Source: Wenzhouxiangella sp. XN79A
GTDB lineage: Bacteria > Pseudomonadota > Gammaproteobacteria > Xanthomonadales > Wenzhouxiangellaceae
DNA: 64,000 nt
NCBI RefSeq assembly: GCF_012272825.1
Contig: NZ_JAAWWS010000168.1
Coordinates: forward strand, 28,740 to 92,739
Reading direction: 5' to 3'
The notes beneath the pieces were generated by a model. That model made no database searches. It was given only the letters and a program-made list of their open reading frames with translations, and was not told where the DNA came from. Numbering within the stretch: the stretch's first letter is position 1; each line of letters begins with the position of its first letter. Of the stretch, positions 1 through 64,000 are shown in pieces. A program made the position numbers and the translations under genes.

Positions 1-1041
1 GGTGATCCCTTCGCCGTCCGACACCAGCTGCGCGGTGCTGGCGTTCCGGATGCTCATCTCATAGGTGCGTTCCGGGAACGACGCCGAGCGACGCGTCGGA
101 TAGATGCGCATGTAATAGGTATCGGGGTAACGCTGGAAGGTGGCGATCTGGCCGGCCGACAGCTGGTCGGCGTAGTCCATGTAGTTCTCGCCGGTGATCA
201 CGAACTCCGGCCGATCGTTCGGGAACGGGTTCGGGTGACGGTCGCCGGGCTCGAAGCCGGCCGGCCAGTCGTCCCGCGTGATACCGCCGGTCCAGGCCGG
301 AATCGTACCCTCGGCATTGCCGGCACGGACCGAACCCATCGGCGTCAGGTCGTTGCCGAGCCGCGCGATGTTCTCCGGGGTACGCGGAATCACGCCCTCG
401 GCCGCAGCCGAATCGGCCGCCGTACCGGTGGCCTGCGTGGTCGCAGAAGCGCGTGCAGCAGCGGCCTCGGCCGCAGCGGCTTGTTCGGCAGCCAGGCGTT
501 CGGCCTCAGCGCGGGCAGCGTCCTCGGCAGCCGCGGCTTCCGCCGCGACCCGTTCGGCTTCCTCCGCGGCCGCGGCCTCGGCGGCCACCCGCTCGGCTTC
601 CTCCGCGGCCGCCTGCTCGGCAGCCATCCGGCCGGCGGCGGCCTGCTCTTCGGCCGCAGCGGCGGCTTCGGCAGCGGCCTGCTCGGCGGCCGCGCGCTCG
701 GCTTCGGCAGCCGCAGCCGCTTCGGCGGCACGCCGCTCGGCTTCGGCCCGGGCGGCCTCTTCGGCGGCGCGGCGTTCGGCTTCGGCTTCGGCCGCTGCGC
801 GTGCTTCGGCTTCGGCCGCTGCGCGACGTTCGGCTTCGGCGGCTGCGCGTGCTTCGGCTTCGGCTTCGGCCGCTGCGCGACGCTCGGCTTCGGCGCGCGC
901 TGCTTGTTCGGCGTCGGCCTGCTCGGCAGCGGCCTGCTCCGTGTTCATCCCGTCATCCGGCGTCGTACCGCACGCGGTGAGCGTGATGGCGAGACCCGCT
1001 GCTGCCAGCAGGGCAATCAGGTTCTTGGTCATGGTCGTCAT
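1..1041 (-). CDS. DUF1329 lipoprotein with TolA-like Ala/Glu-rich helix (partial, 3' end off window)
   Basis: The frame is open from an ATG at 1041 to the window edge, giving 347 visible residues without a stop. The start has GGAGG nine bases upstream. A lipoprotein signal ends in LTAC with Cys24, so outer-membrane anchoring is likely. Residues ~34-200 are a low-complexity Ala/Glu/Arg helix with repeating units such as AEAERRAAAEA, like the TolA stalk. From ~215 the sequence matches DUF1329, with the hallmarks GNDLTPMGSVRAGNAEGTIP and PAWTGGI. Ordinary DUF1329 proteins go almost directly from signal peptide to domain, so the stalk is unusual. The gene lies 17 bases after a DUF1302 gene; this pair is widely co-occurring in Proteobacteria. 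Function is unknown; a periplasm-spanning lipid or hydrophobic-substrate role together with the DUF1302 barrel is inference. Confidence 0.85.
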   Translation of the reverse strand, partial: MTTMTKNLIALLAAAGLAITLTACGTTPDDGMNTEQAAAEQADAEQAARAEAERRAAAEAEAEARAAAEAERRAAAEAEARAAAEAEAERRAAEEAARAEAERRAAEAAAAAEAERAAAEQAAAEAAAAAEEQAAAGRMAAEQAAAEEAERVAAEAAAAEEAERVAAEAAAAEDAARAEAERLAAEQAAAAEAAAARASATTQATGTAADSAAAEGVIPRTPENIARLGNDLTPMGSVRAGNAEGTIPAWTGGITRDDWPAGFEPGDRHPNPFPNDRPEFVITGENYMDYADQLSAGQIATFQRYPDTYYMRIYPTRRSASFPERTYEMSIRNASTAQLVSDGEGIT

Positions 1042-1058
1042 CCGTTGAATCCTCCGCG

Positions 1059-2897
1059 TCAGAACGAGTAGCTGATCGAGCCCGAGACGAAGTCACGGTC
1101 CCCGATCAGGTTGTTGATGCCGGCACCGAAGAAGCTGGTGTAGCCGAAATCGACCCGCCAGTTCGCCAGGTACGAGAAACCCAGCCCCAGCGACAGGGAC
1201 TTGCGGCCTTCGACGAAGTTACCGCCCGGCCCGGGGGACGTTCCGGTGACATCGTGGTTGAACGCCAGACGCGGCGTCATGTTCCACGCCGAGTCGAACA
1301 CCGCGTTGTAGGTCGGAGCGATCACGAGGCGATAGCCCCAGCTGAACGGCGTGGCGAACCCGTCGGTCGTGGTGACCGGGTTGCGCAGGTCTCCGCCGGT
1401 GAGCTGGTTTCCGATGCCGCCGCCGGTGTCGGTGCCCGGTCCTTCGAACCGGAGTTCGTTCTGGCTCGGCAGGTCCCAGACGTGGGTCGCGCCGAACTCG
1501 GTCACGAACGCGACCTGGTCGGCGTTGATCGGGTTGTTCGGGCCGAACAGCTTGGTCAGTGTGAACTGGGCCTGCGACACTTCGCGACGCGAAAAGCCGG
1601 TGATCGACTCGCCGGGGCCGAACTGACCGAGCTGGCTGTTGAAGCGCAGCGCCGGCTCGGGCAGCACCGCGTTGAGCGGCGAAAGCCCCGCGAACAGCAG
1701 CTCGACGTCGTCGATCTGCAGCGGCAGGTTCGGCCGGTAGCTGATCTCGCCCTGCAGCGCCCAGGTCTCGAACACCGTGGTGTTGAAGCTCAGGCCGAAC
1801 GAGTCGATGTCTTCCGGATAGACCACGTTGACGCGACCGGTCGAGGTGTCCGTGCTGGTCACGGACTGGCCGTTCAGCACCGGCAGGCGGCTGTGGTAGC
1901 GGATGTAGTACAGGCCGAACTCGGTGTCGTTGAGCCAGGGCGCGAAGTAGCGAAGCGCCAGCCCGTACTGCCCGGTATCACTCGGCCGCTCGTCCAGGCC
2001 GCGCGGCAGGTTGCCGGGCGGGAAGCAGGTCTGCGGCAGCGGATCGACGCCGCAGCCGGGAATCGGCAGCGGGTCGTCCGGGACAAGGCCGAAGCCGAGC
2101 ATGGCGTACTGGCCGCCGTCGGTGGCGAAGTCGTTGGTCGAGAAGTACGAACCGGCCGGCTCGGGCTCGACCCGGTCCCATTCGTACATGTAGATCCCTT
2201 CGACCGACAGGTTCGGCGTCAGCTCCAGCGAGCTGTAGACCATGCCGATCGGGATGAAGGCATCGCGCAGTTCGGCGCCGGCGGTCCGGATGGCCGAGAC
2301 GTCGACCGGGTTGATCACGTTGATGCCGCCCGGCAGGAAGGTCGACTCGCCCCAGCTGACCACCTGGCGACCGACGCGCACCGTCAGCAGTTTGTCGGCG
2401 ACGGTGAAGTCGCCGTAGACGTAGGCGTCGAGCAGGCGAGCGCGCTGACCGACGAAGTCCTTGGCGTCGTCGCTGAGGCGGTTCTTGTTGTCCAGCGTGA
2501 AGTCGTAGAAGTAGTTGCCGCGGACGAACGCGCCGTAGTTCTTGTAGGCAATGTCCAGCTCCGAAGTGATGCGGGCCTGGTTGAAGATCAGGTCGTACTG
2601 ATCGAAGTTCAGGTTACCGTCATCGGAGTTGGCCGAGAACCGACCCGGCGCGGCGATCTGCTGTTCGATCGGCAGGGTCGAGATGGCCGGGTTGAAGACC
2701 GACTTGGCGATCAGGTCGTCGTCCCGCTCCTCGACACGCATACCCATGGAATACGAGATCGTCGTGTCCAGGGTAATGCTGACCTCGTCGGTACTGAGGT
2801 CGATCGCGGCCGCCGGTCCGGCGACCAGACCGAGAGCAATGGCAGAGGCCAGCAGCGAACGACGCGGCAGCCCTGTCTTGTTGTTGATGTTCTTCAT
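1059..2897 (-). CDS. DUF1302 outer-membrane porin-like protein
   Basis: 612 residues. The signal peptide starts with MKNINNKTGLPRRSLLASAI and ends near GPAAA, followed by the DUF1302 N-terminus (FNFDQYDLIFNQARITSELD-type strands, VGRQVVSWGE). Alternating amphipathic strands and a C-terminal aromatic residue (SGSISYSF) indicate a beta-barrel inserted by BAM. The ATG has GGGAGA upstream. It sits 17 bases after the lipase-like gene stop and 17 bases before the DUF1329 gene, so the three are probably one transcript. DUF1302 proteins are predicted outer-membrane channels, often beside DUF1329 and RND exporters; no exporter is visible here. Transport of fatty acids or other hydrophobic compounds released by the neighbouring lipase is inference only. 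Confidence 0.88.
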   Translation of the reverse strand: MKNINNKTGLPRRSLLASAIALGLVAGPAAAIDLSTDEVSITLDTTISYSMGMRVEERDDDLIAKSVFNPAISTLPIEQQIAAPGRFSANSDDGNLNFDQYDLIFNQARITSELDIAYKNYGAFVRGNYFYDFTLDNKNRLSDDAKDFVGQRARLLDAYVYGDFTVADKLLTVRVGRQVVSWGESTFLPGGINVINPVDVSAIRTAGAELRDAFIPIGMVYSSLELTPNLSVEGIYMYEWDRVEPEPAGSYFSTNDFATDGGQYAMLGFGLVPDDPLPIPGCGVDPLPQTCFPPGNLPRGLDERPSDTGQYGLALRYFAPWLNDTEFGLYYIRYHSRLPVLNGQSVTSTDTSTGRVNVVYPEDIDSFGLSFNTTVFETWALQGEISYRPNLPLQIDDVELLFAGLSPLNAVLPEPALRFNSQLGQFGPGESITGFSRREVSQAQFTLTKLFGPNNPINADQVAFVTEFGATHVWDLPSQNELRFEGPGTDTGGGIGNQLTGGDLRNPVTTTDGFATPFSWGYRLVIAPTYNAVFDSAWNMTPRLAFNHDVTGTSPGPGGNFVEGRKSLSLGLGFSYLANWRVDFGYTSFFGAGINNLIGDRDFVSGSISYSF

Positions 2898-2914
2898 GGA
2901 TCGATCTCCCTCGC

Positions 2915-5077
2915 TCAGTCGGTCTCGATAACGGACGGGTTGTTCACGACCACCGTCGTGCCGCCGGTCTGGATCAGGCTCGCGGCCTGGCCCTGCATTT
3001 CGGCGGTCACGGCCGGATCGGCCGTCGGGTCGAGCAGGGATCCGTGACCACCCGAGATGAATCGGGTGGCACCGCGGATGCCGGCCGCGTCCTGCGTGGT
3101 GCCGGTAATCGGGTCCAGCCCCATGACGCGGATCAGCGGCTCGGTGCCCGACAGCGGTGCACCCGGCACGGCATTCGGAACCACCGTGTCGCCGGCGACC
3201 TGGTGGAGCAGGATCGAGTTGGCCTGGACGGCGTTGCCTGCCCAGTTGATCGGATCGGCCGAGTCGACCGCGGCCTGGGCAATGGTCAGGAACTGGAAGA
3301 AGTCGGCCGAATCCGGTTCGACGCCGGCGGCCTGCAGGCCGGCGCGGATCACCGGGCCGAAGGTCTGCGAGCCGGCCAGCAGGTTGGCGATCCCGCCACC
3401 CGGGACCGACAGCACGGCGTTGTTGACGGTCGGCTCGACGGCCAGGAAGGCGGTGCCGACGATCGAGCCCAGCGACAGGCCGACGAAGTTGATGTTCGAT
3501 CCGTCGAAGTCGGCCACGGTGTCGCCGTCGATATCGATGCCCGGAATGTTCAGCGCCAGCGTCGACAGGTCGACCTGGGCCTGGCGGTTGTTGTCACGCG
3601 CGGTCAGCAGGCTCTGCAGGTTGATGAAGTAGGTGCCCGAGCCGTCGATCCGACCATCCGGACCGGGCGCGCCGGTGGCGTTGTCCTGCAGGTCGAGGTC
3701 GAAGGTGCGCTCGTTGGCGATCGGGCCGAACGGGGTGTTGTCGACGTACAGCGCGGCCAGCGGCTGCGACGGATCCAGCGGATCGGTCTGGGTGATGCCG
3801 TGCAGCGGCAGGTCCATCGAGACGACGGCGTAGCCGATCGAGGCCATGGTGTCGGCCAGGGCCAAGGCCTGCGAACGATTGCCCGTGATGCCGTGCTGGA
3901 AGATGACCACCGGCCAGCCGCCGGCCGGCCTGACCTGGCCGGAGAACTGGTTCGGCACGGTGACCAGGATCGGCACCGTCTGACGATCACGCTCGACCGG
4001 CAGCGGGTTGGCGACCGTGATGTTCGTCGAGGTCGGATCCAGGCCGAACTGGTCGAACGGCGGCACGTAATTGCCCGGCGCGGCCTGCCAGAACTGGTTC
4101 AGCGGCGCGGTCGGGTTGTCCGGGCTCGGCACACCGAGGAAGTACGGCAGCTCGACGACCCCGATCAGCACGTCGGCGATCCCCGGCGAAGCGCCCGGCG
4201 GCAGCACGTCGGCCGTGGTGAGGCCGGTCGGGGCGACCTGGGCCGAGGTCGGCGACAGCGTCGAGCGGACCACGCTCAGCACCGGCGTGATCGACTGGGT
4301 CGTGGCCGTCCAGGACAGCACGATGTCGTCGCGCGAGATGCCGGTGGCCGCGGCCGCGGCGCCTTCCTGCGAATTGACGATCTGGCGCAGCGGTTCCAGC
4401 GCCTGGGCCGTGGCGTTGTCGAGCAACGGCTCGGTGCTGACGCCGCCGGCGGTCACCAGCGGCTCGGTGCGCTTGGTCAGGAAGTAGGTCTGCGACGGGG
4501 TCGCGACGTTGCCGGCCGGATCCTGGACGCCGTTGGTGACCACGGCCATGTAGGCGGTCATTTCCTGCAGCGGCACCAGCGGCACGATGGCGATGGTGCG
4601 GCCGGTCGGATCGGTCGACGCGACGGTGGCCACGTATTCGGACCCCGGCGTCAGTTCACGATTGACCTGCTGGACGCCGATGCTGCCCTGGACCAGCTGG
4701 ACTTCGAACAGACGGACCGAGGACCCCGGAATCACCGTGTTCGGGTTGACCGGATCGGAAAAGGTGAAGGTCCACGGCGTGACCGTGCTGAACCCGTCGA
4801 GCGCACTCAGCGCAACGGCCGGATCGCCGAAGTCCGTCGGGTCCGCGACCGGGGGATTCAGGGTCAGGTCGGTGGTTCCCAGCAACAGCAGGTTGATCGG
4901 GAACGGCAGGACGCCATTGGACGGATCGAAGTTGGCGGTGATGACGTCGGTGGTCAACCCACCGTCCGGATTCGTTGCGGGCGTGGTCGGCTCGGCGCGA
5001 TCACTGCTCGAGCTGCCGCCGCAGCCGGCAAGAACGGTCAACGCCAGCGCGAACGCCGGGATCAGACGGTACTTCAT
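2915..5077 (-). CDS. VolA/Pla-1-like lipase lipoprotein
   Basis: 720 residues from the ATG at 5077, which has GGGGAGA upstream. An in-frame start seven codons earlier is possible but would extend a clean lipoprotein signal. The signal MKYRLIPAFALALTVLAGC gives a lipobox Cys19 followed by a Ser/Gly linker. Residues ~35-290 match the N-terminal domain of the bacterial virulence-factor lipase family (FDPSNGVLPFPINLLL, TDLTLNPPVADP). An alpha/beta-hydrolase domain follows with the oxyanion strand VVIFQHGITGN and nucleophile elbow GLSLG (Ser535). Family members are surface-exposed lipases or lysophospholipases. First gene of a likely three-gene transcript with DUF1302 and DUF1329, suggesting lipid hydrolysis coupled to uptake or export across the outer membrane (inference). 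Confidence 0.85.
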   Translation of the reverse strand: MKYRLIPAFALALTVLAGCGGSSSSDRAEPTTPATNPDGGLTTDVITANFDPSNGVLPFPINLLLLGTTDLTLNPPVADPTDFGDPAVALSALDGFSTVTPWTFTFSDPVNPNTVIPGSSVRLFEVQLVQGSIGVQQVNRELTPGSEYVATVASTDPTGRTIAIVPLVPLQEMTAYMAVVTNGVQDPAGNVATPSQTYFLTKRTEPLVTAGGVSTEPLLDNATAQALEPLRQIVNSQEGAAAAATGISRDDIVLSWTATTQSITPVLSVVRSTLSPTSAQVAPTGLTTADVLPPGASPGIADVLIGVVELPYFLGVPSPDNPTAPLNQFWQAAPGNYVPPFDQFGLDPTSTNITVANPLPVERDRQTVPILVTVPNQFSGQVRPAGGWPVVIFQHGITGNRSQALALADTMASIGYAVVSMDLPLHGITQTDPLDPSQPLAALYVDNTPFGPIANERTFDLDLQDNATGAPGPDGRIDGSGTYFINLQSLLTARDNNRQAQVDLSTLALNIPGIDIDGDTVADFDGSNINFVGLSLGSIVGTAFLAVEPTVNNAVLSVPGGGIANLLAGSQTFGPVIRAGLQAAGVEPDSADFFQFLTIAQAAVDSADPINWAGNAVQANSILLHQVAGDTVVPNAVPGAPLSGTEPLIRVMGLDPITGTTQDAAGIRGATRFISGGHGSLLDPTADPAVTAEMQGQAASLIQTGGTTVVVNNPSVIETD

Positions 5078-5471
5078 CAGATTTTCTCCCCGAAGCATGA
5101 GCTTGTCGGTCGTTATATTTAAGGCTCCGGCCGAAAACGGGCAGCGGCACGGAATCGCCCTCGTATGATATGAACAGGCTTTGCATGAATGCAAGCGCGC
5201 GAAGCGTTTATCGAGCCTCCCCTTTTCATCGGAAACCAGCCTACCCCATCGTGCAGACCGACGTGAGCCGAAGTTCGTGCGCCAGCGCACAGGACTGCGA
5301 CCGGGTTGCGCTGCAGGCGGCGATCGGGCCGGACCGCCCCGAATCCACCCGCGCCCCCGCTCGCCACCGCCCGGCCCGGGCAATCCCGCACCCCGTCGAG
5401 CCGGCCCGCGTACACTTGCCGCGCGCTGCCCGATCCATGCGCTTTCGGCTCCTGACCAAACGAGGACAACC
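5078..5471. other. Divergent intergenic region between lipase-like and NRAMP-like genes
   Basis: 394 bases without a convincing gene, locally AT-richer (5100-5250) than its surroundings, as expected for promoters. A short dyad TTGCATGAATGCAA lies at 5181-5194 and could be an operator. A TATAAC hexamer on the minus strand (5112-5117) is a possible -10 for the lipase-like gene, without a good -35 box. Confidence 0.4.
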
Positions 5472-6788
5472 ATGACGGATTCGTTTCGCGGGCCCACGAC
5501 GCCGGCCCTGCGCGCGGCGATCGGACCCGGTCTGCTGATGGCCGGCGCGGCGGTCGGCGTTTCGCACCTGGTGCAGTCGACCCGGGCCGGCGCCGAATAC
5601 GGCCTGGCCCTGGTCGCGCTGGTCCTGATCGGCTGTCTGCTGAAGTTCCCGTTTCTCGAATTCGGCCCGCGCTACGCTGCAGCCACCGGCGAGAGCCTGA
5701 TCGCCGGCTATCGCAGGATGGGCCGCTGGGCGCTGGGCCTGTTCGCGCTGATCACGGTCAGCACCATGTTCATCGTGACCGCCGCGGTGACCCTGGTGAC
5801 GGCGGGGCTGACCGGTCTCCTGCTCGGCCTCGAACTGTCGATCACGACGCTGTCGGCGCTGGTGCTGGCAGTCTGCGCTCTGCTGCTGGCGCTCGGCCAT
5901 TACCGCACGCTGGACCGGGTGATGAAACTGGTCATGGCCGGCCTGGCGCTGGTCACCGTGCTGGCCGTCGGTCTGGCGCTGGCCGCGACGCTCGGCGAGC
6001 CGGCCGCGATCGACCGACTCGGCGACAGTCTGCTGCACGAGCGATTGTGGACCGGGGTCACGCTGGGCTTCGTGCTGGCGCTGCTCGGCTGGATGCCGAT
6101 CCCGCTGGACGCTGCCGCCTGGCACTCGCTGTGGACCCTGGAGCGGGCCCGCCAGACCGGCCATCGCCCGTCGCTGCACGAGGCCGGCTTCGACTTCCGG
6201 CTCGGCTACCTCGGCGCAACCCTGCTGGCGGTGGCGTTCCTGCTGCTCGGCGCGTTGACGATGTACGGCCGCGGCAGCGAGTTCGCCGGCGGCGCGGTCG
6301 CATTCGCCGCCCAGTTCGCCGATCTCTACGGCGCCGCACTCGGCGACGGCTGGCGGCCGCTGATCGTGACCGCTGCACTGGCCACCATGTTCTCGACCAC
6401 GCTGACCGTGCTCGACGCGTTCCCTCGGGTGCTGCGCGCGATCCTCGAGGACGCCGGCGATGCCGGCGACCCGGAGCACGGCGCTGCCGATCGACCCGGG
6501 CACCGGGCCCGCTACCTGGCCGGCCTGGTCCTGATCGCGTTCGGTGCGCTGGTGATCATCGATCGCTTCGGCGGTGCGTTCACCCAGCTGATCGACTTCA
6601 TCACCACGGTATCGTTCCTCGCCGCGCCGGTCATCGCCTGGCTGAACCTGCGCCTGCTGACCGGTCGCTGGACGCCCGAGGCCGCGCGACCCGGGCCGGC
6701 GCTGCGGGCGCTGGCCCGGGCCGGACTGGTCTTCCTGGTGCTGCTGTCGGTGGTCTGGGTCGGCTGGCAACTGGTCGGCGCGGCCTGA
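5472..6788 (+). CDS. NRAMP-like (Mntp/SLC11-fold) membrane transporter, divergent metal site
   Basis: 438 residues from ATG 5472, preceded by GAGGAC. About eleven hydrophobic segments run through the whole length. The N-terminus (IGPGLLMAGAAVGVSHLVQS) aligns with transmembrane helix 1 of NRAMP transporters. The canonical helix-1 DPGN metal-binding motif is replaced by VGVSH, and the helix-6 MPHN motif by MPIPLDAAAW. The protein therefore probably does not carry Mn/Fe in the classical way; NRAMP-related magnesium transporters and other NRAMP-like families also vary at these positions. Substrate unknown. It is a solitary gene, converging with the next gene with only 12 bases between the stops. 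Confidence 0.8.
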   Translation: MTDSFRGPTTPALRAAIGPGLLMAGAAVGVSHLVQSTRAGAEYGLALVALVLIGCLLKFPFLEFGPRYAAATGESLIAGYRRMGRWALGLFALITVSTMFIVTAAVTLVTAGLTGLLLGLELSITTLSALVLAVCALLLALGHYRTLDRVMKLVMAGLALVTVLAVGLALAATLGEPAAIDRLGDSLLHERLWTGVTLGFVLALLGWMPIPLDAAAWHSLWTLERARQTGHRPSLHEAGFDFRLGYLGATLLAVAFLLLGALTMYGRGSEFAGGAVAFAAQFADLYGAALGDGWRPLIVTAALATMFSTTLTVLDAFPRVLRAILEDAGDAGDPEHGAADRPGHRARYLAGLVLIAFGALVIIDRFGGAFTQLIDFITTVSFLAAPVIAWLNLRLLTGRWTPEAARPGPALRALARAGLVFLVLLSVVWVGWQLVGAA

Positions 6789-6800
6789 CGCCGCGCCGCA

Positions 6801-8660
6801 TCAGCGGCGGGCCAGCCAGCCCTCGATCCGTGCCCGGGTCGGCTCGACCAGCGGCAGCACACGCTCCAGCGCCTCGGCATTGCGCTTCCACTTGTCCGGG
6901 GCCGGACGGTCGAGGGTGTGACGGGACAACGGCAGTTGGCCGTCGAACGGCGGCGGCGTCAGGCCCAGGCGGTCGCACAGCGCACTCAGCGTCGCCTCGG
7001 GCTGTTCGATCAGCGACTCGTAGACCACCGGCACCGCATCGGCGAACGCGCCGCCGTCCAGCGCGTCCAGGATGGCCTCGTGCGCGACCTGCCACTGGCG
7101 GGCGGCCATCATCGCGACATCATCGACCGGCAGGTCCCGCCAGCCCGGGATCAGCAGCAAGGACCAGGGCGGACCCTGCCAACCCGGGAGTTCCGGGTAG
7201 GTCACGAAACGCCCCGACCCCCAGGCGTCGATGATGCTGCTGATGTTCTCGCGCGGCCGGCGGACCAGGTAGACCAGCTGCATCCCCGGAAAGACCTGTT
7301 TCAGGAACGGCAGGCGCAGCGCGTTCTTCGGCGTCTTCTCCAGCAGCCGCGGCGCATCGATCGCCTGCAGCCGCTCCATCCCCTCGTGGCGGACCACCGC
7401 ATCGGCGAACCGGCTGCGCAATGCGTCGACCAGGGCCGGCCGGGCATCGGCGGCGGCCAGCGCATTGGATTCGAAGCCGCGGGCGGCCGGGTTCAACGCC
7501 TCGATTCCCTCGATCACCCCATGGCTTTCACCACCGATCGACACGGTTTCGGGGCAACGCGCCAGGCACTCGAACAGCAGCGTACTGCCGGAACGCGGCG
7601 CCGCGGCGATCACGACCGTCCGACCGAGCCGGACGCGCGGCCGGACCGGCGCGGCCGACCCGGCGCCCGGCGACGCCTCCGGACGCGCCGGCCCGGCGGC
7701 CGTGGCCGGAGCCACCTCCTCGGCCAGGCCACTGTCGACGATCACCACGCGGATCATCGCGGCCACGTCGGCACCGTTGGGAAACGACAGCTGCCCTTCG
7801 AAGGCATCGAGGTCGCGACTCAGCGTATCCAGCGCGCGGGCATAGGCCGGCCGCCCTTCCGCTGTCGGGCCGAAGCGCGCCCACAGGCCGCGCCACTGGA
7901 AGCGGAACCGCTCCATCCGGGCCTGGAGCTGGCGGCTCGTCTCGCGCGGTGCGCCGCTGGCGACCAGGTCGTCGAACAGGTTGGCCAGCAGGCTCTCCTG
8001 TTCCCACGGGCTCATCACCGCCGGCCGGTTGCTGCGCTCGAAGTGCAGCTTCGGCCGGCGCTCGGGCAGGAACGGAACGGCGCGCGGCCGGAACGACCCG
8101 CCGTCGTCGGCGAACGGATTCCGGGCCCCGGCCAGCAGGTCCCAGAACGGGCCGGATCCAACCGTATCGCAGACCAGGTGGACACGCGGCTCGGCCGACG
8201 GGTTGGTGACCCTGTGCACCTTCCAGGTATCGAACACCCAGCATTCGCCGGGCTGCATGTGGACGTCGCGGTCGCCGCAGTGGAAACGCACGCCCGGTGA
8301 CGTCCGGATCGGCACGTGGACGCGCATGCGCTGATGCCAGTAGTAGTTCTGGTCGAAGTGCGGGCTGGCCTCGGCCGCGCCACCGATGCGCATCAGGCGC
8401 GACCGACCGATGACCGTGGCGAAGGCCTCCATGACCTGCTGCAGATACGGACAGGCGGCCAGCGCCGGCGTCGGCGCCATCGCGCCCGCCAGATCATCGT
8501 TCTGCCCTCCGCCGGTGGTCACCAGCAGCAGCGCGTCGTTGTCGCGGAACCCTTGCGGATGCGGACGCCAGGCCTCGTGGGGCACGGCGTCGATCTCGGC
8601 CTGCAGGCGCTCGGCATCGAACTGCAGCGGCAGCTGCAGGAACTCGGCGGGCAGTTTCAT
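6801..8660 (-). CDS. Aspartyl/asparaginyl beta-hydroxylase - sulfotransferase fusion
   Basis: 619 residues. Residues ~1-200 form an aspartyl/asparaginyl beta-hydroxylase-like double-stranded beta-helix: candidate Fe(II) ligands are H101 (SPHFDQNYYWH) and H149 (WKVHRVTN), with R159 in PRVHLVCD as probable 2-oxoglutarate ligand. After a ~140-residue linker rich in Ala/Pro (~315-345), a PAPS-dependent sulfotransferase domain follows. Its 5'-phosphosulfate loop is APRSGSTLL (354-362), and a second PAPS-binding segment YLVRRPRENISSIIDAW is visible. The combination predicts a cytoplasmic enzyme that hydroxylates and/or sulfates a common substrate, possibly a peptide or secondary metabolite (inference). 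No signal peptide. The start has only a weak ribosome-binding site. Divergent from the IPTL-CTERM gene. Confidence 0.85.
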   Translation of the reverse strand: MKLPAEFLQLPLQFDAERLQAEIDAVPHEAWRPHPQGFRDNDALLLVTTGGGQNDDLAGAMAPTPALAACPYLQQVMEAFATVIGRSRLMRIGGAAEASPHFDQNYYWHQRMRVHVPIRTSPGVRFHCGDRDVHMQPGECWVFDTWKVHRVTNPSAEPRVHLVCDTVGSGPFWDLLAGARNPFADDGGSFRPRAVPFLPERRPKLHFERSNRPAVMSPWEQESLLANLFDDLVASGAPRETSRQLQARMERFRFQWRGLWARFGPTAEGRPAYARALDTLSRDLDAFEGQLSFPNGADVAAMIRVVIVDSGLAEEVAPATAAGPARPEASPGAGSAAPVRPRVRLGRTVVIAAAPRSGSTLLFECLARCPETVSIGGESHGVIEGIEALNPAARGFESNALAAADARPALVDALRSRFADAVVRHEGMERLQAIDAPRLLEKTPKNALRLPFLKQVFPGMQLVYLVRRPRENISSIIDAWGSGRFVTYPELPGWQGPPWSLLLIPGWRDLPVDDVAMMAARQWQVAHEAILDALDGGAFADAVPVVYESLIEQPEATLSALCDRLGLTPPPFDGQLPLSRHTLDRPAPDKWKRNAEALERVLPLVEPTRARIEGWLARR

Positions 8661-8670
8661 CGCGATGAAA

Positions 8671-8699
8671 TTGTCTCGGCGGAAGAATTCGCCTATTAT
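8671..8699 (+). promoter_or_regulatory. Candidate sigma-70 promoter for the DUF4347/IPTL-CTERM gene
   Basis: TTGTCT (8671-8676), a 17-base spacer and TATTAT (8694-8699) are close to the -35/-10 consensus. They would give a leader of about 85 bases before ATG 8790, whose AGGGAG ribosome-binding site lies near 8771. The box overlaps the start region of the divergent fusion gene. Confidence 0.45.
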
Positions 8700-8789
8700 C
8701 CACGCTGGGGAGTGTGACGAAATTCAAACTTTTTCGCTCCACGAACAGGCCGACTTCGGCCGTGAATTCAGCAGGGAGTACGCATCCAG

Positions 8790-11700
8790 ATGACCTCCGA
8801 ATCCTTCCGCACCACGCGGCTGCATCAGGCCGTCCGCAGCGCGCTGGCCGGCATGCGCCGACCGGCCGCACTGGCCTCGATCAGCCTGGCCACCGGCGCC
8901 GGCGCGACCGCGCTGCCGGCGCTGGCGCTCGACGTCGATCTCGCGGCTACGACGGTCGGCAGCCACGCGCGGCAGCACGCCGGCGCGCTGCTGGTGCTCG
9001 ACGCCGGCGTCGAGAATGCCGAGGTGCTGACCCGCGACCTGCCGACCGGCGTTCGGGTCGCTCGGCTGCCGGCCGACGTGGCGCCGCTGCGCGGCCTCGA
9101 GATGCTGCTGGAGGCCCACCCGGGCACCCGCGAACTGCACGTGGTGTCGCACGGCGGACCGGGCCGGCTCGACTTCGCAGGCGGCGCGGTCGATGCCGAC
9201 GCGCTGGCCGCCTCGGCCGACCGACTGGCGCGGTGGTTCGACGGCGTCGAGCGTCCGGAGATCGTGCTGTACGGCTGCGACGTGGCGGCCGACGAACGGG
9301 GCCTGGCCTTCATCGATGCGCTGGCGCGCCACACCCGCGCCCGGATTTCGGCGTCAGACGATCCGACCGGCGCGGCCGCCAGCGGCGGTGACTGGACGCT
9401 GGAACGCTCGACCGCACTGGCCGCCCGCGCGCCGCTGTTCGGCGAGGCCGCACGGTCCGAGTTCGAGGGCCTGCTGGCGACGTTCACGGTGACCGATGCC
9501 GGCGACAGCGGTCCGGGCACACTGCGCCAGGCCGTCGTCGACGCCAACAACACGCCGGGTGCCGACATCATCGAGTTCGACGCCGGGCTGTCGGGGTCGA
9601 CCATCACGCTGAGCTACGGCGAGCTGACCATCACCGACGACGTCAGCATCGAAGGGCCCGGCGCCGCCGACCTGACGATCGACGGCAACGACAACTCGCA
9701 GATCTTCGTCATCACCAGCCAGGCGGCCACGGTCTCGATCTCCGACCTGACGCTGACCGGCGGATTCGCCGACGGCAGCAATGGCGGCGCGATCGAGAGC
9801 TTCGCGACCAGCCGGCTGACGATCGCCGATTCGATCCTGACCGGCAACCGTGCCGAAAGCGCGTACGGACCGGTCCGGGGCGACGCTGGGCGCGGGTACT
9901 ACTACGGCGGCGGAGGGAACGGCGGCGCAATCGCCCAGACCCAGGGCGAATTGGTCATCACCGGAACGACGATCCAGAACAACACGGCCAAGTACGACGG
10001 CGGCGGCATCTGGTTCTTCAGCAATGCGAGCGATGATCTGCTGCAGATCAGCCAGTCGACGGTCACCGGCAACGTGGCCGGCGACGGCGGCGGCATCTAC
10101 TACGGCGGCGGTGACGGCGGTGGGGTTCACATCGAGGTCTTCAACTACGGTGGCGCCTTTACGGTCACCGATTCGACGATCTCGTCGAACTCCGCCTCGT
10201 CCGGTGGCGGCCTGGCGCTGTACGCCGATTCGCTGAGCACCCGAAGCTACGGCACCGGCATCGCGCGCGGCACGCTGACGGTCAGCACCACCACGATCCA
10301 GGGCAACTCGGCCACTCGCGGCGGCGGCGGGCTGTTCCTGTACGGCGAGCAGGACATCTCCGACATCGTGATCGAGGGCAGCCAGATCCTCGACAACACC
10401 GTCGAGACCGTCAGCCCGCCGCCGTTGCGCGGCGGCGGCGCAGGCCGGAGCGTCGGCGGCGGCATCCTGTTCGCCAACGACTACGGCATCGGTGGAATGA
10501 CGGTCCGCGACACCAGCATTTCGGGCAATACCGCCGGGCTGGGCGGCGGCATTGCCGTGGTGTTCGAATCCTTCGGCTCCGACGTGGTCGTGGAGACCAG
10601 TACGATCAGCGGCAATTCGGCCATCGGCGGTCCCGGCGGCCCACAGGGCGGACCGGGGTACGGCATCGGCGGCATCGGCGGCGGAGTGCTGATGTTCAAC
10701 GAAGAATCCTTCTACGACGGGCCGCCCTACGGATCGCTCACGGTCCGCGATACGACGATCAGCGCGAATACGGCCGACCTCGCCGGCGGCGGGTTCGGCG
10801 CGATCAGCCGCCAGGCCCTGAATCAACCGGTCCGCGGCGTGGCGAGAGTGGCCGACCCCAGTCGCTTCGGCGGCGCGGACGGTTCCGACGAACGGCGGGC
10901 CGAAGCGCGCGGCAGGGGCCCCACCCTGCTCAGCGAGATCCTGGTCGAAGGCTCGACGCTGAGCGGCAATCAGGCGCTGGTCGGCGGCGGCTTCGCGGCC
11001 AACGCCAGCGGAACGCGCGGGCTGCAGCTGACCAACAGCACCGTCAGCTCCAACAGTTCGGCGTTCGGCGGCAGCGGGATCGAACTCTACGGCGTCCAGC
11101 CCTACGGCCCGGTGCGCGGTGGCTACGGCCTGACGCTCTCGGCCGACTTCCTGACCCTGGCGAACAACACCTCGGTCGGCGTCCGGGGCGGCGGCAGCGC
11201 GGGCCTGAGCCTGGGCTACGGCGACCTGGCGGTGCTGGCCAACAGCGTACTTGCCGACAACGGCTACGACCTTTCGGGCAGCGCCGAGGCCGACTTCACG
11301 CTGATCGAGAACGACAGCCTGGCCACGATCACCGGCGCCAGCAACATCATCGGCAGCGATCCGCTGCTCGAGCCGCTGGCCGACAACGGCGGACCGACCG
11401 AGACCCACCTGCTCGGCCCCGGCAGCCCCGCGACCGACGCCGGCGACCCGGCCTTCACCACGCCGCCGGACTTCGACCAGCGCGGCACCGGCTTCCCGCG
11501 CGTGGCCAACGGCCGGATCGACATGGGCGCCACCGAAGGCCTGCCGCCGAGCATCGCGCTCGCGCCCGACCCGGTCGACTTCGGCGTCGTCAAGGTCGGC
11601 GAGACCAGCGCCGCGGGCGCGGTGACGATCTCGAACAGCGGCGGTCTGTTGAGCGTTTCGGGGATCAGCGCCGCGGGCGGTGCCTTCGCCGCCGCCGGTG

Positions 11701-12632
11701 GCAGCTGCGACCCGGTGCCGTTCGACCTGGCCGACGGCGAGAACTGCACGCTGGAGTTCACCTTCACGCCGCTGGCGGTGGGCGTGGACAGCCTGTCCAT
11801 CTCGGTGACGAGCAACGACGCCGACGGACCCGACCAGTTCACGCTGACCGGCGAAGGCGCGCTCGGCCAGCTGAGCATCACGCCCGACCCGGCCGACTTC
11901 GGCGGCGTCGAGGTCAATACCGTTTCGGCTCCGCTGTCGGTCACGCTGGAGAACATCGGCGCGGTCGACGTCGACGTCAGCGCCGTCGATGCCGCCGCAG
12001 CGCCGTTCGCGGCCGCCGGCGGCAGCTGTGGTGCCGCGCCCTTCTCGCTGGCCCCGACCGCGACCTGCACGCTGGACTACACCTTTGCACCGGTGGCGCT
12101 CGGGCCGTTCACGCAGTCGGTCAACGTGACCAGCGACGGCAGCGGCTCGCCGGATGCCTTCGATCTGACCGGCACCGGCACCGGCGGCGCGACACTGGGA
12201 CTCAGCACCAACGACCTCGACTTCGGCCTGGTCTCGCTCGGCGTCGGCGGTTCGGCCTTCGTGACGCTGACCAACACCGGCTCGCTGGACCTGGACATCA
12301 ACGGCATCACCGATCCGGGGGCCCCGTTCTCGCTGACCTTCGGAACCCGCGGCGCGGCGCTGTGCGCAGCGCCTCCGTTCGTCCTGTCCACGGGTGCGAG
12401 CTGCGACATCCAGATCGACTTCGATCCGCTCGCGACCGGTGTGTACACGGCCAGCTTCGACGTTCTGAGCAATGCGCCGAGCAGCCCGGACACGGTGAAC
12501 CTGGAGGGCACGGCCGGCGAGCCGCTGGTCATTCCGACCCTGAGTCGCTGGGGACTGGTCCTGCTCGGTGGCCTGATGGGCCTGCTGGGCTGGTTCGGCT
12601 TCCGCAGGCGCGAGACCGGATCGACTGGCTGA
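8790..12632 (+). CDS. Giant surface protein: DUF4347, beta-helix, choice-of-anchor domains, IPTL-CTERM
   Basis: 1280 residues. A long N-terminal signal-like region (to ~50) is followed by DUF4347 (~60-225; HVVSHGGPGRL, VLYGCDVAAD). A glycine-rich right-handed beta-helix (~230-860) has repeats of the type T-I-S-G-N-[ST]-A and a start typical of CSLREAI/Pmp-like domains (DSGPGTLRQAVVDANN). Next is a choice-of-anchor Q segment (LADNGGPTETHLLGPGSPAT) and three choice-of-anchor D (ASPM/SPD-2/hydin-like) domains, each beginning PDPVDFG or similar. The C-terminus is IPTLSRWG, a hydrophobic helix and FRRRE, an exact IPTLxxWG-CTERM signal recognised by exosortase H. Predicted exported, sorted and possibly glycosylated at the cell surface. 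No exosortase is visible in the window. Confidence 0.9.
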   Translation: MTSESFRTTRLHQAVRSALAGMRRPAALASISLATGAGATALPALALDVDLAATTVGSHARQHAGALLVLDAGVENAEVLTRDLPTGVRVARLPADVAPLRGLEMLLEAHPGTRELHVVSHGGPGRLDFAGGAVDADALAASADRLARWFDGVERPEIVLYGCDVAADERGLAFIDALARHTRARISASDDPTGAAASGGDWTLERSTALAARAPLFGEAARSEFEGLLATFTVTDAGDSGPGTLRQAVVDANNTPGADIIEFDAGLSGSTITLSYGELTITDDVSIEGPGAADLTIDGNDNSQIFVITSQAATVSISDLTLTGGFADGSNGGAIESFATSRLTIADSILTGNRAESAYGPVRGDAGRGYYYGGGGNGGAIAQTQGELVITGTTIQNNTAKYDGGGIWFFSNASDDLLQISQSTVTGNVAGDGGGIYYGGGDGGGVHIEVFNYGGAFTVTDSTISSNSASSGGGLALYADSLSTRSYGTGIARGTLTVSTTTIQGNSATRGGGGLFLYGEQDISDIVIEGSQILDNTVETVSPPPLRGGGAGRSVGGGILFANDYGIGGMTVRDTSISGNTAGLGGGIAVVFESFGSDVVVETSTISGNSAIGGPGGPQGGPGYGIGGIGGGVLMFNEESFYDGPPYGSLTVRDTTISANTADLAGGGFGAISRQALNQPVRGVARVADPSRFGGADGSDERRAEARGRGPTLLSEILVEGSTLSGNQALVGGGFAANASGTRGLQLTNSTVSSNSSAFGGSGIELYGVQPYGPVRGGYGLTLSADFLTLANNTSVGVRGGGSAGLSLGYGDLAVLANSVLADNGYDLSGSAEADFTLIENDSLATITGASNIIGSDPLLEPLADNGGPTETHLLGPGSPATDAGDPAFTTPPDFDQRGTGFPRVANGRIDMGATEGLPPSIALAPDPVDFGVVKVGETSAAGAVTISNSGGLLSVSGISAAGGAFAAAGGSCDPVPFDLADGENCTLEFTFTPLAVGVDSLSISVTSNDADGPDQFTLTGEGALGQLSITPDPADFGGVEVNTVSAPLSVTLENIGAVDVDVSAVDAAAAPFAAAGGSCGAAPFSLAPTATCTLDYTFAPVALGPFTQSVNVTSDGSGSPDAFDLTGTGTGGATLGLSTNDLDFGLVSLGVGGSAFVTLTNTGSLDLDINGITDPGAPFSLTFGTRGAALCAAPPFVLSTGASCDIQIDFDPLATGVYTASFDVLSNAPSSPDTVNLEGTAGEPLVIPTLSRWGLVLLGGLMGLLGWFGFRRRETGSTG

Positions 12633-12660
12633 CGGCTCGTCGACCAGGCAGTCACGCTAT

Positions 12661-12686
12661 GCGGCCGGGACCTCCCGGCCGCTTTC
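12661..12686 (+). terminator. Rho-independent terminator after the IPTL-CTERM gene
   Basis: A perfect GC stem of nine to ten pairs (GCGGCCGGG / CCCGGCCGC, loop ACCT) is followed by TTTCGTT, 28 bases after the stop. Confidence 0.85.
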
Positions 12687-12721
12687 GTTGACTCAAGAGG
12701 CAGGCCGACGCGATCGCGCGC

Positions 12722-14320
12722 TCAGTCGAAGCGGAAGCGGGGATCGTCCGGCGGGAAGGGGCGGGTCGCTCGCTGTTCGCTCTCGTAACGACGCATGTTC
12801 GGTTGCAGGTCCGAGCGGCGCTCGAGTTCGCCGGCCTTCAGCGCTTCGAAGATGGCCGCCGCCTGCAGGTCGACGGCATCCTGGAAGCGACCCACGGCGG
12901 CGGAGACCATCGCCAGCGTCGCGGCCGCATCCACGCCGCCCCGCAGATCGTAGATCTGCTTGCTCCATTCCAGCGCCTCGTCGAGTGCGTCCGGATCGGC
13001 GTCGAGGCAGCTTGCCCGCATCCGGGCGATCGCGCCCAGCAGCGCGACGTCACGCGGTTCGACGGCATCGAAGGCCTGTTCCATGACCGGCTGCGCGGCA
13101 CGGCAGTCACCGGCGGCGAGATGAGTCAACCCCTGCCAGTAGCGCAGCCGCGCCCGCTCGTCCGGCGCTTCGGCCGCCTCGGCCAGCTCGGCGAAGGTCG
13201 CCGCGGCGCGCTCCAGGTCGCCCTGGTGCAGCCAGACCCGAGCACGGCCTTCGCGGGCCGCGGCCAGCCCCGGCTCCAGCGTCAGCGCACCGGCATAGGC
13301 GCCCAGGGCCTGGTCCATCGCGCCGGTGCGCGCCTCGACCTGACCGAGCACGACCCAGTCCTCGGCCGATAGCGAGCCGAGCTCACGAAGACGGCGCAGC
13401 GCCGCCCGGGCCAGTTCGTACTGACCGTTGCGGGCCAGCACCTTGCCGTAGGCGGCGACCACGGTCGGATTGTCCCGGTCCAGCAGGCTGGCCCGGCTGA
13501 GCATCTGGGCGGCGGCCTCGAAGTCACCGCGATCGGCCTGGGCCAGGCCGGCTTCGAGGTAGAACTGCGGGCTGCGGGACCGCTGCTGGATCTGCAGCAT
13601 GATCGGATCCTCGATCTGCGGCTCGCCCTCCCCGGCCCGGAGCAGCGCTTCGCGCGCCTCGTCGACCCGGCCGAGTTCGCGCAGCGCCTGGCCCAGCGAA
13701 AAATACAGCCGCGTTCCGGCCGGATCGAGCGACAGCGCCCGGCCGAGCAGGTCGACCGCCTCCTCGCCGCGTCCATCGGCCAGCGCGACCCGGCCCAGGC
13801 CACCCAGCGCGGCCGGCGACTCGGGCTGCAGCCGCAGCGCGGTCTGGAAATCGGAACGCGCCGCATCGATGTTGCCTTCGTTCAGGTGCGCCCGACCGCG
13901 CCGGATCCGGGCCGGCACCAGCACGTCCGGGTGGGCCAGTTCCAGCGCCGCGTTCAGGCGCTGGATCGCGGTCGCGGAATCGCCGTTGAGCAGGGCCAGC
14001 ACGCCGAGCCGATAGAGCAGGTCGGAGCGGGCCGGCTGCAGGGCCAGTGTCTGCTGCCATGCCGCCTCGGCCTGGCGCTGGAAGTCGTGGGCAAAATAGG
14101 TATCGCCAAGGGCCAGCCAGGCGTTGGCCAGGGTGATCGGGTCGTCGGTCTGCGCGCGCAGATCGATCATCGCCGAGCGGGCCTCGGCCAGCGCATCGCG
14201 GACCGGTGCAGCCGCGTCGCCGAGGTCGGGGGCCGGGACTTCCGGCAGCGGGTCATCGCTCTGGGCGAAAACGGAAACGCCGCCCAGCAGGGCGGTGGCA
14301 AGAATCAGTGCTCGAATCAT
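12722..14320 (-). CDS. Exported tetratricopeptide-repeat protein
   Basis: 532 residues with a cleavable signal peptide (MIRALILATALLGGVSVFAQ) and at least eight TPR-like helical pairs from ~60 to ~480 (examples: ANAWLALGDTYFAHDFQRQA, SPAALGGLGRVALADGRGEE). TPR proteins are protein-binding scaffolds; a periplasmic location follows from the signal. It starts four bases after the upstream CRTAC1 gene and is surely co-transcribed with it, so it probably partners that FG-GAP protein. The C-terminus is Arg/Asp/Pro-rich and not TPR-like. Confidence 0.85.
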   Translation of the reverse strand: MIRALILATALLGGVSVFAQSDDPLPEVPAPDLGDAAAPVRDALAEARSAMIDLRAQTDDPITLANAWLALGDTYFAHDFQRQAEAAWQQTLALQPARSDLLYRLGVLALLNGDSATAIQRLNAALELAHPDVLVPARIRRGRAHLNEGNIDAARSDFQTALRLQPESPAALGGLGRVALADGRGEEAVDLLGRALSLDPAGTRLYFSLGQALRELGRVDEAREALLRAGEGEPQIEDPIMLQIQQRSRSPQFYLEAGLAQADRGDFEAAAQMLSRASLLDRDNPTVVAAYGKVLARNGQYELARAALRRLRELGSLSAEDWVVLGQVEARTGAMDQALGAYAGALTLEPGLAAAREGRARVWLHQGDLERAAATFAELAEAAEAPDERARLRYWQGLTHLAAGDCRAAQPVMEQAFDAVEPRDVALLGAIARMRASCLDADPDALDEALEWSKQIYDLRGGVDAAATLAMVSAAVGRFQDAVDLQAAAIFEALKAGELERRSDLQPNMRRYESEQRATRPFPPDDPRFRFD

Positions 14321-14324
14321 GGAA

Positions 14325-16043
14325 TCACTCGTCGGAGGATGGTTCGGGAACGCCCTGACCCCGGATCAGGACATGGTAGCGATCGACCTCGAGATCGGCA
14401 AACCGTTCCCGCTGACCGTTCGGCCAGCGCACCTGCAGGGTCACCGGCGCGTTGGCCGGACCGAGTCCGAGGACCGCCCGGGGATCGTTGGCCGAGGCGT
14501 AGGATCCGTCGGTGCGTGCCCGAACCGTTGCCGCCACCGCGCCGTCCGGGCCGATCCGCTCGACCCGGGCCGGCAGGACGTCGAGCTGGCCATCGGGTCC
14601 GCGCAGTTCGATGCCGATCCAGTGCGGCTCATCGGGCGTGACGTTCCGGAGCAGCTGCGGCCGGCCGCGATTGTTGGCGACCACCACGTCGATCCGCCCG
14701 TCGTTGTCGAGGTCGCCGAACGCCGCGCCGCGCCCGGTGTGCGAGGCCTGCAACGCCGCTCCGGCGCCCGCGCTGAGGTCGATGTAGTCGCCGTCGCGCA
14801 GCACGAACAGCTGGTCGGGCTGATGATACGGCCACGGGTCGCCGGCCTCGGCCAGCGCGCTTTCCAGCACGACCGCACCGTTGGCGACATAGAGATCCAG
14901 CCCGCCATCGCGGTCGAGGTCGGCGAACGCGGTGCCGAAGCCGGTCCGCGGCAGGCTGGGCGCGCCGAGGCCGCGCTGCGCGGTGACGTCGGTGAACCAG
15001 CCCGAGCCGTCGTTGCGGTACAGCGTGTTGGTCTCGCGGATCAGGTGGGTCATGAACAGGTCGATCGCGCCGTCGTTGTCGAAATCGCCGGCATCCACGC
15101 CCATGCTGGCTTCGGCCGATCCGCCGCCGTTGACCGCGTTGCCGGCCAGGAAGGCGTCCTCGATGAAGCGCGGCACGCCGTGTTCGCTGCCCTGGTTCAG
15201 CCAGTAATGGTTCGGCTCCCCGTCATTGGCCACGTAGAGATCCACCCGCCCGTCGTCGTTGAAATCGGCCGCCACCACGCCGAGCCCGGGCTGCGGATCG
15301 TCGAGCAGGCCGACCGGGCCGGACCGGTCGCGGAACGTGCCGTCGCCGTTGTTGACGAACAGCGAATCGGCGGCCGGCGGATAGGCCGATGGCGAGCAGT
15401 AGTCGAGCCGGCTGCTGCCGGCGGCGCGACAGTCGCGGTGCGAATCGAAGCTCCAGTCGACGTAGTTGACGACGAACAGGTCGAGCCGGCCGTCGCCGGT
15501 CACGTCGGCGAAGCTCGCGCTGACGCTCCAGCGCGGGTCGTTGACGCCGGCCTCCGCGGTCACGTCGGTGAACCGGCCGCCGCCGTCGTTGCGCCACAGC
15601 TGGTTGTCGCCGACGTTGAGCAGGTAGAGATCCGGGTCGCCGTCAGCATCGTAGTCGGCAACCGCCACACCCTGGCCGTAGCCGCGTGCATCGATGCCGC
15701 TGGCCTCGGTGACGTCGACGAAGCGGATCGCTCCGCCCGGTTCGGTGACGTTGCGGTAGAGCCGGTCGCCGCGGGTCCGTTCGGTCGGCCCGACGTCGGG
15801 CGCGAAGCGGCCGCCCTGGACCAGGTACAGGTCCATCCGGCCGTCGCCGTCGTAGTCCAGCAGCGCCGCACCGCCGCCCATGATCTCCGGAAACCAGAAT
15901 CGGCCCTCGGCGCCGTTGAGGTACTCGAAGTCCACGCCCGCCGACTCGGTGACGTCGATGAACCAGTCCTCGGCCGCAGCAGTCGCGGCGACCCCCGAGG
16001 ACAGCGACAGGACCAGCACGGCGGCCGAGAAACGGGAGGGCAT
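14325..16043 (-). CDS. CRTAC1 / ASPIC-UnbV FG-GAP repeat protein
   Basis: 572 residues from the ATG at 16043, chosen because it gives a clean signal peptide (MPSRFSAAVLVLSLSSGVAA); an ATG at 16073 is an alternative and neither has a strong ribosome-binding site. The mature protein is a series of FG-GAP/VCBS units with calcium-binding DxDxDG-type loops (DYDGDGRMDLYLV, DYDADGDPDLYLL, DLDRDGGLDLYVANG), forming a beta-propeller. A C-terminal ASPIC/UnbV module (TLQVRWPNGQRERFADLEVD) completes the CRTAC1 architecture. Extracellular or periplasmic. Operon with the TPR protein immediately downstream (4-base gap). Function of bacterial CRTAC1 proteins is not established. A related protein is encoded at 19497-21362. 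Confidence 0.88.
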   Translation of the reverse strand: MPSRFSAAVLVLSLSSGVAATAAAEDWFIDVTESAGVDFEYLNGAEGRFWFPEIMGGGAALLDYDGDGRMDLYLVQGGRFAPDVGPTERTRGDRLYRNVTEPGGAIRFVDVTEASGIDARGYGQGVAVADYDADGDPDLYLLNVGDNQLWRNDGGGRFTDVTAEAGVNDPRWSVSASFADVTGDGRLDLFVVNYVDWSFDSHRDCRAAGSSRLDYCSPSAYPPAADSLFVNNGDGTFRDRSGPVGLLDDPQPGLGVVAADFNDDGRVDLYVANDGEPNHYWLNQGSEHGVPRFIEDAFLAGNAVNGGGSAEASMGVDAGDFDNDGAIDLFMTHLIRETNTLYRNDGSGWFTDVTAQRGLGAPSLPRTGFGTAFADLDRDGGLDLYVANGAVVLESALAEAGDPWPYHQPDQLFVLRDGDYIDLSAGAGAALQASHTGRGAAFGDLDNDGRIDVVVANNRGRPQLLRNVTPDEPHWIGIELRGPDGQLDVLPARVERIGPDGAVAATVRARTDGSYASANDPRAVLGLGPANAPVTLQVRWPNGQRERFADLEVDRYHVLIRGQGVPEPSSDE

Positions 16044-16134
16044 GACAGGACGGGCTCGATGTTCACCAGACATCGGACAGGATACCGGACAATCGTGCAG
16101 TCGATCACACGCCCCACCCGGCCCCGGAACCGCC

Positions 16135-17352
16135 TTGCCGAACCCCACGCCCGCCCAGCCCGAACCGACCGCACGACGCCGGATCGCCGTGGTCAGCAGC
16201 TCGCGCGCCGACTACGGGCACCTCTACTGGGTACTCCGCGCGCTCGAGGAACGCCCGGAAGTCGATCTGCGCATCGTCGCCACCGGCGCGCACCTGTCGC
16301 CCGGCTTCGGCCACACCGTGGAGGCCTTCGAGGCCGACGGTTTCACGCTGGAGGCCGCGCCGGAATGCCTGCTCGATTCCGACAGCGACGTCGGCATGGC
16401 CAAGACCATCGGCGTCGGCGTGCTGTCGCTGGCCGACCTGTTCGGCCGGCTGCGGCCCGACCTGCTGCTGCTGATCGCCGATCGCTACGAGATGCTGGCC
16501 CCGGCGGCGGTCGCGCTGGCGCTGAGGATTCCGATCGCCCACATCGAGGGCGGCGACGTCAGCGAGGGCGCGATCGACGACGCGGTACGCAATGCACTGA
16601 CCAAGATGGCGCACCTTCACTTCGTACCGACCGCGACCGCGCGCCGGCGGGTGCTGGCGATGGGCGAGGCCGACTGGCGGGTTCACGTCAGCGGCGCGCC
16701 GTCGCTGGACCACCTGGTTCGCAGCACCCTGCCCGACCGGGCCGGCCTGGAACAGCGGCTGGCCCTGCCGCTGGACCCCGCGCCGCTGGTCGTCGCGATG
16801 CATCCGGTCACGCTGGCCGCCGACGAGACCGCCGACGCCCGCGCGCTGCTCGAAGCACTCGAACCCGTCGATCGACCGATCGTGTTCTGCTACCCGAACG
16901 CCGATGCCGGCTACGCCCGGATCGTCGCGGCCACCCGCGACTTCTGCGGCGATCGACCGGATCGACGACTGGTGACCAACCTCGCCCACCTCGACTACTG
17001 GGCACTGTTGACGCACGCCGCCGCGCTGCTCGGCAATTCCTCCAGCGGCATCATGGAAACGCCGTCGCTGGCCCTGCCCTGCGTGAATATCGGCATGCGC
17101 CAGGAAAAACGCGAGCGGGCCGCCAACATCATCGACTGCCCCGGCGAGGCCGCATCGATCCGGGCCGCGATCCAACACGCGCTGGACCCGGCGTTCCGGG
17201 CCGGTCTGGCCGGCATGAGCAATCCCTACGGCGACGGCACGGCCGGCGCGCTGATCGCGCAGGTGCTGGCCGAGACGCCGATCGACGACCGGCTGCGGAT
17301 CAAGCGCGCGCTGGACCTGGCCGACGGCGACCGGCCGGCGTTCATCCAGTGA
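16135..17352 (+). CDS. neuC: NeuC/LegG-type hydrolysing UDP-N-acetylglucosamine 2-epimerase
   Basis: About 405 residues. The family N-terminus (RRIAVVSSSRADYGHLYWVL) is preceded in frame only by a TTG at 16135 or a distant ATG at 16042 that would add an unlikely Pro-rich extension, so TTG is preferred with caution. GT-B epimerase hallmarks are present: GAHLSPGFGHT, AHIEGGDVSEGAIDD, and LGNSSSGIMETPS near the C-terminus. This family converts UDP-GlcNAc (or UDP-diNAcBac-type sugars) to ManNAc-type sugars plus UDP for sialic or legionaminic acid. The stop overlaps the start of the DegT aminotransferase by four bases (GTGA). Other nonulosonate genes (neuB/legI, neuA) are not in the window, so the final sugar cannot be assigned. 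Confidence 0.88.
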   Translation: MPNPTPAQPEPTARRRIAVVSSSRADYGHLYWVLRALEERPEVDLRIVATGAHLSPGFGHTVEAFEADGFTLEAAPECLLDSDSDVGMAKTIGVGVLSLADLFGRLRPDLLLLIADRYEMLAPAAVALALRIPIAHIEGGDVSEGAIDDAVRNALTKMAHLHFVPTATARRRVLAMGEADWRVHVSGAPSLDHLVRSTLPDRAGLEQRLALPLDPAPLVVAMHPVTLAADETADARALLEALEPVDRPIVFCYPNADAGYARIVAATRDFCGDRPDRRLVTNLAHLDYWALLTHAAALLGNSSSGIMETPSLALPCVNIGMRQEKRERAANIIDCPGEAASIRAAIQHALDPAFRAGLAGMSNPYGDGTAGALIAQVLAETPIDDRLRIKRALDLADGDRPAFIQ

Positions 17353-18455
17353 GCAGGCCACGCATCGGGCTCGCGCGGCCGCGTCTGGGGGACGAGGAAC
17401 TCCAGGCGCTGGCCGAAACCCTTCGCTCGGGCGTGCTCAGCCGCGGCGAGGCCCTGACCGGCTTCGAGGCCGACCTGGCCCGGGTGGCCGGCACCCGGAG
17501 CGCGGTCGGCGTCAATTCCGGCACCAGCGCGCTGCAGATCGCGCTCGAAGCGCTCGGCATCGGGGCCGGCGACGAGGTGATCACGGTCAGCTACACCTTC
17601 ATCGGGACGCTCAACGCAATTGCCCGGACCGGCGCCGAGCCGGTGCTGATCGACGTGGCGCCGGACAGCCTGAACCTCGACCCGGCCCGCCTGGCCGAAG
17701 CCATCACCGAGCGAACCCGCGCGGTGCTGGTCGTCCACCTGTTCGGTCGCCCGGCGCCGATGGACGCGATCCGGGCCAGTACCGAACCGGCCGGCCTGGC
17801 GATCGTCGAGGACGCCTGCGAGGCGATCGGCGCGCGCTGGCGCGGGCGGCCGGTCGGCGGCCTCGGCGAGGCCGGCACCTTCGGCTTCTATCCGAACAAG
17901 CCGATCGCGACCGGCGAAGGCGGCGTGATCACGCTCGACGACACCGAGCTGGCCACCCGCTGCCGGCAGCTGCGCAACCAGGGCCTGGATCCGGCGACCG
18001 GCACCCGCCACCCGACCCGGCCCGGTCTGAGCACGCGGCTGTCGGAGCTGCAGGCCGCGGTCGGCCGCATCCAGGTGGCCCGGCTGGCCTCGTCGCTGGC
18101 CGACCGCGAGCGCGTGGCGTTGCGCTACCTCGAGCGGCTGGACGGGTGCGCCGGGCTGGAACTGCCGGCACCGGCCGGCGCCGACTGCACGATCAGCTGG
18201 TTCACCTTTCCGATCCGGGTGCCGGACCGGTCCGCCCGCGACCGGGTCCGGAGCCGGCTGGCCGAGCGCGGCATCGAGACCGGCATCTACTTCGAGCCGG
18301 CCCATCGACTCTCGCCGTACGACCGGACGAAGCTGCGCCATGCCCTGCCGGTCACCGAGTCCATCGGCGATCGCGGCCTGGCGCTGCCGCTGTATCCGGA
18401 CCTGGCCGAGGACGACCAGGACCGGGTCTGCGAGGCGCTGCGCGACGCGCTCTGA
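17349..18455 (+). CDS. DegT/DnrJ/EryC1/StrS sugar aminotransferase
   Basis: 368 residues from a GTG at 17349 embedded in the preceding stop (GTGA), a translational-coupling arrangement. PLP-dependent fold type I with the family motifs GVNSGTSALQIALEALGIG, EDACEAIGA and the Schiff-base lysine K184 in GFYPNKPIATGEGG. Family members transaminate nucleotide-linked keto-sugars with glutamate (for example LegC, PseC, WecE). With the NeuC/LegG-like epimerase it suggests synthesis of an amino-sugar for the cell surface; LegC-like activity is the most natural guess but unproven. Convergent with the DUF6768-like gene, 18 bases apart. Confidence 0.9.
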   Translation: MSRPRIGLARPRLGDEELQALAETLRSGVLSRGEALTGFEADLARVAGTRSAVGVNSGTSALQIALEALGIGAGDEVITVSYTFIGTLNAIARTGAEPVLIDVAPDSLNLDPARLAEAITERTRAVLVVHLFGRPAPMDAIRASTEPAGLAIVEDACEAIGARWRGRPVGGLGEAGTFGFYPNKPIATGEGGVITLDDTELATRCRQLRNQGLDPATGTRHPTRPGLSTRLSELQAAVGRIQVARLASSLADRERVALRYLERLDGCAGLELPAPAGADCTISWFTFPIRVPDRSARDRVRSRLAERGIETGIYFEPAHRLSPYDRTKLRHALPVTESIGDRGLALPLYPDLAEDDQDRVCEALRDAL

Positions 18456-18473
18456 CGGTGATCGAAGCCGGGC

Positions 18474-18866
18474 TCAGTCCCGCGCGCGGCCCGGGTCGCG
18501 GGTCAGCGCCAGCTCGAGGCGCTTGAACTCGCGCGCCGTCCAGTTGCGATCGCGCTCCAGGTTCATCTCGAGGAAGAACCAGAGCTTCAGCGCGCTGAGC
18601 CCACTGGACGCGGCCAGCGCGATCACGCCCCAGAACACGCGGTCGTCGACGCTGGCGGCGGTGAAGAACTCGAAGCCGCTCCACAGCGTGATCCCGAACA
18701 GGGCCAGCGTGAGCAGCATCGCGAACGCCGCCCAGCGGCGCCAGGTGCCGGTGAACACCCGGTACAGGGCGCCGAACACGCCGTGCTCGGCCGTGCCGAG
18801 ATCGCCCAGCGCTTCGTCGCGCCGCACCAGTTCTTCGCGGATCCTGTCATCGACGTTCATGGTCAT
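18474..18866 (-). CDS. Small two-helix membrane protein partner of ECF sigma factor (DUF6768-like)
   Basis: 130 residues. Hydrophilic N-terminus, two transmembrane helices (~44-63 and ~77-98: WAAFAMLLTLALFGITLW; VFWGVIALAASSGLSALKLW), and a basic C-terminus with NLERDRNWTAREFKRLELAL. The start overlaps the stop of the sigma factor by four bases (ATGA), the arrangement usual for ECF sigma and regulator pairs. It resembles the DUF6768 family found next to sigma factors; assignment is from memory of length and layout. It lacks an obvious zinc anti-sigma motif. A role in membrane-linked control of the sigma factor is inference. Confidence 0.7.
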   Translation of the reverse strand: MTMNVDDRIREELVRRDEALGDLGTAEHGVFGALYRVFTGTWRRWAAFAMLLTLALFGITLWSGFEFFTAASVDDRVFWGVIALAASSGLSALKLWFFLEMNLERDRNWTAREFKRLELALTRDPGRARD

Positions 18867-19396
18867 TCTCCTTCCAGGGTCTGTTGCAGTTGCCGCCGCG
18901 CGCGGAACAACCGCGACTTGACGGTGCCTGCCGGGACGTCCTGGACGTGCGCGATCTCGCGCACCGCCAGGCCCCGGCGATAGAACAGCTCGAGGGTCTC
19001 GCGCTCGAGTTCGGGCAGCGCGTCCAGCGCCGTCCGGATGCTCAGACGCTGCTCGCGCCGCTCGCTGTCGTCCGGACCGGCCAGCACGTCGGCGTCCACG
19101 CCGTCCAACGGTGTTTCGGCCCGGCGCTGTCGTCCGCGCAGCGCGTCGAGCGTGCGCCAGCGCACCGCGTGGTACACCCAGCTGCGGAACGCCCGCGGAT
19201 CATCGAGCCGGCGCAGCCGCCGGCTCACGGTCAGCCAGGCATCCTGGACCGCATCGCGCGCCATCGCCGGCTCCCGGCACAGGCTGTGCGCGTAGCGGAC
19301 CAGGTCGGCGTGGTGATGACGCACCAGCGCATCCAGCGCCGCGCGGCGGCCGCGCTGGGCGTCGAGGACGAGCAGGTCGTGTTCGGCGTCGCGCAT
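18863..19396 (-). CDS. ECF-type RNA polymerase sigma factor
   Basis: 177 residues from ATG 19396 with GAGG six bases upstream; the frame stays open further upstream but is Arg-rich shadow sequence. Region 2 (LVRYAHSLCREPAMARDAVQ, DDPRAFRSWVYHAVRWRTLD) and region 4 with a helix-turn-helix (LPELERETLELFYRRGLAVR; VPAGTVKSRLFRARRQL) are clear. It would direct RNA polymerase to a small regulon. Its partner membrane gene overlaps downstream. It lies 100 bases downstream of the CRTAC1/cytochrome cluster on the same strand, so it could be read through from it. Confidence 0.9.
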   Translation of the reverse strand: MRDAEHDLLVLDAQRGRRAALDALVRHHHADLVRYAHSLCREPAMARDAVQDAWLTVSRRLRRLDDPRAFRSWVYHAVRWRTLDALRGRQRRAETPLDGVDADVLAGPDDSERREQRLSIRTALDALPELERETLELFYRRGLAVREIAHVQDVPAGTVKSRLFRARRQLQQTLEGE

Positions 19397-19496
19397 GGCG
19401 GCCTCGGGTCCGGTCTCGTTCAGACGACGGGCGAAACGACGGATCGGTTCACGGCCCGGCGCGAGATCGACCCGGCGTCCGGGCCGCGAACCCGGT

Positions 19497-21362
19497 TCAG
19501 GGGGAGGCCGATGCCGATCCCGGATGGACGAGCGTGATGGTCCGGTCGGCGGCGACGTCGCTCCGCTCACCGACCCGGCCGTCCGGCCAGCGGACCCGGA
19601 TGCGATCGACGCGCTCGGCATTGCCCAGCCCGAAGCTGGCCACCGGCTCGACCTGCGACAGGTAGCTGCGCGTCGGCATGATCGTGCGCTGCTGGTCGCG
19701 CCCGTCGATCGTGACCGTGATCTCGGCGCCGATGCCGCGCGGGTTGCCGGGCGGGCCCTCGAGCGACACCCGCAGCCAGCCGGCCTCGGGCGCCGGGTCG
19801 CCGTCGAGCAGCAACGGCGCACCGCCGATCTGGGTCAGGACCAGCTCCAGCCGGCCGTCGCCGTCGAAGTCGGCGTAGGCCGCCGCGCGACCGACGATCG
19901 GACGCGCCAGGTCACCGATCGCCGTGGCCGGAACCTGCACGAACGGCGGCCGGCAGTCCGGCCCGCAGTTCCAGAACAGCTGGGCCGACTGGGCGTAGCG
20001 CTGCGAGGCCTGGACCCGGTGGATCTCGTTCTCGACGTGTCCATTGGCCTGCATGAAGTCCAGCCGGCCGTCGAGGTCGTAGTCGAAGAAGAACAGGCCG
20101 AAGGTCAGCGCCGCGCGCGACGGCGCGCCGATGCCGCGGCCGATCGCCTCGTCGGCGAAGGTCGTGCCGTCGCGGCTCACGTACAGCGAGCTCATTTCGT
20201 TGGCGAAGTTGCCGATGCCGATCGCCAGCGCATCGTCGAGCCGGACCGCGTCGATGCCCATCGCGCCGGTCGCCATACCGTTGCGGTCGAAGCCCAGGCC
20301 GAGCAGCGTGCCGGCCTCCTCGAAGGTGCCGTCGCCGCGGTTGATGTAGGCGAAGTTGCGCACCGTGTCGTTGGCCACGACCACGTCCAGGTCGCCGTCG
20401 CCGTCGAGATCGGTCGGCATCAGCGCCAGGCCCTTGCCGACGGCGGTCCCGGTCGCGCTGTTGGTCACGTGCAGGCCGGCGGCCTCGGCGACCTCGTCGA
20501 AGGTCCCGTCGCCGCGGTTGCGGTAGAAGTACGGCTGGGTGCCGGCGAAGTTGGTCGGCGGGCCGTAGGCGCGGCCGATGCCCGTGAGTCGGTAGTCGAC
20601 CTCGAAGTCGATGGCGCGCGACCACTCGACGTAGTTCAGCACCAGCAGGTCCAGGTCGCCGTCGGCGTCGGCGTCGAAGAAGCCGGCGCTGGTGCTCCAG
20701 GCGGTCTCGCCCCCGACCACGCCGGCCGCATCGCCGGCCTCGACGAAGCCGTCCGGTCGGTTCAGGAACAGCCGATTGGGCCCGACGGCGGTCAGGAACA
20801 CGTCGTCGCGGCCGTCGCCGTCGACATCGCCGACCGCGACCCCCATGCCGTAACCGTGGGCGCCGGCCAGCCCGCTTTCGGCCGTCACCTCGGCGAACCG
20901 CCCGCCGTCGTTGCGGTACAGCCGCAGCGTGTCGACCGCAGCGGTCCCGTCCGGGGCATCGGGCCAGTGGCCGGAGTTGACGAACAGCAGGTCGGGATCG
21001 CCGTCGAGGTCGAAATCCAACACCGCCACGCCGCCGCCCATGGTTTCGGGCAGCAACCGGTCGCCGGTCGCGCCGTTGACGTGGACGAAGTCGATGCCGG
21101 CCTCGGCGGCGATGTCGATGTAACGGGCCGGCGGGGCGTCCGGGGTCGCGTCGCGCTCGAGCAGACGGGCCAGGTCCGGCGACGATTCTTCGACCGGTGC
21201 ATCCTCGCGGCCGGTGCGCAAGGTCAGCACGGCCCACGCGGTCAGCGCGACGGCGACGATCGCCGCCAGCGCGATCAGCGAGCGCCGGAAGGCGATGCCG
21301 ATGACCCGGTCGTCCTGGACCGCGTCGTCATCGGGATCGGAATCGCGCCGTGGGTCGGTCAC
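19497..21362 (-). CDS. Membrane-anchored CRTAC1 / FG-GAP protein
   Basis: 621 residues from a GTG at 21362 that overlaps the stop of the cytochrome gene (GTGA). An N-terminal transmembrane anchor (~27-48, IALAAIVAVALTAWAVL) leaves the rest periplasmic. FG-GAP/VCBS units with acidic calcium loops (DFDLDGDPDLLFVN, DVDGDGRDDVFLTAV, DLDGDGDLDVVVAND, DYDLDGRLDFMQAN) form a propeller and end in an ASPIC/UnbV module (VDRIRVRWPDGRVGERSDV). A Cys-containing loop (FWNCGPDCRPPF) is present. Fourth gene of the nitrilase-TPR-cytochrome-CRTAC1 set. Homologous in architecture to the protein at 14325-16043. Confidence 0.88.
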   Translation of the reverse strand: MTDPRRDSDPDDDAVQDDRVIGIAFRRSLIALAAIVAVALTAWAVLTLRTGREDAPVEESSPDLARLLERDATPDAPPARYIDIAAEAGIDFVHVNGATGDRLLPETMGGGVAVLDFDLDGDPDLLFVNSGHWPDAPDGTAAVDTLRLYRNDGGRFAEVTAESGLAGAHGYGMGVAVGDVDGDGRDDVFLTAVGPNRLFLNRPDGFVEAGDAAGVVGGETAWSTSAGFFDADADGDLDLLVLNYVEWSRAIDFEVDYRLTGIGRAYGPPTNFAGTQPYFYRNRGDGTFDEVAEAAGLHVTNSATGTAVGKGLALMPTDLDGDGDLDVVVANDTVRNFAYINRGDGTFEEAGTLLGLGFDRNGMATGAMGIDAVRLDDALAIGIGNFANEMSSLYVSRDGTTFADEAIGRGIGAPSRAALTFGLFFFDYDLDGRLDFMQANGHVENEIHRVQASQRYAQSAQLFWNCGPDCRPPFVQVPATAIGDLARPIVGRAAAYADFDGDGRLELVLTQIGGAPLLLDGDPAPEAGWLRVSLEGPPGNPRGIGAEITVTIDGRDQQRTIMPTRSYLSQVEPVASFGLGNAERVDRIRVRWPDGRVGERSDVAADRTITLVHPGSASASP

Positions 21363-24214
21363 GGTCCGGAGACTCCGTCGTCGGACGAGCGGCCGTCCTG
21401 GACCAGGGCCGGTTCGGCCCGCGGCGCGCGGCGCCGCCCGACCTCCGGCGCGGTCAGCGGAAACATCGCGCGACCCTCGCGCTGCAGGTCGAGGATCACG
21501 ACCGGGTCGGCGAGGTGATCGGCCGCCGGATCGGCGCGCCGGGCCGCGGCGACGGCCCGGTCGCGCGCGTTGTCGTCGATGCGGTATTTCTCGTACGCCT
21601 GGGCGTGCCGGTCCGCCGCCTCCACATCGCCCAGGCCTCGCTGGGCGCGCGCCCGGTTGTAGTGGGCCTCGGCGTTCTCCGGGTCCTGGACCAGCGCGGC
21701 CTCGAACCAGCGGGACGCCTCGGCCAGCGCCAGCTGCCGGTCTTCCTCGTTGCCCTGCTGACCGGCCACTTCGAGCCAGGTCAGGCCCAGCTGGTTGAGC
21801 AGCCGGTAGTCCCGCGAGAAGTCGAAGCCGCGCCGTCGGGCTTCGTTGAACCGGGTCTCCGCCAGCGCGGTGAACTGCTCGATGGCTTCGGCGAACCGTC
21901 CGCGCTCGAACAGCAGCCGGCCGGAGAACCAGGCCAGCGACCACGGCGGCGGCGGGTTCTCGTGCGCGCCGGCGCGCGCCAGCGCATCGGCCGCCTCGTC
22001 GAGCCGGCCCTCGGCGAGGTAGACCCGGGCGAGATTCATCGGTCCGTTGGCGTTGCCCAGCGCTTCGACCCGGGCGAAGACCTCCTCGGCCTGGCGCAAC
22101 TGGCGGCGCTCGGGCTTGCGCAGCAGCGCGATGCCGTAATCGTTCCAGCGCTGCCACTCGGGAATGTCGCGCGGCGCCACGGCCCGGCCGGCGTCGGGTC
22201 CGCTGCCGATCGGGAACACCACGCGGTCCTCGTCGATGACACTGATCGGCAGGTCGTTGACGTAGTCGTCGCCGTAGACGTGGGCCATGATCGTGGCATC
22301 GAACTTGCGGTAGTTCAGCCGGATCCGCACGTCCAGTTCCCCGGTCAGGCCCTCGGGCACCTCGAGCCGGTAGTGCACGACGTCGGCCGCACCCGGCGGG
22401 ATCTGGTGGTTGTACAGCGGCGTGAAGATGTCCTCGGCATTGCGCCGCTCGATCCGGTTGCCGAACCGGTCGAGCATGTAGACGTTGACGAAATGGGTCC
22501 ACGGATCGACCGCGTGGCGCTCCGGCTCCAGCCCGCCGCTGTGGCCGATCCGGCGGCCCTCGTGCAGCACCTCGACCTCGACCCAGACCTCGTTGGAGTC
22601 GGTCGTGCCCTGGGTGAACAGGTGACCGAGCGTCGTCGTCCTCAGCACGGCCTGCAGCAGGTAGGCCCGGCCCGGCTCCAGCGCCGGGACGCTCGGCCGG
22701 ACCGGGCCGATCAGTTTTCCGTCGATCTCGCCGTCGGCGCGCAGGGCGACCAGGTCGACGCGCACGGATCCGTCGAGGAACGCGCGGTGCGCCTCGATGG
22801 TCGCCTCGTCGAGGCCCAGCAGGTGCGGAATCGCGGTATTGGCGCTGGGGAACATGTGGTCGTGGACGGTCAGCCGGCCGCTGTCGTCGTTGCGATCGGC
22901 GGCAAAGTCGTCGGACGCCACCAGCGGCATGTGGCAGCCGTTGCAGCCCGGCTCGGCCTGCTGGGGATAGTAGAAGCTGGTCACGCCGTGACCGGACACA
23001 CCGCTGAGCAGGAACGAGTCGTAGTGGTTCTGGCCCCGCAACCACTTGTACTGGTTCAGCTGCTCCGGGATGCTGACCTTGTGGCAGGTCCCGCAGAATT
23101 CCGGCGACTCGTGGAACGGCTTCAGGAAGGTGCGCTGGTGGAAGCCCGGATTGGCCTTGATCAACTGGCCGTTGACCCACTGCAGGAACGCGTTGTCGGA
23201 CTGCGCGAACGGGTAGTGGATCGGCTCCTCGATGGTGAAGTCGCCGTTGCCCTTGGGGCTGTTGACGTGGGTGATCGCGTGGCAGCCGGTGCAGGTGATG
23301 CCGGCCTGGGAGGTCGGATCGTTGACGTCGTCGTAGTCCGGGTCGTCGAAGGCGCCGGACAGCAGCGGAACCGGGTCGTGGCAGCCGGCGCAGAAGCGCG
23401 CGGCGTCCATCGTGCCGTCGATCTCCATCGAGCGTTCGCGCGTGTTGCGCACGGCGAACAGGTAGACCGGGTTGTTGAACGACGAGAAGCGATGCACGCT
23501 CTGGCTCCACTGGGCGTGGGCGTCGACATGGCACTGCTGGCAGTAGCCGTCCATCATCAGGGTCTCGGCCGGGATGTGCCGGCCGGTGGCCGAGCGGGTC
23601 AGCGCCGGCGTGAAGTCGACCTCGCCTTCGGCTCCGGGCCGGTTCCACTGGCGCGGGTCCTGGGTCTCGAGCACGACGATGGCGGCCACGAACACGGCGC
23701 CGACGCCGGCGACCTTCAGCCCCATGCCCCAGCGGATCTTCGGGCCGGCCAGCCGGTGCAGCACGAAGGCCCAGACCGCCAGCAGCGGCGTGATCACGTG
23801 GGCCCAGTAGGCCGCGTTGCGGACCAGCGGGTCGTTGATCGCGAAGAAGTCGAAGCGGACCAGCAGCAGCCCGGAGACCAGCAGCACCAGCACGATCGCC
23901 ATCAGCCCCAGCCCGGCGTAGACCGCGCGGCGGTTCGGCCGTTTCCAGGCGCGCGCGGCGTGGATGCCCATGAACACCAGCAGCGGCACGATGATCAGCA
24001 GCCCGACGGCCAGGTGGAACAGGAACATCACCTGGTAGGCGTAGCCCTGGAAGGTCTCGCCGGTCCACCATTCCGATAACGTGACCGACGCGAGGTAGCC
24101 GGAGTTGATCGCCAGCAGTGCGAAGGCGACCAGCAGCGCGACCAGCAGGATGCGAAGGCGCGGGCCGACCGCTTTCTTCGGCCGCTTCCGCGTCGCGACA
24201 GCCGGTCCGCTCAT
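21359..24214 (-). CDS. Membrane-bound pentaheme cytochrome c with C-terminal TPRs
   Basis: 951 residues from ATG 24214, which shares one base with the upstream stop (TGATG); a TTG one codon earlier is possible. Five transmembrane helices lie in residues ~20-185 (about 21-41, 60-84, 97-120, 136-153, 165-184). A periplasmic domain holds five c-type heme motifs: CQQCH (225), CAGCH (275), CTGCH (308), CGTCH (374), CNGCH (424). A beta-rich region (~440-670) and several TPR-like helices (~680-870) follow. This resembles cytochrome c554/nitrite-reductase-type multiheme folds fused to a scaffold domain. It would move electrons between the quinone pool or membrane and a periplasmic partner. Co-translated with the TPR/ASPIC lipoprotein and the CRTAC1 protein. 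The Arg-rich tail after ~900 looks unconserved. Confidence 0.88.
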   Translation of the reverse strand: MSGPAVATRKRPKKAVGPRLRILLVALLVAFALLAINSGYLASVTLSEWWTGETFQGYAYQVMFLFHLAVGLLIIVPLLVFMGIHAARAWKRPNRRAVYAGLGLMAIVLVLLVSGLLLVRFDFFAINDPLVRNAAYWAHVITPLLAVWAFVLHRLAGPKIRWGMGLKVAGVGAVFVAAIVVLETQDPRQWNRPGAEGEVDFTPALTRSATGRHIPAETLMMDGYCQQCHVDAHAQWSQSVHRFSSFNNPVYLFAVRNTRERSMEIDGTMDAARFCAGCHDPVPLLSGAFDDPDYDDVNDPTSQAGITCTGCHAITHVNSPKGNGDFTIEEPIHYPFAQSDNAFLQWVNGQLIKANPGFHQRTFLKPFHESPEFCGTCHKVSIPEQLNQYKWLRGQNHYDSFLLSGVSGHGVTSFYYPQQAEPGCNGCHMPLVASDDFAADRNDDSGRLTVHDHMFPSANTAIPHLLGLDEATIEAHRAFLDGSVRVDLVALRADGEIDGKLIGPVRPSVPALEPGRAYLLQAVLRTTTLGHLFTQGTTDSNEVWVEVEVLHEGRRIGHSGGLEPERHAVDPWTHFVNVYMLDRFGNRIERRNAEDIFTPLYNHQIPPGAADVVHYRLEVPEGLTGELDVRIRLNYRKFDATIMAHVYGDDYVNDLPISVIDEDRVVFPIGSGPDAGRAVAPRDIPEWQRWNDYGIALLRKPERRQLRQAEEVFARVEALGNANGPMNLARVYLAEGRLDEAADALARAGAHENPPPPWSLAWFSGRLLFERGRFAEAIEQFTALAETRFNEARRRGFDFSRDYRLLNQLGLTWLEVAGQQGNEEDRQLALAEASRWFEAALVQDPENAEAHYNRARAQRGLGDVEAADRHAQAYEKYRIDDNARDRAVAAARRADPAADHLADPVVILDLQREGRAMFPLTAPEVGRRRAPRAEPALVQDGRSSDDGVSGP

Positions 24215-27200
24215 CAATAGCCGCCCTTGAAGCGCGTCAGCGTCTCGGCATGCAGCGCGTCGCGCTTCGCCGGGTCGCCGACCCCGGGCGTCGACGGCAG
24301 CGGGCCGACCCGACCGCCGGTGTCCGTATAGAGGTCCATGTCCTTGGCGAAGCCGCGCACGTCGAGCACCACGACCCGCCGCGCGCCGTCGACCACCGGC
24401 GGCGCCGGGTAGACCAGGTCCAGCTCCTCGCCGGGACCGATCAGCGCGAAGGCATCGTTGGCCTCGCCGACCAGCGCCTCGACCGGGCCGAGCCGGGTGT
24501 AGTAGCCGGTCGGGTACTCGGTGTCCCAGAACGCCGCGCGGTCCTGGTAGTCGTAGAACGGCCGGCGCTGGGCCAGCGTGTCGCGCCGGGCGAAGCCGGT
24601 CTTGGCCAGTCGGGCCCGCTCCGGGGCCAGCCGGTGGACGCCGAGCAGCGCCTCGCCCGGCTCCTCGGCATAGACCAGCGCGATGCGGTCCCAGTAGATC
24701 TCCAGGTTCGATCGCAGGCGCAGTGCCGTGGTGCCCTCGGGCAGTGCGTCGAGCGGCAGCGCCATCTCGCGCGGCATGCCGGCCGGGTAGCCGAACTGCG
24801 GGTGAACCACCTGCCAGCCTTCGGCCGTGCGCGCCTCCAGCGTCGGCGAGCGATAGCGCTCACCGGCCTGCCAGGCGGCGAACACGGTCTGCGAATACGG
24901 ATACTCGACCCAGCCGAAGGCCTTCAGCACCGGTCGCGTTCCCGGCGGGTTGATGACCTCGCCGAAGTCCAGCGTCAGCACGTGCTCGCGCTCGAGCAGG
25001 CCGAGGAAGCGCGGGTCGCGCCGGCCCGGGTCGGCGGCCTCGAAGTCGCCCGCCGCCAGCGCGCCGCCGACCTCGTCGCCGCGGTCGTTGGTCGCCCGGA
25101 TCGGCGCGAGCGACGCGGCCTCGCGGTAGAAGATCGGACGGCCATCGGCCACGGGTTCGCCGGTCGGCATCCGCTCGTTCATCACCAGGTTCCAGCCCGG
25201 CGCCAGGTCGTACAGGTCGAGCCGGGCGGTGTCGATGTAGGCGATTTCCTGCATCGGCTCGGTGATCTTCAGCCGGTAGGCCCCGTCCATCGGCTCCATC
25301 GTGCCGTCGGGGAAACGGAAGAACTCCCACGGCCGCGGCTCGGCGTAGACCCCGGGTTCGACGAAGAAGCCGATCCCGCCGACGCCGAGCACGTCGCTGA
25401 CGAACTCGAAGCGTTCGCCGTTGAAGGCGAACAGCACCGGACAGCTCGACAGCTGCCGCTGGTACTCGGCGATCGCGTGCAGCTCGCCGCCGGCCAGCGC
25501 CATTTCGGTCTGCAGCACGCCGTCGGTCCAGCGCAGCCGGACGAAGTCGGCCCGCTCGGCGCCGCCCAGGCCCAGCGAAATCGGCTGCAGGCTCTGGCCC
25601 GGTGCGGAATGGTTTCCGTACGCGTCGACCCGGGTCCAGCGATCGCCGACCCGCAGCAGGAGTTCGGTGCCGATGCCCGACGGATTGGAGCGCATCCCGT
25701 CGGCGACATCGGACCGGCCGCTCGGGGCGATGGCAAGGAACGCATGTCGCCCCGGTCCGTCCGGCCAGACGGTCAGCCGGTTCTGTTCGCCGTCGGCGAC
25801 CAGGCCGACCAGCGCCGGACCGCGGGCCGGATCCAGCAGGACCGGGACCAGCGCGCGCAGCGGTGCCTCGACACGAGCAATCATCGTCGTGGCCTCGGCG
25901 CCCAGGTCGAACACCCGGAAGCCGTCGCCATCGTGCAGCAGCAGATCGGGCCGCCCGTCGCCGTCGAAGTCCTGCAGCGCCAGCGCTGCGTGCGCCGGGT
26001 CCCGACTCACGTCCTCGACCAGCAGTGTCGCCGTCCACCGGTCGTCGTCACCGGCCGACCAGGCGTGCAGGTCCCCGGCCGAATCCACGGAAAACAGGCG
26101 GGTTCGACCGACGGCCTGCGGATCACCGGCGACGACCGCGGTGACCGGATGGGCCAGGAAGGCCTCGAACCCTTCGACTTCGCGATACCGCCACAAGCGA
26201 TCGTTGACCAGCACCTGGTGCGGCGGCTGGGCCTGCAGCGTGATCAAGTCGACGTCGCCATCGCCGTCCACATCGGCGGCCAACAGCTGCGACGAAGCCC
26301 GCGCCGGGCCGGCCAGCAGGGGCTCGGCCTCGGTCGCCAGGCTGCGCCAACTGCCGTCGAGGTTGTTCGACAGCAGGTCGTTGGGGCCGTCCGCGTTGGC
26401 CAGCCACCAGTCCAGGTCGCCGTCGTGATCGGCGTCGAGAACCGCGACATCGGCGCAGGCACCGGCGTCGGCCAGCGTTGCGTCCCGGACGTCCTGCCAG
26501 GCGCCGTCGATGCGCTGGAGCATCCGGTTCTCGCCCTGTCGACAGAGGTAGACGGACGGGTTCTCGGTCACGTCGGGAATCCCCCACGCCGCCGCATCGA
26601 CCGCCTCGATCCCGGCCAGCGGGTGATCCTCGACCGATTCGAAGCGGCCGTCGCGCTGCAGCCACACCCGCGTGCCCTGTCCGCTGCCGGCCGCCAGCAG
26701 CAGGTCCTGCGCGCCGTCTCCGTCGATATCGGCCGTGGTCAGACTGACCGGCCGACCGACCGGGCCGCCGTCGCCGGCGTCGATCGGCTCGCCGAACAGC
26801 GGCCCGTCCGGCGCGACCGGCGCGGCATCGCCGGCGACTCGGCTGACCGCCTGCGCCTCGGCCAGCGGCCCCATCCGGGTGTAACGGAATTCGGCCAGGT
26901 GCGCACGCGGGTTGTTGGCGAAGCGCTGGTAGTCCTCGAGCATGGCGCGCGCGCCGTCGGCGTCGCCGAGCTGGCGCAGCGTCAGCGCGGCGCCGTAGTA
27001 GGCGCTGCGCAGGTAGGGATCGATGTCCATCGCTTCGCGATACAGCGCCAGCGCCTCGTCGTGGCGGCCGAGCTGGCCCAGCGCCTGGGCGGTGAAATAG
27101 GCCACGTGGGCGTCGCCGGGCGCGGCGGCGCGGACGGTCTCGAAGCGCGGCAGCGCGGCCTCGGCGTCGCCGAGGTAGAAGTGCATCAATCCGGCGACGT

Positions 27201-27516
27201 AGGCCGCGCGGGCGTTGCCGGGGTCGGCGGCCAGGACCTCCTGCGCCATCGCCAGCGCCCGCTGCTCGTCGCCCTCGGTCTGGCGATTCAGCGTGGCGAT
27301 GGCCTCGTTGACGCGGACCTCGTGCCAGTCGGGACGAGCCTCGGCCAGCGCGGCGAAGCGCTGGCGGGCCTCCTCGTTGAGGTACTGCCCCATCAACGCC
27401 ACGCCTTCGTTGTTGCGCGCAATCTCCGCGTCGGAAATCGGCGGCGTGCGCTCGGCGCAGCCGGCCAGCAGCATCAGGGCGGCGACCAGCACCGCGAGGC
27501 GGTTTCGATGGCTCAT
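24214..27516 (-). CDS. TPR - FG-GAP - ASPIC/UnbV lipoprotein
   Basis: 1100 residues from ATG 27516, overlapping the nitrilase stop by four bases (ATGA). Lipoprotein signal MSHRNRLAVLVAALMLLAGC. TPRs occupy ~30-230 (RAAYVAGLMHFYLGDAEAAL, VAYFTAQALGQLGRHDEALA). A degenerate FG-GAP propeller follows (DIDGDGAQDLLLAAG, DADHDGDLDWWLANAD, DVDGDGDVDLITLQ, DFDGDGRPDLLLHDGD). An ASPIC/UnbV module (FVRLRWTDGVLQTEMALAGG) leads into a ~400-residue C-terminal region beginning SCPVLFAFNGERFEFVSDVL, a block usually attached to ASPIC/UnbV proteins. No catalytic motif recognised. Its anchoring and repeats suggest an envelope scaffold working with the pentaheme cytochrome encoded next. Confidence 0.86.
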   Translation of the reverse strand: MSHRNRLAVLVAALMLLAGCAERTPPISDAEIARNNEGVALMGQYLNEEARQRFAALAEARPDWHEVRVNEAIATLNRQTEGDEQRALAMAQEVLAADPGNARAAYVAGLMHFYLGDAEAALPRFETVRAAAPGDAHVAYFTAQALGQLGRHDEALALYREAMDIDPYLRSAYYGAALTLRQLGDADGARAMLEDYQRFANNPRAHLAEFRYTRMGPLAEAQAVSRVAGDAAPVAPDGPLFGEPIDAGDGGPVGRPVSLTTADIDGDGAQDLLLAAGSGQGTRVWLQRDGRFESVEDHPLAGIEAVDAAAWGIPDVTENPSVYLCRQGENRMLQRIDGAWQDVRDATLADAGACADVAVLDADHDGDLDWWLANADGPNDLLSNNLDGSWRSLATEAEPLLAGPARASSQLLAADVDGDGDVDLITLQAQPPHQVLVNDRLWRYREVEGFEAFLAHPVTAVVAGDPQAVGRTRLFSVDSAGDLHAWSAGDDDRWTATLLVEDVSRDPAHAALALQDFDGDGRPDLLLHDGDGFRVFDLGAEATTMIARVEAPLRALVPVLLDPARGPALVGLVADGEQNRLTVWPDGPGRHAFLAIAPSGRSDVADGMRSNPSGIGTELLLRVGDRWTRVDAYGNHSAPGQSLQPISLGLGGAERADFVRLRWTDGVLQTEMALAGGELHAIAEYQRQLSSCPVLFAFNGERFEFVSDVLGVGGIGFFVEPGVYAEPRPWEFFRFPDGTMEPMDGAYRLKITEPMQEIAYIDTARLDLYDLAPGWNLVMNERMPTGEPVADGRPIFYREAASLAPIRATNDRGDEVGGALAAGDFEAADPGRRDPRFLGLLEREHVLTLDFGEVINPPGTRPVLKAFGWVEYPYSQTVFAAWQAGERYRSPTLEARTAEGWQVVHPQFGYPAGMPREMALPLDALPEGTTALRLRSNLEIYWDRIALVYAEEPGEALLGVHRLAPERARLAKTGFARRDTLAQRRPFYDYQDRAAFWDTEYPTGYYTRLGPVEALVGEANDAFALIGPGEELDLVYPAPPVVDGARRVVVLDVRGFAKDMDLYTDTGGRVGPLPSTPGVGDPAKRDALHAETLTRFKGGY

Positions 27517-28505
27517 TCGTCGTCGGTCTCGTCCAGGCTCCGCCGGCCGGCGGCGATGCGCTCGTTCAGGCCGTCGATCGAGATCGGGCCGGGGCCGTTC
27601 GGTTGCAGGTAGTCGCGGCTCATGTAGCGATGGGCCGAGGTGCGCAGGTGGCTGCGCATGTCGTGCCCGCGCCGCCGCTGCCGCTCGGCGCGCAGCGTAT
27701 CGATGTCGATCGGCGCGACGACCACCTTCTCGCCCGGGCCCGGGTCGACCTGGGCCAGGATGCGGCCGTCGTAGTCCACCACCATGCTGCCGCCGGGCCA
27801 CGAGAACGGCGGGTAGTGTTCCATCCGCGCGCCCTGGTTGGCGGCCAGCACGTAGGCGGTGTTCTCCAGCGCCCGGGTCCGATTGATCAGCGTCCACCAG
27901 TCCATCGGCTGCTGGGTGCCCCAGGGGTCCATGTAGGCCGACACCCGGATCAGCACCTCGGCGCCGCGGAAGGCCAGCTCGCGGATCGTCTCGGGGAACA
28001 GCCAGTCGTAGCAGATCGCCACGCCGAGCTTGCCGATCTCGGTATCGACGACCGGAAAGATCTCGTCGGGGTAGTCCGGCAGGTCATGCGGACTGGTGTG
28101 GACTTCCCACGGAATCCAGGTATTGAGCTTGCGGTATTTCGCCAGCACGCCGGCGGGACCGACCAGCGCCGTGGTGTTGAACACCGCGCCCGGGAAGCGC
28201 TCGTCGCGCTCGAGAAAACTGCCGGTCTGGATCCAGCAGCCGTAGTTCTTCGCCAGCCTCGCGTAGGCCTCGGTGTGCTCGTTGGGCACTTCGACCGCCA
28301 GGTCGGCCAGCAGCCTGGCCGGATCGTCGTGGATCGGCACCGCGTGGGCGAACTCCGGAAAGGCCAGAAGACGGACGTCGAAGAACGGTTCGTAGCCGAC
28401 CAGAGTCTGCTCGGCGAGCTCGCACATGCGCCTGGTCCGCGCAGCGATCTCGTCGCGGTGACGCGGGGCGGGAAAGTCGGTCTGGCAGGCGGCGGCGTAG
28501 TACAC
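27513..28505 (-). CDS. Nitrilase-superfamily carbon-nitrogen hydrolase (amidase-like)
   Basis: 330 residues from a GTG at 28505 (weak ribosome-binding site). The complete catalytic triad is visible: E51 (AFPEFAH), K126 (KYRKLN) and C165 (AICYDWLFPE), with the fourth residue probably E134 (PWEVH). No signal peptide, so cytoplasmic. The family hydrolyses nitriles, amides or carbamoyl groups; the sequence resembles aliphatic amidase/formamidase-like branches more than N-acyltransferases, but the substrate cannot be read from sequence. First gene of the tightly overlapping set with the TPR/ASPIC lipoprotein, the pentaheme cytochrome and CRTAC1, a partnership with envelope redox proteins that is not a textbook pathway. 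64 bases downstream of darP on the same strand. Confidence 0.88.
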   Translation of the reverse strand: MYYAAACQTDFPAPRHRDEIAARTRRMCELAEQTLVGYEPFFDVRLLAFPEFAHAVPIHDDPARLLADLAVEVPNEHTEAYARLAKNYGCWIQTGSFLERDERFPGAVFNTTALVGPAGVLAKYRKLNTWIPWEVHTSPHDLPDYPDEIFPVVDTEIGKLGVAICYDWLFPETIRELAFRGAEVLIRVSAYMDPWGTQQPMDWWTLINRTRALENTAYVLAANQGARMEHYPPFSWPGGSMVVDYDGRILAQVDPGPGEKVVVAPIDIDTLRAERQRRRGHDMRSHLRTSAHRYMSRDYLQPNGPGPISIDGLNERIAAGRRSLDETDDE

Positions 28506-28569
28506 GGGCTCAATCGACGGCGGGGTGATCGAGCGAAGAATAGCACCGCCGTTACAGCGTCCGGTCGAC

Positions 28570-29088
28570 TCAGCCGGTGGATTCGCGCAGGAACCGGAAC
28601 AGCGCTCGATAGCTCTTTCCCTGGCGTTGTTCGGGGTCGCCGCCGCCCTCGCGGCGAGCCGCGCGAACCAGGCTGCGCAACTGCTGGACGTCGCAGCCCG
28701 GATGGTCGTCGATCCATTCGGTGACCGCCTCGTCGTCCTCGATCAGGCGGTCCCGCCAGCGCTCCAGTCGGTGCAGGTGCGCGGCATCGGCCTGGCGACC
28801 GGCGGCTCGGGCCTCGACGAGTTCGCGGATCGGCGCGGGGTCGACCCGACGCATCTGCTTGCCGAGGTACTGCAGTTCGCGCTTCTTCGCGCCGTGTGCG
28901 CGGGTCGCGTTGTAGCGCTCGATCGCATCGCGCAGCGTCTCGGGAAGATCCAGCGAGGCGCGATCGCCGACCGACAGCGCCGCCAGCGCCTGGCCCAGGT
29001 CGCGCAATGCGCGCGCCTCGATCTTGCGCTGCGTCTTGCTCGGCTCGTCGCTGCGTTCCGGGTCGTCGGCGTCGATCCGCTCGTTCAT
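28570..29088 (-). CDS. darP: Ribosome-associated protein DarP (YjgA, DUF615)
   Basis: 172 residues. Opens with the usual acidic tail and the family block PSKTQRKIEARALRDLG, then LPETLRDAIERYN, RRELQYLGKQMR-like (KKRELQYLGKQMRRVDPAPI) and the C-terminal YRALFRFLRE. DarP/YjgA binds late 50S precursors and promotes maturation of the peptidyl-transferase centre. Start overlaps the stop of the crotonase gene (ATGA). Confidence 0.93.
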   Translation of the reverse strand: MNERIDADDPERSDEPSKTQRKIEARALRDLGQALAALSVGDRASLDLPETLRDAIERYNATRAHGAKKRELQYLGKQMRRVDPAPIRELVEARAAGRQADAAHLHRLERWRDRLIEDDEAVTEWIDDHPGCDVQQLRSLVRAARREGGGDPEQRQGKSYRALFRFLRESTG

Positions 29089-29903
29089 CGGCCCTTGAAC
29101 TCGGGTTCGCGCTTTTCCATGAACGCGCGCATCGCCTCGGCGAAATCCTCCGACTGCATCAGCATGCCGTTGAGCGTCGCGGCCTCGCGGTTGGCCGAGC
29201 GGACCGCACCGGCGATGCGCCCATCGAGCACCTGGCGGATGCCGGCCACGACCAGCGGCGGATTCGCGGCGATCCGCGCCGCGCGGGCCAGTGCCTCGGC
29301 ACGCAGCGTGTCGCGCTCGCCGAAGACATGGTTGACCAGCCCGATCTCGCGCGCGGTGCCGGCATCGATGGCCTCGCCGGTCAGCGCCAGCTCGCGCGTC
29401 CAGCCCTCGCCGATCAGGAACGGAAGTCGCCCGAGCCCGCCGAGGTCGGCGACCATGCCGACCTGGACTTCCTTCAGGGCGAAGCGGGCGTCGTTGGTGG
29501 CCAGCCGCAGATCGCAGGCACACAGCAGCTCGATGCCGGCGCCGATGCACCAGCCGTCGATCGCCGCGACCACCGGCAGCCGGCCGGCGGCCAGCGCGTC
29601 GAAGCCACGGACCATCAGTGCGGCCTGCTCGACGATCGCCGATCGCCCGGCCGCACCGCCGTCGAGGTGTCCGCTGACCTCGGCGGCCATGCCCTGCAGG
29701 TCCAGCCCGTAGCAGAAATGATCGCCGTCGCCGGTCAGCAGGAGGCAGCGGATGTCGCGATCGGCCTGCAGGTCGGCCACGACATCGGGAAACTCGCGCC
29801 AGAACTCCGGTCCCAGGGCATTGCCGTGGCCGGGCCCCTGCAGGACCAGTTCGGCGACGTGATCGGCGGGATGTTCGATGCGAATGGAACGGTGGTCGGT
29901 CAT
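29085..29903 (-). CDS. Enoyl-CoA hydratase/isomerase (dienoyl-CoA isomerase-like crotonase)
   Basis: 272 residues. Crotonase fold with the oxyanion/CoA segments HFCYGLDLQGM and AAIDGWCIGAGIELLCACD. In place of the two glutamates of classic hydratases, the acidic residues fall where delta3,5-delta2,4-dienoyl-CoA isomerases keep theirs: the D of ACDLR, the E of LKEVQVGM and the D of ADLGGLGRLP. It ends in EFKGR. Predicted to isomerise dienoyl-CoA during degradation of odd-positioned unsaturated fatty acids. Overlaps darP by four bases. No other beta-oxidation genes are nearby. Confidence 0.88.
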   Translation of the reverse strand: MTDHRSIRIEHPADHVAELVLQGPGHGNALGPEFWREFPDVVADLQADRDIRCLLLTGDGDHFCYGLDLQGMAAEVSGHLDGGAAGRSAIVEQAALMVRGFDALAAGRLPVVAAIDGWCIGAGIELLCACDLRLATNDARFALKEVQVGMVADLGGLGRLPFLIGEGWTRELALTGEAIDAGTAREIGLVNHVFGERDTLRAEALARAARIAANPPLVVAGIRQVLDGRIAGAVRSANREAATLNGMLMQSEDFAEAMRAFMEKREPEFKGR

Positions 29904-29972
29904 GGCAATTCGTGCGGAGAAGAACCCGGACCCAGTGTACCCGGCGGCGAGCGCCGATTCGGTGTGTGGGGG

Positions 29973-30623
29973 CTATGCGGGCAGATGGCCGGTCTTGACC
30001 CAGATCACCGTCTCCTGCTCGACGCGGGGATGGTGCTGGCTGAGATGGGGCGAGCGGATCCAGCTGCCCTCGGGGTAGCGCCCGTGTTCATCGATGAACT
30101 CGCCGGAAAGCACGAAGATCTCCTCGCCGCCATGATGACGGTGCGGCTGGAAGACCTCGCCGACCGGCCACTTGACCAGTGCCACGTGTTCGGTAGCGTG
30201 ACTGTGCAGCGGCATCACTTCGAGGCCGCCGATGCCGGGTCGCCAGGGCGCGCTGCGGGTGTCGATGCGAACCACGGCCCGGTCGTCGGGCAGGAACTGG
30301 TGCAGCTTGACGAACAGCGTGCACCCGCCTTCGCTGAACGGCGCGTGGCCGCTGCCCGGCGGGTTGCGCAGGTAGCTGCCGGCGGGATAGTCGCCGGCCT
30401 CGTCGGAGAACACGCCGTCCAGCACCAGGATCTCCTCGCCCAGCGGATGTTCGTGGCGCGGAAACGACGCACCGGCGGCGTAGCGCACCACGCTGGTCGC
30501 GTGCCCGCGTTCGGCCTGCTCGCGGGCCAGCGGCTTGCGCGCCACGCCGCCGGCCGGGCTGGTGGTCCAGTCCATGGCCGCGGTGTCGATGACGACGCGG
30601 CGGTCGAAGTCCATGTTCAGCAT
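29973..30623 (-). CDS. Double-cupin ChrR-like protein
   Basis: 216 residues from ATG 30623; a second in-frame ATG three codons later is equally possible. Two cupin units each contain metal-binding His/Glu motifs: FPRHEHPLGEEILVLDG and FQPHRHHGGEEIFVLSG. The units resemble the cupin of ChrR, the zinc anti-sigma factor, but the N-terminal zinc anti-sigma domain is missing, so it is not itself a classic anti-sigma. Such stand-alone proteins are annotated as cupin/anti-ECF-like with unknown function. The gene follows yaeQ by 35 bases and precedes the crotonase gene by 69. Confidence 0.82.
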   Translation of the reverse strand: MLNMDFDRRVVIDTAAMDWTTSPAGGVARKPLAREQAERGHATSVVRYAAGASFPRHEHPLGEEILVLDGVFSDEAGDYPAGSYLRNPPGSGHAPFSEGGCTLFVKLHQFLPDDRAVVRIDTRSAPWRPGIGGLEVMPLHSHATEHVALVKWPVGEVFQPHRHHGGEEIFVLSGEFIDEHGRYPEGSWIRSPHLSQHHPRVEQETVIWVKTGHLPA

Positions 30624-30658
30624 GGCAGCGGTGATCTCGATTCCTAAGGAGTCAGCGC

Positions 30659-31207
30659 TCAGCGAGAATCTTCGCGAAGCTTCAGCCAGTCCAGCGCAAG
30701 TTCGTGCTGGAGATCGTCGCGGCCGACGTAGAGCACGCCGTCGGTGATCATCAGGGACCAGTCGATGGTCCGAGGAAGGGCTTCGGACAGCGCCTCGGTC
30801 TCGGCCTCCGGCAGGGCGGCGATCTCGAGGGTCGGCAGCCGGTTCACCTTCGGCAGCACGCTCTCGCGCCAGACTTCGGTGCTGCCATAGGCCAGCACGG
30901 AGGCATGCGGCTGGTGCCGGGCCGCGCGGGTCATCCGATCGACGTCGGGCCGGCCGACGTCGATCCAGTGTTCGACCTGGCCGTCGAGCGAACGGCGCCA
31001 CAGGGCCGGTTCGTCGACATCGGACAGGCCGCGTCCGAATTCCAGCCGCTCGTGCCACCACAGGCCGAAGGCCAGGATCCGCGCGGTCAACCGGAGCTCG
31101 GTTTCGGACGGATGCCGCGCGAGGGTCCGACGGACGGTCTCGTAGACACCGCGGTCGGTATCGCTGAGGGTCAGGTGGAGCTTGTAGGTGGTCGAATTCA
31201 ATGCCAT
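30659..31207 (-). CDS. yaeQ: YaeQ family protein
   Basis: 182 residues matching the YaeQ family throughout: YKLHLTLSDTDRGVYE at the N-terminus, HPSETELRLTARILAFGLWW, and WIDVGRPDVDRMTRAA. YaeQ has a PD-(D/E)XK nuclease-like fold; its cellular role is unclear (once linked to suppression of RfaH loss). First gene of the long minus-strand run; divergent from the host-attachment-like gene with 97 bases between the starts. Confidence 0.93.
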   Translation of the reverse strand: MALNSTTYKLHLTLSDTDRGVYETVRRTLARHPSETELRLTARILAFGLWWHERLEFGRGLSDVDEPALWRRSLDGQVEHWIDVGRPDVDRMTRAARHQPHASVLAYGSTEVWRESVLPKVNRLPTLEIAALPEAETEALSEALPRTIDWSLMITDGVLYVGRDDLQHELALDWLKLREDSR

Positions 31208-31304
31208 TCGCGCATTGTCCCACAGCCCGCCGGCCGCGCCGCGGATTCGGGTCGGGCACGGTTTGGTAGGGTGGACGGACGAATCTCGCCCAAGGAGGAC
31301 TCCG

Positions 31305-31739
31305 ATGGACAACGAGTGGATTCTCGTCGCCGACTCGGCACAGGCCCGGCTGTTCAGCCGCCGGGCGCCACGCGCCGAACTGGTCGAACTGCAGGACTGG
31401 GCCCACCCCGAGTCGCGTCTGCACGGACGCGACCTCGAGAGCGACCGACCCGGCCGGGTCTTCGCATCGCACGGCCACGGCCAGAGCGACATGCAGGAGA
31501 CCGACGCGCCGCACCGCAAGGAAGCCGAGCGCTTCGCCGGCGAGCTGGCCGATGTCCTGGAACGAGCTCGGACGCAGAACCGGTTCGAACGACTGACGCT
31601 GGTCGCCGAGCCGCGGTTCCTCGGCCTGCTGCGCAATCGCCTTTCGCCGGAAACCGCCGGCGCCGTGACGCGCAGCCTGGACCTGGCCCTGACGCGCGAG
31701 CCGGTGGAGCGGATCCGCGCAGCGCTGGATCGGGACTGA
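31305..31739 (+). CDS. Host-attachment-type protein (PF10116-like)
   Basis: 144 residues from ATG 31305 with a strong AAGGAGGA upstream. The family signature is clear: EWILVADSAQARLFSR at the start, PHRKEAERFAGELADVLERA, LTLVAEPRFLGLLRNRL and the closing LTREPVERIRAAL. Members are named 'required for attachment to host cells' after an Agrobacterium gene, but most occur in free-living bacteria and the fold resembles eRF1-domain/baeRF proteins that may act at the ribosome. Cytoplasmic, with no operon partner. Confidence 0.88.
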   Translation: MDNEWILVADSAQARLFSRRAPRAELVELQDWAHPESRLHGRDLESDRPGRVFASHGHGQSDMQETDAPHRKEAERFAGELADVLERARTQNRFERLTLVAEPRFLGLLRNRLSPETAGAVTRSLDLALTREPVERIRAALDRD

Positions 31740-32109
31740 ACCGCCCGTCGCATCAGCGGCCCGGACGGTCGGCCATGCACCCGGGCCGGGCCCGACCCGG
31801 CGCGCCGTTCGAGCGCGCCGGAGTCGGTGTCCGGTCGACCGCTACTGGACTGCGCCACTGATTGCGTGACGCATGGAGTGCGCCTGAATCGACAGTGCAA
31901 GGCGCGGCCCGCAGTGAAGGGCCAGCCCTCGACAAGGGACGCAAGGCCGCAATGTCGGTTCAGGCGCGCTCCTCAAAAGGGCGAGCCGGAGAGCATTGAT
32001 CTGCGGCGTTCTGTCGCCTGGAAAGGACACTGCCCTTCCCTGCGAGACAGGCCTTGCAGCCAAACGCTCTCCGACTCGCGATACGGTACACGAACAGTGG
32101 CGGGGCACA
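31740..32109. other. Intergenic region with an 18-bp inverted repeat
   Basis: 370 bases between convergent genes. No gene supported. An imperfect inverted repeat (31877-31894 against 31953-31970, 16 of 18 positions matching, core GCGCCTGAAYCGACA) could fold into a large hairpin. The sequence is otherwise of mixed composition and looks like a decayed or non-coding element. Confidence 0.5.
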
Positions 32110-33633
32110 CTACGGACAGAGATTGCTCTCGGTTTCGTACAGGCGCTCGATCTCGAAATCGCCCTGGCCGAAGCCGGTCGTCGAACGCCAGGCCACGGTC
32201 GCGGAGTTGCAGTCCAGGAACCGCAGATACATCCCGCCCCAGGGCTCGATGTCGATCAGGCTGTTGTCGAAGCCGATCTGCCGGATCTGCTCGAAGGTGG
32301 GGCCATCGGTCCGGAACAGGTCCATGGCCGCGCCGGCGCGATCGAACTGCTGTGCAGTCCCGATCATCCACATCTGGGTTCCGTCGTCGTCGTAGGTGAA
32401 CCAGATCGCGACCAGCTGGTTGCGGTCGGTCACATCGATCATGAAGCCCTCGGCGTCGCGGCCGACCACCGTCCAGTTGCCGCCCAGGCCCAGCGGCCGG
32501 GTCTCGGCCGAAGACGGCAGCACCGTGATCCCGACGCTGTCGCGGCGGAAGCTGTCCAGTGGCGGCGCGGTGCCGTTGGTCTCGAACACGTCGGTGCACG
32601 GACCCTCGCCCAGGTCGAAGAAGATGTCGGCCCCGGCCGGCTGACTGATCACGCGCTGGGTGAAGGTCACCGTCGAACCCGGCGCGACCGATGCGTTGCG
32701 GAAATCGAAGGTCACCGGTTCCAGGGCGTCGGCAGCCTGGGCCGCGAAGACCCGATCCTGCGATCCGATCACGGCACCGTCGTAGCTGCCCTGGCGGGCG
32801 GTCAGCTCGACCCGGTACTGGCCCGGATCCGAGAGCCGGTAGTTCAGGGTGACCCGGCCCAGCTGGTTGGTCGGGAAATTCTCCAGGTAGATCCCGCGGC
32901 TCGGGCGGTCGCCGCCCGTGCCCCGGACCGGGCAGTCGTAGAGCGGCGGCACCGGCGGCGGCGTGCTGGCGACCACCTCGGCGACCAGGCCCTGGGCCGG
33001 GCTGCCGACGTCGCTGTCGATGTCGCCGGAGAACACGGCTCGGGTCGCGGAGCTGCCGGCCACGGCATCCATGAAGAATGCCGCGCCCAGCGGGCAGCCC
33101 TCGACGACGATGTCGATCAGCAGGTTGTCACCGGTATCACCGAACCGGAAGCCGCCACCGTCGACGACCAGGATGTCGAAGGGGTTGGTGCCGATGGCAT
33201 CGATGGCCGCGTCGATCTGCAGATCGCCGCTCCAGACCACCTGGCGGTCCAGGCCCACGTTCTCCTCGAAGTTCGTGCTCAGCGTCGCCGCGGTGCGGTC
33301 GGTGGACGACAAGGTAACCGTGGTATTGCCGTAGGTCAGCGGGCCGACCGGAGCGGCCCCGCCGTCGAGCCGGAACGCGATCGAGCCGATGGTGCCGAAC
33401 AGCCCCTGGTCACCGTTGATGACCTGCTGGTAACGGAACCCGTTGGAACAGGCGGCCGTATCGCCGAACGGCAACGAACTGGCCGAATCGCCCTCGACGC
33501 CGTCCAGGCCGTTGGGGACCGTGAAGACCGCGATCGCGGCGAATGCACTGGCCTGGACGGCCAGCAGCCCAGCGGCGACCAGGCCGCGGACCGCGCCGGC
33601 CCGGAACCGTGCGAATGTGTGATTGACTCCCAT
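32110..33633 (-). CDS. Secreted protein of unknown function
   Basis: 507 residues from ATG 33633 with GGAGG seven bases upstream. A long signal peptide (FRAGAVRGLVAAGLLAVQAS AFA region) is followed by an extracellular beta-rich protein with paired cysteines. The N-terminal third has a Dx-rich segment (NPFDILVVDGGGFRFGDTGD) and the middle has bacterial-Ig-like strands (RVTLNYRLSDPGQYRVEL). The C-terminal third (GNWTVVGRDAEGFMIDVTDR ... WFTYDDDGTQMWMIGTA) resembles the repeat found at the C-terminus of many secreted gammaproteobacterial proteins. No catalytic motif recognised; not a CTERM-sorted protein. Confidence 0.75.
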   Translation of the reverse strand: MGVNHTFARFRAGAVRGLVAAGLLAVQASAFAAIAVFTVPNGLDGVEGDSASSLPFGDTAACSNGFRYQQVINGDQGLFGTIGSIAFRLDGGAAPVGPLTYGNTTVTLSSTDRTAATLSTNFEENVGLDRQVVWSGDLQIDAAIDAIGTNPFDILVVDGGGFRFGDTGDNLLIDIVVEGCPLGAAFFMDAVAGSSATRAVFSGDIDSDVGSPAQGLVAEVVASTPPPVPPLYDCPVRGTGGDRPSRGIYLENFPTNQLGRVTLNYRLSDPGQYRVELTARQGSYDGAVIGSQDRVFAAQAADALEPVTFDFRNASVAPGSTVTFTQRVISQPAGADIFFDLGEGPCTDVFETNGTAPPLDSFRRDSVGITVLPSSAETRPLGLGGNWTVVGRDAEGFMIDVTDRNQLVAIWFTYDDDGTQMWMIGTAQQFDRAGAAMDLFRTDGPTFEQIRQIGFDNSLIDIEPWGGMYLRFLDCNSATVAWRSTTGFGQGDFEIERLYETESNLCP

Positions 33634-33954
33634 GACATGCCTCCAGAGGCTGCTCGGCCGCGCCCGTACCCTGCGCCGGAATCGGCACCCGGGACGGCGT
33701 ACGCGGCAGGCCGCCGACCCGCGCCCCCCTCTCGTTCCACGGTAGCACCGCGTGCGACCGACCCACAAGGCGCCGCCGGCCTGTTCCTGGTGCCGGACCG
33801 GCCGGCGCAACGAAAGGGTTTGCCTACTGGAGAACGGAATCCGGCTGCAAATTCGGTCATCGGGACCTTCGGCACTTGATCGACAGGCCCGGACACGCCA
33901 GATTGGACGCTGAAGCGGCCGCGCGTCGCGCCCGTCCATGCCCGGGAGACCCCC
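33634..33954. other. Intergenic region, nothing recognised
   Basis: 321 bases between divergent genes. It should hold both promoters; a locally AT-richer stretch near 33825-33880 is the best candidate area. No repeat or small gene seen. Confidence 0.4.
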
Positions 33955-34962
33955 ATGCGCCTGATGCACGCCCTGATCGGCACCGGCCACCGACGCACGA
34001 TCACCCTGGCCGTGCTCGGCCTGCTGGTGCTGGCCATCGCCTACCTGATGTGGCTGGATCATGAACCGGATCGCTTCGACCCGCTGGCGGTTGCCGAAGC
34101 ACGCGCCGAGCGGAACGGCCACGAACTCGTCACCGGCTACGTGACGACCAGCGCGCTGATCGAGGTGATGGATACGCTGCTGGACAAGCGCGGCGGCTAC
34201 CTGAACAACGACATCATGCCGCCGTGGGTAATCCTCGACAACATGCCGGCCTGGGAGGTCGGCGTGATCTTCCAGGTCCGCGACCTGGCCCGCACGCTGC
34301 GCAACGATTTCAGCCGCTCGCAGACCCAGTCGGCCGAGGACCCGGCGCTGGCCATCGCCGACCCGCAGTTCAGCTTCGACTACGGCTCGTGGTGGCTGCC
34401 GTCGACCGAGGGCGAGTATCGCAAGGGCGTCGACCAGCTCGAGGCGTACCTCGCCCGACTCGGCACGCCGAACGGCCAGGCCCGGTTCTTCGACCGCGCC
34501 GACAACCTGCGCGAATACCTGGCGGTGGTCGAGAAACGGCTCGGCAACATCGGCCAGCAGCTCTCGGCCAGCGTCGGCGAGCGCCGCCGCAACACCGACC
34601 TGAGCGGCGACCGGAGCGCCCGGCCGTCCAGCGACCTCGGCCGCGAAGTCCGGGTCAAGACGCCCTTTCTCCAGATCGACAACGTGTTCTACGAGGCGCG
34701 CGGGACGACCTGGGCGTTGATCCATTTCCTCAAGGCCCTGGACCATGACTTCGCCGCGGTGCTCGAGAACAAGAACGCCGAGGCCAGCCTCGACCAGATC
34801 ATCCGCGAGCTCGAAGCCAGCCAACGGCCATTGAGGAGCCCGATGGTGCTCAACGGCAGCGGTTTCGGCATGTTCGCCAACCACTCGCTGGTCATGGCCA
34901 ACTACATCGCCCGCGCCAACGCCGCGGTCATCGACCTGCGGCGCCTGCTGGAACAGGGCTGA
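33955..34962 (+). CDS. DUF2333 inner-membrane-anchored protein
   Basis: 335 residues; ATG preceded by GGGAGA. One N-terminal transmembrane helix (TITLAVLGLLVLAIAYLMWL) and a periplasmic helical domain with the family blocks TSALIEVMDTLLDKRGGYL, DNMPAWEVGVIFQVRDLART and FYEARGTTWALIHFLKALD. DUF2333 is common in gammaproteobacteria and has no known function. It sits 129 bases upstream of the DUF3149 gene on the same strand. Confidence 0.9.
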   Translation: MRLMHALIGTGHRRTITLAVLGLLVLAIAYLMWLDHEPDRFDPLAVAEARAERNGHELVTGYVTTSALIEVMDTLLDKRGGYLNNDIMPPWVILDNMPAWEVGVIFQVRDLARTLRNDFSRSQTQSAEDPALAIADPQFSFDYGSWWLPSTEGEYRKGVDQLEAYLARLGTPNGQARFFDRADNLREYLAVVEKRLGNIGQQLSASVGERRRNTDLSGDRSARPSSDLGREVRVKTPFLQIDNVFYEARGTTWALIHFLKALDHDFAAVLENKNAEASLDQIIRELEASQRPLRSPMVLNGSGFGMFANHSLVMANYIARANAAVIDLRRLLEQG

Positions 34963-35091
34963 ACCCGGCTCTCCTGCACGGATTTTGACCTGGGTCAGAT
35001 CGCGGTCCCGGCACCGGTGCCATGCTCCGGTTTCCGGCCGCCGGCGCGCCGACCGTGAACGCCGGAGGGACTCGTCAATGAGGAAACGCAA

Positions 35092-35268
35092 ATGGACATC
35101 TTCGTCGAACTGTTCTCGACCTTCACCGGCCTGCTGTCGCTGTTCGTGATCGTCTTCATGCTCGGCATGGCCGTGTTCTTCGGTGTCTGGTTCATGAAGA
35201 ACTCCAGGCCGCCGAGCGACGACGGCCCGAACGACGGCAAGGCAGGAACCGGCCCGAAGGGCGGCTGA
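35092..35268 (+). CDS. DUF3149 small membrane protein
   Basis: 58 residues. ATG 35092 with GAGGAA at 35080-35085. One hydrophobic segment with the family hallmark LSLFVIVFMLGMAVFFGVWF, followed by a Pro/Asp/Gly-rich tail. DUF3149 proteins are single-pass peptides of unknown role, often near DUF2333 or electron-transport genes. Confidence 0.85.
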   Translation: MDIFVELFSTFTGLLSLFVIVFMLGMAVFFGVWFMKNSRPPSDDGPNDGKAGTGPKGG

Positions 35269-35286
35269 CCGGCCCGGTCGGGGCGC

Positions 35287-35640
35287 TCAGCGCGTCCGGC
35301 CGTCGAACACGTGCTTGCGCGACATCAGGAAGTTGAAGCACATCCCCACCACGCCACCGACCCAGACCCCGGCCAGCGGCGCGAACAGCGCGACCCGGCC
35401 GGTTGCCCCCATCCGGTCGGCCAGCGTCACGACCAGCGCGTAGACCGCGAAATTCAGCGCGCCGCCGAGCGCATGCACGCTGAAGAAGCGCAGCAGCTCG
35501 TCCCACAGCACCCGGCCGCGCTCCAGGTGGTGGAAGGTGAAATATCGATTCAGGAAGTACCCGGCGCACATGGCCGCGAAGTACGACACCAGTCGCGCGG
35601 TATACACGTTGAAGCCCGGCAGGTCCTTGAGCAGGTACAA
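35287..35640 (-). CDS. GtrA-like flippase-type membrane protein, start uncertain
   Basis: Four-helix GtrA family protein (SYFAAMCAGYFLNRYFTFHH, GGVVGMCFNFLMSRKHVF), involved elsewhere in flipping undecaprenyl-linked sugars. The only standard in-frame start is TTG 35640, giving 117 residues, but that removes most of helix 1. Homologous residues clearly continue upstream: in-frame codons at 35641-35735 read IQRVARSTSSRATFLRFACV and then GGTIAIIDAG. An in-frame stop at 35800-35802 bounds the frame and no ATG, GTG or further TTG lies between. A CTG at 35736 would give a natural LIQR start. Either a non-standard start is used or the gene has lost its initiation codon. No glycosyltransferase neighbour. 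Confidence 0.75.
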   Translation of the reverse strand: MYLLKDLPGFNVYTARLVSYFAAMCAGYFLNRYFTFHHLERGRVLWDELLRFFSVHALGGALNFAVYALVVTLADRMGATGRVALFAPLAGVWVGGVVGMCFNFLMSRKHVFDGRTR

Positions 35641-35736
35641 CAGCCCCGCATCGATGATCGCGATCGTCCCGCCGACGCAGGCGAAGCGTAGGAAGGTCGC
35701 GCGCGAACTGGTCGAACGAGCGACGCGCTGGATCAG

Positions 35737-36022
35737 GCTGGAATCGGGCGGAGCGGCGATCGGAACTCTCGGCGGCAGACTCGGAAGCGACGGCGCATTC
35801 TAGCCCGGCGTGCGAGACGTTGGCAGGTCGACAGCCGGTCTCGCAGCGACGCAAGGCCATTCCGGATCCGTGAGTGCAGGCAACGCGGCCGGGCGCGCAG
35901 TGCATATCGAACCGGTCTGTTCTCGTCCATTCGCAGTTTTCCTGCGGCTCCGGGTCCCGGCGACGACCGCTTCGGGTTTCCCCGACCTTTACCGGGGCCG
36001 GGGAACCGGCGATGATGGCCGG
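35737..36022. other. Upstream region of S8 peptidase
   Basis: Bases between the possible GtrA start and the peptidase ATG. No supported gene; should contain the peptidase promoter. A short inverted pair CCTTTACCGGGG-type sequence lies near 35988-36000 but is too weak to call. Confidence 0.3.
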
Positions 36023-37510
36023 ATGCCGCACTATGTCCTCAGCCACCGACGCGCCGGCAAGCGCCACGACCACGAGCACCACGCCGCGCGCTCGGCAATG
36101 GCCGATGCCATGGATCGGCACGTCGACCGGATCGGCGGTGATGTCCGGACCCACCGGCCACATCACGATACCGCCCGACACGTCGCCCGGTTCGAGGCCG
36201 ACGCCGCCGACGTGGCCGCCGTGGACTGGCATCCGGAACTGATCTGCGAGCCGCTGATCCGGCATTTCATCCGGGCTCGCCACGCCAGCGACACCGGCCG
36301 GGCGCTGCCGCACGAGATCGCCATCCCGCTGCGCACCGGCAGCGCCGACTGCCTGGTGGTCCGGGTGGTCGACGAGCTCGGGCTGCCGGTGTCCGACGTG
36401 GACGTGTTCGCCTACTTCGGCAGCGCGACCGAGCGCGTCCAGGCCGCCACCCGAACCGATACGGACGGATCGGCGCGGCTGGACCACGACCCGGAGCGGC
36501 CGCTGCTGGAACTGGCGGTCGCGCCGCCTTCGCGCTGGTGGCCGCAGGTCATCGACCACAGCGCCGGACCGGAGATAACGGTCCGGCTCGCCTTGCTCCC
36601 TGCGGCCGAAGGCGGGCTCGGCTGGTGGCACCGGGAGGCGGGGCTGGAGGCGGTGGATCCGGAGCGCGGCCGCGGGATCGCGGTCGGCGTGGTCGATTCC
36701 GGCCTCGGCCACCACCCGGCGCTGGCTCACGCCAACAATCTAGGCGCCTTTCTCGACGGCGCCCACCGCGCGGACGGCGGCGACGATCGCGGCCACGGCA
36801 CGCACGTGGCCGGCGCGATCGGGGCCCGACCGACCTGCGCCGAGGAGTACGCCGGGCTGGCACCCGGTGCCCGAATCGACAGTATCCGTGTGTTCGGGCC
36901 CGACGGCAGCGCCCACCAGGCCGACATCGCCCGCGCGCTGGACGTGCTGGTCCACGACCGCGGCTGCCACCTGGTCAACCTGAGCCTGGGCACGGCGTCC
37001 CGTTCGGAGCTGGTGGCCGACGCGCTGCTCGATGCGGTGCAGGCCGGCACGCTGGTGATCTGCGCGGCCGGCAACACGGCCGGCCCGGTCGAATACCCGG
37101 CCGCGCTGGCCGAAGCGGTCGCCGTCACGGCGCTGGGCCGGCTCGACCAGGCCCCGGCCGGCACGCTGGCGGCGCACCGGATTCCGAACGATGCCCGGCT
37201 GCGCGCCGACCCGGTGTTCATCGCCAACTTCAGCTGCCACGGCGAGTCGATCGACGTGGCCGGCCCGGGCGTGGGCATCATCTCGACCGTCCCCGGCGGC
37301 GGCTGGGCCGCCTACGGCGGGACCTCGATGGCCGCCCCCCAGGTCACCGGCGCCCTGGCCGCACTGTTGGCCGACGACCCCGACTACCCCGGCCTGCCCG
37401 CCGATGCCACCCGCAGCGCTCGCGCCCGCGCCGTGCTCGTCGAACACAGCCGCGACCTGGGCCTGGATCCCATCTACCAGGGCCACGGCCACCTCCACCG
37501 CTCGTCATGA
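36023..37510 (+). CDS. Subtilisin-family (S8) serine peptidase without signal peptide
   Basis: 495 residues from ATG 36023 (weak ribosome-binding site). The N-terminal ~65 residues are His/Arg-rich (RHDHEHHAARSAMADAMDRH) with no hydrophobic signal. Residues ~100-190 resemble a carboxypeptidase-regulatory/Ig-like module (VVDELGLPVSDVDVFAYFGS). The S8 domain has a full triad: D225 (VVDSGLG), H258 (GHGTHVAG) and S435 (GGTSMAAPQ), with oxyanion N351 (CAAGN). Lack of a signal implies a cytoplasmic enzyme or a non-classical route. It faces the borosin cluster, ending 305 bases from the methyltransferase stop; a role in cleaving the borosin leader is possible but only by proximity. Confidence 0.87.
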   Translation: MPHYVLSHRRAGKRHDHEHHAARSAMADAMDRHVDRIGGDVRTHRPHHDTARHVARFEADAADVAAVDWHPELICEPLIRHFIRARHASDTGRALPHEIAIPLRTGSADCLVVRVVDELGLPVSDVDVFAYFGSATERVQAATRTDTDGSARLDHDPERPLLELAVAPPSRWWPQVIDHSAGPEITVRLALLPAAEGGLGWWHREAGLEAVDPERGRGIAVGVVDSGLGHHPALAHANNLGAFLDGAHRADGGDDRGHGTHVAGAIGARPTCAEEYAGLAPGARIDSIRVFGPDGSAHQADIARALDVLVHDRGCHLVNLSLGTASRSELVADALLDAVQAGTLVICAAGNTAGPVEYPAALAEAVAVTALGRLDQAPAGTLAAHRIPNDARLRADPVFIANFSCHGESIDVAGPGVGIISTVPGGGWAAYGGTSMAAPQVTGALAALLADDPDYPGLPADATRSARARAVLVEHSRDLGLDPIYQGHGHLHRSS

Positions 37511-37535
37511 GCTCAGCGCGTCGATCGCCCACCCT

Positions 37536-37783
37536 GGATCATGAGTGGGAAGAGGACAAGGAGCGAAGGGCGCAACGAAAGATGGGCGAAAACGGAATCG
37601 ACCCGTGGAGACCCTGCGGGAACCGGCCGCTGCCGAAGTGCTTCGATCGATGCCTTTCGGGCGAACCTCCATCTTCGCTCGTTCCGAACGACGGCCTTGC
37701 CCGATCCCCCGAAGCCGCGACTCCACCACCAGAACGCTTTGCTTGGCGTCCTTCGCTCCTTGCCCTCTTCGCGACCATGATCT
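37536..37783. repeat. Large imperfect inverted repeat between convergent genes
   Basis: Left arm 37536-37581 and right arm 37736-37783 are near reverse complements over about 45 bases, sharing the run CAAGGAGCGAAGG. The ~155 bases between arms are non-coding. The element fills the 37511-37815 gap between the peptidase and the borosin methyltransferase and could terminate transcription from both sides or be a dispersed non-coding repeat. Confidence 0.65.
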
Positions 37784-37815
37784 GAAGTCCGCAGCCCGAT
37801 GCCGCGAACGATCGC

Positions 37816-38643
37816 TCAGCCCCGACGGCGGTATTTCTGGAACGAGGCTTCGGCCAGGCCGGTCGGGTCCAGGCCGAGGCGGCGGAGACGGGCGGGGTCG
37901 GGTTCCGGCGCGCCGATCGGCGGCACGTACAGAGTCGAGGCCTGGGTGAGGTCGAGCTCGTGCAGCCGGTTCAGCGGCACCCGGTCGATCCGGGTTGCGT
38001 CGAACGGACCGACGGCGGCCTCGTAGACGATCACGGCATGCGCGTCGGAATAGCTCTCGGCCAGCAGGTCGGCGAGCGCGCGCACCCAGGTCGGATCGGT
38101 GCGGAAGGTCGATCGCGAGCGGTCGCCGAGCACCGCCAGCTGCCACAGCACCAGCGGCGTGCGCGGATCGAAGCGCCGGGGGTGGACCAGGAAATCGGCC
38201 GCCTCATAGGTCTGCAGCCCGCTGACGCCCGGATCGATTCCGAGGTCGGCCACCAGGCAGTCCTCGGCCGAGATACCGGGGTACATCGTGGCCTCGAACC
38301 CTTCCGAGCGAGCCTGGCGAACCGCCTCGTGGGCCGGCCAGACGAACACGCCGGGATGACCGTAGAACGCCGCGCAGACCTGCGCACCGGCGCGGACCGG
38401 CTCGAGGATGGCCGTGACCATGCGTCGATAGCTCTCGTCGCGCGACCGGCCCCGGGCGTAGTGCACCTGCAGCGAGACCACCTCCGGGTTCAGTTCGCGC
38501 AGCACGTCGAGCGAGAACGGGTCGGCCATGACCGCGAACACCCGGTCCGCGTGGCGGACCAGGTGACGGGTTTCGACGGTCAACTGGCCGGCCAGGCGGA
38601 TGCCCGTGCCGACCACCGAGAGCCGGCCGGGTCGAACCGACAC
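37816..38643 (-). CDS. Split-borosin peptide alpha-N-methyltransferase (tetrapyrrole methylase fold)
   Basis: 275 residues from a GTG at 38643, five bases after the precursor stop. The TP-methylase fold is shown by LSVVGTGI at the N-terminus. The sequence follows fungal OphMA and bacterial SonM closely: SRDESYRRM, FYGHPGVFVWP, EGFEATMYPGISAEDC, ADLGIDPGVSGLQTYEA. Y62, R68 and Y72 keep the exact spacing of the OphMA catalytic residues Y66, R72 and Y76, and Y94 matches Y98. Unlike OphMA, the substrate peptide is not fused: it is the separate 68-residue protein encoded just upstream. Predicted reaction: SAM-dependent, iterative methylation of backbone amide nitrogens in the precursor core. Cobalamin or sirohaem methylase identity is unlikely given these residues and the context. 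Confidence 0.9.
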   Translation of the reverse strand: MSVRPGRLSVVGTGIRLAGQLTVETRHLVRHADRVFAVMADPFSLDVLRELNPEVVSLQVHYARGRSRDESYRRMVTAILEPVRAGAQVCAAFYGHPGVFVWPAHEAVRQARSEGFEATMYPGISAEDCLVADLGIDPGVSGLQTYEAADFLVHPRRFDPRTPLVLWQLAVLGDRSRSTFRTDPTWVRALADLLAESYSDAHAVIVYEAAVGPFDATRIDRVPLNRLHELDLTQASTLYVPPIGAPEPDPARLRRLGLDPTGLAEASFQKYRRRG

Positions 38644-38648
38644 CGAGC

Positions 38649-38855
38649 TCAGAGAACGATGAAGTTCATGTGTGCATCTTCGGCACCGGCTTCGTCCTGC
38701 AGCGCCTTCTTGTCGCCGCTGCGGATCAAGTCCTTGTGCTCATCGGACAGGTCATGCGATTCCATGACGGCCTCCGGGTCGGATTCGAACTTCTTGCGGG
38801 TTTCCGGGTCCTCGGCCATGGTGCGGATGAACTTGCTCAGGTTTTCCTTCGACAT
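38649..38855 (-). CDS. Split-borosin RiPP precursor peptide
   Basis: 68 residues, ATG 38855 with AGAGGAGA six bases upstream. Residues 1-~52 form the helical borosin-binding domain (LSKFIRTMAEDPETRKKFES, then DPEAVMESHDLSDEHKDLI and SGD), the same layout as SonA of Shewanella. A short linker (QDEAGAED) leads to the hydrophobic C-terminus AHMNFIVL. Unlike SonA there is no follower sequence; the last four residues F65-I66-V67-L68 are the obvious methylation candidates. The binding domain also resembles the LigA-type (extradiol dioxygenase small-subunit) fold, which could mislead automatic annotation. Immediately followed by the methyltransferase, so the two are translationally coupled. Confidence 0.88.
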   Translation of the reverse strand: MSKENLSKFIRTMAEDPETRKKFESDPEAVMESHDLSDEHKDLIRSGDKKALQDEAGAEDAHMNFIVL

Positions 38856-38861
38856 TGCAGA

Positions 38862-38869
38862 TCTCCTCT
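38862..38869 (-). promoter_or_regulatory. Strong ribosome-binding site of the borosin precursor
   Basis: AGAGGAGA read on the minus strand, six bases before the ATG. It is stronger than those of the flanking genes, as expected for a precursor needed in excess. Just upstream (38875-38883) is a run of nine G/C that abuts the amine-oxidase stop. Confidence 0.7.
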
Positions 38870-38895
38870 CGGATGGGGGGGGGTGGGTGGAGCGA

Positions 38896-40422
38896 TCAGG
38901 AACGATACGGGGCCAGCGCGTCGGTCTCGCCGAGCCAGGCCGGCGCGTCCAGGTCGAAGACCTCCTGGAGCATCACCTCCGCAGAGGTCAGCGCGCCCTC
39001 GGCCCAGCCCTGGTAGGCGCTGTAGGCCTCGCCGCAGACATGGATGCCGGACGCACCACGCAGCGTCGCGGCCGCTTCCCAGCTCGTCCAGCCCGGCGAC
39101 CAGGCGTGCCAGCCGGCGTAGTACGGCGGCGCGGCCCAGTCGACGAAGATGCCGTCGACCGGTAGCGGCACCTCCACACCGTGCATTTCCGACAGCTGGC
39201 GACACAGCTCGACGGCAGCGCGTTCAGGAAGCGGAGTGGTCAATTCGACGCCGCGACCGTCCTCGCGCATCAGCGGCGGCCAGAACGAGACCGCCCGCTC
39301 GTCGCCGAACGCGCCGAGCAAAAGGCCGTCGCCGGTGGTCGGATCCTGGCCGAGGTAGAAGCACTGCCGCATCGGCAGGTCGGTATGCGAGGCCGAGAAG
39401 TGGCCCGGGTCGATGTGCCCGGGGCCGTCCGGCACCTGCTCCCACCAGGGGTGATCGAAGACGACGAAGATCTTGCAGGCCGGTGTCCCGAACGACGAGG
39501 CGAGCGCAGCGTGGACGGACGGATCGGCGTCGAAGTCCAGTCGCTCGAGCGCACCGGTCGGCAGCGCGAGGATCACCCGGCGGGCGTACACCGGCGCGCG
39601 ACCGTCGGCGAACTCGATGCGATGCACGCCGTCGCCCTCGGCCCGGACCGCATGCACGAACGCGCCCGTGCAGACCTCGACGCCCGCGGCCTCGGCCCGG
39701 GCGCGCAGCTGATCCGGCAGCCGTTGATAGCCGTCGGGCAAGCGGAACCAGTGGCCGACCAGGTCGGCCAGCGTCGAGAACGTGGCGTCGAGAGCATTCC
39801 AGTTGCTGAACAGCGCGTAGGTGCCCTCGACATCGGCCAGGGCCAGACGCGCCTCGTTGCTGACCACGCGGGCGACCAGGTTCCAGAATCCCCAGCTGTG
39901 CAGCGCTCGACCGTCGAAGGTCACGCCTCTGAGATAGGTCACGGTCTCGGCCATCGAGGATTCGGGGGCGAACGGCCAGTAGCGGTCGATCTCCGGCGCG
40001 ATGCGGCGAACGATCAACAGCAGCAACTCGTGCGGCAGCTTGCCCTGCTCGTCGTCGGCCAGCCGGTACGGCAGCACGCCCGGCTCGGCGAACTCGGACA
40101 TCCGGAAGCGGGTCGCGCGCAGCCAGGCGAAGTCCGCCTCCGGGGTGACGGCCTGCAGTTCCAGCTTCAGTTCGTCCTTGCACAGTCGGTAGACCAGGTC
40201 CTGCGCATCGCTGAAGAACATGCCGCCGAGCTCGGCCGGAATCGTGTGTTCGTCCTTCAGGCAGACCGAGTAGAGCCGTCCGCCGGTCCGGTCGCTGCCT
40301 TCGAAGACCGCGATGCCGCGGCCGTCGAGGCCGCTGCCGGCCAGCCGCCACGCGCTGTACAGGCCGCTGACGCCGCCGCCGATGATCGCCGTGTCGAGCA
40401 CGGCGCGTTGTCGATCCGTCAT
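38896..40422 (-). CDS. Flavin-dependent amine oxidase, candidate borosin tailoring enzyme
   Basis: 508 residues from ATG 40422, chosen for its AAGGGAAG site; an ATG at 40470 overlapping the diguanylate cyclase stop (ATGA) is the alternative. The FAD-binding Rossmann motif is at ~12-30 (AIIGGGVSGLYSAWRL), with a second conserved motif GGRLYSV, and C-terminal FAD-contact segment HVCGEAYSAYQGWAEGAL. It belongs to the monoamine oxidase / L-amino-acid oxidase superfamily and has no signal peptide. Forty bases upstream of the borosin precursor on the same strand, so oxidation of the methylated peptide (for example amine or C-N oxidation) is a plausible job; a metabolic amine oxidase is the alternative. 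Confidence 0.87.
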   Translation of the reverse strand: MTDRQRAVLDTAIIGGGVSGLYSAWRLAGSGLDGRGIAVFEGSDRTGGRLYSVCLKDEHTIPAELGGMFFSDAQDLVYRLCKDELKLELQAVTPEADFAWLRATRFRMSEFAEPGVLPYRLADDEQGKLPHELLLLIVRRIAPEIDRYWPFAPESSMAETVTYLRGVTFDGRALHSWGFWNLVARVVSNEARLALADVEGTYALFSNWNALDATFSTLADLVGHWFRLPDGYQRLPDQLRARAEAAGVEVCTGAFVHAVRAEGDGVHRIEFADGRAPVYARRVILALPTGALERLDFDADPSVHAALASSFGTPACKIFVVFDHPWWEQVPDGPGHIDPGHFSASHTDLPMRQCFYLGQDPTTGDGLLLGAFGDERAVSFWPPLMREDGRGVELTTPLPERAAVELCRQLSEMHGVEVPLPVDGIFVDWAAPPYYAGWHAWSPGWTSWEAAATLRGASGIHVCGEAYSAYQGWAEGALTSAEVMLQEVFDLDAPAWLGETDALAPYRS

Positions 40423-40466
40423 CGCTGCATCTTCCCTTGTTCGTCCGCGTCGTCGGGACATGTTGG

Positions 40467-42197
40467 TCATTGACTCGAGGAACAGGCCACCCGATTCCGC
40501 CCCTGCTGCTTGGCGGCATACAGGGCCTGGTCGGCCTGTCGCAGGACATCGGAACGCGACATCCCCGGCTCGAAGCGGGCCAGCACACCGATCGAGATCT
40601 TCAGGGCCAGCGGTTGACCATCGTAGTGCACCGGCGCGTCGGTCACGGATCGATGGATCCTGCGCGCCACATCGACCGCCGCGCGGCCGCTCAGCGAGCG
40701 GAGCACGACGGCGAATTCATCGCCACCCAGACGGCACAGCACGTCGCCCTCGCGCAGCTCGCGCAGACAACGGCGGGTCAGCGACCGCAGCATGACGTCA
40801 CCGGCTTCGTGGCCGTGGGTGTCGTTGATCTGCTTGAACCAGTCGATATCCAGAAACAGCAGCGCACTCTCGGAATTCGATCGCCGCTGGTCCTCGAGCA
40901 GCGTGTCGAGGTAGTTCTCGAAGAAACGCCGGTTGTAGGCGCCGGTCAGCGCGTCCTGATTGGCCAGGGTCATCGCACGATGCTGTTCGTGCTCGGCGCG
41001 GATCCGCTGTTCCCGAAGCTGGCCGACGCGATACGACAGGCCCAGCGCAAGGATCATCGCTTCGAGCACGCTGCCGACATAGAGTGCATATTCGGCGATC
41101 TCGGTTCGAGGAATGGCCTCGACACCGATCAGCGACCGAACGAATCCGCCGATCAGGAACGCACTCCAGCCGGCCAGGAAGATCCAGGCCGCGTTGGAAC
41201 CGCGCCAGCCCGCCAGGGCCGCCGCAGCGATCAGCACGAACACCATGATCGAGGTCATGAGCTGGGCGAGCGGCCCGAACAGTGCCGCGGCGCCGAGCGG
41301 TGCAAAGGCAGTGATGCCGGCCAGGACCAGGAAGGCCAGCGCCACGACCGTCAGCACGGTACTGATCCGCGGAATACGCTCGGCCGAGCCGGAAAAAACC
41401 TGGAAGAACCGGATGGTGGCCGCCATCATCAGGCAGCTCAGCGTCACGGTGATCATCAACTCGCGCTCGCGCAGGGCCTCGGGCAGCAGGTTCTGCAGCA
41501 GGCCGGCGTCCATGCCCATGAACAACAGCACGGCCGTCATCGCCAGCACGTACATGCGATGACCGGGTGTGCGCAGGTTCAGATAGAGCACCAGGTTGTA
41601 GAAGACCAGCGCGATCACCGCACCGAAATACAACCCGAAGGCCCACATCGCGGTCGCGCGCTCGCCGAGGTACTCGGCTTCGGTCTGGATCGAGATGTCC
41701 AGCGGACTCAGCGGGCCCTGCAGGGTTTCGGCGCGCAGTACCAGCTCGGCGCGCTGGCCGGGCGCCAGCGTCAGCGGATAGACCATGAACCAGGCCGACA
41801 GCTCGACCGGCTGATACTCCGCCAGGCTGTTGCTGTAGCGCTGGAAGGCCCCGTCGGCAGTCGGGACGAACAATTCCAGTTCACGGAAATAGCGCCGCTT
41901 GACCGTGATCTTCCACGACCCGGCGTGGTGTTCCGGCGCCTGCAGCGGAATCCGCAGCCAGGCCGGACCCTCGGGCGATGCCTCGAGCGCGTCGATCGGC
42001 TGAAAGCCTTCGGCGGCCAGGACATCGGCAGGCCGCTCGAGGCTGCCGTCGTCGGGTCGAACCCACGCGGAATCCTGCACTCGAGTGATTTCGCCGGCAA
42101 CCGGCAGCACGACCGGCGCCTGCCCGACGGCCGCGCTCGAAATCGCCGACAGCATGCCCAGCAGCAGCCACCGGAACCTGTGGATCGCGGTGTTCAC
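40467..42197 (-). CDS. 7TMR-DISM diguanylate cyclase
   Basis: 576 residues from a GTG at 42197. Signal peptide (RFRWLLLGMLSAISSAAVGQ), periplasmic 7TMR-DISM extracellular domain (~30-190), seven transmembrane helices (~195-400), a short coiled linker and a GGDEF domain. The active-site motif RLGGDEFAVVL is intact, and an inhibitory I-site RxxD (REGD) sits exactly five residues before it. Predicted to make c-di-GMP in response to a periplasmic ligand, probably a carbohydrate-like molecule, with product feedback. It is upstream of the borosin genes on the same strand with no gap, so read-through is possible. Confidence 0.92.
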   Translation of the reverse strand: MNTAIHRFRWLLLGMLSAISSAAVGQAPVVLPVAGEITRVQDSAWVRPDDGSLERPADVLAAEGFQPIDALEASPEGPAWLRIPLQAPEHHAGSWKITVKRRYFRELELFVPTADGAFQRYSNSLAEYQPVELSAWFMVYPLTLAPGQRAELVLRAETLQGPLSPLDISIQTEAEYLGERATAMWAFGLYFGAVIALVFYNLVLYLNLRTPGHRMYVLAMTAVLLFMGMDAGLLQNLLPEALRERELMITVTLSCLMMAATIRFFQVFSGSAERIPRISTVLTVVALAFLVLAGITAFAPLGAAALFGPLAQLMTSIMVFVLIAAAALAGWRGSNAAWIFLAGWSAFLIGGFVRSLIGVEAIPRTEIAEYALYVGSVLEAMILALGLSYRVGQLREQRIRAEHEQHRAMTLANQDALTGAYNRRFFENYLDTLLEDQRRSNSESALLFLDIDWFKQINDTHGHEAGDVMLRSLTRRCLRELREGDVLCRLGGDEFAVVLRSLSGRAAVDVARRIHRSVTDAPVHYDGQPLALKISIGVLARFEPGMSRSDVLRQADQALYAAKQQGRNRVACSSSQ

Positions 42198-42392
42198 TCC
42201 CGTCCGACTCCCTCGTTGGATGACCCGCCCCGCCCCGCCCTGCAGGCTACCCGCAGTCTACTGAAAGCCCGGCCGCAGCGCAGCGCTCGGAATGCCGGCA
42301 GGTCGCAGAATCGCTCGAACTCGCGCGGGCCCGTTTCGCGCACCACCCAGGCCGACTCCCCAGCGACGCAGCGCGCGGACACGCCCACCACG
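42198..42392. other. Intergenic region upstream of the diguanylate cyclase
   Basis: Part of a 319-base gap (42198-42516) between lpd and the diguanylate cyclase gene. No gene supported; should include the cyclase promoter. The rest of the gap is the nine-base tandem repeat and its flank. Confidence 0.4.
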
Positions 42393-42437
42393 ATCGCCGA
42401 GATCGCCGAGATCGCCGAGATCGCCGAGATCGCCGAG
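42393..42437. repeat. Nine-base tandem repeat, five copies
   Basis: ATCGCCGAG repeated five times without a mismatch, followed by ATCGATG. Located 80 bases downstream of the lpd stop in a non-coding gap. Confidence 0.9.
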
Positions 42438-42516
42438 ATCGATGCAACGGTCTCGAAGAGCCGGTCTCACGGCGCATCGGCCCGGCCGGGCCTCCCTCAC
42501 GCCTGCTGCGCCCTGC

Positions 42517-44319
42517 CTACTTCTTCTTCGGCGCGTACAGGTCGGTGATCGTACCCTCGAAGATCTCGGCGGCCATCATCACCGATTCGCTCAGCGTCGG
42601 ATGCGGGTGGATGGTCAGACCGATGTCCTCGGCCGTCGCGCCCATTTCGATCGCCAGGCCGATCTCGGCGATCAGGTCGCCGGCGTGCACCCCGACCACG
42701 CCGCCGCCGATGACCCGGCCGGTCTTCTCGTCGAACAGCAGCTTGGTGAAGCCTTCCGGGCGATCCATGCCCAGCGCGCGGCCGCTGGCCGCCCACGGAA
42801 ACTTGCCGACGCCGAAGTCCAGCCCCTGCTCCTTCGCCTGGTTCTCGGTCAGCCCGACCCAGGCGACTTCCGGGTCGGTGTAGGCCACCGACGGGATCGT
42901 CCGCGCATCGGCAGCGCGCTTGTGGCCGGCGGCGACCTCGGCGGCCACCTTGCCTTCATAGCTGGCCTTGTGGGCCAGCATCGGCTGGCCGACCAGGTCG
43001 CCGATGGCGAAGATGTGGTCGACGTTGGTCCGCATCTGGCCGTCGACCTCGATGAAGCCCCGGTCGGTGACCTCGACGCCGGCATGCTCGGCGCCGACGG
43101 CATCGCCGTTCGGACGACGCCCGACGCAGACCAGTACGCGGTCGAATTCGGCCGTCTCCGGTGCGCCCTTGCCGTCGAACCGGGCGGTCAGCGCCGATTC
43201 ACCGGCCTCGACGCCCTCGACCTTCGTTTCCAGGTGGAACTCGACACCCTGCTTCTCCAGGTGCTGCTTCAGCGGCTTGACCAGGTCAGGATCGGCACCC
43301 GGCATCAGCTGGTCCATCATCTCCACGACGGTGATCGACGATCCGAGCGCGCGATACACACAGGCCATCTCCAGCCCGATGATGCCGCCACCGATGATCA
43401 GCAGGCGGTCGGGGATCTCCTCGAGCTCCAGCGCCCCGGTCGAATCCATCACGCGCTCGTCGTCCCAGGGAATGCCCGGAATCTTCACCACCCGCGAGCC
43501 GGCGGCGATGATGCACTGTGCGAACGAAATCCTGCGGGCTTCGCCGTCGTGCTCGACGCGGATCTCGTGGGCGCCGGCGAACTCGGCCCGGCCGGTGATC
43601 ACCTCGACCTTGCGCTTCTTCGCCATCCCGGCCAGTCCGCCGGTCAGCTTGTCGACGGTGGCCTGCTTGAAGTCGCGCAGCGAGTCCAGCTCGATCTTCG
43701 GCTCGCCGAAGCGCACGCCGTGCTCGGCCAGGTGCGCGGCCGAGTCGATCACCTGACCGACGTGCAGCAGGGCCTTGGACGGAATGCAGCCGACGTTCAG
43801 GCAGACCCCGCCCAGTGCTTCGTAGCGTTCGATCAGCGCGACCTTCAGGCCGAGGTCGGCGGCCCGGAACGCCGCGGTGTAGCCGCCGGGGCCGGCGCCG
43901 AGGACCACCAGGTCGACGTCGTGATCGTCATCGCCGTCCGGCGATCCGGTTTCGGGGCCCCGGTTTCCGGTTTCCAGGGCCTCGTCCCGATCCGGCGTTG
44001 AATCGGATGCACCGTCGGCAGCATCGGCCGGTTCCTGCGGCGCTTCCTCGGCGGTGGTTTCGTCGGCGCGACCGGCATCCTCGATTTCGAGCACGCCGAT
44101 CACGTCGCCTTCGGACAGCTCATCACCCTCCTCGACCTTCAGCTCGACGAGCCGGCCGGCCGCCGGCGCCGGCACCTCCATCGTCGCCTTGTCGGACTCC
44201 AGCGTGACCAGCGACTGCTCGGCTTCGATCGTATCGCCCTCGGCCACGAGCACCTCGATGACCGGCACCTTCTCGAAGTCGCCGATATCGGGGACGCGGA
44301 TTTCGGTTCGTCTACTCAT
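42517..44319 (-). CDS. lpdA: Dihydrolipoyl dehydrogenase (E3) with N-terminal lipoyl domain
   Basis: 600 residues. A lipoyl domain (residues ~3-78, lipoyl Lys in LESDKATMEV) and an acidic linker (~80-130) precede the E3 core. The core has FAD motif VVLGAGPGGYTAAFRAADLG, redox disulfide GGVCLNVGCIPSK, NAD motif IIGGGIIGLEMA and the C-terminal active-site His in IHPHPTLSE. It reoxidises dihydrolipoamide using NAD. Third gene of the aceE-aceF-lpd cluster; the AAGGAT site precedes ATG 44319. The lipoyl domain is almost identical to that of AceF. Confidence 0.96.
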   Translation of the reverse strand: MSRRTEIRVPDIGDFEKVPVIEVLVAEGDTIEAEQSLVTLESDKATMEVPAPAAGRLVELKVEEGDELSEGDVIGVLEIEDAGRADETTAEEAPQEPADAADGASDSTPDRDEALETGNRGPETGSPDGDDDHDVDLVVLGAGPGGYTAAFRAADLGLKVALIERYEALGGVCLNVGCIPSKALLHVGQVIDSAAHLAEHGVRFGEPKIELDSLRDFKQATVDKLTGGLAGMAKKRKVEVITGRAEFAGAHEIRVEHDGEARRISFAQCIIAAGSRVVKIPGIPWDDERVMDSTGALELEEIPDRLLIIGGGIIGLEMACVYRALGSSITVVEMMDQLMPGADPDLVKPLKQHLEKQGVEFHLETKVEGVEAGESALTARFDGKGAPETAEFDRVLVCVGRRPNGDAVGAEHAGVEVTDRGFIEVDGQMRTNVDHIFAIGDLVGQPMLAHKASYEGKVAAEVAAGHKRAADARTIPSVAYTDPEVAWVGLTENQAKEQGLDFGVGKFPWAASGRALGMDRPEGFTKLLFDEKTGRVIGGGVVGVHAGDLIAEIGLAIEMGATAEDIGLTIHPHPTLSESVMMAAEIFEGTITDLYAPKKK

Positions 44320-44340
44320 TGGGATCCTTTACTTCAACGA

Positions 44341-44502
44341 CTGGAACCGCAGATTTCGCTGATTACGCCGATTGGAAAAAAGCTCGCCGAGGCTCGAACC
44401 AGGCCGCTTGACCAGGATTGGCGCTTCCGGATCAACAGGGGCGGCGCCAACGGACAACCGATTTTCTTCACTCTGCGCAATCTGCGTAATCTGCGGTTGC
44501 AG
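44341..44502. repeat. Inverted-repeat element in the aceF-lpd spacer
   Basis: Left arm 44341-44373 begins CTGGAACCGCAGATTTCGC. The right arm 44470-44502 is its imperfect reverse complement (about 26 of 33 match). The element occupies nearly the whole spacer. The same arm sequence occurs in the aceE-aceF spacer. Confidence 0.8.
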
Positions 44503-44517
44503 TGTTTGCGGTTCGAT

Positions 44518-46248
44518 TCAAAGCATCATCCGGCGGATGTCGCCGAGGACGTGGGCCAGGTACTGCGTGAAGCGCGCGGCGTCGGCGCCGTCGATGACGC
44601 GGTGGTCGTAGGACAGCGACAGCGGCAGCATCAGGCGCGGCTCGAAGGCCTCGCCGGTCCAGACCGGCTTCGTTTCGGCCTTCGACACCCCGAGGATCGC
44701 GACTTCCGGCGCATTGATGATCGGCGTGAACGCGGTTCCACCGATGCCGCCGAGGCTGGAGATCGAAAAGCAGCCGCCGGTCATCTCGTCGCGCGACAGC
44801 TTGCCGTCGCGCGCCTTGTCCGACAGCTCGGTCAGGTCGTGGGCCAGGTCGAGCAGGCTCTTGCGATCCGCGTCGCGAATCACCGGCACCATCAGCCCAT
44901 TCGGCGTGTCCACCGCCACCCCGACGTGGAAGTACTTCTTCCAGACCAGCGACTCGCCGTCGGCGCCGAGCGAGGTATTGAACTTCGGATATTCCTTCAG
45001 CGCCGCGACCACCGCCTTGATCAGGAACACCAGCGGGGTCATCTTCGTGCCGGCGGCCTCGGCGTCGGCCTTGCTGGCCTTGCGGAAGGCGTCCATCTCG
45101 GTGATGTCGGCCTCGTCGAACTGCGTGACGTGCGGGATGGTCACCCAGTTGCGGTGCAGGTTCGGCCCCGAGATCTTCTGGATCCGCGACAGCGGCTTTT
45201 CCTCGACCTCGCCGAACTTCGAGAAATCGACCTTCGGCGATTCGGCCACGGCCAGGCCGCCGCCGGGCGCCGCCGCGCGGGCACGCCCGCCGCTCTGCAT
45301 CGCGGACTTGACGTGCTGCTTCAGGTCGGTCTCGGTGATCCGGCCGTGCGCGCCGCTGCCGTTCACACCGGCAAGATCCACGCCCAGCTCGCGCGCAAGC
45401 TTGCGCACCGCCGGCGAGGCGTGCGGGATGCTCGACGGGTCGCGGCCCATCTCGGCGAACGGCACCGGCGGGGCCTTCAGGTCGCCCGCGTCGTCGCCGC
45501 CGTCCCTCGGGGCGGCCGGGGCGGGCGCCGGAGCCGGCGCGGCATCGCGCTGGCCCGACGAGGCGGCGTCGTCCTCGGCCCCGTCGGCCGAACCGCGCGC
45601 GGCCGTCTTCATCCGGCCGATGACGTCGCCTTCGGAGACCTCGTCGCCGACCTGCACCGCCAGCGACACCAGCGTGCCGCTCTGCGGGGCCGGGATGTCC
45701 ATCGTGGCCTTGTCGGACTCCAGCGTCAGCAGCGACTGCTCGGCCTCGACCGCGTCGCCTTCGGCCACCAGCACCTCGATCACCGGCACCTTGTCGAAGT
45801 CGCCGATGTCGGGCACGCGGATGTCGACCTCCTCGTCCTCGGACGCGCCGCCGGACGACGTACCGGACGTGCCACCGGCCGATTCATCCGGCGATTCATC
45901 CGGCGATTCATCGGGCGATTCGTCCGACGCCGCGCCGGACTCCGGCGAGTCGCCGGCGCTTCCATCGGCGGCGCCCGATCCGTCGTCCCCGGACTCGCCG
46001 TTGTCGTCGGTCACCTCCAGTTCGCCGATCACGTCGCCCTCGGATACTTCATCGCCTTCGGACACCGTCAGCGTCACCAGTCGGCCCGACGCAGGCGCCG
46101 GCACCTCCATCGTCGCCTTGTCGGACTCCAGCGTGACCAGCGACTGCTCGGCCTCGATCGTGTCGCCCTCGGCCACCAGCACCTCGATGACCGGCACCTT
46201 CTCGAAGTCGCCGATATCGGGAACGCGAATTTCGATTCGTTTGCTCAT
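44518..46248 (-). CDS. aceF: Dihydrolipoyllysine-residue acetyltransferase (E2)
   Basis: 576 residues: two lipoyl domains (~3-77 and ~138-210, lipoyl lysines in LESDKATMEV and LESDKATMDI), an acidic linker with DESPDESPDESPDES repeats between them, a peripheral-subunit-binding domain (SPAVRKLARELGVDLAGVNG), and the catalytic trimeric domain ending with active-site LSYDHRVIDGADAARF. Transfers the acetyl group to CoA. ATG 46248 is preceded by AAGGAAC. Encoded between aceE and lpd. Confidence 0.96.
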   Translation of the reverse strand: MSKRIEIRVPDIGDFEKVPVIEVLVAEGDTIEAEQSLVTLESDKATMEVPAPASGRLVTLTVSEGDEVSEGDVIGELEVTDDNGESGDDGSGAADGSAGDSPESGAASDESPDESPDESPDESAGGTSGTSSGGASEDEEVDIRVPDIGDFDKVPVIEVLVAEGDAVEAEQSLLTLESDKATMDIPAPQSGTLVSLAVQVGDEVSEGDVIGRMKTAARGSADGAEDDAASSGQRDAAPAPAPAPAAPRDGGDDAGDLKAPPVPFAEMGRDPSSIPHASPAVRKLARELGVDLAGVNGSGAHGRITETDLKQHVKSAMQSGGRARAAAPGGGLAVAESPKVDFSKFGEVEEKPLSRIQKISGPNLHRNWVTIPHVTQFDEADITEMDAFRKASKADAEAAGTKMTPLVFLIKAVVAALKEYPKFNTSLGADGESLVWKKYFHVGVAVDTPNGLMVPVIRDADRKSLLDLAHDLTELSDKARDGKLSRDEMTGGCFSISSLGGIGGTAFTPIINAPEVAILGVSKAETKPVWTGEAFEPRLMLPLSLSYDHRVIDGADAARFTQYLAHVLGDIRRMML

Positions 46249-46268
46249 TTTGTTCCTTGCCTCGAACG

Positions 46269-46436
46269 CTGGAACCGCAGATTTCGCAGATTACGCAGAA
46301 TGAAGTTCACTGAAGCACGCTGGTCCACGCCGTCGTCGGCGTTTCGGACAGTCTGCGGACCCGTTTCCAATCTGCTGCACAGCGTCGTTCGTCCTCCAGA
46401 ATCAGTGAAATCTGCGCACTCTGCGGTTTCCCGCAG
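46269..46436. repeat. Inverted-repeat element in the aceE-aceF spacer
   Basis: Left arm 46269-46312 (CTGGAACCGCAGATTTCGC...) and right arm 46401-46436 are imperfect reverse complements. The left arm is almost identical over 30 bases to that of the element at 44341. The right arm starts directly at the aceE stop. Confidence 0.8.
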
Positions 46437-46437
46437 T

Positions 46438-49140
46438 TCAGACCGAGGTCGGCAGCGGCTTTTCGGGGTCGATGCCCAGCTTGTCACGGGCGGCGAAGAG
46501 TTCGGAGCGGCTGATCTCTTCGCGCTGGTACAAGCCGGCCAGCGCGGCATAGGCGATGTGATGGCGGTCGACCTCGAAGAACCTGCGCAGGTTCTCGCGG
46601 GTGTCGGAGCGGCCGAAGCCGTCGGTGCCCAGGACCAGGTAGTCGCGGTGCGGAATGAACGCGCGGACCTGGTCGGCGTAGGCCCGGATGTAGTCGGTGG
46701 CAGCCACCACCGGCCCGTTGCGCTTCATCAGCAGCCCACTGATGTAGGGCACCTCGGGCTGCTCCTCCGGGCGCAGCCGGTTGCGGCGGTTGACCGCCAC
46801 GGCTTCCTTGCGCAGCTCGTTGAAGCTGGTCACCGACCAGATGTCGCTGGCGACCCTGAACTGCTCGGCCAGGATGTCGGCCGCGGCGATCACCTCGTTG
46901 AGGATCGCGCCGGATCCCATCAGCTGGACCACGGCGCGGCGCTCGGACTCGCCGGGCTCGAAGCCCGAGTCCTTCAGCAGGTACATGCCCTTGCGGATGC
47001 CGTCTTCGCAGCCTTCCGGCATGGCCGGATGACGGTAATTCTCGTTCAGCGTGGTGATGTAGTAGTAGACATCCTCGTGCTCGCCGTACATCCGGCGCAG
47101 GCCGTCCTGGATGATCACCGCCAGTTCATAGCCGAAACTCGGATCGTAGGTCACGCAGTTCGGGATCGTGCCGGCCAGCACGTGGCTGTGGCCGTCCTCG
47201 TGCTGCAGGCCCTCGCCGTTCAGCGTGGTGCGACCCGAAGTGCCGCCGATCAGGAAGCCGCGCGCGCGCATGTCGCCGGCGGCCCAGGCCAGGTCACCGA
47301 TGCGCTGGAAGCCGAACATCGAATAGAAGGTGTAGAACGGGATCATCGGCAGGCCGTTCGAGGCATAGCTGGTCGCCGCGGCGATCCAGGAGCTCATCGA
47401 GCCGGCTTCGGTGATGCCTTCCTGCAGCACCTGACCGGCTCTGTCTTCCTTGTAGAAGGCCAGCTGGTCGGAGTCGACCGGCTCGTAGAGCTGACCGAAC
47501 GGTGCGTAGATGCCGATCTGCCGGAACAGCCCTTCCATGCCGAAGGTGCGCGCCTCGTCGCAGATGATCGGCACGATGTTCTTCTTGATGTTGTTGTCGC
47601 GAAGCAGCACCGCCAGCACCCGGACGAAGGCCATGGTGGTCGAGATCTCGCGGTCGCCGGACCCCTTGAGCACGGTCTCGAACGCATCGAGCCGGGGAAT
47701 CTCCAGCAACGGCGCCTCGACCCGGCGCTGCGGCAGGAAGCCGCCGAGCGTCTCGCGCCGCGCCTTCATGTAGCGAACTTCCTCGGAGTCCGGCCCCGGG
47801 TGGTAGTACGGCACCTCGGCCAGCTGCTCGTCACGCACCGGCACGTTGAACCGGTCGCGGAAGTACTTCACGCCCTCGTCGTCGAGCTTCTTCTGCTGGT
47901 GCGAGATGTTCATGCCCTCGCCCGACTTGCCGAGCCCGTAGCCCTTGATGGTCTTGGCCAGGATCACCGTCGGCGCGCCTTCGTGGTGGGTTGCGGCGTG
48001 ATAGGCGGCGTGGATCTTGTACGGGTCGTGACCGCCGCGGTTCAGGCGCCAGATGTCCTCGTCGCTCATGTCGGCGACCATTTCCTTGAGCTCGTCGTAG
48101 GCGCCGAAGAAGTGGTCGCGGACATAGCCGCCGTCCATCGCCTTGTACTTCTGGTAGTCGCCGTCGAGCGCCTCTTCCATGCGTCGGCGCAGCAGGCCCT
48201 TGGTGTCGCGGGCCAGCAGCGGATCCCAGTACGAGCCCCAGATCACCTTGATGACGTTCCAGCCGGCACCACGGAACACGCCCTCGAGTTCCTGGATGAT
48301 CTTGCCGTTGCCCCTGACCGGCCCGTCGAGCCGCTGCAGGTTGCAGTTGACCACGAAGATCAGGTTGTCGAGCTTTTCGCGGCCGGCCAGCGAGATCGCG
48401 CCCAGCGACTCGGGCTCATCGGTCTCGCCGTCGCCCAGGAAGCACCACACTTTACGCTTGCTCGCGTCGGTGAGCTCGCGATTGGTCAGGTACTTCAGGA
48501 ACCGGGCCTGGTAGATGGCCATGATCGGGCCCAGGCCCATCGACACGGTCGGCAGCTGCCAGAACTCGGGCATCAGCCACGGATGCGGATACGAGCTCAG
48601 GCCCTTGCCGTCGACCTCGGAGCGGAAACCGTCGAGCTGCGCCTCGTCGAGCCGCCCTTCGAGGAAGGCGCGCGCATAGATGCCCGGCGAGGAGTGGCCC
48701 TGGACATAGACCAGGTCGGCCCCGTCCGGGTGGTCCGGCCCCTTGAAGAAATGGTTGAACCCCACGTCGTAGAGCGTCGCGGCCGAAGCGAAGCTGGCGA
48801 TGTGACCGCCCAGTTCACCGCCGCGGCGCGCCGCGCGCACGACCATCGCCATCGCGTTCCAGCGGATGATCGAGCGGATCCGGCGCTCCAGCGCGCCGTC
48901 GCCGGGCATCGACGGCTCGCGCGCCGGCGCGATGGTGTTGATGTAGGCAGTGGTCAGGTCGAACGGCAGGTGGGCACCCGAGCGCCTGGCCAGTTCGACC
49001 AGTCGGTCGAGCAGGAAATGGGCGCGCTCGGCACCCTCGCGGTCGATCACCGCGGCCAGCGATTCCAGCCATTCGCGGGTTTCTTCGGGATCGCGGTCCT
49101 CGGGATCACGACCGTCGTCGTTGAAGTACTGGTCTACCAT
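46438..49140 (-). CDS. aceE: Pyruvate dehydrogenase E1 component, homodimeric type
   Basis: 900 residues from ATG 49140, close to the usual ~890. The family N-terminus ([20 protein letters not shown]), [22 protein letters not shown] region, ThDP-binding [20 protein letters not shown], and the C-terminal [20 protein letters not shown] are all present. It decarboxylates pyruvate and transfers the hydroxyethyl group to lipoylated AceF. No transcriptional regulator (pdhR) is adjacent; upstream is a divergent SDR with 103 bases between the starts. Confidence 0.96.
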
Positions 49141-49243
49141 GGGGGTGTCTACCCTGACCTGTTGTTCTTTGATCCACCCATTGTACGGGTTCGAGGTCGC
49201 GACCGACAGCGAAGCGACCCGCCCCGACCCCCGGAGATCCGCC

Positions 49244-50032
49244 ATGACCACCCCCGAATCGACGCTGAAGACCCTCTGGCGCCTCGACGATCGCCGCGCA
49301 CTGATCACCGGCGGGGGCCGCGGCATCGGCTGGGCCACCGCCGAGCTGCTCGCCGAACGCGGCGCCGAGGTCTGGCTGATGGCCAGGAGCGAGGCCGAAC
49401 TCGACGAGCGCGTGGCCGACCTGCGGGCCCGCGGCCACCGCGCCCATGCCCTGCCCGGCGACATCGGCAGCGCAAGCGACCGCGCGCGCGCCGTGGCCCG
49501 GCTCGAGGACGCCACCGAGACGCTGGACATCCTGGTCAACAACGCCGGCTTCAACATCCGCAAGCCGGCCATCGAGCTGAGCGGCGACGACCTGGCGTCG
49601 GTCCTGCGCACCAACCTGCTCGGCGCCTTCGAGCTCGCCCGGGCCCTGTACGGCCCGCTGCGCCACGCCGACGCCGGCTGCGTGGTCAACGTCTCCTCGG
49701 TCGCCGGCCTGACCCACCTGCGCACCGGCGTGGCCTATGCGATGAGCAAGGCGGGCATCAACCAGATGACCCGCAACCTGGCCTGCGAGTGGGCCGCCGA
49801 CGGCATCCGCGTCAATGCCGTGGCGCCGTGGTACATCGAAACCCCGCTGGCCGGCCAGGTCCTGTCCGACCCCGACTACCTGGCCGAGGTCCTGGCCCGC
49901 ACCCCGCTGAAGCGCATCGGCCGTCCCGAAGAGGTCGCTGCGACCATCGCCTTCCTGTGCATGCCCGGCGCCGGCTACATCACCGGCCAGGTCCTCCCCG
50001 TCGACGGCGGCTTCAGCGTCTACGGTTTCTGA
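49244..50032 (+). CDS. SDR-family oxidoreductase (tropinone reductase-like)
   Basis: 262 residues from ATG 49244 with CGGAGA. Classical short-chain dehydrogenase: cofactor motif [24 protein letters not shown] ([11 protein letters not shown]), catalytic Ser-Tyr-Lys in VNVSSVAG and [11 protein letters not shown], and C-terminal [15 protein letters not shown]. It best resembles the tropinone-reductase-like / gluconate 5-dehydrogenase branch. Substrate not deducible. Single gene, divergent from aceE. Confidence 0.92.
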
Positions 50033-50341
50033 TCGAGGCGTTGCCGTGGTGTCCCGCCCAGTCCTTCAGAGGATGAGCGTGAAGGCGCGAAGAGTCGTTC
50101 ACGAGACAGGAACCGCAACGGCAATGCGGCCGGCGTGGCCCCGGGGCTGATGACCCCGCATCCCGGGTTTCACCGGTCATCTCCCGAGCAATGGCCCTGC
50201 TCGAGCAGCTTGAGCGTCTCCTGTTCCGAGAAAACCCCGATCATCGGTTGCCTGGGCGTTTCGGTTTCCTCTGCGTCTGTCTTCGCGCGTCTTCGCGCTC
50301 ATCATCGACAGAAATCGGCTTCGAGCCCGGACGAAGACAAC
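50033..50341. repeat. Intergenic region with 'CGCGAAG'-type imperfect inverted repeat
   Basis: About 310 bases of non-coding sequence. AGGATGAGCGTGAAGGCGCG (50070-50089) is matched in reverse complement by sequence around 50278-50307, whose reverse complement reads GATGAGCGCGAAGACGCGCG. Similar in style to the element at 37536-37783. No gene supported. Confidence 0.5.
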
Positions 50342-50371
50342 AGAAAAGGCCGCGGGCGGGGCCGCGGCCTT
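50342..50371 (-). terminator. Rho-independent terminator of the M13 peptidase gene
   Basis: Read on the minus strand: AAGGCCGCGG, loop, CCGCGGCCTT, then TTTTCTG. It starts 23 bases after the stop codon. Confidence 0.85.
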
Positions 50372-50393
50372 CGAGTGCGCTCGAGGATCCGAC

Positions 50394-52496
50394 TTACCAG
50401 ATGCTCAGGCGTTCTTCCGGCAGCAGGTAGAGTTCGTGGCCTTCGGTCACGCCGAAGGCGTCGTACCAGGCATCCATGTTGCGCACGATACCGTTGACCC
50501 GGTACGGCGCCGGGCTGTGCGGGCCGCGAACGAGCTGCGAGCGCAGCGAGTCCTCGGTCTGCAGGTTCCGCCAGACCTGGGCCCAGGCCATGAAGAAGCG
50601 CTGATCGCCGGTGTAGCCGTCCAGCACCGGCGCTTCGCCGCCGAAGTGCTCGTCGACGTACATGCGATACGCGTGGTAGGCGATCGCCAGGCCGCCGAGG
50701 TCGCCGATGTTCTCGCCCAGCGACAGGCGGCCGTTGATGGTCATGCCCTCGACCGGTTCGTACTGGTCGTACTGGTCGGCCAGCCGGCCGGCGAGCGTCT
50801 CGAAGCGGGCGCGCGACTCGGCGGTCCACCAGTCGCGCAGCACGCCCCGGGCGTCGGACTTCGAGCCCTGGTCGTCGAAGCCGTGGCCCATCTCATGACC
50901 GATCACGCCGCCGATGGCACCGAAGTTCACCGCCGGATCGGCGTTCGGGTCGAAGAACGGCGGCTGCAGGATGCCGGCCGGGAACACGATCTCGTTGCGC
51001 GCCGAGGAGTAGTAGGCGTTGACCCGCTGCGGGCTCATGAACCATTCCCAGGTGCGGACCGGCTCGTCGAGCTTGGCCAGCGAATCGTTCCAGTACCAGT
51101 CCGCCAGGCGCGCCACATTGCCGATCAGGTCGTCGGCCCGGATCTCGACCGAGCCGAAGTCGTTCCAGCGATCCGGGTAGCCGATCTTCGGTGAGAACGC
51201 CTCGAGCTTGGCCAGCGCCTCGGTGCGGGTCGCCTCGTCCATCCAGTCCAGCGCGTTCAGGCGCTCACCGAAGGCCCGGCCGAGATAGCCGACCAGCTCC
51301 AGCATCTGTTCGCGCGACTCGGGCGGGAAGTGCCGGGCCACATAGACCTGCCCGACCTGCTCGCCCATCCGGGCGCTGACGAACTGGATCGCGCGCCGAT
51401 CGCGGGGCCGCTGTTCCTCGACGCCGTCGAGCCGCGTCTCGTAGAAGGCGAAGCGGGCGTCGGCCCACGCGTCCGACAGGAGCGAGGCATGGTTGTTGAT
51501 CCAGTGGAAGGCATGCCAGGAGGCCCAGGTCTCGACCGGGGTGTCCGAAAACAGCGCGGCCAGCTGCTGGATGGCCGTATCGGTGCCGACCACGACCTCT
51601 TCGATGCCGTCGAGCCGACGCTCCTCCAGCATCACGTCCCATGGGAAGCCCGGCGCGAAGACCTTGACCTCCTCGAGGGTCATCCGGTTGTAGTTGGCCT
51701 CGCGGTCGCGCCGCTGGGTTCGGGTCCAGTGGGCATCGGCGATCGCGGTCTCCAACGCCATGACGGCGTCGGCACGCTCGCGCGGTGCGTCGATACCGGC
51801 GCGCTCGAAGGTGGCCGCGATGTAATCGACGTAGGCCGAACGATGGTCGGGAAACGGCGCGTCCTCGCGCTCGTAGTAGTCCTTGTCCGGCAGGCCCAGG
51901 CCGCTCTGGCCGAGGTGGACCAGGTAGCGCTCGGGATTGCCCGAATCCAGCGTCACGAAGGCGCCGATGATCGACCCGGTGCCGTTGCGCGCCATCCAGC
52001 GTGCCACCTCGTCGTGGCTGTCGAGCGCAAGCAGCGCATCGAGCTCGGCGCGAATCGGCTCCAGGCCCAGCGCCTCGATCCGCTCGGTGTTCATGAAGGC
52101 GCCGTGCATCGCAGCGATCTGCTGCAGCGGCGAGCCGGGTTCGGCGTCGGCGTCGGCGGCCTCGGAAATGATCGCGGCGACCCGCTCTTCGGAGGCCAGC
52201 GACAGCTCGGTGAAGGCACCGAAGCGGGAGAAACCGGCAGGAATCTCGTTGCTGTCCAGCCAGCCCTGGTTGACGTAGGCGAAGAAATCGTCGCCGGCGG
52301 CAACGCGATCGCTGACCTGCGCGATGTCGATGCCCCAGTCGCCGATGCGCGCGGCGGCGGTCGACTCCGCGGCAGGCGCGGTCACCACTTCGGACGAGGG
52401 TGCCGCGGTGGATTCGGGCGCCGGCAGCGGCGCGGGCTCCGAGGTGCAGCCGGTCAGCCCGACCAGGACCGCGGCGGCGAGAAGCGTCTTGTGCAT
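50394..52496 (-). CDS. M13-family zinc metallopeptidase lipoprotein (neprilysin-like)
   Basis: 700 residues from ATG 52496 with TGGAG. Lipoprotein signal MHKTLLAAAVLVGLTGC, then a Pro/Ala linker. Peptidase_M13 N-domain starts at DDFFAYVNQGWLDSNEIPAG. The zinc site is H534-E-M-G-H538 (IGHEMGHGFDDQG) with the third ligand Glu in ENIGDLGGLAIAY. It ends with the family C-terminal YLLPEERLSIW. Predicted envelope oligopeptidase degrading peptides outside the cytoplasm. Own terminator downstream. Confidence 0.95.
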   Translation of the reverse strand: MHKTLLAAAVLVGLTGCTSEPAPLPAPESTAAPSSEVVTAPAAESTAAARIGDWGIDIAQVSDRVAAGDDFFAYVNQGWLDSNEIPAGFSRFGAFTELSLASEERVAAIISEAADADAEPGSPLQQIAAMHGAFMNTERIEALGLEPIRAELDALLALDSHDEVARWMARNGTGSIIGAFVTLDSGNPERYLVHLGQSGLGLPDKDYYEREDAPFPDHRSAYVDYIAATFERAGIDAPRERADAVMALETAIADAHWTRTQRRDREANYNRMTLEEVKVFAPGFPWDVMLEERRLDGIEEVVVGTDTAIQQLAALFSDTPVETWASWHAFHWINNHASLLSDAWADARFAFYETRLDGVEEQRPRDRRAIQFVSARMGEQVGQVYVARHFPPESREQMLELVGYLGRAFGERLNALDWMDEATRTEALAKLEAFSPKIGYPDRWNDFGSVEIRADDLIGNVARLADWYWNDSLAKLDEPVRTWEWFMSPQRVNAYYSSARNEIVFPAGILQPPFFDPNADPAVNFGAIGGVIGHEMGHGFDDQGSKSDARGVLRDWWTAESRARFETLAGRLADQYDQYEPVEGMTINGRLSLGENIGDLGGLAIAYHAYRMYVDEHFGGEAPVLDGYTGDQRFFMAWAQVWRNLQTEDSLRSQLVRGPHSPAPYRVNGIVRNMDAWYDAFGVTEGHELYLLPEERLSIW

Positions 52497-52697
52497 GGGG
52501 GAACTCCAGAACGATGACGTGCAGCGGCCCGGACCGGCCGCAAGCGTGGGCGAAGATAGCCGATGGTCGTGAAGCAGGCTTGTGCCGGAGGTCATGGCAC
52601 GCGCATCGGATCATCCTCTCGAACAGGGCCGATCGGCGCCGACCCGCGGCCGTCGCCGATCTGGTCTAATGACGGTGGACACGCTCGGGGACGCACC

Positions 52698-53993
52698 ATG
52701 AAATCCGCCCGTTTCGTCAGCCGCCTCACCCGACAGACCCAGGCGCTGATCCTGGCCGGAGGCCGCGGTAGCCGGCTGGAAATGCTCACCGACTGGCGCG
52801 CCAAGCCGGCGGTCCCGTTCGGCGGCAAGTTCCGCATCATCGACTTCGCGCTGTCGAACTGCCTGAACTCCGGCATCCGGAAGATCGGTGTGCTGACCCA
52901 GTACAAGTCGCACATGCTGATCCGGCACCTGATGGAAGGCTGGAACACGCTGAACAACGACTACGGCGAGTTCCTCGACATTCTGCCGGCCCAGCAATGG
53001 CTGGAAGACGAGTCCTGGTACCTCGGCACCGCCGACGCGATCTACCAGAGCCTCGACATCATCGACGCCCGGCACCAGACCTACGTGCTGGTGCTGGCCG
53101 GCGATCATGTCTACCGCATGGATTACGGCGAAATGCTCGCCGCACACGTCGAGAGCGGGGCCGACGTCACCGTCGGCTGCGATATCGTGCCGATCGCCGA
53201 GGCGTCGGAATTCGGCATCATGGAAGTCGACGAGCGCGATCGCGTCGTCGGCTTCGAGGAAAAACCGGACCGGCCGAAGCCCCTGCCCGGCGACCCCGAG
53301 CATGCGCTGGTCAGCATGGGCCTGTACGTGTTCGGCAAGGACTACCTGCACCGAACGCTCCAGGTCGATGCGCAGAACCCGAAGAGCAGCCACGACTTCG
53401 GCAAGGACATCCTGCCCACTGCGGTGCGCGACGGCGACCGGGTGTTCGCGTTCCCGCTCGACCGGGCCGCTCCCGGCCGCCCGTACTGGCGCGACGTGGG
53501 CACCGTCGACTCGTTCTACCGGGCCAACCTCGAACTGGTCGGCGACGATCCGCCGCTGGATCTCCACGATCCGCACTGGCCGATCTTCACCAACCTGCAG
53601 CAGAGTCCGCCGGCGCGCTTTACCGATCACGGCCCCGAGGGCGGGGTGCACGTGCGCGACTGCATCGTGTCCAACGGCTGCCGGGTGGCCGACAGCCGAC
53701 TGGAGGAGTCACTGCTGTTCAATGATGTCGAGGTCAACAAGCACTGTCGACTCGACCGGGTGCTCGCCCTGCCCGGCTGCCGCATCGGCCGCAGCTGCCG
53801 ACTGAGCAACGTGCTGCTCGACAACGGCTGCCAGGTGCCCGAGGGCACCGTGATCGGCGAAGATCCGGCGGCCGACGCTGAGCGCTTCCACGTCACCGAA
53901 GGCGGCGTGGTGGTGGTCAACCGGGCGATGCTCGGCCAGGACCACGGTTACCTGCTGCGCCAGAACGATACGCGGACCGTTCGCGAAACCTGA
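52698..53993 (+). CDS. glgC: Glucose-1-phosphate adenylyltransferase (ADP-glucose pyrophosphorylase)
   Basis: 431 residues from ATG 52698. N-terminal nucleotidyltransferase motif [20 protein letters not shown] with [20 protein letters not shown], the activator/substrate segments [13 protein letters not shown] and [13 protein letters not shown], the sugar-phosphate site [19 protein letters not shown], and a C-terminal left-handed beta-helix ([20 protein letters not shown]). It makes ADP-glucose for glycogen or other glucans. No other glg genes lie in the window; the neighbouring GT4 and kinase genes suggest a sugar-storage or osmolyte context. Confidence 0.95.
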
Positions 53994-54014
53994 GCACCCG
54001 CCGGTGGACGGAGC

Positions 54015-55433
54015 TCAGCGCGCCCGGGCCACCCAGGCAGTCAGGCGCTCGAGCGCATCGAGCTCGCTGCCGGCATCGACTGTCCGGTGCGGCGGCGTGG
54101 CCAGATTGGCTTCGATCCGGCCCAGGTAGCGTTCCGCAGTGCGCCGCCAGGTATATCGCGCCCGGACCCGCTCGCGGCCGGCCGGAGCCAGTTCGACCTG
54201 CCGGTCCAGCGCCTCGATCAGCCCGCGCGCGATATCGGCCGGATCGGCCGGGTCGAACAGGACGCCGGAGCCGTCGGCGAAGATTTCGCTCGGACCACCG
54301 TTGCCGGTGGCCGCCACGGCCAGCCCGCAGGCCGCCGCCTCGATCGGCGCCAGCCCGAACGGTTCGAACAGCGACGGCAGCGCGAACACCGAGCCCGCCC
54401 GGGCGAAATGGCGGTAGGCGGTCGCCAGTTGTCGCTGCGAGCGGGCGTCGACGAACAGCACGCGATCGCGCAGTCCGGCGGCGAGCACGCGGTCGCGGAT
54501 CGGCGCCAGCTCGGCGCGCTCACCGGCGCCGAGCGCCGCATCGTCGGCGAAGGGATCGGCGGCACCGCGGACGAACAGGGCCAGCCTGGCACGCCGGTGC
54601 AGGGCCGGCTCGGCGACCCAGGCCTCGACGAGGCCGCCGACGTTCTTCTTCGGATCCAGGCGGCTGGAAACCACCACGCAGGGCGCGTCGGCCGGCGCGC
54701 TCGCCGCCAGCGTGGCGGCGAAGCCCGGGTCGTCGCCGTCGGCATCGGCGTGGAAGATCCGCTCGTTCACGCCCGGCGGAATCACGTCGAAGCGCGCATC
54801 GTCGGCCGGATCGATCGCGCCGTGGTAGAGCGGGTGGGCATACTGCTCGCGACGTTCGGCATCGGTCGAGGTGATCACCGTATCGGCACCCCGCATGGCC
54901 CGGCGCTCGGCCTCGATCCGGCGCGAAAACCGGTAGCGGGCGTCCATCGCGTCCAGATTGCCCGCATCGACCCCCAGCTTGTCGATCTTCTGCGCGCCCA
55001 GCGAGTGGCCGGTGAAGGTGAACGGCACGCCGGCGCCTTGCTTCAGCAACACCCCGGCCCAGCCGCCGTCGGCATAGTGGGCGGTCGCATAGTCGATCAT
55101 CCGTTCGCCGTAGAAGCCACGGATCGCATCGACGAAGACCGGGAGATGCGGCCACAGCGTCTCCTTGGGCAGGAACTGCGGGCCACCGAAGTCCAGCCGG
55201 ACGATCCGGACCCGGTCGGCCTGCTCGCCGAAGTCGTCCAGCGGCGCGGCAAAGCCCGGCCAGTCCGGGTCGTCGATGCGACGGGTGATCACGTCGACCT
55301 CGACGCCCAGGCGCCCGAGGGCCAGCGCGACTTCCTTGACATAGACCAGCTGGCCACCGAAATCGGGATGCTCGGTCAGGTAGGAATCGTCGCGGTCGAA
55401 GTTGCCCTGCGGATTGAGGAACGCGATCTTCAT
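54015..55433 (-). CDS. GT4 glycosyltransferase, sucrose-phosphate-synthase-like
   Basis: 472 residues from ATG 55433, which overlaps the upstream kinase stop (ATGA). GT-B fold. The N-domain carries the GGQ loop of the sucrose/sucrose-phosphate synthase group (HPDFGGQLVYVKEVALALGR). The C-domain has VVSSRLDPKKNVGGLVEAW and the donor-site E-x7-E pattern in FEPFGLAPIEAAACG. Likely transfers glucose from a nucleotide sugar to a small phosphorylated acceptor; the SPS or mannosylfructose-phosphate-synthase role is inference. Convergent with glgC (21 bases apart). Confidence 0.88.
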   Translation of the reverse strand: MKIAFLNPQGNFDRDDSYLTEHPDFGGQLVYVKEVALALGRLGVEVDVITRRIDDPDWPGFAAPLDDFGEQADRVRIVRLDFGGPQFLPKETLWPHLPVFVDAIRGFYGERMIDYATAHYADGGWAGVLLKQGAGVPFTFTGHSLGAQKIDKLGVDAGNLDAMDARYRFSRRIEAERRAMRGADTVITSTDAERREQYAHPLYHGAIDPADDARFDVIPPGVNERIFHADADGDDPGFAATLAASAPADAPCVVVSSRLDPKKNVGGLVEAWVAEPALHRRARLALFVRGAADPFADDAALGAGERAELAPIRDRVLAAGLRDRVLFVDARSQRQLATAYRHFARAGSVFALPSLFEPFGLAPIEAAACGLAVAATGNGGPSEIFADGSGVLFDPADPADIARGLIEALDRQVELAPAGRERVRARYTWRRTAERYLGRIEANLATPPHRTVDAGSELDALERLTAWVARAR

Positions 55434-56086
55434 GATTCGCCTCCGGCCGGATGGACGTTGTACTCGGAATCGATGACCAGATCGGCGCGCGACCTGTGCG
55501 AGGCGATGATCGTGTGTTCGATCTCGAGCACACGGTCGATGAACGGATCCAGTTCGGATGCATCCCGGCGGCGCTTCTCGCGGTGTGCCCGGGTCTGCTG
55601 CCAGTCCCGGTCGATGAACACGCGGACATCGGCGTTCAGCAGCGACGTGTAGGTGCCCTCGGCAATCGCCACGTCGTAGCCCGACAGGTCCACGCGCTCT
55701 TCGTCGACCCGGTCCTCGGCGTAGCGGACCAGCGGCTTGGGCCGATCGACGACGCCGGCCCGGAAGGCGTCGAGATCGGCATCCAGCCGGTCGAGCCGGA
55801 CTTCGCCCGGTCCGACCCAGTCGATACCCTCGCGGCGGCGGCGGTCGTTGCTCTTCGGCGGGAGACGGAAGTAGTCGTCCTGCTGGAACACGAACGGGCG
55901 GTGGCCGCGGGCTTCCAGACACGCGGCCAATGCCGCCGCCGTCTCGGATTTACCGCTGCCGGACTCACCGGCGACAGTGATCACCGGCCGGCGTGTGCCC
56001 GGCCAGCCGCGGTCGACCAGCCAGCGGTCGATGGCCTCGGCCGCCGAGCGGTGATGCGTTTCGATGACGATTCGGTCGCCCTGCAT
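55430..56086 (-). CDS. Uridine-kinase-like P-loop kinase
   Basis: 218 residues. Walker A GESGSGKSETAAAL at ~41-54; conserved acidic QQDDYFRLPP lid segment and AEGTYTSLL in Walker B position, as in uridine kinase/phosphoribulokinase proteins. The family phosphorylates a sugar hydroxyl with ATP; whether the substrate is uridine or another polyol is unknown. First gene of a two-gene unit with the SPS-like glycosyltransferase, so it may make that enzyme's phosphorylated acceptor. Confidence 0.85.
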   Translation of the reverse strand: MQGDRIVIETHHRSAAEAIDRWLVDRGWPGTRRPVITVAGESGSGKSETAAALAACLEARGHRPFVFQQDDYFRLPPKSNDRRRREGIDWVGPGEVRLDRLDADLDAFRAGVVDRPKPLVRYAEDRVDEERVDLSGYDVAIAEGTYTSLLNADVRVFIDRDWQQTRAHREKRRRDASELDPFIDRVLEIEHTIIASHRSRADLVIDSEYNVHPAGGES

Positions 56087-56148
56087 GCACGGAACCTTGA
56101 TCGGTGGTGGCCCTATACTAGCGAAACCCCGCGTGATCGCAGCAACGC

Positions 56149-57171
56149 ATGCCCAGCACCCCCGCCACCGACGACCGCGGCGTCCCGCTCCGGCTCGACA
56201 AGCGTCTGCGCGGACTGGAACGCGAGCACGGTCTCGGTGCCGCGCTCGAGGCGCTGCGCCGTCACCAGGTCGAGGTCGGCTTCATTCGAGACGACCTCAG
56301 CGAAGTCGTTCGGCACACCTTCCGCGCGCCTGACGGCAGCGGCGCCCGTTTCTCGACCCAGTTCAATCCGGCCCGCGCGCGGCGCTTCGCCGGTGCCGGC
56401 ATCCAGCAGCCGCCCGAAGGCGTGGTGCCGGTGCACGACCGCTGCTTCCTGTGCGCCGAAAACATCGCCTGGCAGCAGCAGGGACGGGAAATCGGCTACC
56501 CGATCGACGGCGCGTCGATGCCGTACACCGCCTGGATGAACCCGTTTCCGCTGGCCGTCGGCCACGCGATCCTGGCCACGGACGAGCACCAGCCGCAGCA
56601 CTGGCAGGAAGGCGGCATCGATCTTGCAACGCTGGTCGAGGACCTGCTGGAGTTCGCGCATCGCCTGCCGGGCTGGATCCTGTTCTACAACGGCGTCGGT
56701 GCCGGGGCGTCGATCGAGGCGCACCTGCACTACCACGCCCTGCCACGGACACCCGGCCTGGGCCCGATGCCGATCGAGCGCGCCGCCGACCGCCACCGCG
56801 AGGGCGCGGTCGCGCGCGGGCTGTATCCGATGGACTTCGCCCATTGGCGCGGCACCCACGCCGAGGTGCTGGCCCGGGCGCGCCCCTGGCTGGCCGAGTG
56901 GCAGGCCCACGCCGGCGCGGCCGCCGACGCCACCGCCAACCTGATGGCGACCTGCGCCGAGGACGTCGAGCGGATCGACCTGTACTTCGTGCCGCGCCAT
57001 CGCAGGCGGTCGCGCGGCGAAGGCCTGGGCGGGGTCATCGGCGCCTTCGAGACCATGGGCGAAATCATCTGCTCGACTCCGGAGGAGCGGATCCTGATCG
57101 AGACCGGCCAGGTCGACTACAGGACCATCCACGACCTGCTGGCCCACGTGGCGGTCGCACTCGACGACTGA
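56149..57171 (+). CDS. HIT-like (DUF4922 / Ap4A-phosphorylase-type) protein
   Basis: 340 residues. A Cys pair region (HDRCFLCAEN), a nucleotide-binding core (WMNPFPLAVGHAILATDEH) and the HxHxH-type motif IEAHLHYHALP (first His preceded by the GAGASIEAH segment) place it with HIT/GalT-superfamily nucleotidyl phosphorylases, close to DUF4922. Possible activity: phosphorolysis of an NDP-sugar or diadenosine polyphosphate. Divergent from the kinase-glycosyltransferase pair, sharing a 62-base promoter region, which suggests a common sugar-nucleotide pathway. Confidence 0.78.
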   Translation: MPSTPATDDRGVPLRLDKRLRGLEREHGLGAALEALRRHQVEVGFIRDDLSEVVRHTFRAPDGSGARFSTQFNPARARRFAGAGIQQPPEGVVPVHDRCFLCAENIAWQQQGREIGYPIDGASMPYTAWMNPFPLAVGHAILATDEHQPQHWQEGGIDLATLVEDLLEFAHRLPGWILFYNGVGAGASIEAHLHYHALPRTPGLGPMPIERAADRHREGAVARGLYPMDFAHWRGTHAEVLARARPWLAEWQAHAGAAADATANLMATCAEDVERIDLYFVPRHRRRSRGEGLGGVIGAFETMGEIICSTPEERILIETGQVDYRTIHDLLAHVAVALDD

Positions 57172-57449
57172 CCGAAGCCGGCGGATCCATCGATTCGGAT
57201 TCACTCGCTGCGCTCGACCCGATACGGCACGCACCCCCGCGGCCCGGGTTGACACGCACCCCTGCCGGAAGTCATGCTCCGACGATGGATTTCACGTGCC
57301 ATTCACGGGCATGACCCGACCTGCCGTCGATTCGACGTGCCGGATTCGTGAGATCCATATCGCCCGACACGCACCCAGGGAGAGCCACACCGTGCGTGCC
57401 GGCGCGATCACGCTCACTTCCCCGTAGACACAAGAGGAATTCCTTCCCG

Positions 57450-59759
57450 ATGAGTAACTTCACGAACTCCGTAGCCGCGTTGTGCGGCGCCATCGGCCTG
57501 GCCTTCGCCGGCTCCGCCCTTGCAGAAGACGATCGCTGGATCGTCCACTTCAACCCGGGCCAGTCCTCGGCCGGGATCGCCGCGGCACAGAACGCCGGCG
57601 GACAACTCAAGCGCGACCTGACGCCGGCCGGCATCAACGCCGTCGCCATCGAGATCCCGGAAGCGGCCCTGAACGGACTGCGGAACAATCCGAACGTCGC
57701 GTTCATCGAAGAGGACGTGCGCCGCTACCCGATGGCCGAGTCGGTGCCGTTCGGCATCCCGATGGTCCAGGCCGGTGCCGGCGGTCTCCAGCCGGGCAAT
57801 GGCAAGCGCACCGTCTGCATCATCGATTCGGGTTACCACATCGACCATGAGGACCTGCAGACCGCGGGGGTGACCGGTGACGGCGCCGGCAACCCGTTCA
57901 TCGACAGCTGCGGCCACGGCACCCACGTCGCCGGAACGGTCGCGGCCCTGGGCGGCAACGGCACCGGCGTGGTCGGCGTGGTCGGCGACGGCAGCCTCGA
58001 CCTGCACATCGTCAAGGTCTTCGGCGACGACAACTGGACCTCGGGCTCGTGCGGCTACAGCTACAGTTCCGACATCGCCGCTGCGGCCAACCTGTGCGCC
58101 CAGGCCGGTGCCGATGTCATCAACATGAGCCTCGGCGGCGGCGCCCCGACGTCGGCCGAAGAGCAAGCCTTCCAGAACCTGCTCGACGCCAACATCCTGT
58201 CGATCGCCGCGGCCGGCAACGACGGCAACAGCACGTCGAGTTACCCGGCCAGCTATCCGGCGGTAATGTCGGTGGCCGCGATCGACAGCACCAGGACGGT
58301 CGCGAGCTTCTCGCAGTACAACCCATCGGTCGAGATCGCCGCGCCGGGTGTCGACACCGTCAGCACCGTGCCCAACATCGGCGCCATCGTCGACGTGGCC
58401 GGCACCACCTTCTCGGTGCTGCCGATCGACCGCACCGCGATCACGACCGTGACCGGTCCTCTGGCCACCAACGGCGGACTCTGCGACGGGACCGACAGCG
58501 CATGGTCCGGCCAGGTCGTGCTGTGCGAGCGCGGCGCGATCTCGTTTTCCGACAAGGTCAACAACGTCGAGGCCTCCGGCGGGATTGCCGCGATCATCTA
58601 CAACAACGTCGCCGGCGGCTTCGGCGCCCTGGTCGAGTGCAACGGGCCGTCCTGGCGCGCCTGCAACAGCATTCCGGCGGTCACGATGAGCCAGGCCGAC
58701 GGCCAGTCGCTGCTGGACAGCGCCGGGGCGTCGACCACCGTTTCGACCCAGTCGACCGCGCCGGCCAACGGCTACGAGTCGTACAACGGTACGTCGATGG
58801 CCACGCCGCACGTCGCCGGCGTCGCGGCCCTGGTCTGGACGCACAACACGTCCTGGACCGCCGCCCAGATCCGGGACGCGCTGACGGCCACGGCCGAAGA
58901 CCTCGGCGCACCCGGCCGTGACGACTTCTACGGCTTCGGCCTGGTCCAGGCCCAGGCCGCGCTCGACTTCCTCACCGGCGGCGGTGGTGGTGGCGGTGGC
59001 GGCGGCAACACCGCGCCGACGGCCACGTTCACGTTCTCGTGCGCCGAGCTGAGCTGCTCGTTCGACGGCACCGGCTCCAGCGACGCCGACGGCGATGCGC
59101 TGAGCTACAGCTGGAGCTTCGGCGACGGCGGTTCCGCAACCGGCGCCACGGTCGGCCACAGCTACGCCGGGGACGGCGCCTACACCGTCACGCTGACGGT
59201 CAGCGACGGCACCGACAGCGACGCCGCATCGCAGACCGTGACCGTTTCGGCCAGCGTCGGCAACACCGCACCGATGGCGAGCTTCACGGCCGACTGCACG
59301 GAGCTGAGCTGCTCGTTCGACGGCTCCGGCTCCAGCGATGCCGACGGCGATGCGCTGAGCTACAGCTGGACCTTCGGAGACGGCAGCTCGGCAACGGGCG
59401 CGACGGCCAACCACACCTACGGCGCGGACGGAAGCTACACGGTCACGCTGACGGTCAGCGACGGCACCGACACCGGCACGGATTCACAGACCGTGACCGT
59501 CCAGGCCGCCACCGGCGGCGGCGTGACACTCGATGCGACTGGCTACAAGGTCCGCGGCCGCTGGCATGCCGACCTGACCTGGTCCGGTGCGACCAGCTCC
59601 AGCGTCGATATCTACCGTGACGGCAGTCTGCTGAGCAGCACCGCGAACGATGGCGCCTTCACCGACGCCACCTCGTTCAACGGCGGCGGCTCGCTGACCT
59701 ACCAGGTCTGCGAAGCCGGCAGCAACGTCTGCTCGAGCAGCGTGACCGTGGTGTTCTGA
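57450..59759 (+). CDS. Secreted subtilisin-family peptidase with PA and PKD domains
   Basis: 769 residues; ATG 57450 with AAGAGGAA. Signal peptide ending SALAEDD, I9 inhibitor-like propeptide (~28-95), S8 domain with D126 (CIIDSGYH), H156 (CGHGTHVAG) and S449 (NGTSMATPHV). A protease-associated (PA) insert occupies ~335-435. After a ten-glycine linker come two PKD domains (DGDALSYSWSFGDGGSATGA and DGDALSYSWTFGDGSSATGA) and a C-terminal ~75-residue module with two Cys (CEAGSNVC). Extracellular protein digestion is the likely role. Followed by a strong terminator. Confidence 0.95.
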   Translation: MSNFTNSVAALCGAIGLAFAGSALAEDDRWIVHFNPGQSSAGIAAAQNAGGQLKRDLTPAGINAVAIEIPEAALNGLRNNPNVAFIEEDVRRYPMAESVPFGIPMVQAGAGGLQPGNGKRTVCIIDSGYHIDHEDLQTAGVTGDGAGNPFIDSCGHGTHVAGTVAALGGNGTGVVGVVGDGSLDLHIVKVFGDDNWTSGSCGYSYSSDIAAAANLCAQAGADVINMSLGGGAPTSAEEQAFQNLLDANILSIAAAGNDGNSTSSYPASYPAVMSVAAIDSTRTVASFSQYNPSVEIAAPGVDTVSTVPNIGAIVDVAGTTFSVLPIDRTAITTVTGPLATNGGLCDGTDSAWSGQVVLCERGAISFSDKVNNVEASGGIAAIIYNNVAGGFGALVECNGPSWRACNSIPAVTMSQADGQSLLDSAGASTTVSTQSTAPANGYESYNGTSMATPHVAGVAALVWTHNTSWTAAQIRDALTATAEDLGAPGRDDFYGFGLVQAQAALDFLTGGGGGGGGGGNTAPTATFTFSCAELSCSFDGTGSSDADGDALSYSWSFGDGGSATGATVGHSYAGDGAYTVTLTVSDGTDSDAASQTVTVSASVGNTAPMASFTADCTELSCSFDGSGSSDADGDALSYSWTFGDGSSATGATANHTYGADGSYTVTLTVSDGTDTGTDSQTVTVQAATGGGVTLDATGYKVRGRWHADLTWSGATSSSVDIYRDGSLLSSTANDGAFTDATSFNGGGSLTYQVCEAGSNVCSSSVTVVF

Positions 59760-59789
59760 TCACGCCCCGCAGGATCGCATGGCGATTCG

Positions 59790-59823
59790 GGCCCGCGTCG
59801 TTGTACGGCGCGGGCCTTTTTTT
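59790..59823 (+). terminator. Rho-independent terminator after the S8 peptidase
   Basis: GGCCCGCG (59790-59797) pairs with CGCGGGCC (59809-59816), followed by seven T. Confidence 0.9.
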
Positions 59824-59881
59824 CACCGGGGGATCGGGAGCGACAGGGTCGGCGGCACCGACCGGCTCGGCCGGTTTCCGG

Positions 59882-61051
59882 TCAGGCGGCCGGCTGGGCG
59901 ACTTCCTTCAGCGCCTCGTCCGGCAGCACGTAGGAGCTGCCGATCAGCGGGTGGCCGGGCTCGAGCAGCGTCGGGAAGGTCAACCCGGGCAGCACCTTGA
60001 CGGCGAAGATCTCCTCGACCGCGTCGCTGAATCGCAGCAGGCCGACCGTCTGGCCGGTATCGAGGTCGACGATCCAGACCCCGCTGCGACGCTCCGAGCC
60101 ATCCTCGGTGATCGGAATGCCTTCGAAGGTATTGGTCTCGCGGACCTGCGACAGGCCGACCAGCGCGTACTTGTCGACGAAGTCCAGGCCGCGCGTGAAG
60201 CCCGGCATCCGGGCCAGGCGTTCGGAGCGATGCGTCTTCGGGTCGTACCACGACAGCGCGCCGTAGCCGGACTCGAGGAACCAGACGCGGCCCCGGTACC
60301 AGCGCGGCGAATGCGGCATCGACAGGCCATCGACCAGCACCTTGTCGCGGACCATGTCGTAGAGCAGCCCGCCGGCGTTCTTGTCGGCCCGCCAACCGCC
60401 GGGCGTGTCGGTCTGCCCGAGCGCGGTCACGTAGCGCGGCCGGCCGTCGACCACGCACAACCCGTTCAGGTGGCAGCGATCCTCGATCGCGTAGGCCGAG
60501 ACCCACGGCGGCCGCCAACGCGGCACGAAGCTGTGGTCGAGATCGAGCGTGCACAGACAGGAAAAGCGTGTATTGACGATCCACAACTCGTCGCCGGCGA
60601 AGTCCAGCTCGTGGATGTCGATGTTGCCGGTGTAGTGCACCGAGCGGGGAATGAAGCAGCCATCGTGACGTCCCTTCGGCTCGACCTTCGGTGCCACCGC
60701 CGGCGTGTTGCGGAACTCGAACACCTCGTTGTTGGTGCCGATGACCAGCCGGTTGTCCTTCGCAGCGATCCCCATCGGACGATTGAACGAGCAGAAATGG
60801 GTGTTCAGGCTGCCTTCGTCGGCGCGCAGCAGCACGACCTGGCCGGCCTGGTAGGTCGACACCGCGACCGTGAGCCGGCCCTTGTCGAGCAGGGTCAGGA
60901 AGCTGGCGGAAAATTCGCTCTTCAGTGCGTCACTGGGGTTCTCGCGAATCCGCTTGGCCAGCGCGTCGCGCCGCGCCTGCTCGGCCTCGGCCTTCCGTTT
61001 GCGCGCCTGCTGCTCCGGCGTCGGCGTGCCGTCGTTCGATCGTTCGGTCAT
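59882..61051 (-). CDS. TIGR03032-family beta-propeller-like protein
   Basis: 389 residues with AAGGA before ATG 61051. The N-terminal ~45 residues are charged and Ala-rich, with no signal peptide. Family hallmarks: STYQAGQVVLLRADEGSLNT, FNRPMGIAAKDNRLVIGTNN, RCHLNGLCVVDGRPRYVTAL and GLSMPHSPRWYRGRVWFLES. Likely a WD/NHL-type propeller in the cytoplasm. Biochemical role unknown; the family is often seen near TPR and sulfotransferase genes. Confidence 0.9.
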   Translation of the reverse strand: MTERSNDGTPTPEQQARKRKAEAEQARRDALAKRIRENPSDALKSEFSASFLTLLDKGRLTVAVSTYQAGQVVLLRADEGSLNTHFCSFNRPMGIAAKDNRLVIGTNNEVFEFRNTPAVAPKVEPKGRHDGCFIPRSVHYTGNIDIHELDFAGDELWIVNTRFSCLCTLDLDHSFVPRWRPPWVSAYAIEDRCHLNGLCVVDGRPRYVTALGQTDTPGGWRADKNAGGLLYDMVRDKVLVDGLSMPHSPRWYRGRVWFLESGYGALSWYDPKTHRSERLARMPGFTRGLDFVDKYALVGLSQVRETNTFEGIPITEDGSERRSGVWIVDLDTGQTVGLLRFSDAVEEIFAVKVLPGLTFPTLLEPGHPLIGSSYVLPDEALKEVAQPAA

Positions 61052-61132
61052 CGTGTCCTTTCCGTCCCTGGTCGCGAGTGTGCCCTGCCACTCGCGCTAC
61101 CATACCGCCAGGACGCCCGGGCACCAACCGTC

Positions 61133-61621
61133 ATGTCGGAGTTTCTGTATCAGACCACCTGGATGCGCCTGGACGAGACCGGCCGCGACGAAATCGTCGC
61201 GTTCTGGCACCACCACGGCGCGCTGCGCGACGAGGCCGCAGCCAGGCAGCGCGTCGACCAGGTCGTCGGGGTGGCGCGCAGCGGGAGCGAGATCGCCGGA
61301 GTGTGCACCGCGATGCCGATCCGGGTTCCCGACCTGGGCCACGACCTGTACTACTACCGGACCTTCGTCGCACCGCCGTATCGCGGCGGCATGATCCTGC
61401 TGCGGCTGCTCAAGCGCGCCGTCGCCGTCCTCGAGGCGCACAGCCGGGCGCGCCCCGAGACGACCCCCGGCGGGGTCTACCTCGAACTCGAGAACCCGGC
61501 CTTCGGCCGCCGGTTTCGCCGCGCCGCCTGGCACCGCCCCGGGCTGGAGTTCATCTACATCGGGCGCACGTCCCGGGGCTTGGAGCGCCGCGTGAAGTGG
61601 TTCCGACACACCGTCGCCTGA
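61133..61621 (+). CDS. GNAT-like small protein
   Basis: 162 residues from ATG 61133. The order of strands and helices and the central YYYRTFVAPPYRGGMILLRL segment (similar to the acetyl-CoA pyrophosphate loop) suggest a GNAT-fold N-acyltransferase. The C-terminus is basic. No substrate can be inferred. Divergent from the TIGR03032 gene with 81 bases between the starts. Confidence 0.7.
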   Translation: MSEFLYQTTWMRLDETGRDEIVAFWHHHGALRDEAAARQRVDQVVGVARSGSEIAGVCTAMPIRVPDLGHDLYYYRTFVAPPYRGGMILLRLLKRAVAVLEAHSRARPETTPGGVYLELENPAFGRRFRRAAWHRPGLEFIYIGRTSRGLERRVKWFRHTVA

Positions 61622-61998
61622 CCCCTGCCCTCGACCGCCGCCCGATCAGTTCGGCGCCTCGCCCTCGTAGCCCGCGCGGGTTGATGAAACGACACAGATC
61701 GGTATCCAGCCATTCCGTCTCGCCGGTGCCCGGCTGGATCGCACCGGCCGGACAGGGGATACGGGCCGACGGACCGGCCCGAGAAACCCTGAAGAGCCTC
61801 CGAACAGGCCTGCGCGGGCGAAACGCATCGTGTGCAAGGGCTCCGGCTCGACTTGGACCAGCGCGATTCGGTCAGGCCGAACGAGCCTGCCCGAACGAGG
61901 CGGAGGCCCTGCAACGAGCCTTCTCCGACCGAAAGCACGTTCCACGTAGGCGTTTCCAGTAATTGGCCGAACCTCGGCGAGGCGCGCCACGAGCCGGC
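61622..61998. other. Intergenic region with possible gene remnant
   Basis: 377 bases. On the minus strand near 61646-61720 a short stretch reads WLDTDLCRFINPRG in one frame, continuing more naturally (AGYEGEAPN then stop) in another, which could be a decayed gene end with a frameshift. I cannot assign a family. The remainder shows no feature. Confidence 0.3.
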
Positions 61999-62394
61999 TC
62001 AGCGCCCCCCGGACAGCGGCATGCCGGTCAGCTGCACGAACGCCGACTCGCCCCAGGCATCGAGCACGCCGTTGCGGAAGATCAGCGGCGTGGTCTCATC
62101 ACGCGTGGTCCGTCCATCACCGTCGACCCGCTGGGTGCGATAGAACAGCACCGTATAGACGGAATCCTCGATCGTGAACGCCTCGCTCAGGGCCGGCGGA
62201 TGCGGCATCCGCGCTTCGACCTCGGCACGCGCCATGCCCGGATCGAGCGACGTGATCGCATCCCGGTTCTCGCGCTCGATCTCGGCCCACTTGTCGCGTC
62301 GATCGACCTCATCGGCACCGATCGCCACCACGCAACCGGACAGCACGACCGGCACCAGCGCCGCGATCAGCAGACGGCTCAACGGCTTGTTCAT
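61999..62394 (-). CDS. DUF3192 lipoprotein
   Basis: 131 residues; ATG 62394 with GGGAGGT six bases upstream. Lipoprotein signal (LLIAALVPVVLSGC). The C-terminal domain matches DUF3192 (YTVLFYRTQRVDGDGRTTRD, TPLIFRNGVLDAWG), a SmpA/OmlA-like fold small envelope protein of unknown function common in gammaproteobacteria. Confidence 0.88.
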   Translation of the reverse strand: MNKPLSRLLIAALVPVVLSGCVVAIGADEVDRRDKWAEIERENRDAITSLDPGMARAEVEARMPHPPALSEAFTIEDSVYTVLFYRTQRVDGDGRTTRDETTPLIFRNGVLDAWGESAFVQLTGMPLSGGR

Positions 62395-62504
62395 CGAACA
62401 CCTCCCGGAATTGGAATCGTGGCATCGATTATCCGGAAGAACCCTGAACAGCGCCTGACCCGGAAGTCACTTCTGCACCCCGACCGGCGACCATTCCGCC
62501 GGGC

Positions 62505-62954
62505 TCACTGCCGGAAGCGGCGCTGCTCGACCTGCTTGCGTCCGTCGAACTTGACGCCGAGCTCGGCGGCCCGCTCATCGTCGATCAGCTCCTCGGAAAG
62601 CCCGAAGACCTGCTGTTCTTCTTCACGCATGTGGTGCTCCAGGGCCTCTCGGAACTTCTTGAACGTCGCCAGCCAGGCCGGACTGCTCATATCGGTCTTC
62701 CGGAGCTCGTCGAGGTAATCGCTCGACTGCTTGTGCTCGGCGACGCTGTGACGCGTCTGCGGCTGACCTTCGGTCGCCTCGATCAACTCCGAGTACAGCG
62801 TCTGTTCCTCGGCAGCGGCATGCGACTCGACGTCCTGGACCAGCAGGCCGAACAAGCGTTTGCGCTCATCGGTTTCACCGGTCGTATCGGCAATCCTCCG
62901 CATCAACTCGCGGTGGTCGTCGTGCTCACGTTTCAGCTTCTGATAGATATCCAT
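62505..62954 (-). CDS. Hemerythrin-domain protein
   Basis: 149 residues from ATG 62954 with GAGGAAC upstream. Four-helix bundle with His/Glu pairs at expected points: YQKLKREHDDHRELMRRI, ESHAAAEEQTLYSEL, TRHSVAEHKQSSDYL and EALEHHMREEEQQVF. Predicted di-iron oxygen or NO sensing/storage in the cytoplasm. Confidence 0.92.
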   Translation of the reverse strand: MDIYQKLKREHDDHRELMRRIADTTGETDERKRLFGLLVQDVESHAAAEEQTLYSELIEATEGQPQTRHSVAEHKQSSDYLDELRKTDMSSPAWLATFKKFREALEHHMREEEQQVFGLSEELIDDERAAELGVKFDGRKQVEQRRFRQ

Positions 62955-63036
62955 GTTCCTCGGTCCTCGATGGGTTCGAAATGACGTCCGCCGGATACGG
63001 GCACGCAGAAGACGGCACAGTGCGCCTCCGTCCCGT

Positions 63037-63195
63037 TCACCGCTTCGCGATGATCCAGACGGCATGAACGATTCCCGGGATGTAGCCCAATAGCGTCAGC
63101 AGGATATTGATCCAGAACTGCGCACCGATTCCGACCTGCAGAAACACGCCGAGCGGCGGCAACAGGATGGCGAAGATCACGCGAACGATGTCCAT
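63037..63195 (-). CDS. YqaE/Pmp3-family membrane peptide
   Basis: 52 residues: MDIVRVIFAILLPPLGVFLQ, then a second hydrophobic helix with WINILLTLLGYIPGIVHAVW, the two-helix Pmp3/UPF0057 pattern with the conserved LPPLGV. Usually stress-induced and linked to membrane potential. 82 bases upstream of the hemerythrin gene on the same strand. Confidence 0.9.
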   Translation of the reverse strand: MDIVRVIFAILLPPLGVFLQVGIGAQFWINILLTLLGYIPGIVHAVWIIAKR

Positions 63196-63305
63196 CGCGG
63201 CTGTCCCGTGAGAATTCGAACACGAGTTTCACGCATCGGACCGCGGTGATCCTTAATGTGAATCAAGCGGAGGTGCATCGGCCGTGAGCAGGGTTCCTTT
63301 TCCTG

Positions 63306-64000
63306 GCGTCTTGCCGGAGCCGTGTCCGGCGGCTGTGCCGGGGTTCTGGCTACAGGCGTTTCGCCACGCGGACTTCGTCCGCTTTCTGGCGACCTGTTTT
63401 TGTCAGTCGCGACAAAAGTAGGCAGAAGCGCTCTTACAGGCGGCGGAACGGGCAGTGGCTTTCGGGGCAGCGACGGTGGGCCGGTGTTCGGCCCGCGCCC
63501 TGGCTCGCTCCGGCGGCGGGGTACAGTGGCCCCGGATGCAACCCAGAAGCCGGGGCCAGGCCGATCTGTTGCTGGTCGGCCACAAGCTTCGGCTGAGAGG
63601 TGGCTTGCTTTCTTCGCGTCTTGCCGGAGTCGTGTCCGGCGGCTGTGCCGGGATTCGGGCTACAGGCGTTTCGCCACGCGGACTTCGTCCGCTTTCTGGC
63701 GACCTACTTTTGTCAGTCGCGACAAAAGTAGGCAAAAGCGCTCTTCAAAGGCGGCGGAACGCGAAGGGGCTTCCGGATTGCGTCGGTGGGCCGGTGTCTG
63801 CGAAGAGGCCGGGCTCGCTCCGGCTGCGGTTTACAGTGGCCCCGGATGCATCCTCGAAGCCAGGGCAAGGCCGATCGCCGCTGGTCGGCCACAGGCTTCG
63901 GCTGTGAGGTGGTTTGCTTTCTTCGCGTCTTGCCGGAGCCGTGTCCGGCGGCTGTGCCGGGGTTCGGGCTACAGGCGTTTCGCCACGCGGACTTCGTCCG
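63306..64000. repeat. ~310-bp tandem repeat array (continues past the window)
   Basis: Units begin at 63306, 63616 and 63925 with GCGTCTTGCCGGAG; the third is cut by the window end. Spacing is 310 and 309 bases. Units share long blocks (GGCTACAGGCGTTTCGCCAC, GGACTTCGTCCGCTTTCTGG) but differ in the middle third. Each contains the palindrome around TTTTGTCAGTCGCGACAAAA. 63196-63305 is unique upstream sequence with no feature seen. Confidence 0.9.
63704..63731. repeat. Perfect palindrome inside the tandem repeat
   Basis: CTACTTTTGTC, six-base loop AGTCGC, GACAAAAGTAG: an 11-bp perfect stem. The copy at 63394-63421 has mismatches. It resembles the extragenic palindromes common in Xanthomonadales-type genomes. 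Confidence 0.85.

What the first reader, a model, noticed from the sequence alone, without database searches (positions are those of the whole stretch)
37816..40422. Split borosin RiPP cluster: precursor, alpha-N-methyltransferase and a flavin amine oxidase
The 275-residue methyltransferase keeps the Y-x5-R-x3-Y spacing (Y62, R68, Y72), the FYGHPGVFV and PGISAED blocks of OphMA/SonM, and is five bases from a 68-residue precursor with a SonA-like binding domain. Borosins carry backbone N-methylations, rare in ribosomal peptides. A flavin amine oxidase in the same run is not part of the minimal methyltransferase-precursor pair, so the mature product may be oxidised as well as methylated. Automatic annotation would probably call these 'SAM-dependent methyltransferase', 'hypothetical' and 'amine oxidase' and miss the system.
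Basis: partly seen in the sequence, partly recalled or inferred. Interest (0 to 1): 0.95.

Follow-up and report, generated by a model that had tools for sequence, protein, structure and literature searches.

The report
Borosin peptide operon with dedicated oxidase
A bacterium, likely of the Wenzhouxiangellaceae, carries a four-gene operon that encodes a small precursor peptide, a borosin-type methyltransferase predicted to methylate its backbone, a flavin oxidase that lacks the arginine with which free-amino-acid oxidases grip their substrate and so likely works on the peptide instead, and a predicted c-di-GMP signalling enzyme; the oxidase would be a borosin tailoring step that the papers we could read do not describe.

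Summary
On the minus strand a diguanylate cyclase (42197-40467), FAD amine oxidase AO (40422-38896), 68-aa precursor (38855-38649) and 275-aa methyltransferase (38643-37816) form one tight gene run. The methyltransferase matches SonM (E 5e-66) with four active-site residues; the precursor matches SonA (4e-6) and ends in a hydrophobic tail without follower. So it is a split borosin, a known kind. The oxidase is the new part. All 8 of 61 genomes (own included) with the orthologous methyltransferase have it adjacent. Two relatives lack just AO, precursor and methyltransferase (2.6 kb against 72-75 bp). In an alphaproteobacterial MAG AO and precursor are one ORF. AO has the L-amino-acid-oxidase fold (TM 0.85 to 8jhe) and the O2 lysine, but the carboxylate arginine is phenylalanine in all 65 close homologues listed. 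One orthologous tail has no side-chain amine. Best reading, inferred: after leader removal AO deaminates the peptide N-terminus. SonM-type loci often have a GNAT acetyltransferase instead, but its absence is shared by AO-less relatives, so this parallel is weak. A codirectional GGDEF gene lies near 45 of 80 borosin methyltransferases, hinting at signalling. Product and chemistry are untested.

The parts
37816..38643 (-). Borosin alpha-N-methyltransferase, 275 aa; Y62, R68, Y72, Y94 match SonM Y58, R67, Y71, Y93
   Evidence: phmmer to SonM 7ltc E 5.3e-66; residue map; trees
38649..38855 (-). Borosin precursor, 68 aa plus stop
   Evidence: SonA E 4e-6; Pfam LigA 3.4e-7; AF2 helical bundle, 32 of 33 Foldseek hits being SonA or LigA-domain chains, all at weak E
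38691..38855 (-). Predicted borosin-binding (leader) domain, residues 1-55
   Evidence: LigA match to residues 6-54; helices between 2 and 56 in the AF2 model
38652..38690 (-). Predicted core tail AGAEDAHMNFIVL, residues 56-68, no follower; I66 and L68 align with the methylated SonA L63 and I65
   Evidence: alignment to SonA, extended by one residue; SonA sites; 17 sequences in A4
38896..40422 (-). FAD amine oxidase, 508 aa (longer ORF to 40470), L-amino-acid-oxidase fold with Phe at the carboxylate-arginine site (F85 in the 524-aa numbering), O2 lysine kept (K333)
   Evidence: Pfam Amino_oxidase 3e-36; 8jhe alignment; column count; R67/K322 roles; AF2 pLDDT 94 and 8jhe TM 0.85
40467..42197 (-). 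7TMR-DISM membrane diguanylate cyclase, 576 aa, GGDEF and RxxD motifs present
   Evidence: Pfam GGDEF 1e-44, 7TMR-DISM_7TM 3e-27, DISMED2 1e-7; motif
35993..37510 (+). Convergent S8 subtilase, candidate leader protease (weak)
   Evidence: Pfam Peptidase_S8 1.5e-35; orthologue in the 3 same-genus genomes with the cassette and in 0 of 3 without

Best explanation
The window holds a split-borosin operon in which the methyltransferase is predicted to N-methylate the tail of a separate 68-residue precursor, and a flavin oxidase that is present or absent together with that pair would likely oxidise the amine at the front of the released peptide. Shown by sequence or computation: gene order; borosin identity of methyltransferase and precursor; co-occurrence, joint absence and one fusion of the oxidase with the precursor; Phe in place of the carboxylate-gripping arginine, with the O2 lysine kept. 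Inferred: the precursor docks by its helical leader domain; I66 and L68 (and perhaps neighbours) receive backbone methyls; a protease (perhaps the convergent S8 enzyme in this genus) removes the leader; the oxidase, descended from L-amino-acid oxidases but no longer demanding a free carboxylate, deaminates the new N-terminal residue to an alpha-keto cap. Loci of the group that holds the Shewanella enzymes often have a GNAT acetyltransferase in the neighbourhood, which may cap the same amine by other chemistry. The linked diguanylate cyclase suggests that the product acts in, or is governed by, c-di-GMP signalling.
For: Borosin identity. Oxidase belongs: orthologue (E<=1e-40) in 9 of 61 genomes, namely the 8 with a methyltransferase of 54% identity or more (own included) plus G023, whose contig ends just past it; order DGC-AO-precursor-MT in the window, L114-L120 and L034; empty sites in L132 and L133 with flanks 81-88% identical to L120; AO directly followed or overlapped by a precursor ORF in alphaproteobacterial L038-L041, and one 602-codon ORF holding both in L043. 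Substrate shift: Phe in 72 and Arg in 26 of 102 aligned AO rows, all 65 close homologues being Phe; role of the Arg. N-terminus: the tail in L115 (AGVDDAAVQLLIV) holds no side-chain amine. GNAT in 34 of 80 loci and 0 of the 9 AO loci, Fisher p 0.009 ignoring kinship; GNAT domain confirmed by Pfam in the 4 scanned.
Against: No chemistry is tested. The AO-precursor fusion could equally mean that AO acts on the leader-bound precursor, before any N-terminus is freed. The Arg loss is read from alignments and a model without FAD. The GNAT contrast follows the tree: GNAT is in 33 of 51 rows of the group with the Shewanella loci, but in 0 of 23 oxidase-less rows of the other group as well as 0 of 14 oxidase rows, so it does not show that the oxidase replaces GNAT. 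Neither protease looked for is shared by the cassette loci: S8 is absent (E<=1e-40) from the six other-genus relatives with AO and present in one AO-less genome, G047; A1 is in none of the 9 AO loci. The DGC persists without the cassette in G027 and G029. The 88-row tree does not settle a single origin of AO linkage (24% of bootstraps).
Confidence: 0.48

Rival explanations
1. Same borosin pathway, but the oxidase works on the leader-bound precursor, oxidising the backbone (for example C-alpha to N dehydrogenation at or near an N-methyl residue) rather than a freed N-terminus.
For: AO and precursor in one ORF in L043; AO gene directly before the precursor gene in the AO loci read.
Against: The O2-reactive lysine typical of amine oxidation is kept; flavin amine oxidases are not known to me to oxidise amides (recalled).
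Confidence: 0.22
2. The precursor is not matured into a released product; the methylated leader-core protein is a regulator of the linked cyclase, and the oxidase modifies that protein.
For: Codirectional GGDEF within 3 kb of the methyltransferase in 45 of 80 borosin loci; 49 hits in 443 kb near against 10 in 498 kb beyond 4 kb; strongly conserved tail among close orthologues; no protease found that all cassette loci share (S8 and A1 looked for; exporters not searched).
Against: Some loci of the Shewanella-holding group carry an A1 protease and a GNAT (13 and 34 of 80), as expected for a released, capped peptide; GGDEF is near 0 of 23 oxidase-less rows of the window's own tree group; the DGC survives alone in two genomes.
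Confidence: 0.15
3. The oxidase is an ordinary small-amine or amino-acid oxidase that makes H2O2 and is only a neighbour.
For: Fold and best matches are L-amino-acid oxidases.
Against: Joint presence and absence, the fusion and the missing carboxylate arginine.
Confidence: 0.1
4. The methyltransferase is a cobalamin, sirohaem, YabN or RsmI enzyme, and the small ORF is a chance Nif11/LigA-like protein.
For: Pfam and NCBIfam give TP_methylase, YabN and precorrin-methylase names.
Against: NCBIfam scores lie far below cut-off; SonM and OphMA E-values; active-site match; SonA-like neighbour.
Confidence: 0.02

Closest known systems
Type IV split borosin SonM/SonA of Shewanella oneidensis (PMC8429565)
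   Same: Separate TP-methylase-fold methyltransferase and LigA-like precursor, neighbouring genes, same four active-site residues, hydrophobic C-terminal core; GGDEF gene near the methyltransferase in the three Shewanella loci held (L074, L110, L113)
   Different: Methyltransferase lies outside the tree group with the Shewanella loci; the tail ends at the position of SonA I65, with no follower; a flavin oxidase is present, while those three Shewanella loci have an A1 protease and a GNAT
OphMA-type fused fungal borosins
   Same: Related methyltransferase domain, E about 1e-47 to OphMA-type chains
   Different: Precursor is a separate protein
HTAncLAAO2 / bacterial L-amino-acid oxidases (8jhe, 7eih, 8t8a)
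   Same: Fold (TM 0.85 to 8jhe), FAD domain, O2 lysine
   Different: Carboxylate-binding Arg replaced by Phe; linked to a RiPP precursor

Membership tests
Borosin alpha-N-methyltransferase | Closest homology to characterised borosin methyltransferases | tested here: met
   SonM 5e-66, OphMA type 1e-46 to 1e-50, precorrin methylase 2e-4
Borosin alpha-N-methyltransferase | Active-site Tyr/Arg/Tyr/Tyr (SonM Y58, R67, Y71, Y93) | tested here: met
   Y62, R68, Y72, Y94
Borosin alpha-N-methyltransferase | Not grouping with RsmI or cobalamin enzymes in a tree | tested here: inconclusive
   36 borosin-like rows lie apart from the genome's own RsmI-like row on a very long branch; one outgroup row only, no cobalamin rows
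Borosin alpha-N-methyltransferase | Backbone N-methylation of the precursor | not testable with these tools
   Needs co-expression and mass spectrometry
Type IV split borosin | Methyltransferase and precursor encoded separately | tested here: met
   Two ORFs 5 bases apart
Type IV split borosin | Precursor with borosin-binding (LigA-like) domain | tested here: met
   SonA 4e-6, LigA 3.4e-7; Foldseek hits to SonA at TM 0.55-0.71 but E 0.1 or worse
Type IV split borosin | Which of types IV-X applies by core and enzyme architecture | not tested
   The paper looked up for types V-X was not held; a second defining paper was not looked up
L-amino-acid oxidase | Fold, FAD domain and O2 lysine | tested here: met
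L-amino-acid oxidase | Arginine that recognises the substrate carboxyl (R67 of HTAncLAAO2) | tested here: not met
   Phe at that column in the window protein and all 65 close homologues
Diguanylate cyclase | GGDEF domain with intact motif | tested here: met
   Pfam 1e-44; GGDEF motif in the window protein and 11 of 11 orthologues scanned

The most novel reading that the evidence does not exclude
A distinct class of oxidative borosins: a former L-amino-acid oxidase, re-aimed by loss of its carboxylate arginine, converts the N-terminal amine of a backbone-N-methylated peptide into an alpha-keto cap, and the capped peptide is a signal made beside, and acting through, a dedicated nucleotide cyclase (c-di-GMP here; a class III cyclase-like protein in most of the alphaproteobacterial loci).
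Probability: 0.18. Interest if true: 0.85.

Novelty: new variant of a known kind. Interest (0 to 1): 0.62.

Why it matters
Borosins supply the backbone N-methylation that makes peptides protease-stable and membrane-permeable, and PMC8429565 (2021) states that no type IV pathway was yet associated with a final product. A flavin oxidase that rides with the pair gives a concrete second modification to look for, a simple mass test (about -1.03 Da for an alpha-keto N-terminus on top of +14 Da steps) and a possible tool for capping N-methylated peptides. The repeated pairing with diguanylate cyclases makes the unknown role of bacterial borosins testable by gene removal.

Tried and rejected
Considered and rejected: cobalamin/RsmI identity of the methyltransferase; ordinary L-amino-acid oxidase as mere neighbour. 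Tried with little gain: contig-length matching of oxidase and methyltransferase or precursor proteins, 22 of 65, a lower bound because only 120 of 4699 methyltransferases were listed; the inverted repeat downstream of the methyltransferase is not a family in this genome, its arm pattern occurring at one other place with one mismatch. Weak: S8 subtilase as leader protease, Fisher p 0.1 for 3 of 3 against 0 of 3, two of those three being 83-85% complete. Single origin of oxidase linkage: one clade in the 37-row tree (14 of 14 oxidase rows, 95/83), not settled in the 88-row tree. Left out of the 88-row tree: L061 (a second contig of the L060 strain) and L118-L120 (judged by equal contig lengths to be the assemblies of L035, L037 and L036).
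Full report
What is there. On the minus strand four genes follow each other: a membrane diguanylate cyclase (42197-40467; Pfam GGDEF, 7TMR-DISM_7TM, 7TMR-DISMED2), a FAD amine oxidase (508 aa from 40422; the ORF from 40470 overlaps the cyclase stop), a 68-aa precursor 40 bases on, and a 275-aa methyltransferase 5 bases further. The genome is likely of the Wenzhouxiangellaceae, judged by the names of its matches; I did not place it formally.

Borosin identity. The methyltransferase matches SonM at 5e-66 and the OphMA type at about 1e-47, while the best precorrin methylase scores 2e-4. SonM Y58, R67, Y71 and Y93, which were probed by mutation (passages of PMC8429565), correspond to Y62, R68, Y72 and Y94. 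The precursor matches SonA at 4e-6 and Pfam LigA at 3e-7; Pfam also gives Nif11 just above its cut-off. Its AF2 model (pLDDT 79, pTM 0.60) is a helical bundle whose Foldseek hits are SonA chains and LigA-domain dioxygenases in 32 of 33 rows, though none with E below 0.1. SonA is methylated on Leu63 and Ile65 (passages of the review PMC11285071); by alignment these are I66 and L68 here, the last residue, so there is no follower (that alignment stops at residue 67 and I extend it by one).

Orthologous precursors. Eleven proteins were found, the window's own included; ten end in AGAEDAHMN plus four hydrophobic residues, and one in AGLDDAHMNFIIF. More distant cassettes end AGVDDAAVQLLIV, AGIDHNKLQFIII, AGIDHNKLQFVIL, AGIDDNKMQLIIL, AELDDQMCRLIIF and AGLDDEMCRLIIF. 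The tail keeps its length and its final run of hydrophobic residues in all 17 aligned.

The oxidase belongs to the pathway. Among 61 genomes (own included), 28 have a borosin-like methyltransferase at E<=1e-30, and 8 of these have one at 54% identity or more. The oxidase orthologue occurs in those 8 and in G023 only, where the contig ends just beyond it (Fisher p 3e-9 without correction for kinship). The cyclase orthologue occurs in those 9 and in G027 and G029. In G027 and G029 the syntenic site lacks methyltransferase, precursor and oxidase: 2594 bp of L120 stand against 72 bp of L132, and about 2.6 kb against 75 bp of L133, with flanks 81-88% identical. So the three genes are present or absent as a block while the cyclase stays.

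Wider survey. In the latter a borosin-binding-domain ORF directly follows or overlaps the oxidase gene (L038-L041), and in L043 oxidase and precursor share one 602-codon ORF. L038, L040, L041 and L043 have a 900-940-aa protein with AAA/STAND and TPR matches between precursor and methyltransferase; three of the four also match the class III cyclase domain, L040 does not. In a 37-row tree all 14 oxidase-linked methyltransferases form one clade (95/83). In an 88-row tree they need one or two changes against a shuffled mean of 13.2, and a single origin is seen in 24% of bootstraps. They lie outside the 51-row group that holds the Shewanella loci.

Substrate of the oxidase. Its model (pLDDT 94) matches HTAncLAAO2 8jhe best (TM 0.85, 29% identity). 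In HTAncLAAO2, R67 recognises the substrate carboxyl and K322 the O2 (passage of PMC10517122); a second LAAO paper describes such an arginine and a conserved lysine (passages of PMC9331233). In the alignment to 8jhe the lysine is kept and the arginine has no counterpart; I infer a 2-residue numbering offset between chain and paper. In a wider alignment of 102 rows the column is Phe in 72 and Arg in 26 (N, C, T and a gap in one each): all 65 close homologues and P0198 are Phe, and of the other 30 more distant ones 26 are Arg. L038, L040 and L041 read GGMFF; L039 has a different motif, and L043 was not read there. Whether the distant proteins of this list lie beside a borosin gene was not checked. 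A free alpha-amino acid is therefore an unlikely substrate. The L115 tail has no side-chain amine, which leaves the freed N-terminus or the backbone.

Mechanism proposed. Methylation of the leader-bound tail, leader removal, then deamination of the N-terminal residue to an alpha-keto cap. The order and the last two steps are inferred. A GNAT lies in 34 of 80 loci and an A1 protease in 13 of 80, and neither in any of the 9 oxidase loci (hits anywhere in the locus; Pfam confirms GNAT in 4 of 4 and A1 in 2 of 2 scanned). Checked against the tree, GNAT is in 33 of the 51 rows of the Shewanella-holding group and in 0 of 23 oxidase-less rows of the other group, so the contrast is one of lineage; that acetylation there and oxidation here serve the same capping purpose is only a suggestion.

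Signalling link. A codirectional GGDEF domain lies within 3 kb of the methyltransferase in 45 of 80 loci (42 of 62 with full flanks): 49 hits in 443 kb near against 10 in 498 kb beyond 4 kb. It is confined to the Shewanella-holding group (40 tree rows plus L061) and the four Wenzhouxiangellaceae-like loci; 0 of the 23 oxidase-less rows of the other group have it, nor do the five alphaproteobacterial oxidase loci. A figure legend of PMC11395268 already names GGDEF in borosin architectures, so this link is not wholly new. The GGDEF motif is intact in the window cyclase and the 11 orthologues scanned.

Novelty. Full-text searches for borosin with diguanylate, amine oxidase and oxidase, and for backbone N-methyl with GGDEF gave no paper that I could see describing an oxidase in a bacterial borosin cluster. 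Of the 11 papers holding borosin and oxidase (10 listed) I read passages of PMC11285071, PMC13097080 and PMC9505594; the oxidases there are unrelated; the rest I saw as listings. PMC8429565 and PMC11395268 do not contain a word beginning with oxidase in their main text. The split-borosin types paper and the borosin profiling paper were not held, so prior notice there cannot be excluded. I file this as a new variant of the split borosins.

Noticed in passing
L121 (G000:C28), about 7350-10160: A second borosin system in the same genome: precursor MGKLKNLL...SGLDELHLTKSTIKAYR, a GGDEF domain and a 44%-identical methyltransferase in a different tree group, no oxidase found; similar precursor, GGDEF and methyltransferase in G004 (L124).
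   Followed up: partly
L043: 3380-5182: Oxidase and borosin precursor encoded as one ORF in an alphaproteobacterial MAG.
   Followed up: yes
L108 around 7369-8000 and L058 around 7015: 327-codon ORFs with a borosin-binding domain; in L108 it is followed by many near-identical AMVYGA-type repeats, like a multi-core precursor, in MAGs labelled Deltaproteobacteria and Myxococcales.
   Followed up: no
L073, L111: Borosin-like methyltransferases in MAGs labelled Thermoplasmata archaeon.
   Followed up: no
L101: 6778-8001: A 408-codon ORF with a borosin-binding domain at its C-terminus directly before the methyltransferase (MAG labelled Paracoccaceae).
   Followed up: no
L076: 7771-9275: Two borosin-like methyltransferase stretches in tandem (51% and 36% identity to the query).
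   Followed up: no
L074, L110 and others, upstream of the methyltransferase: Pepsin-type A1 aspartic protease plus GNAT in some loci of the Shewanella-holding group; candidate leader protease and N-terminal acetyltransferase.
   Followed up: partly
window 37537-37782: 44-nt imperfect inverted repeat (80%) with 158 nt between the arms, lying between the convergent S8 and methyltransferase genes; one further partial match of the arm in the genome.
   Followed up: yes
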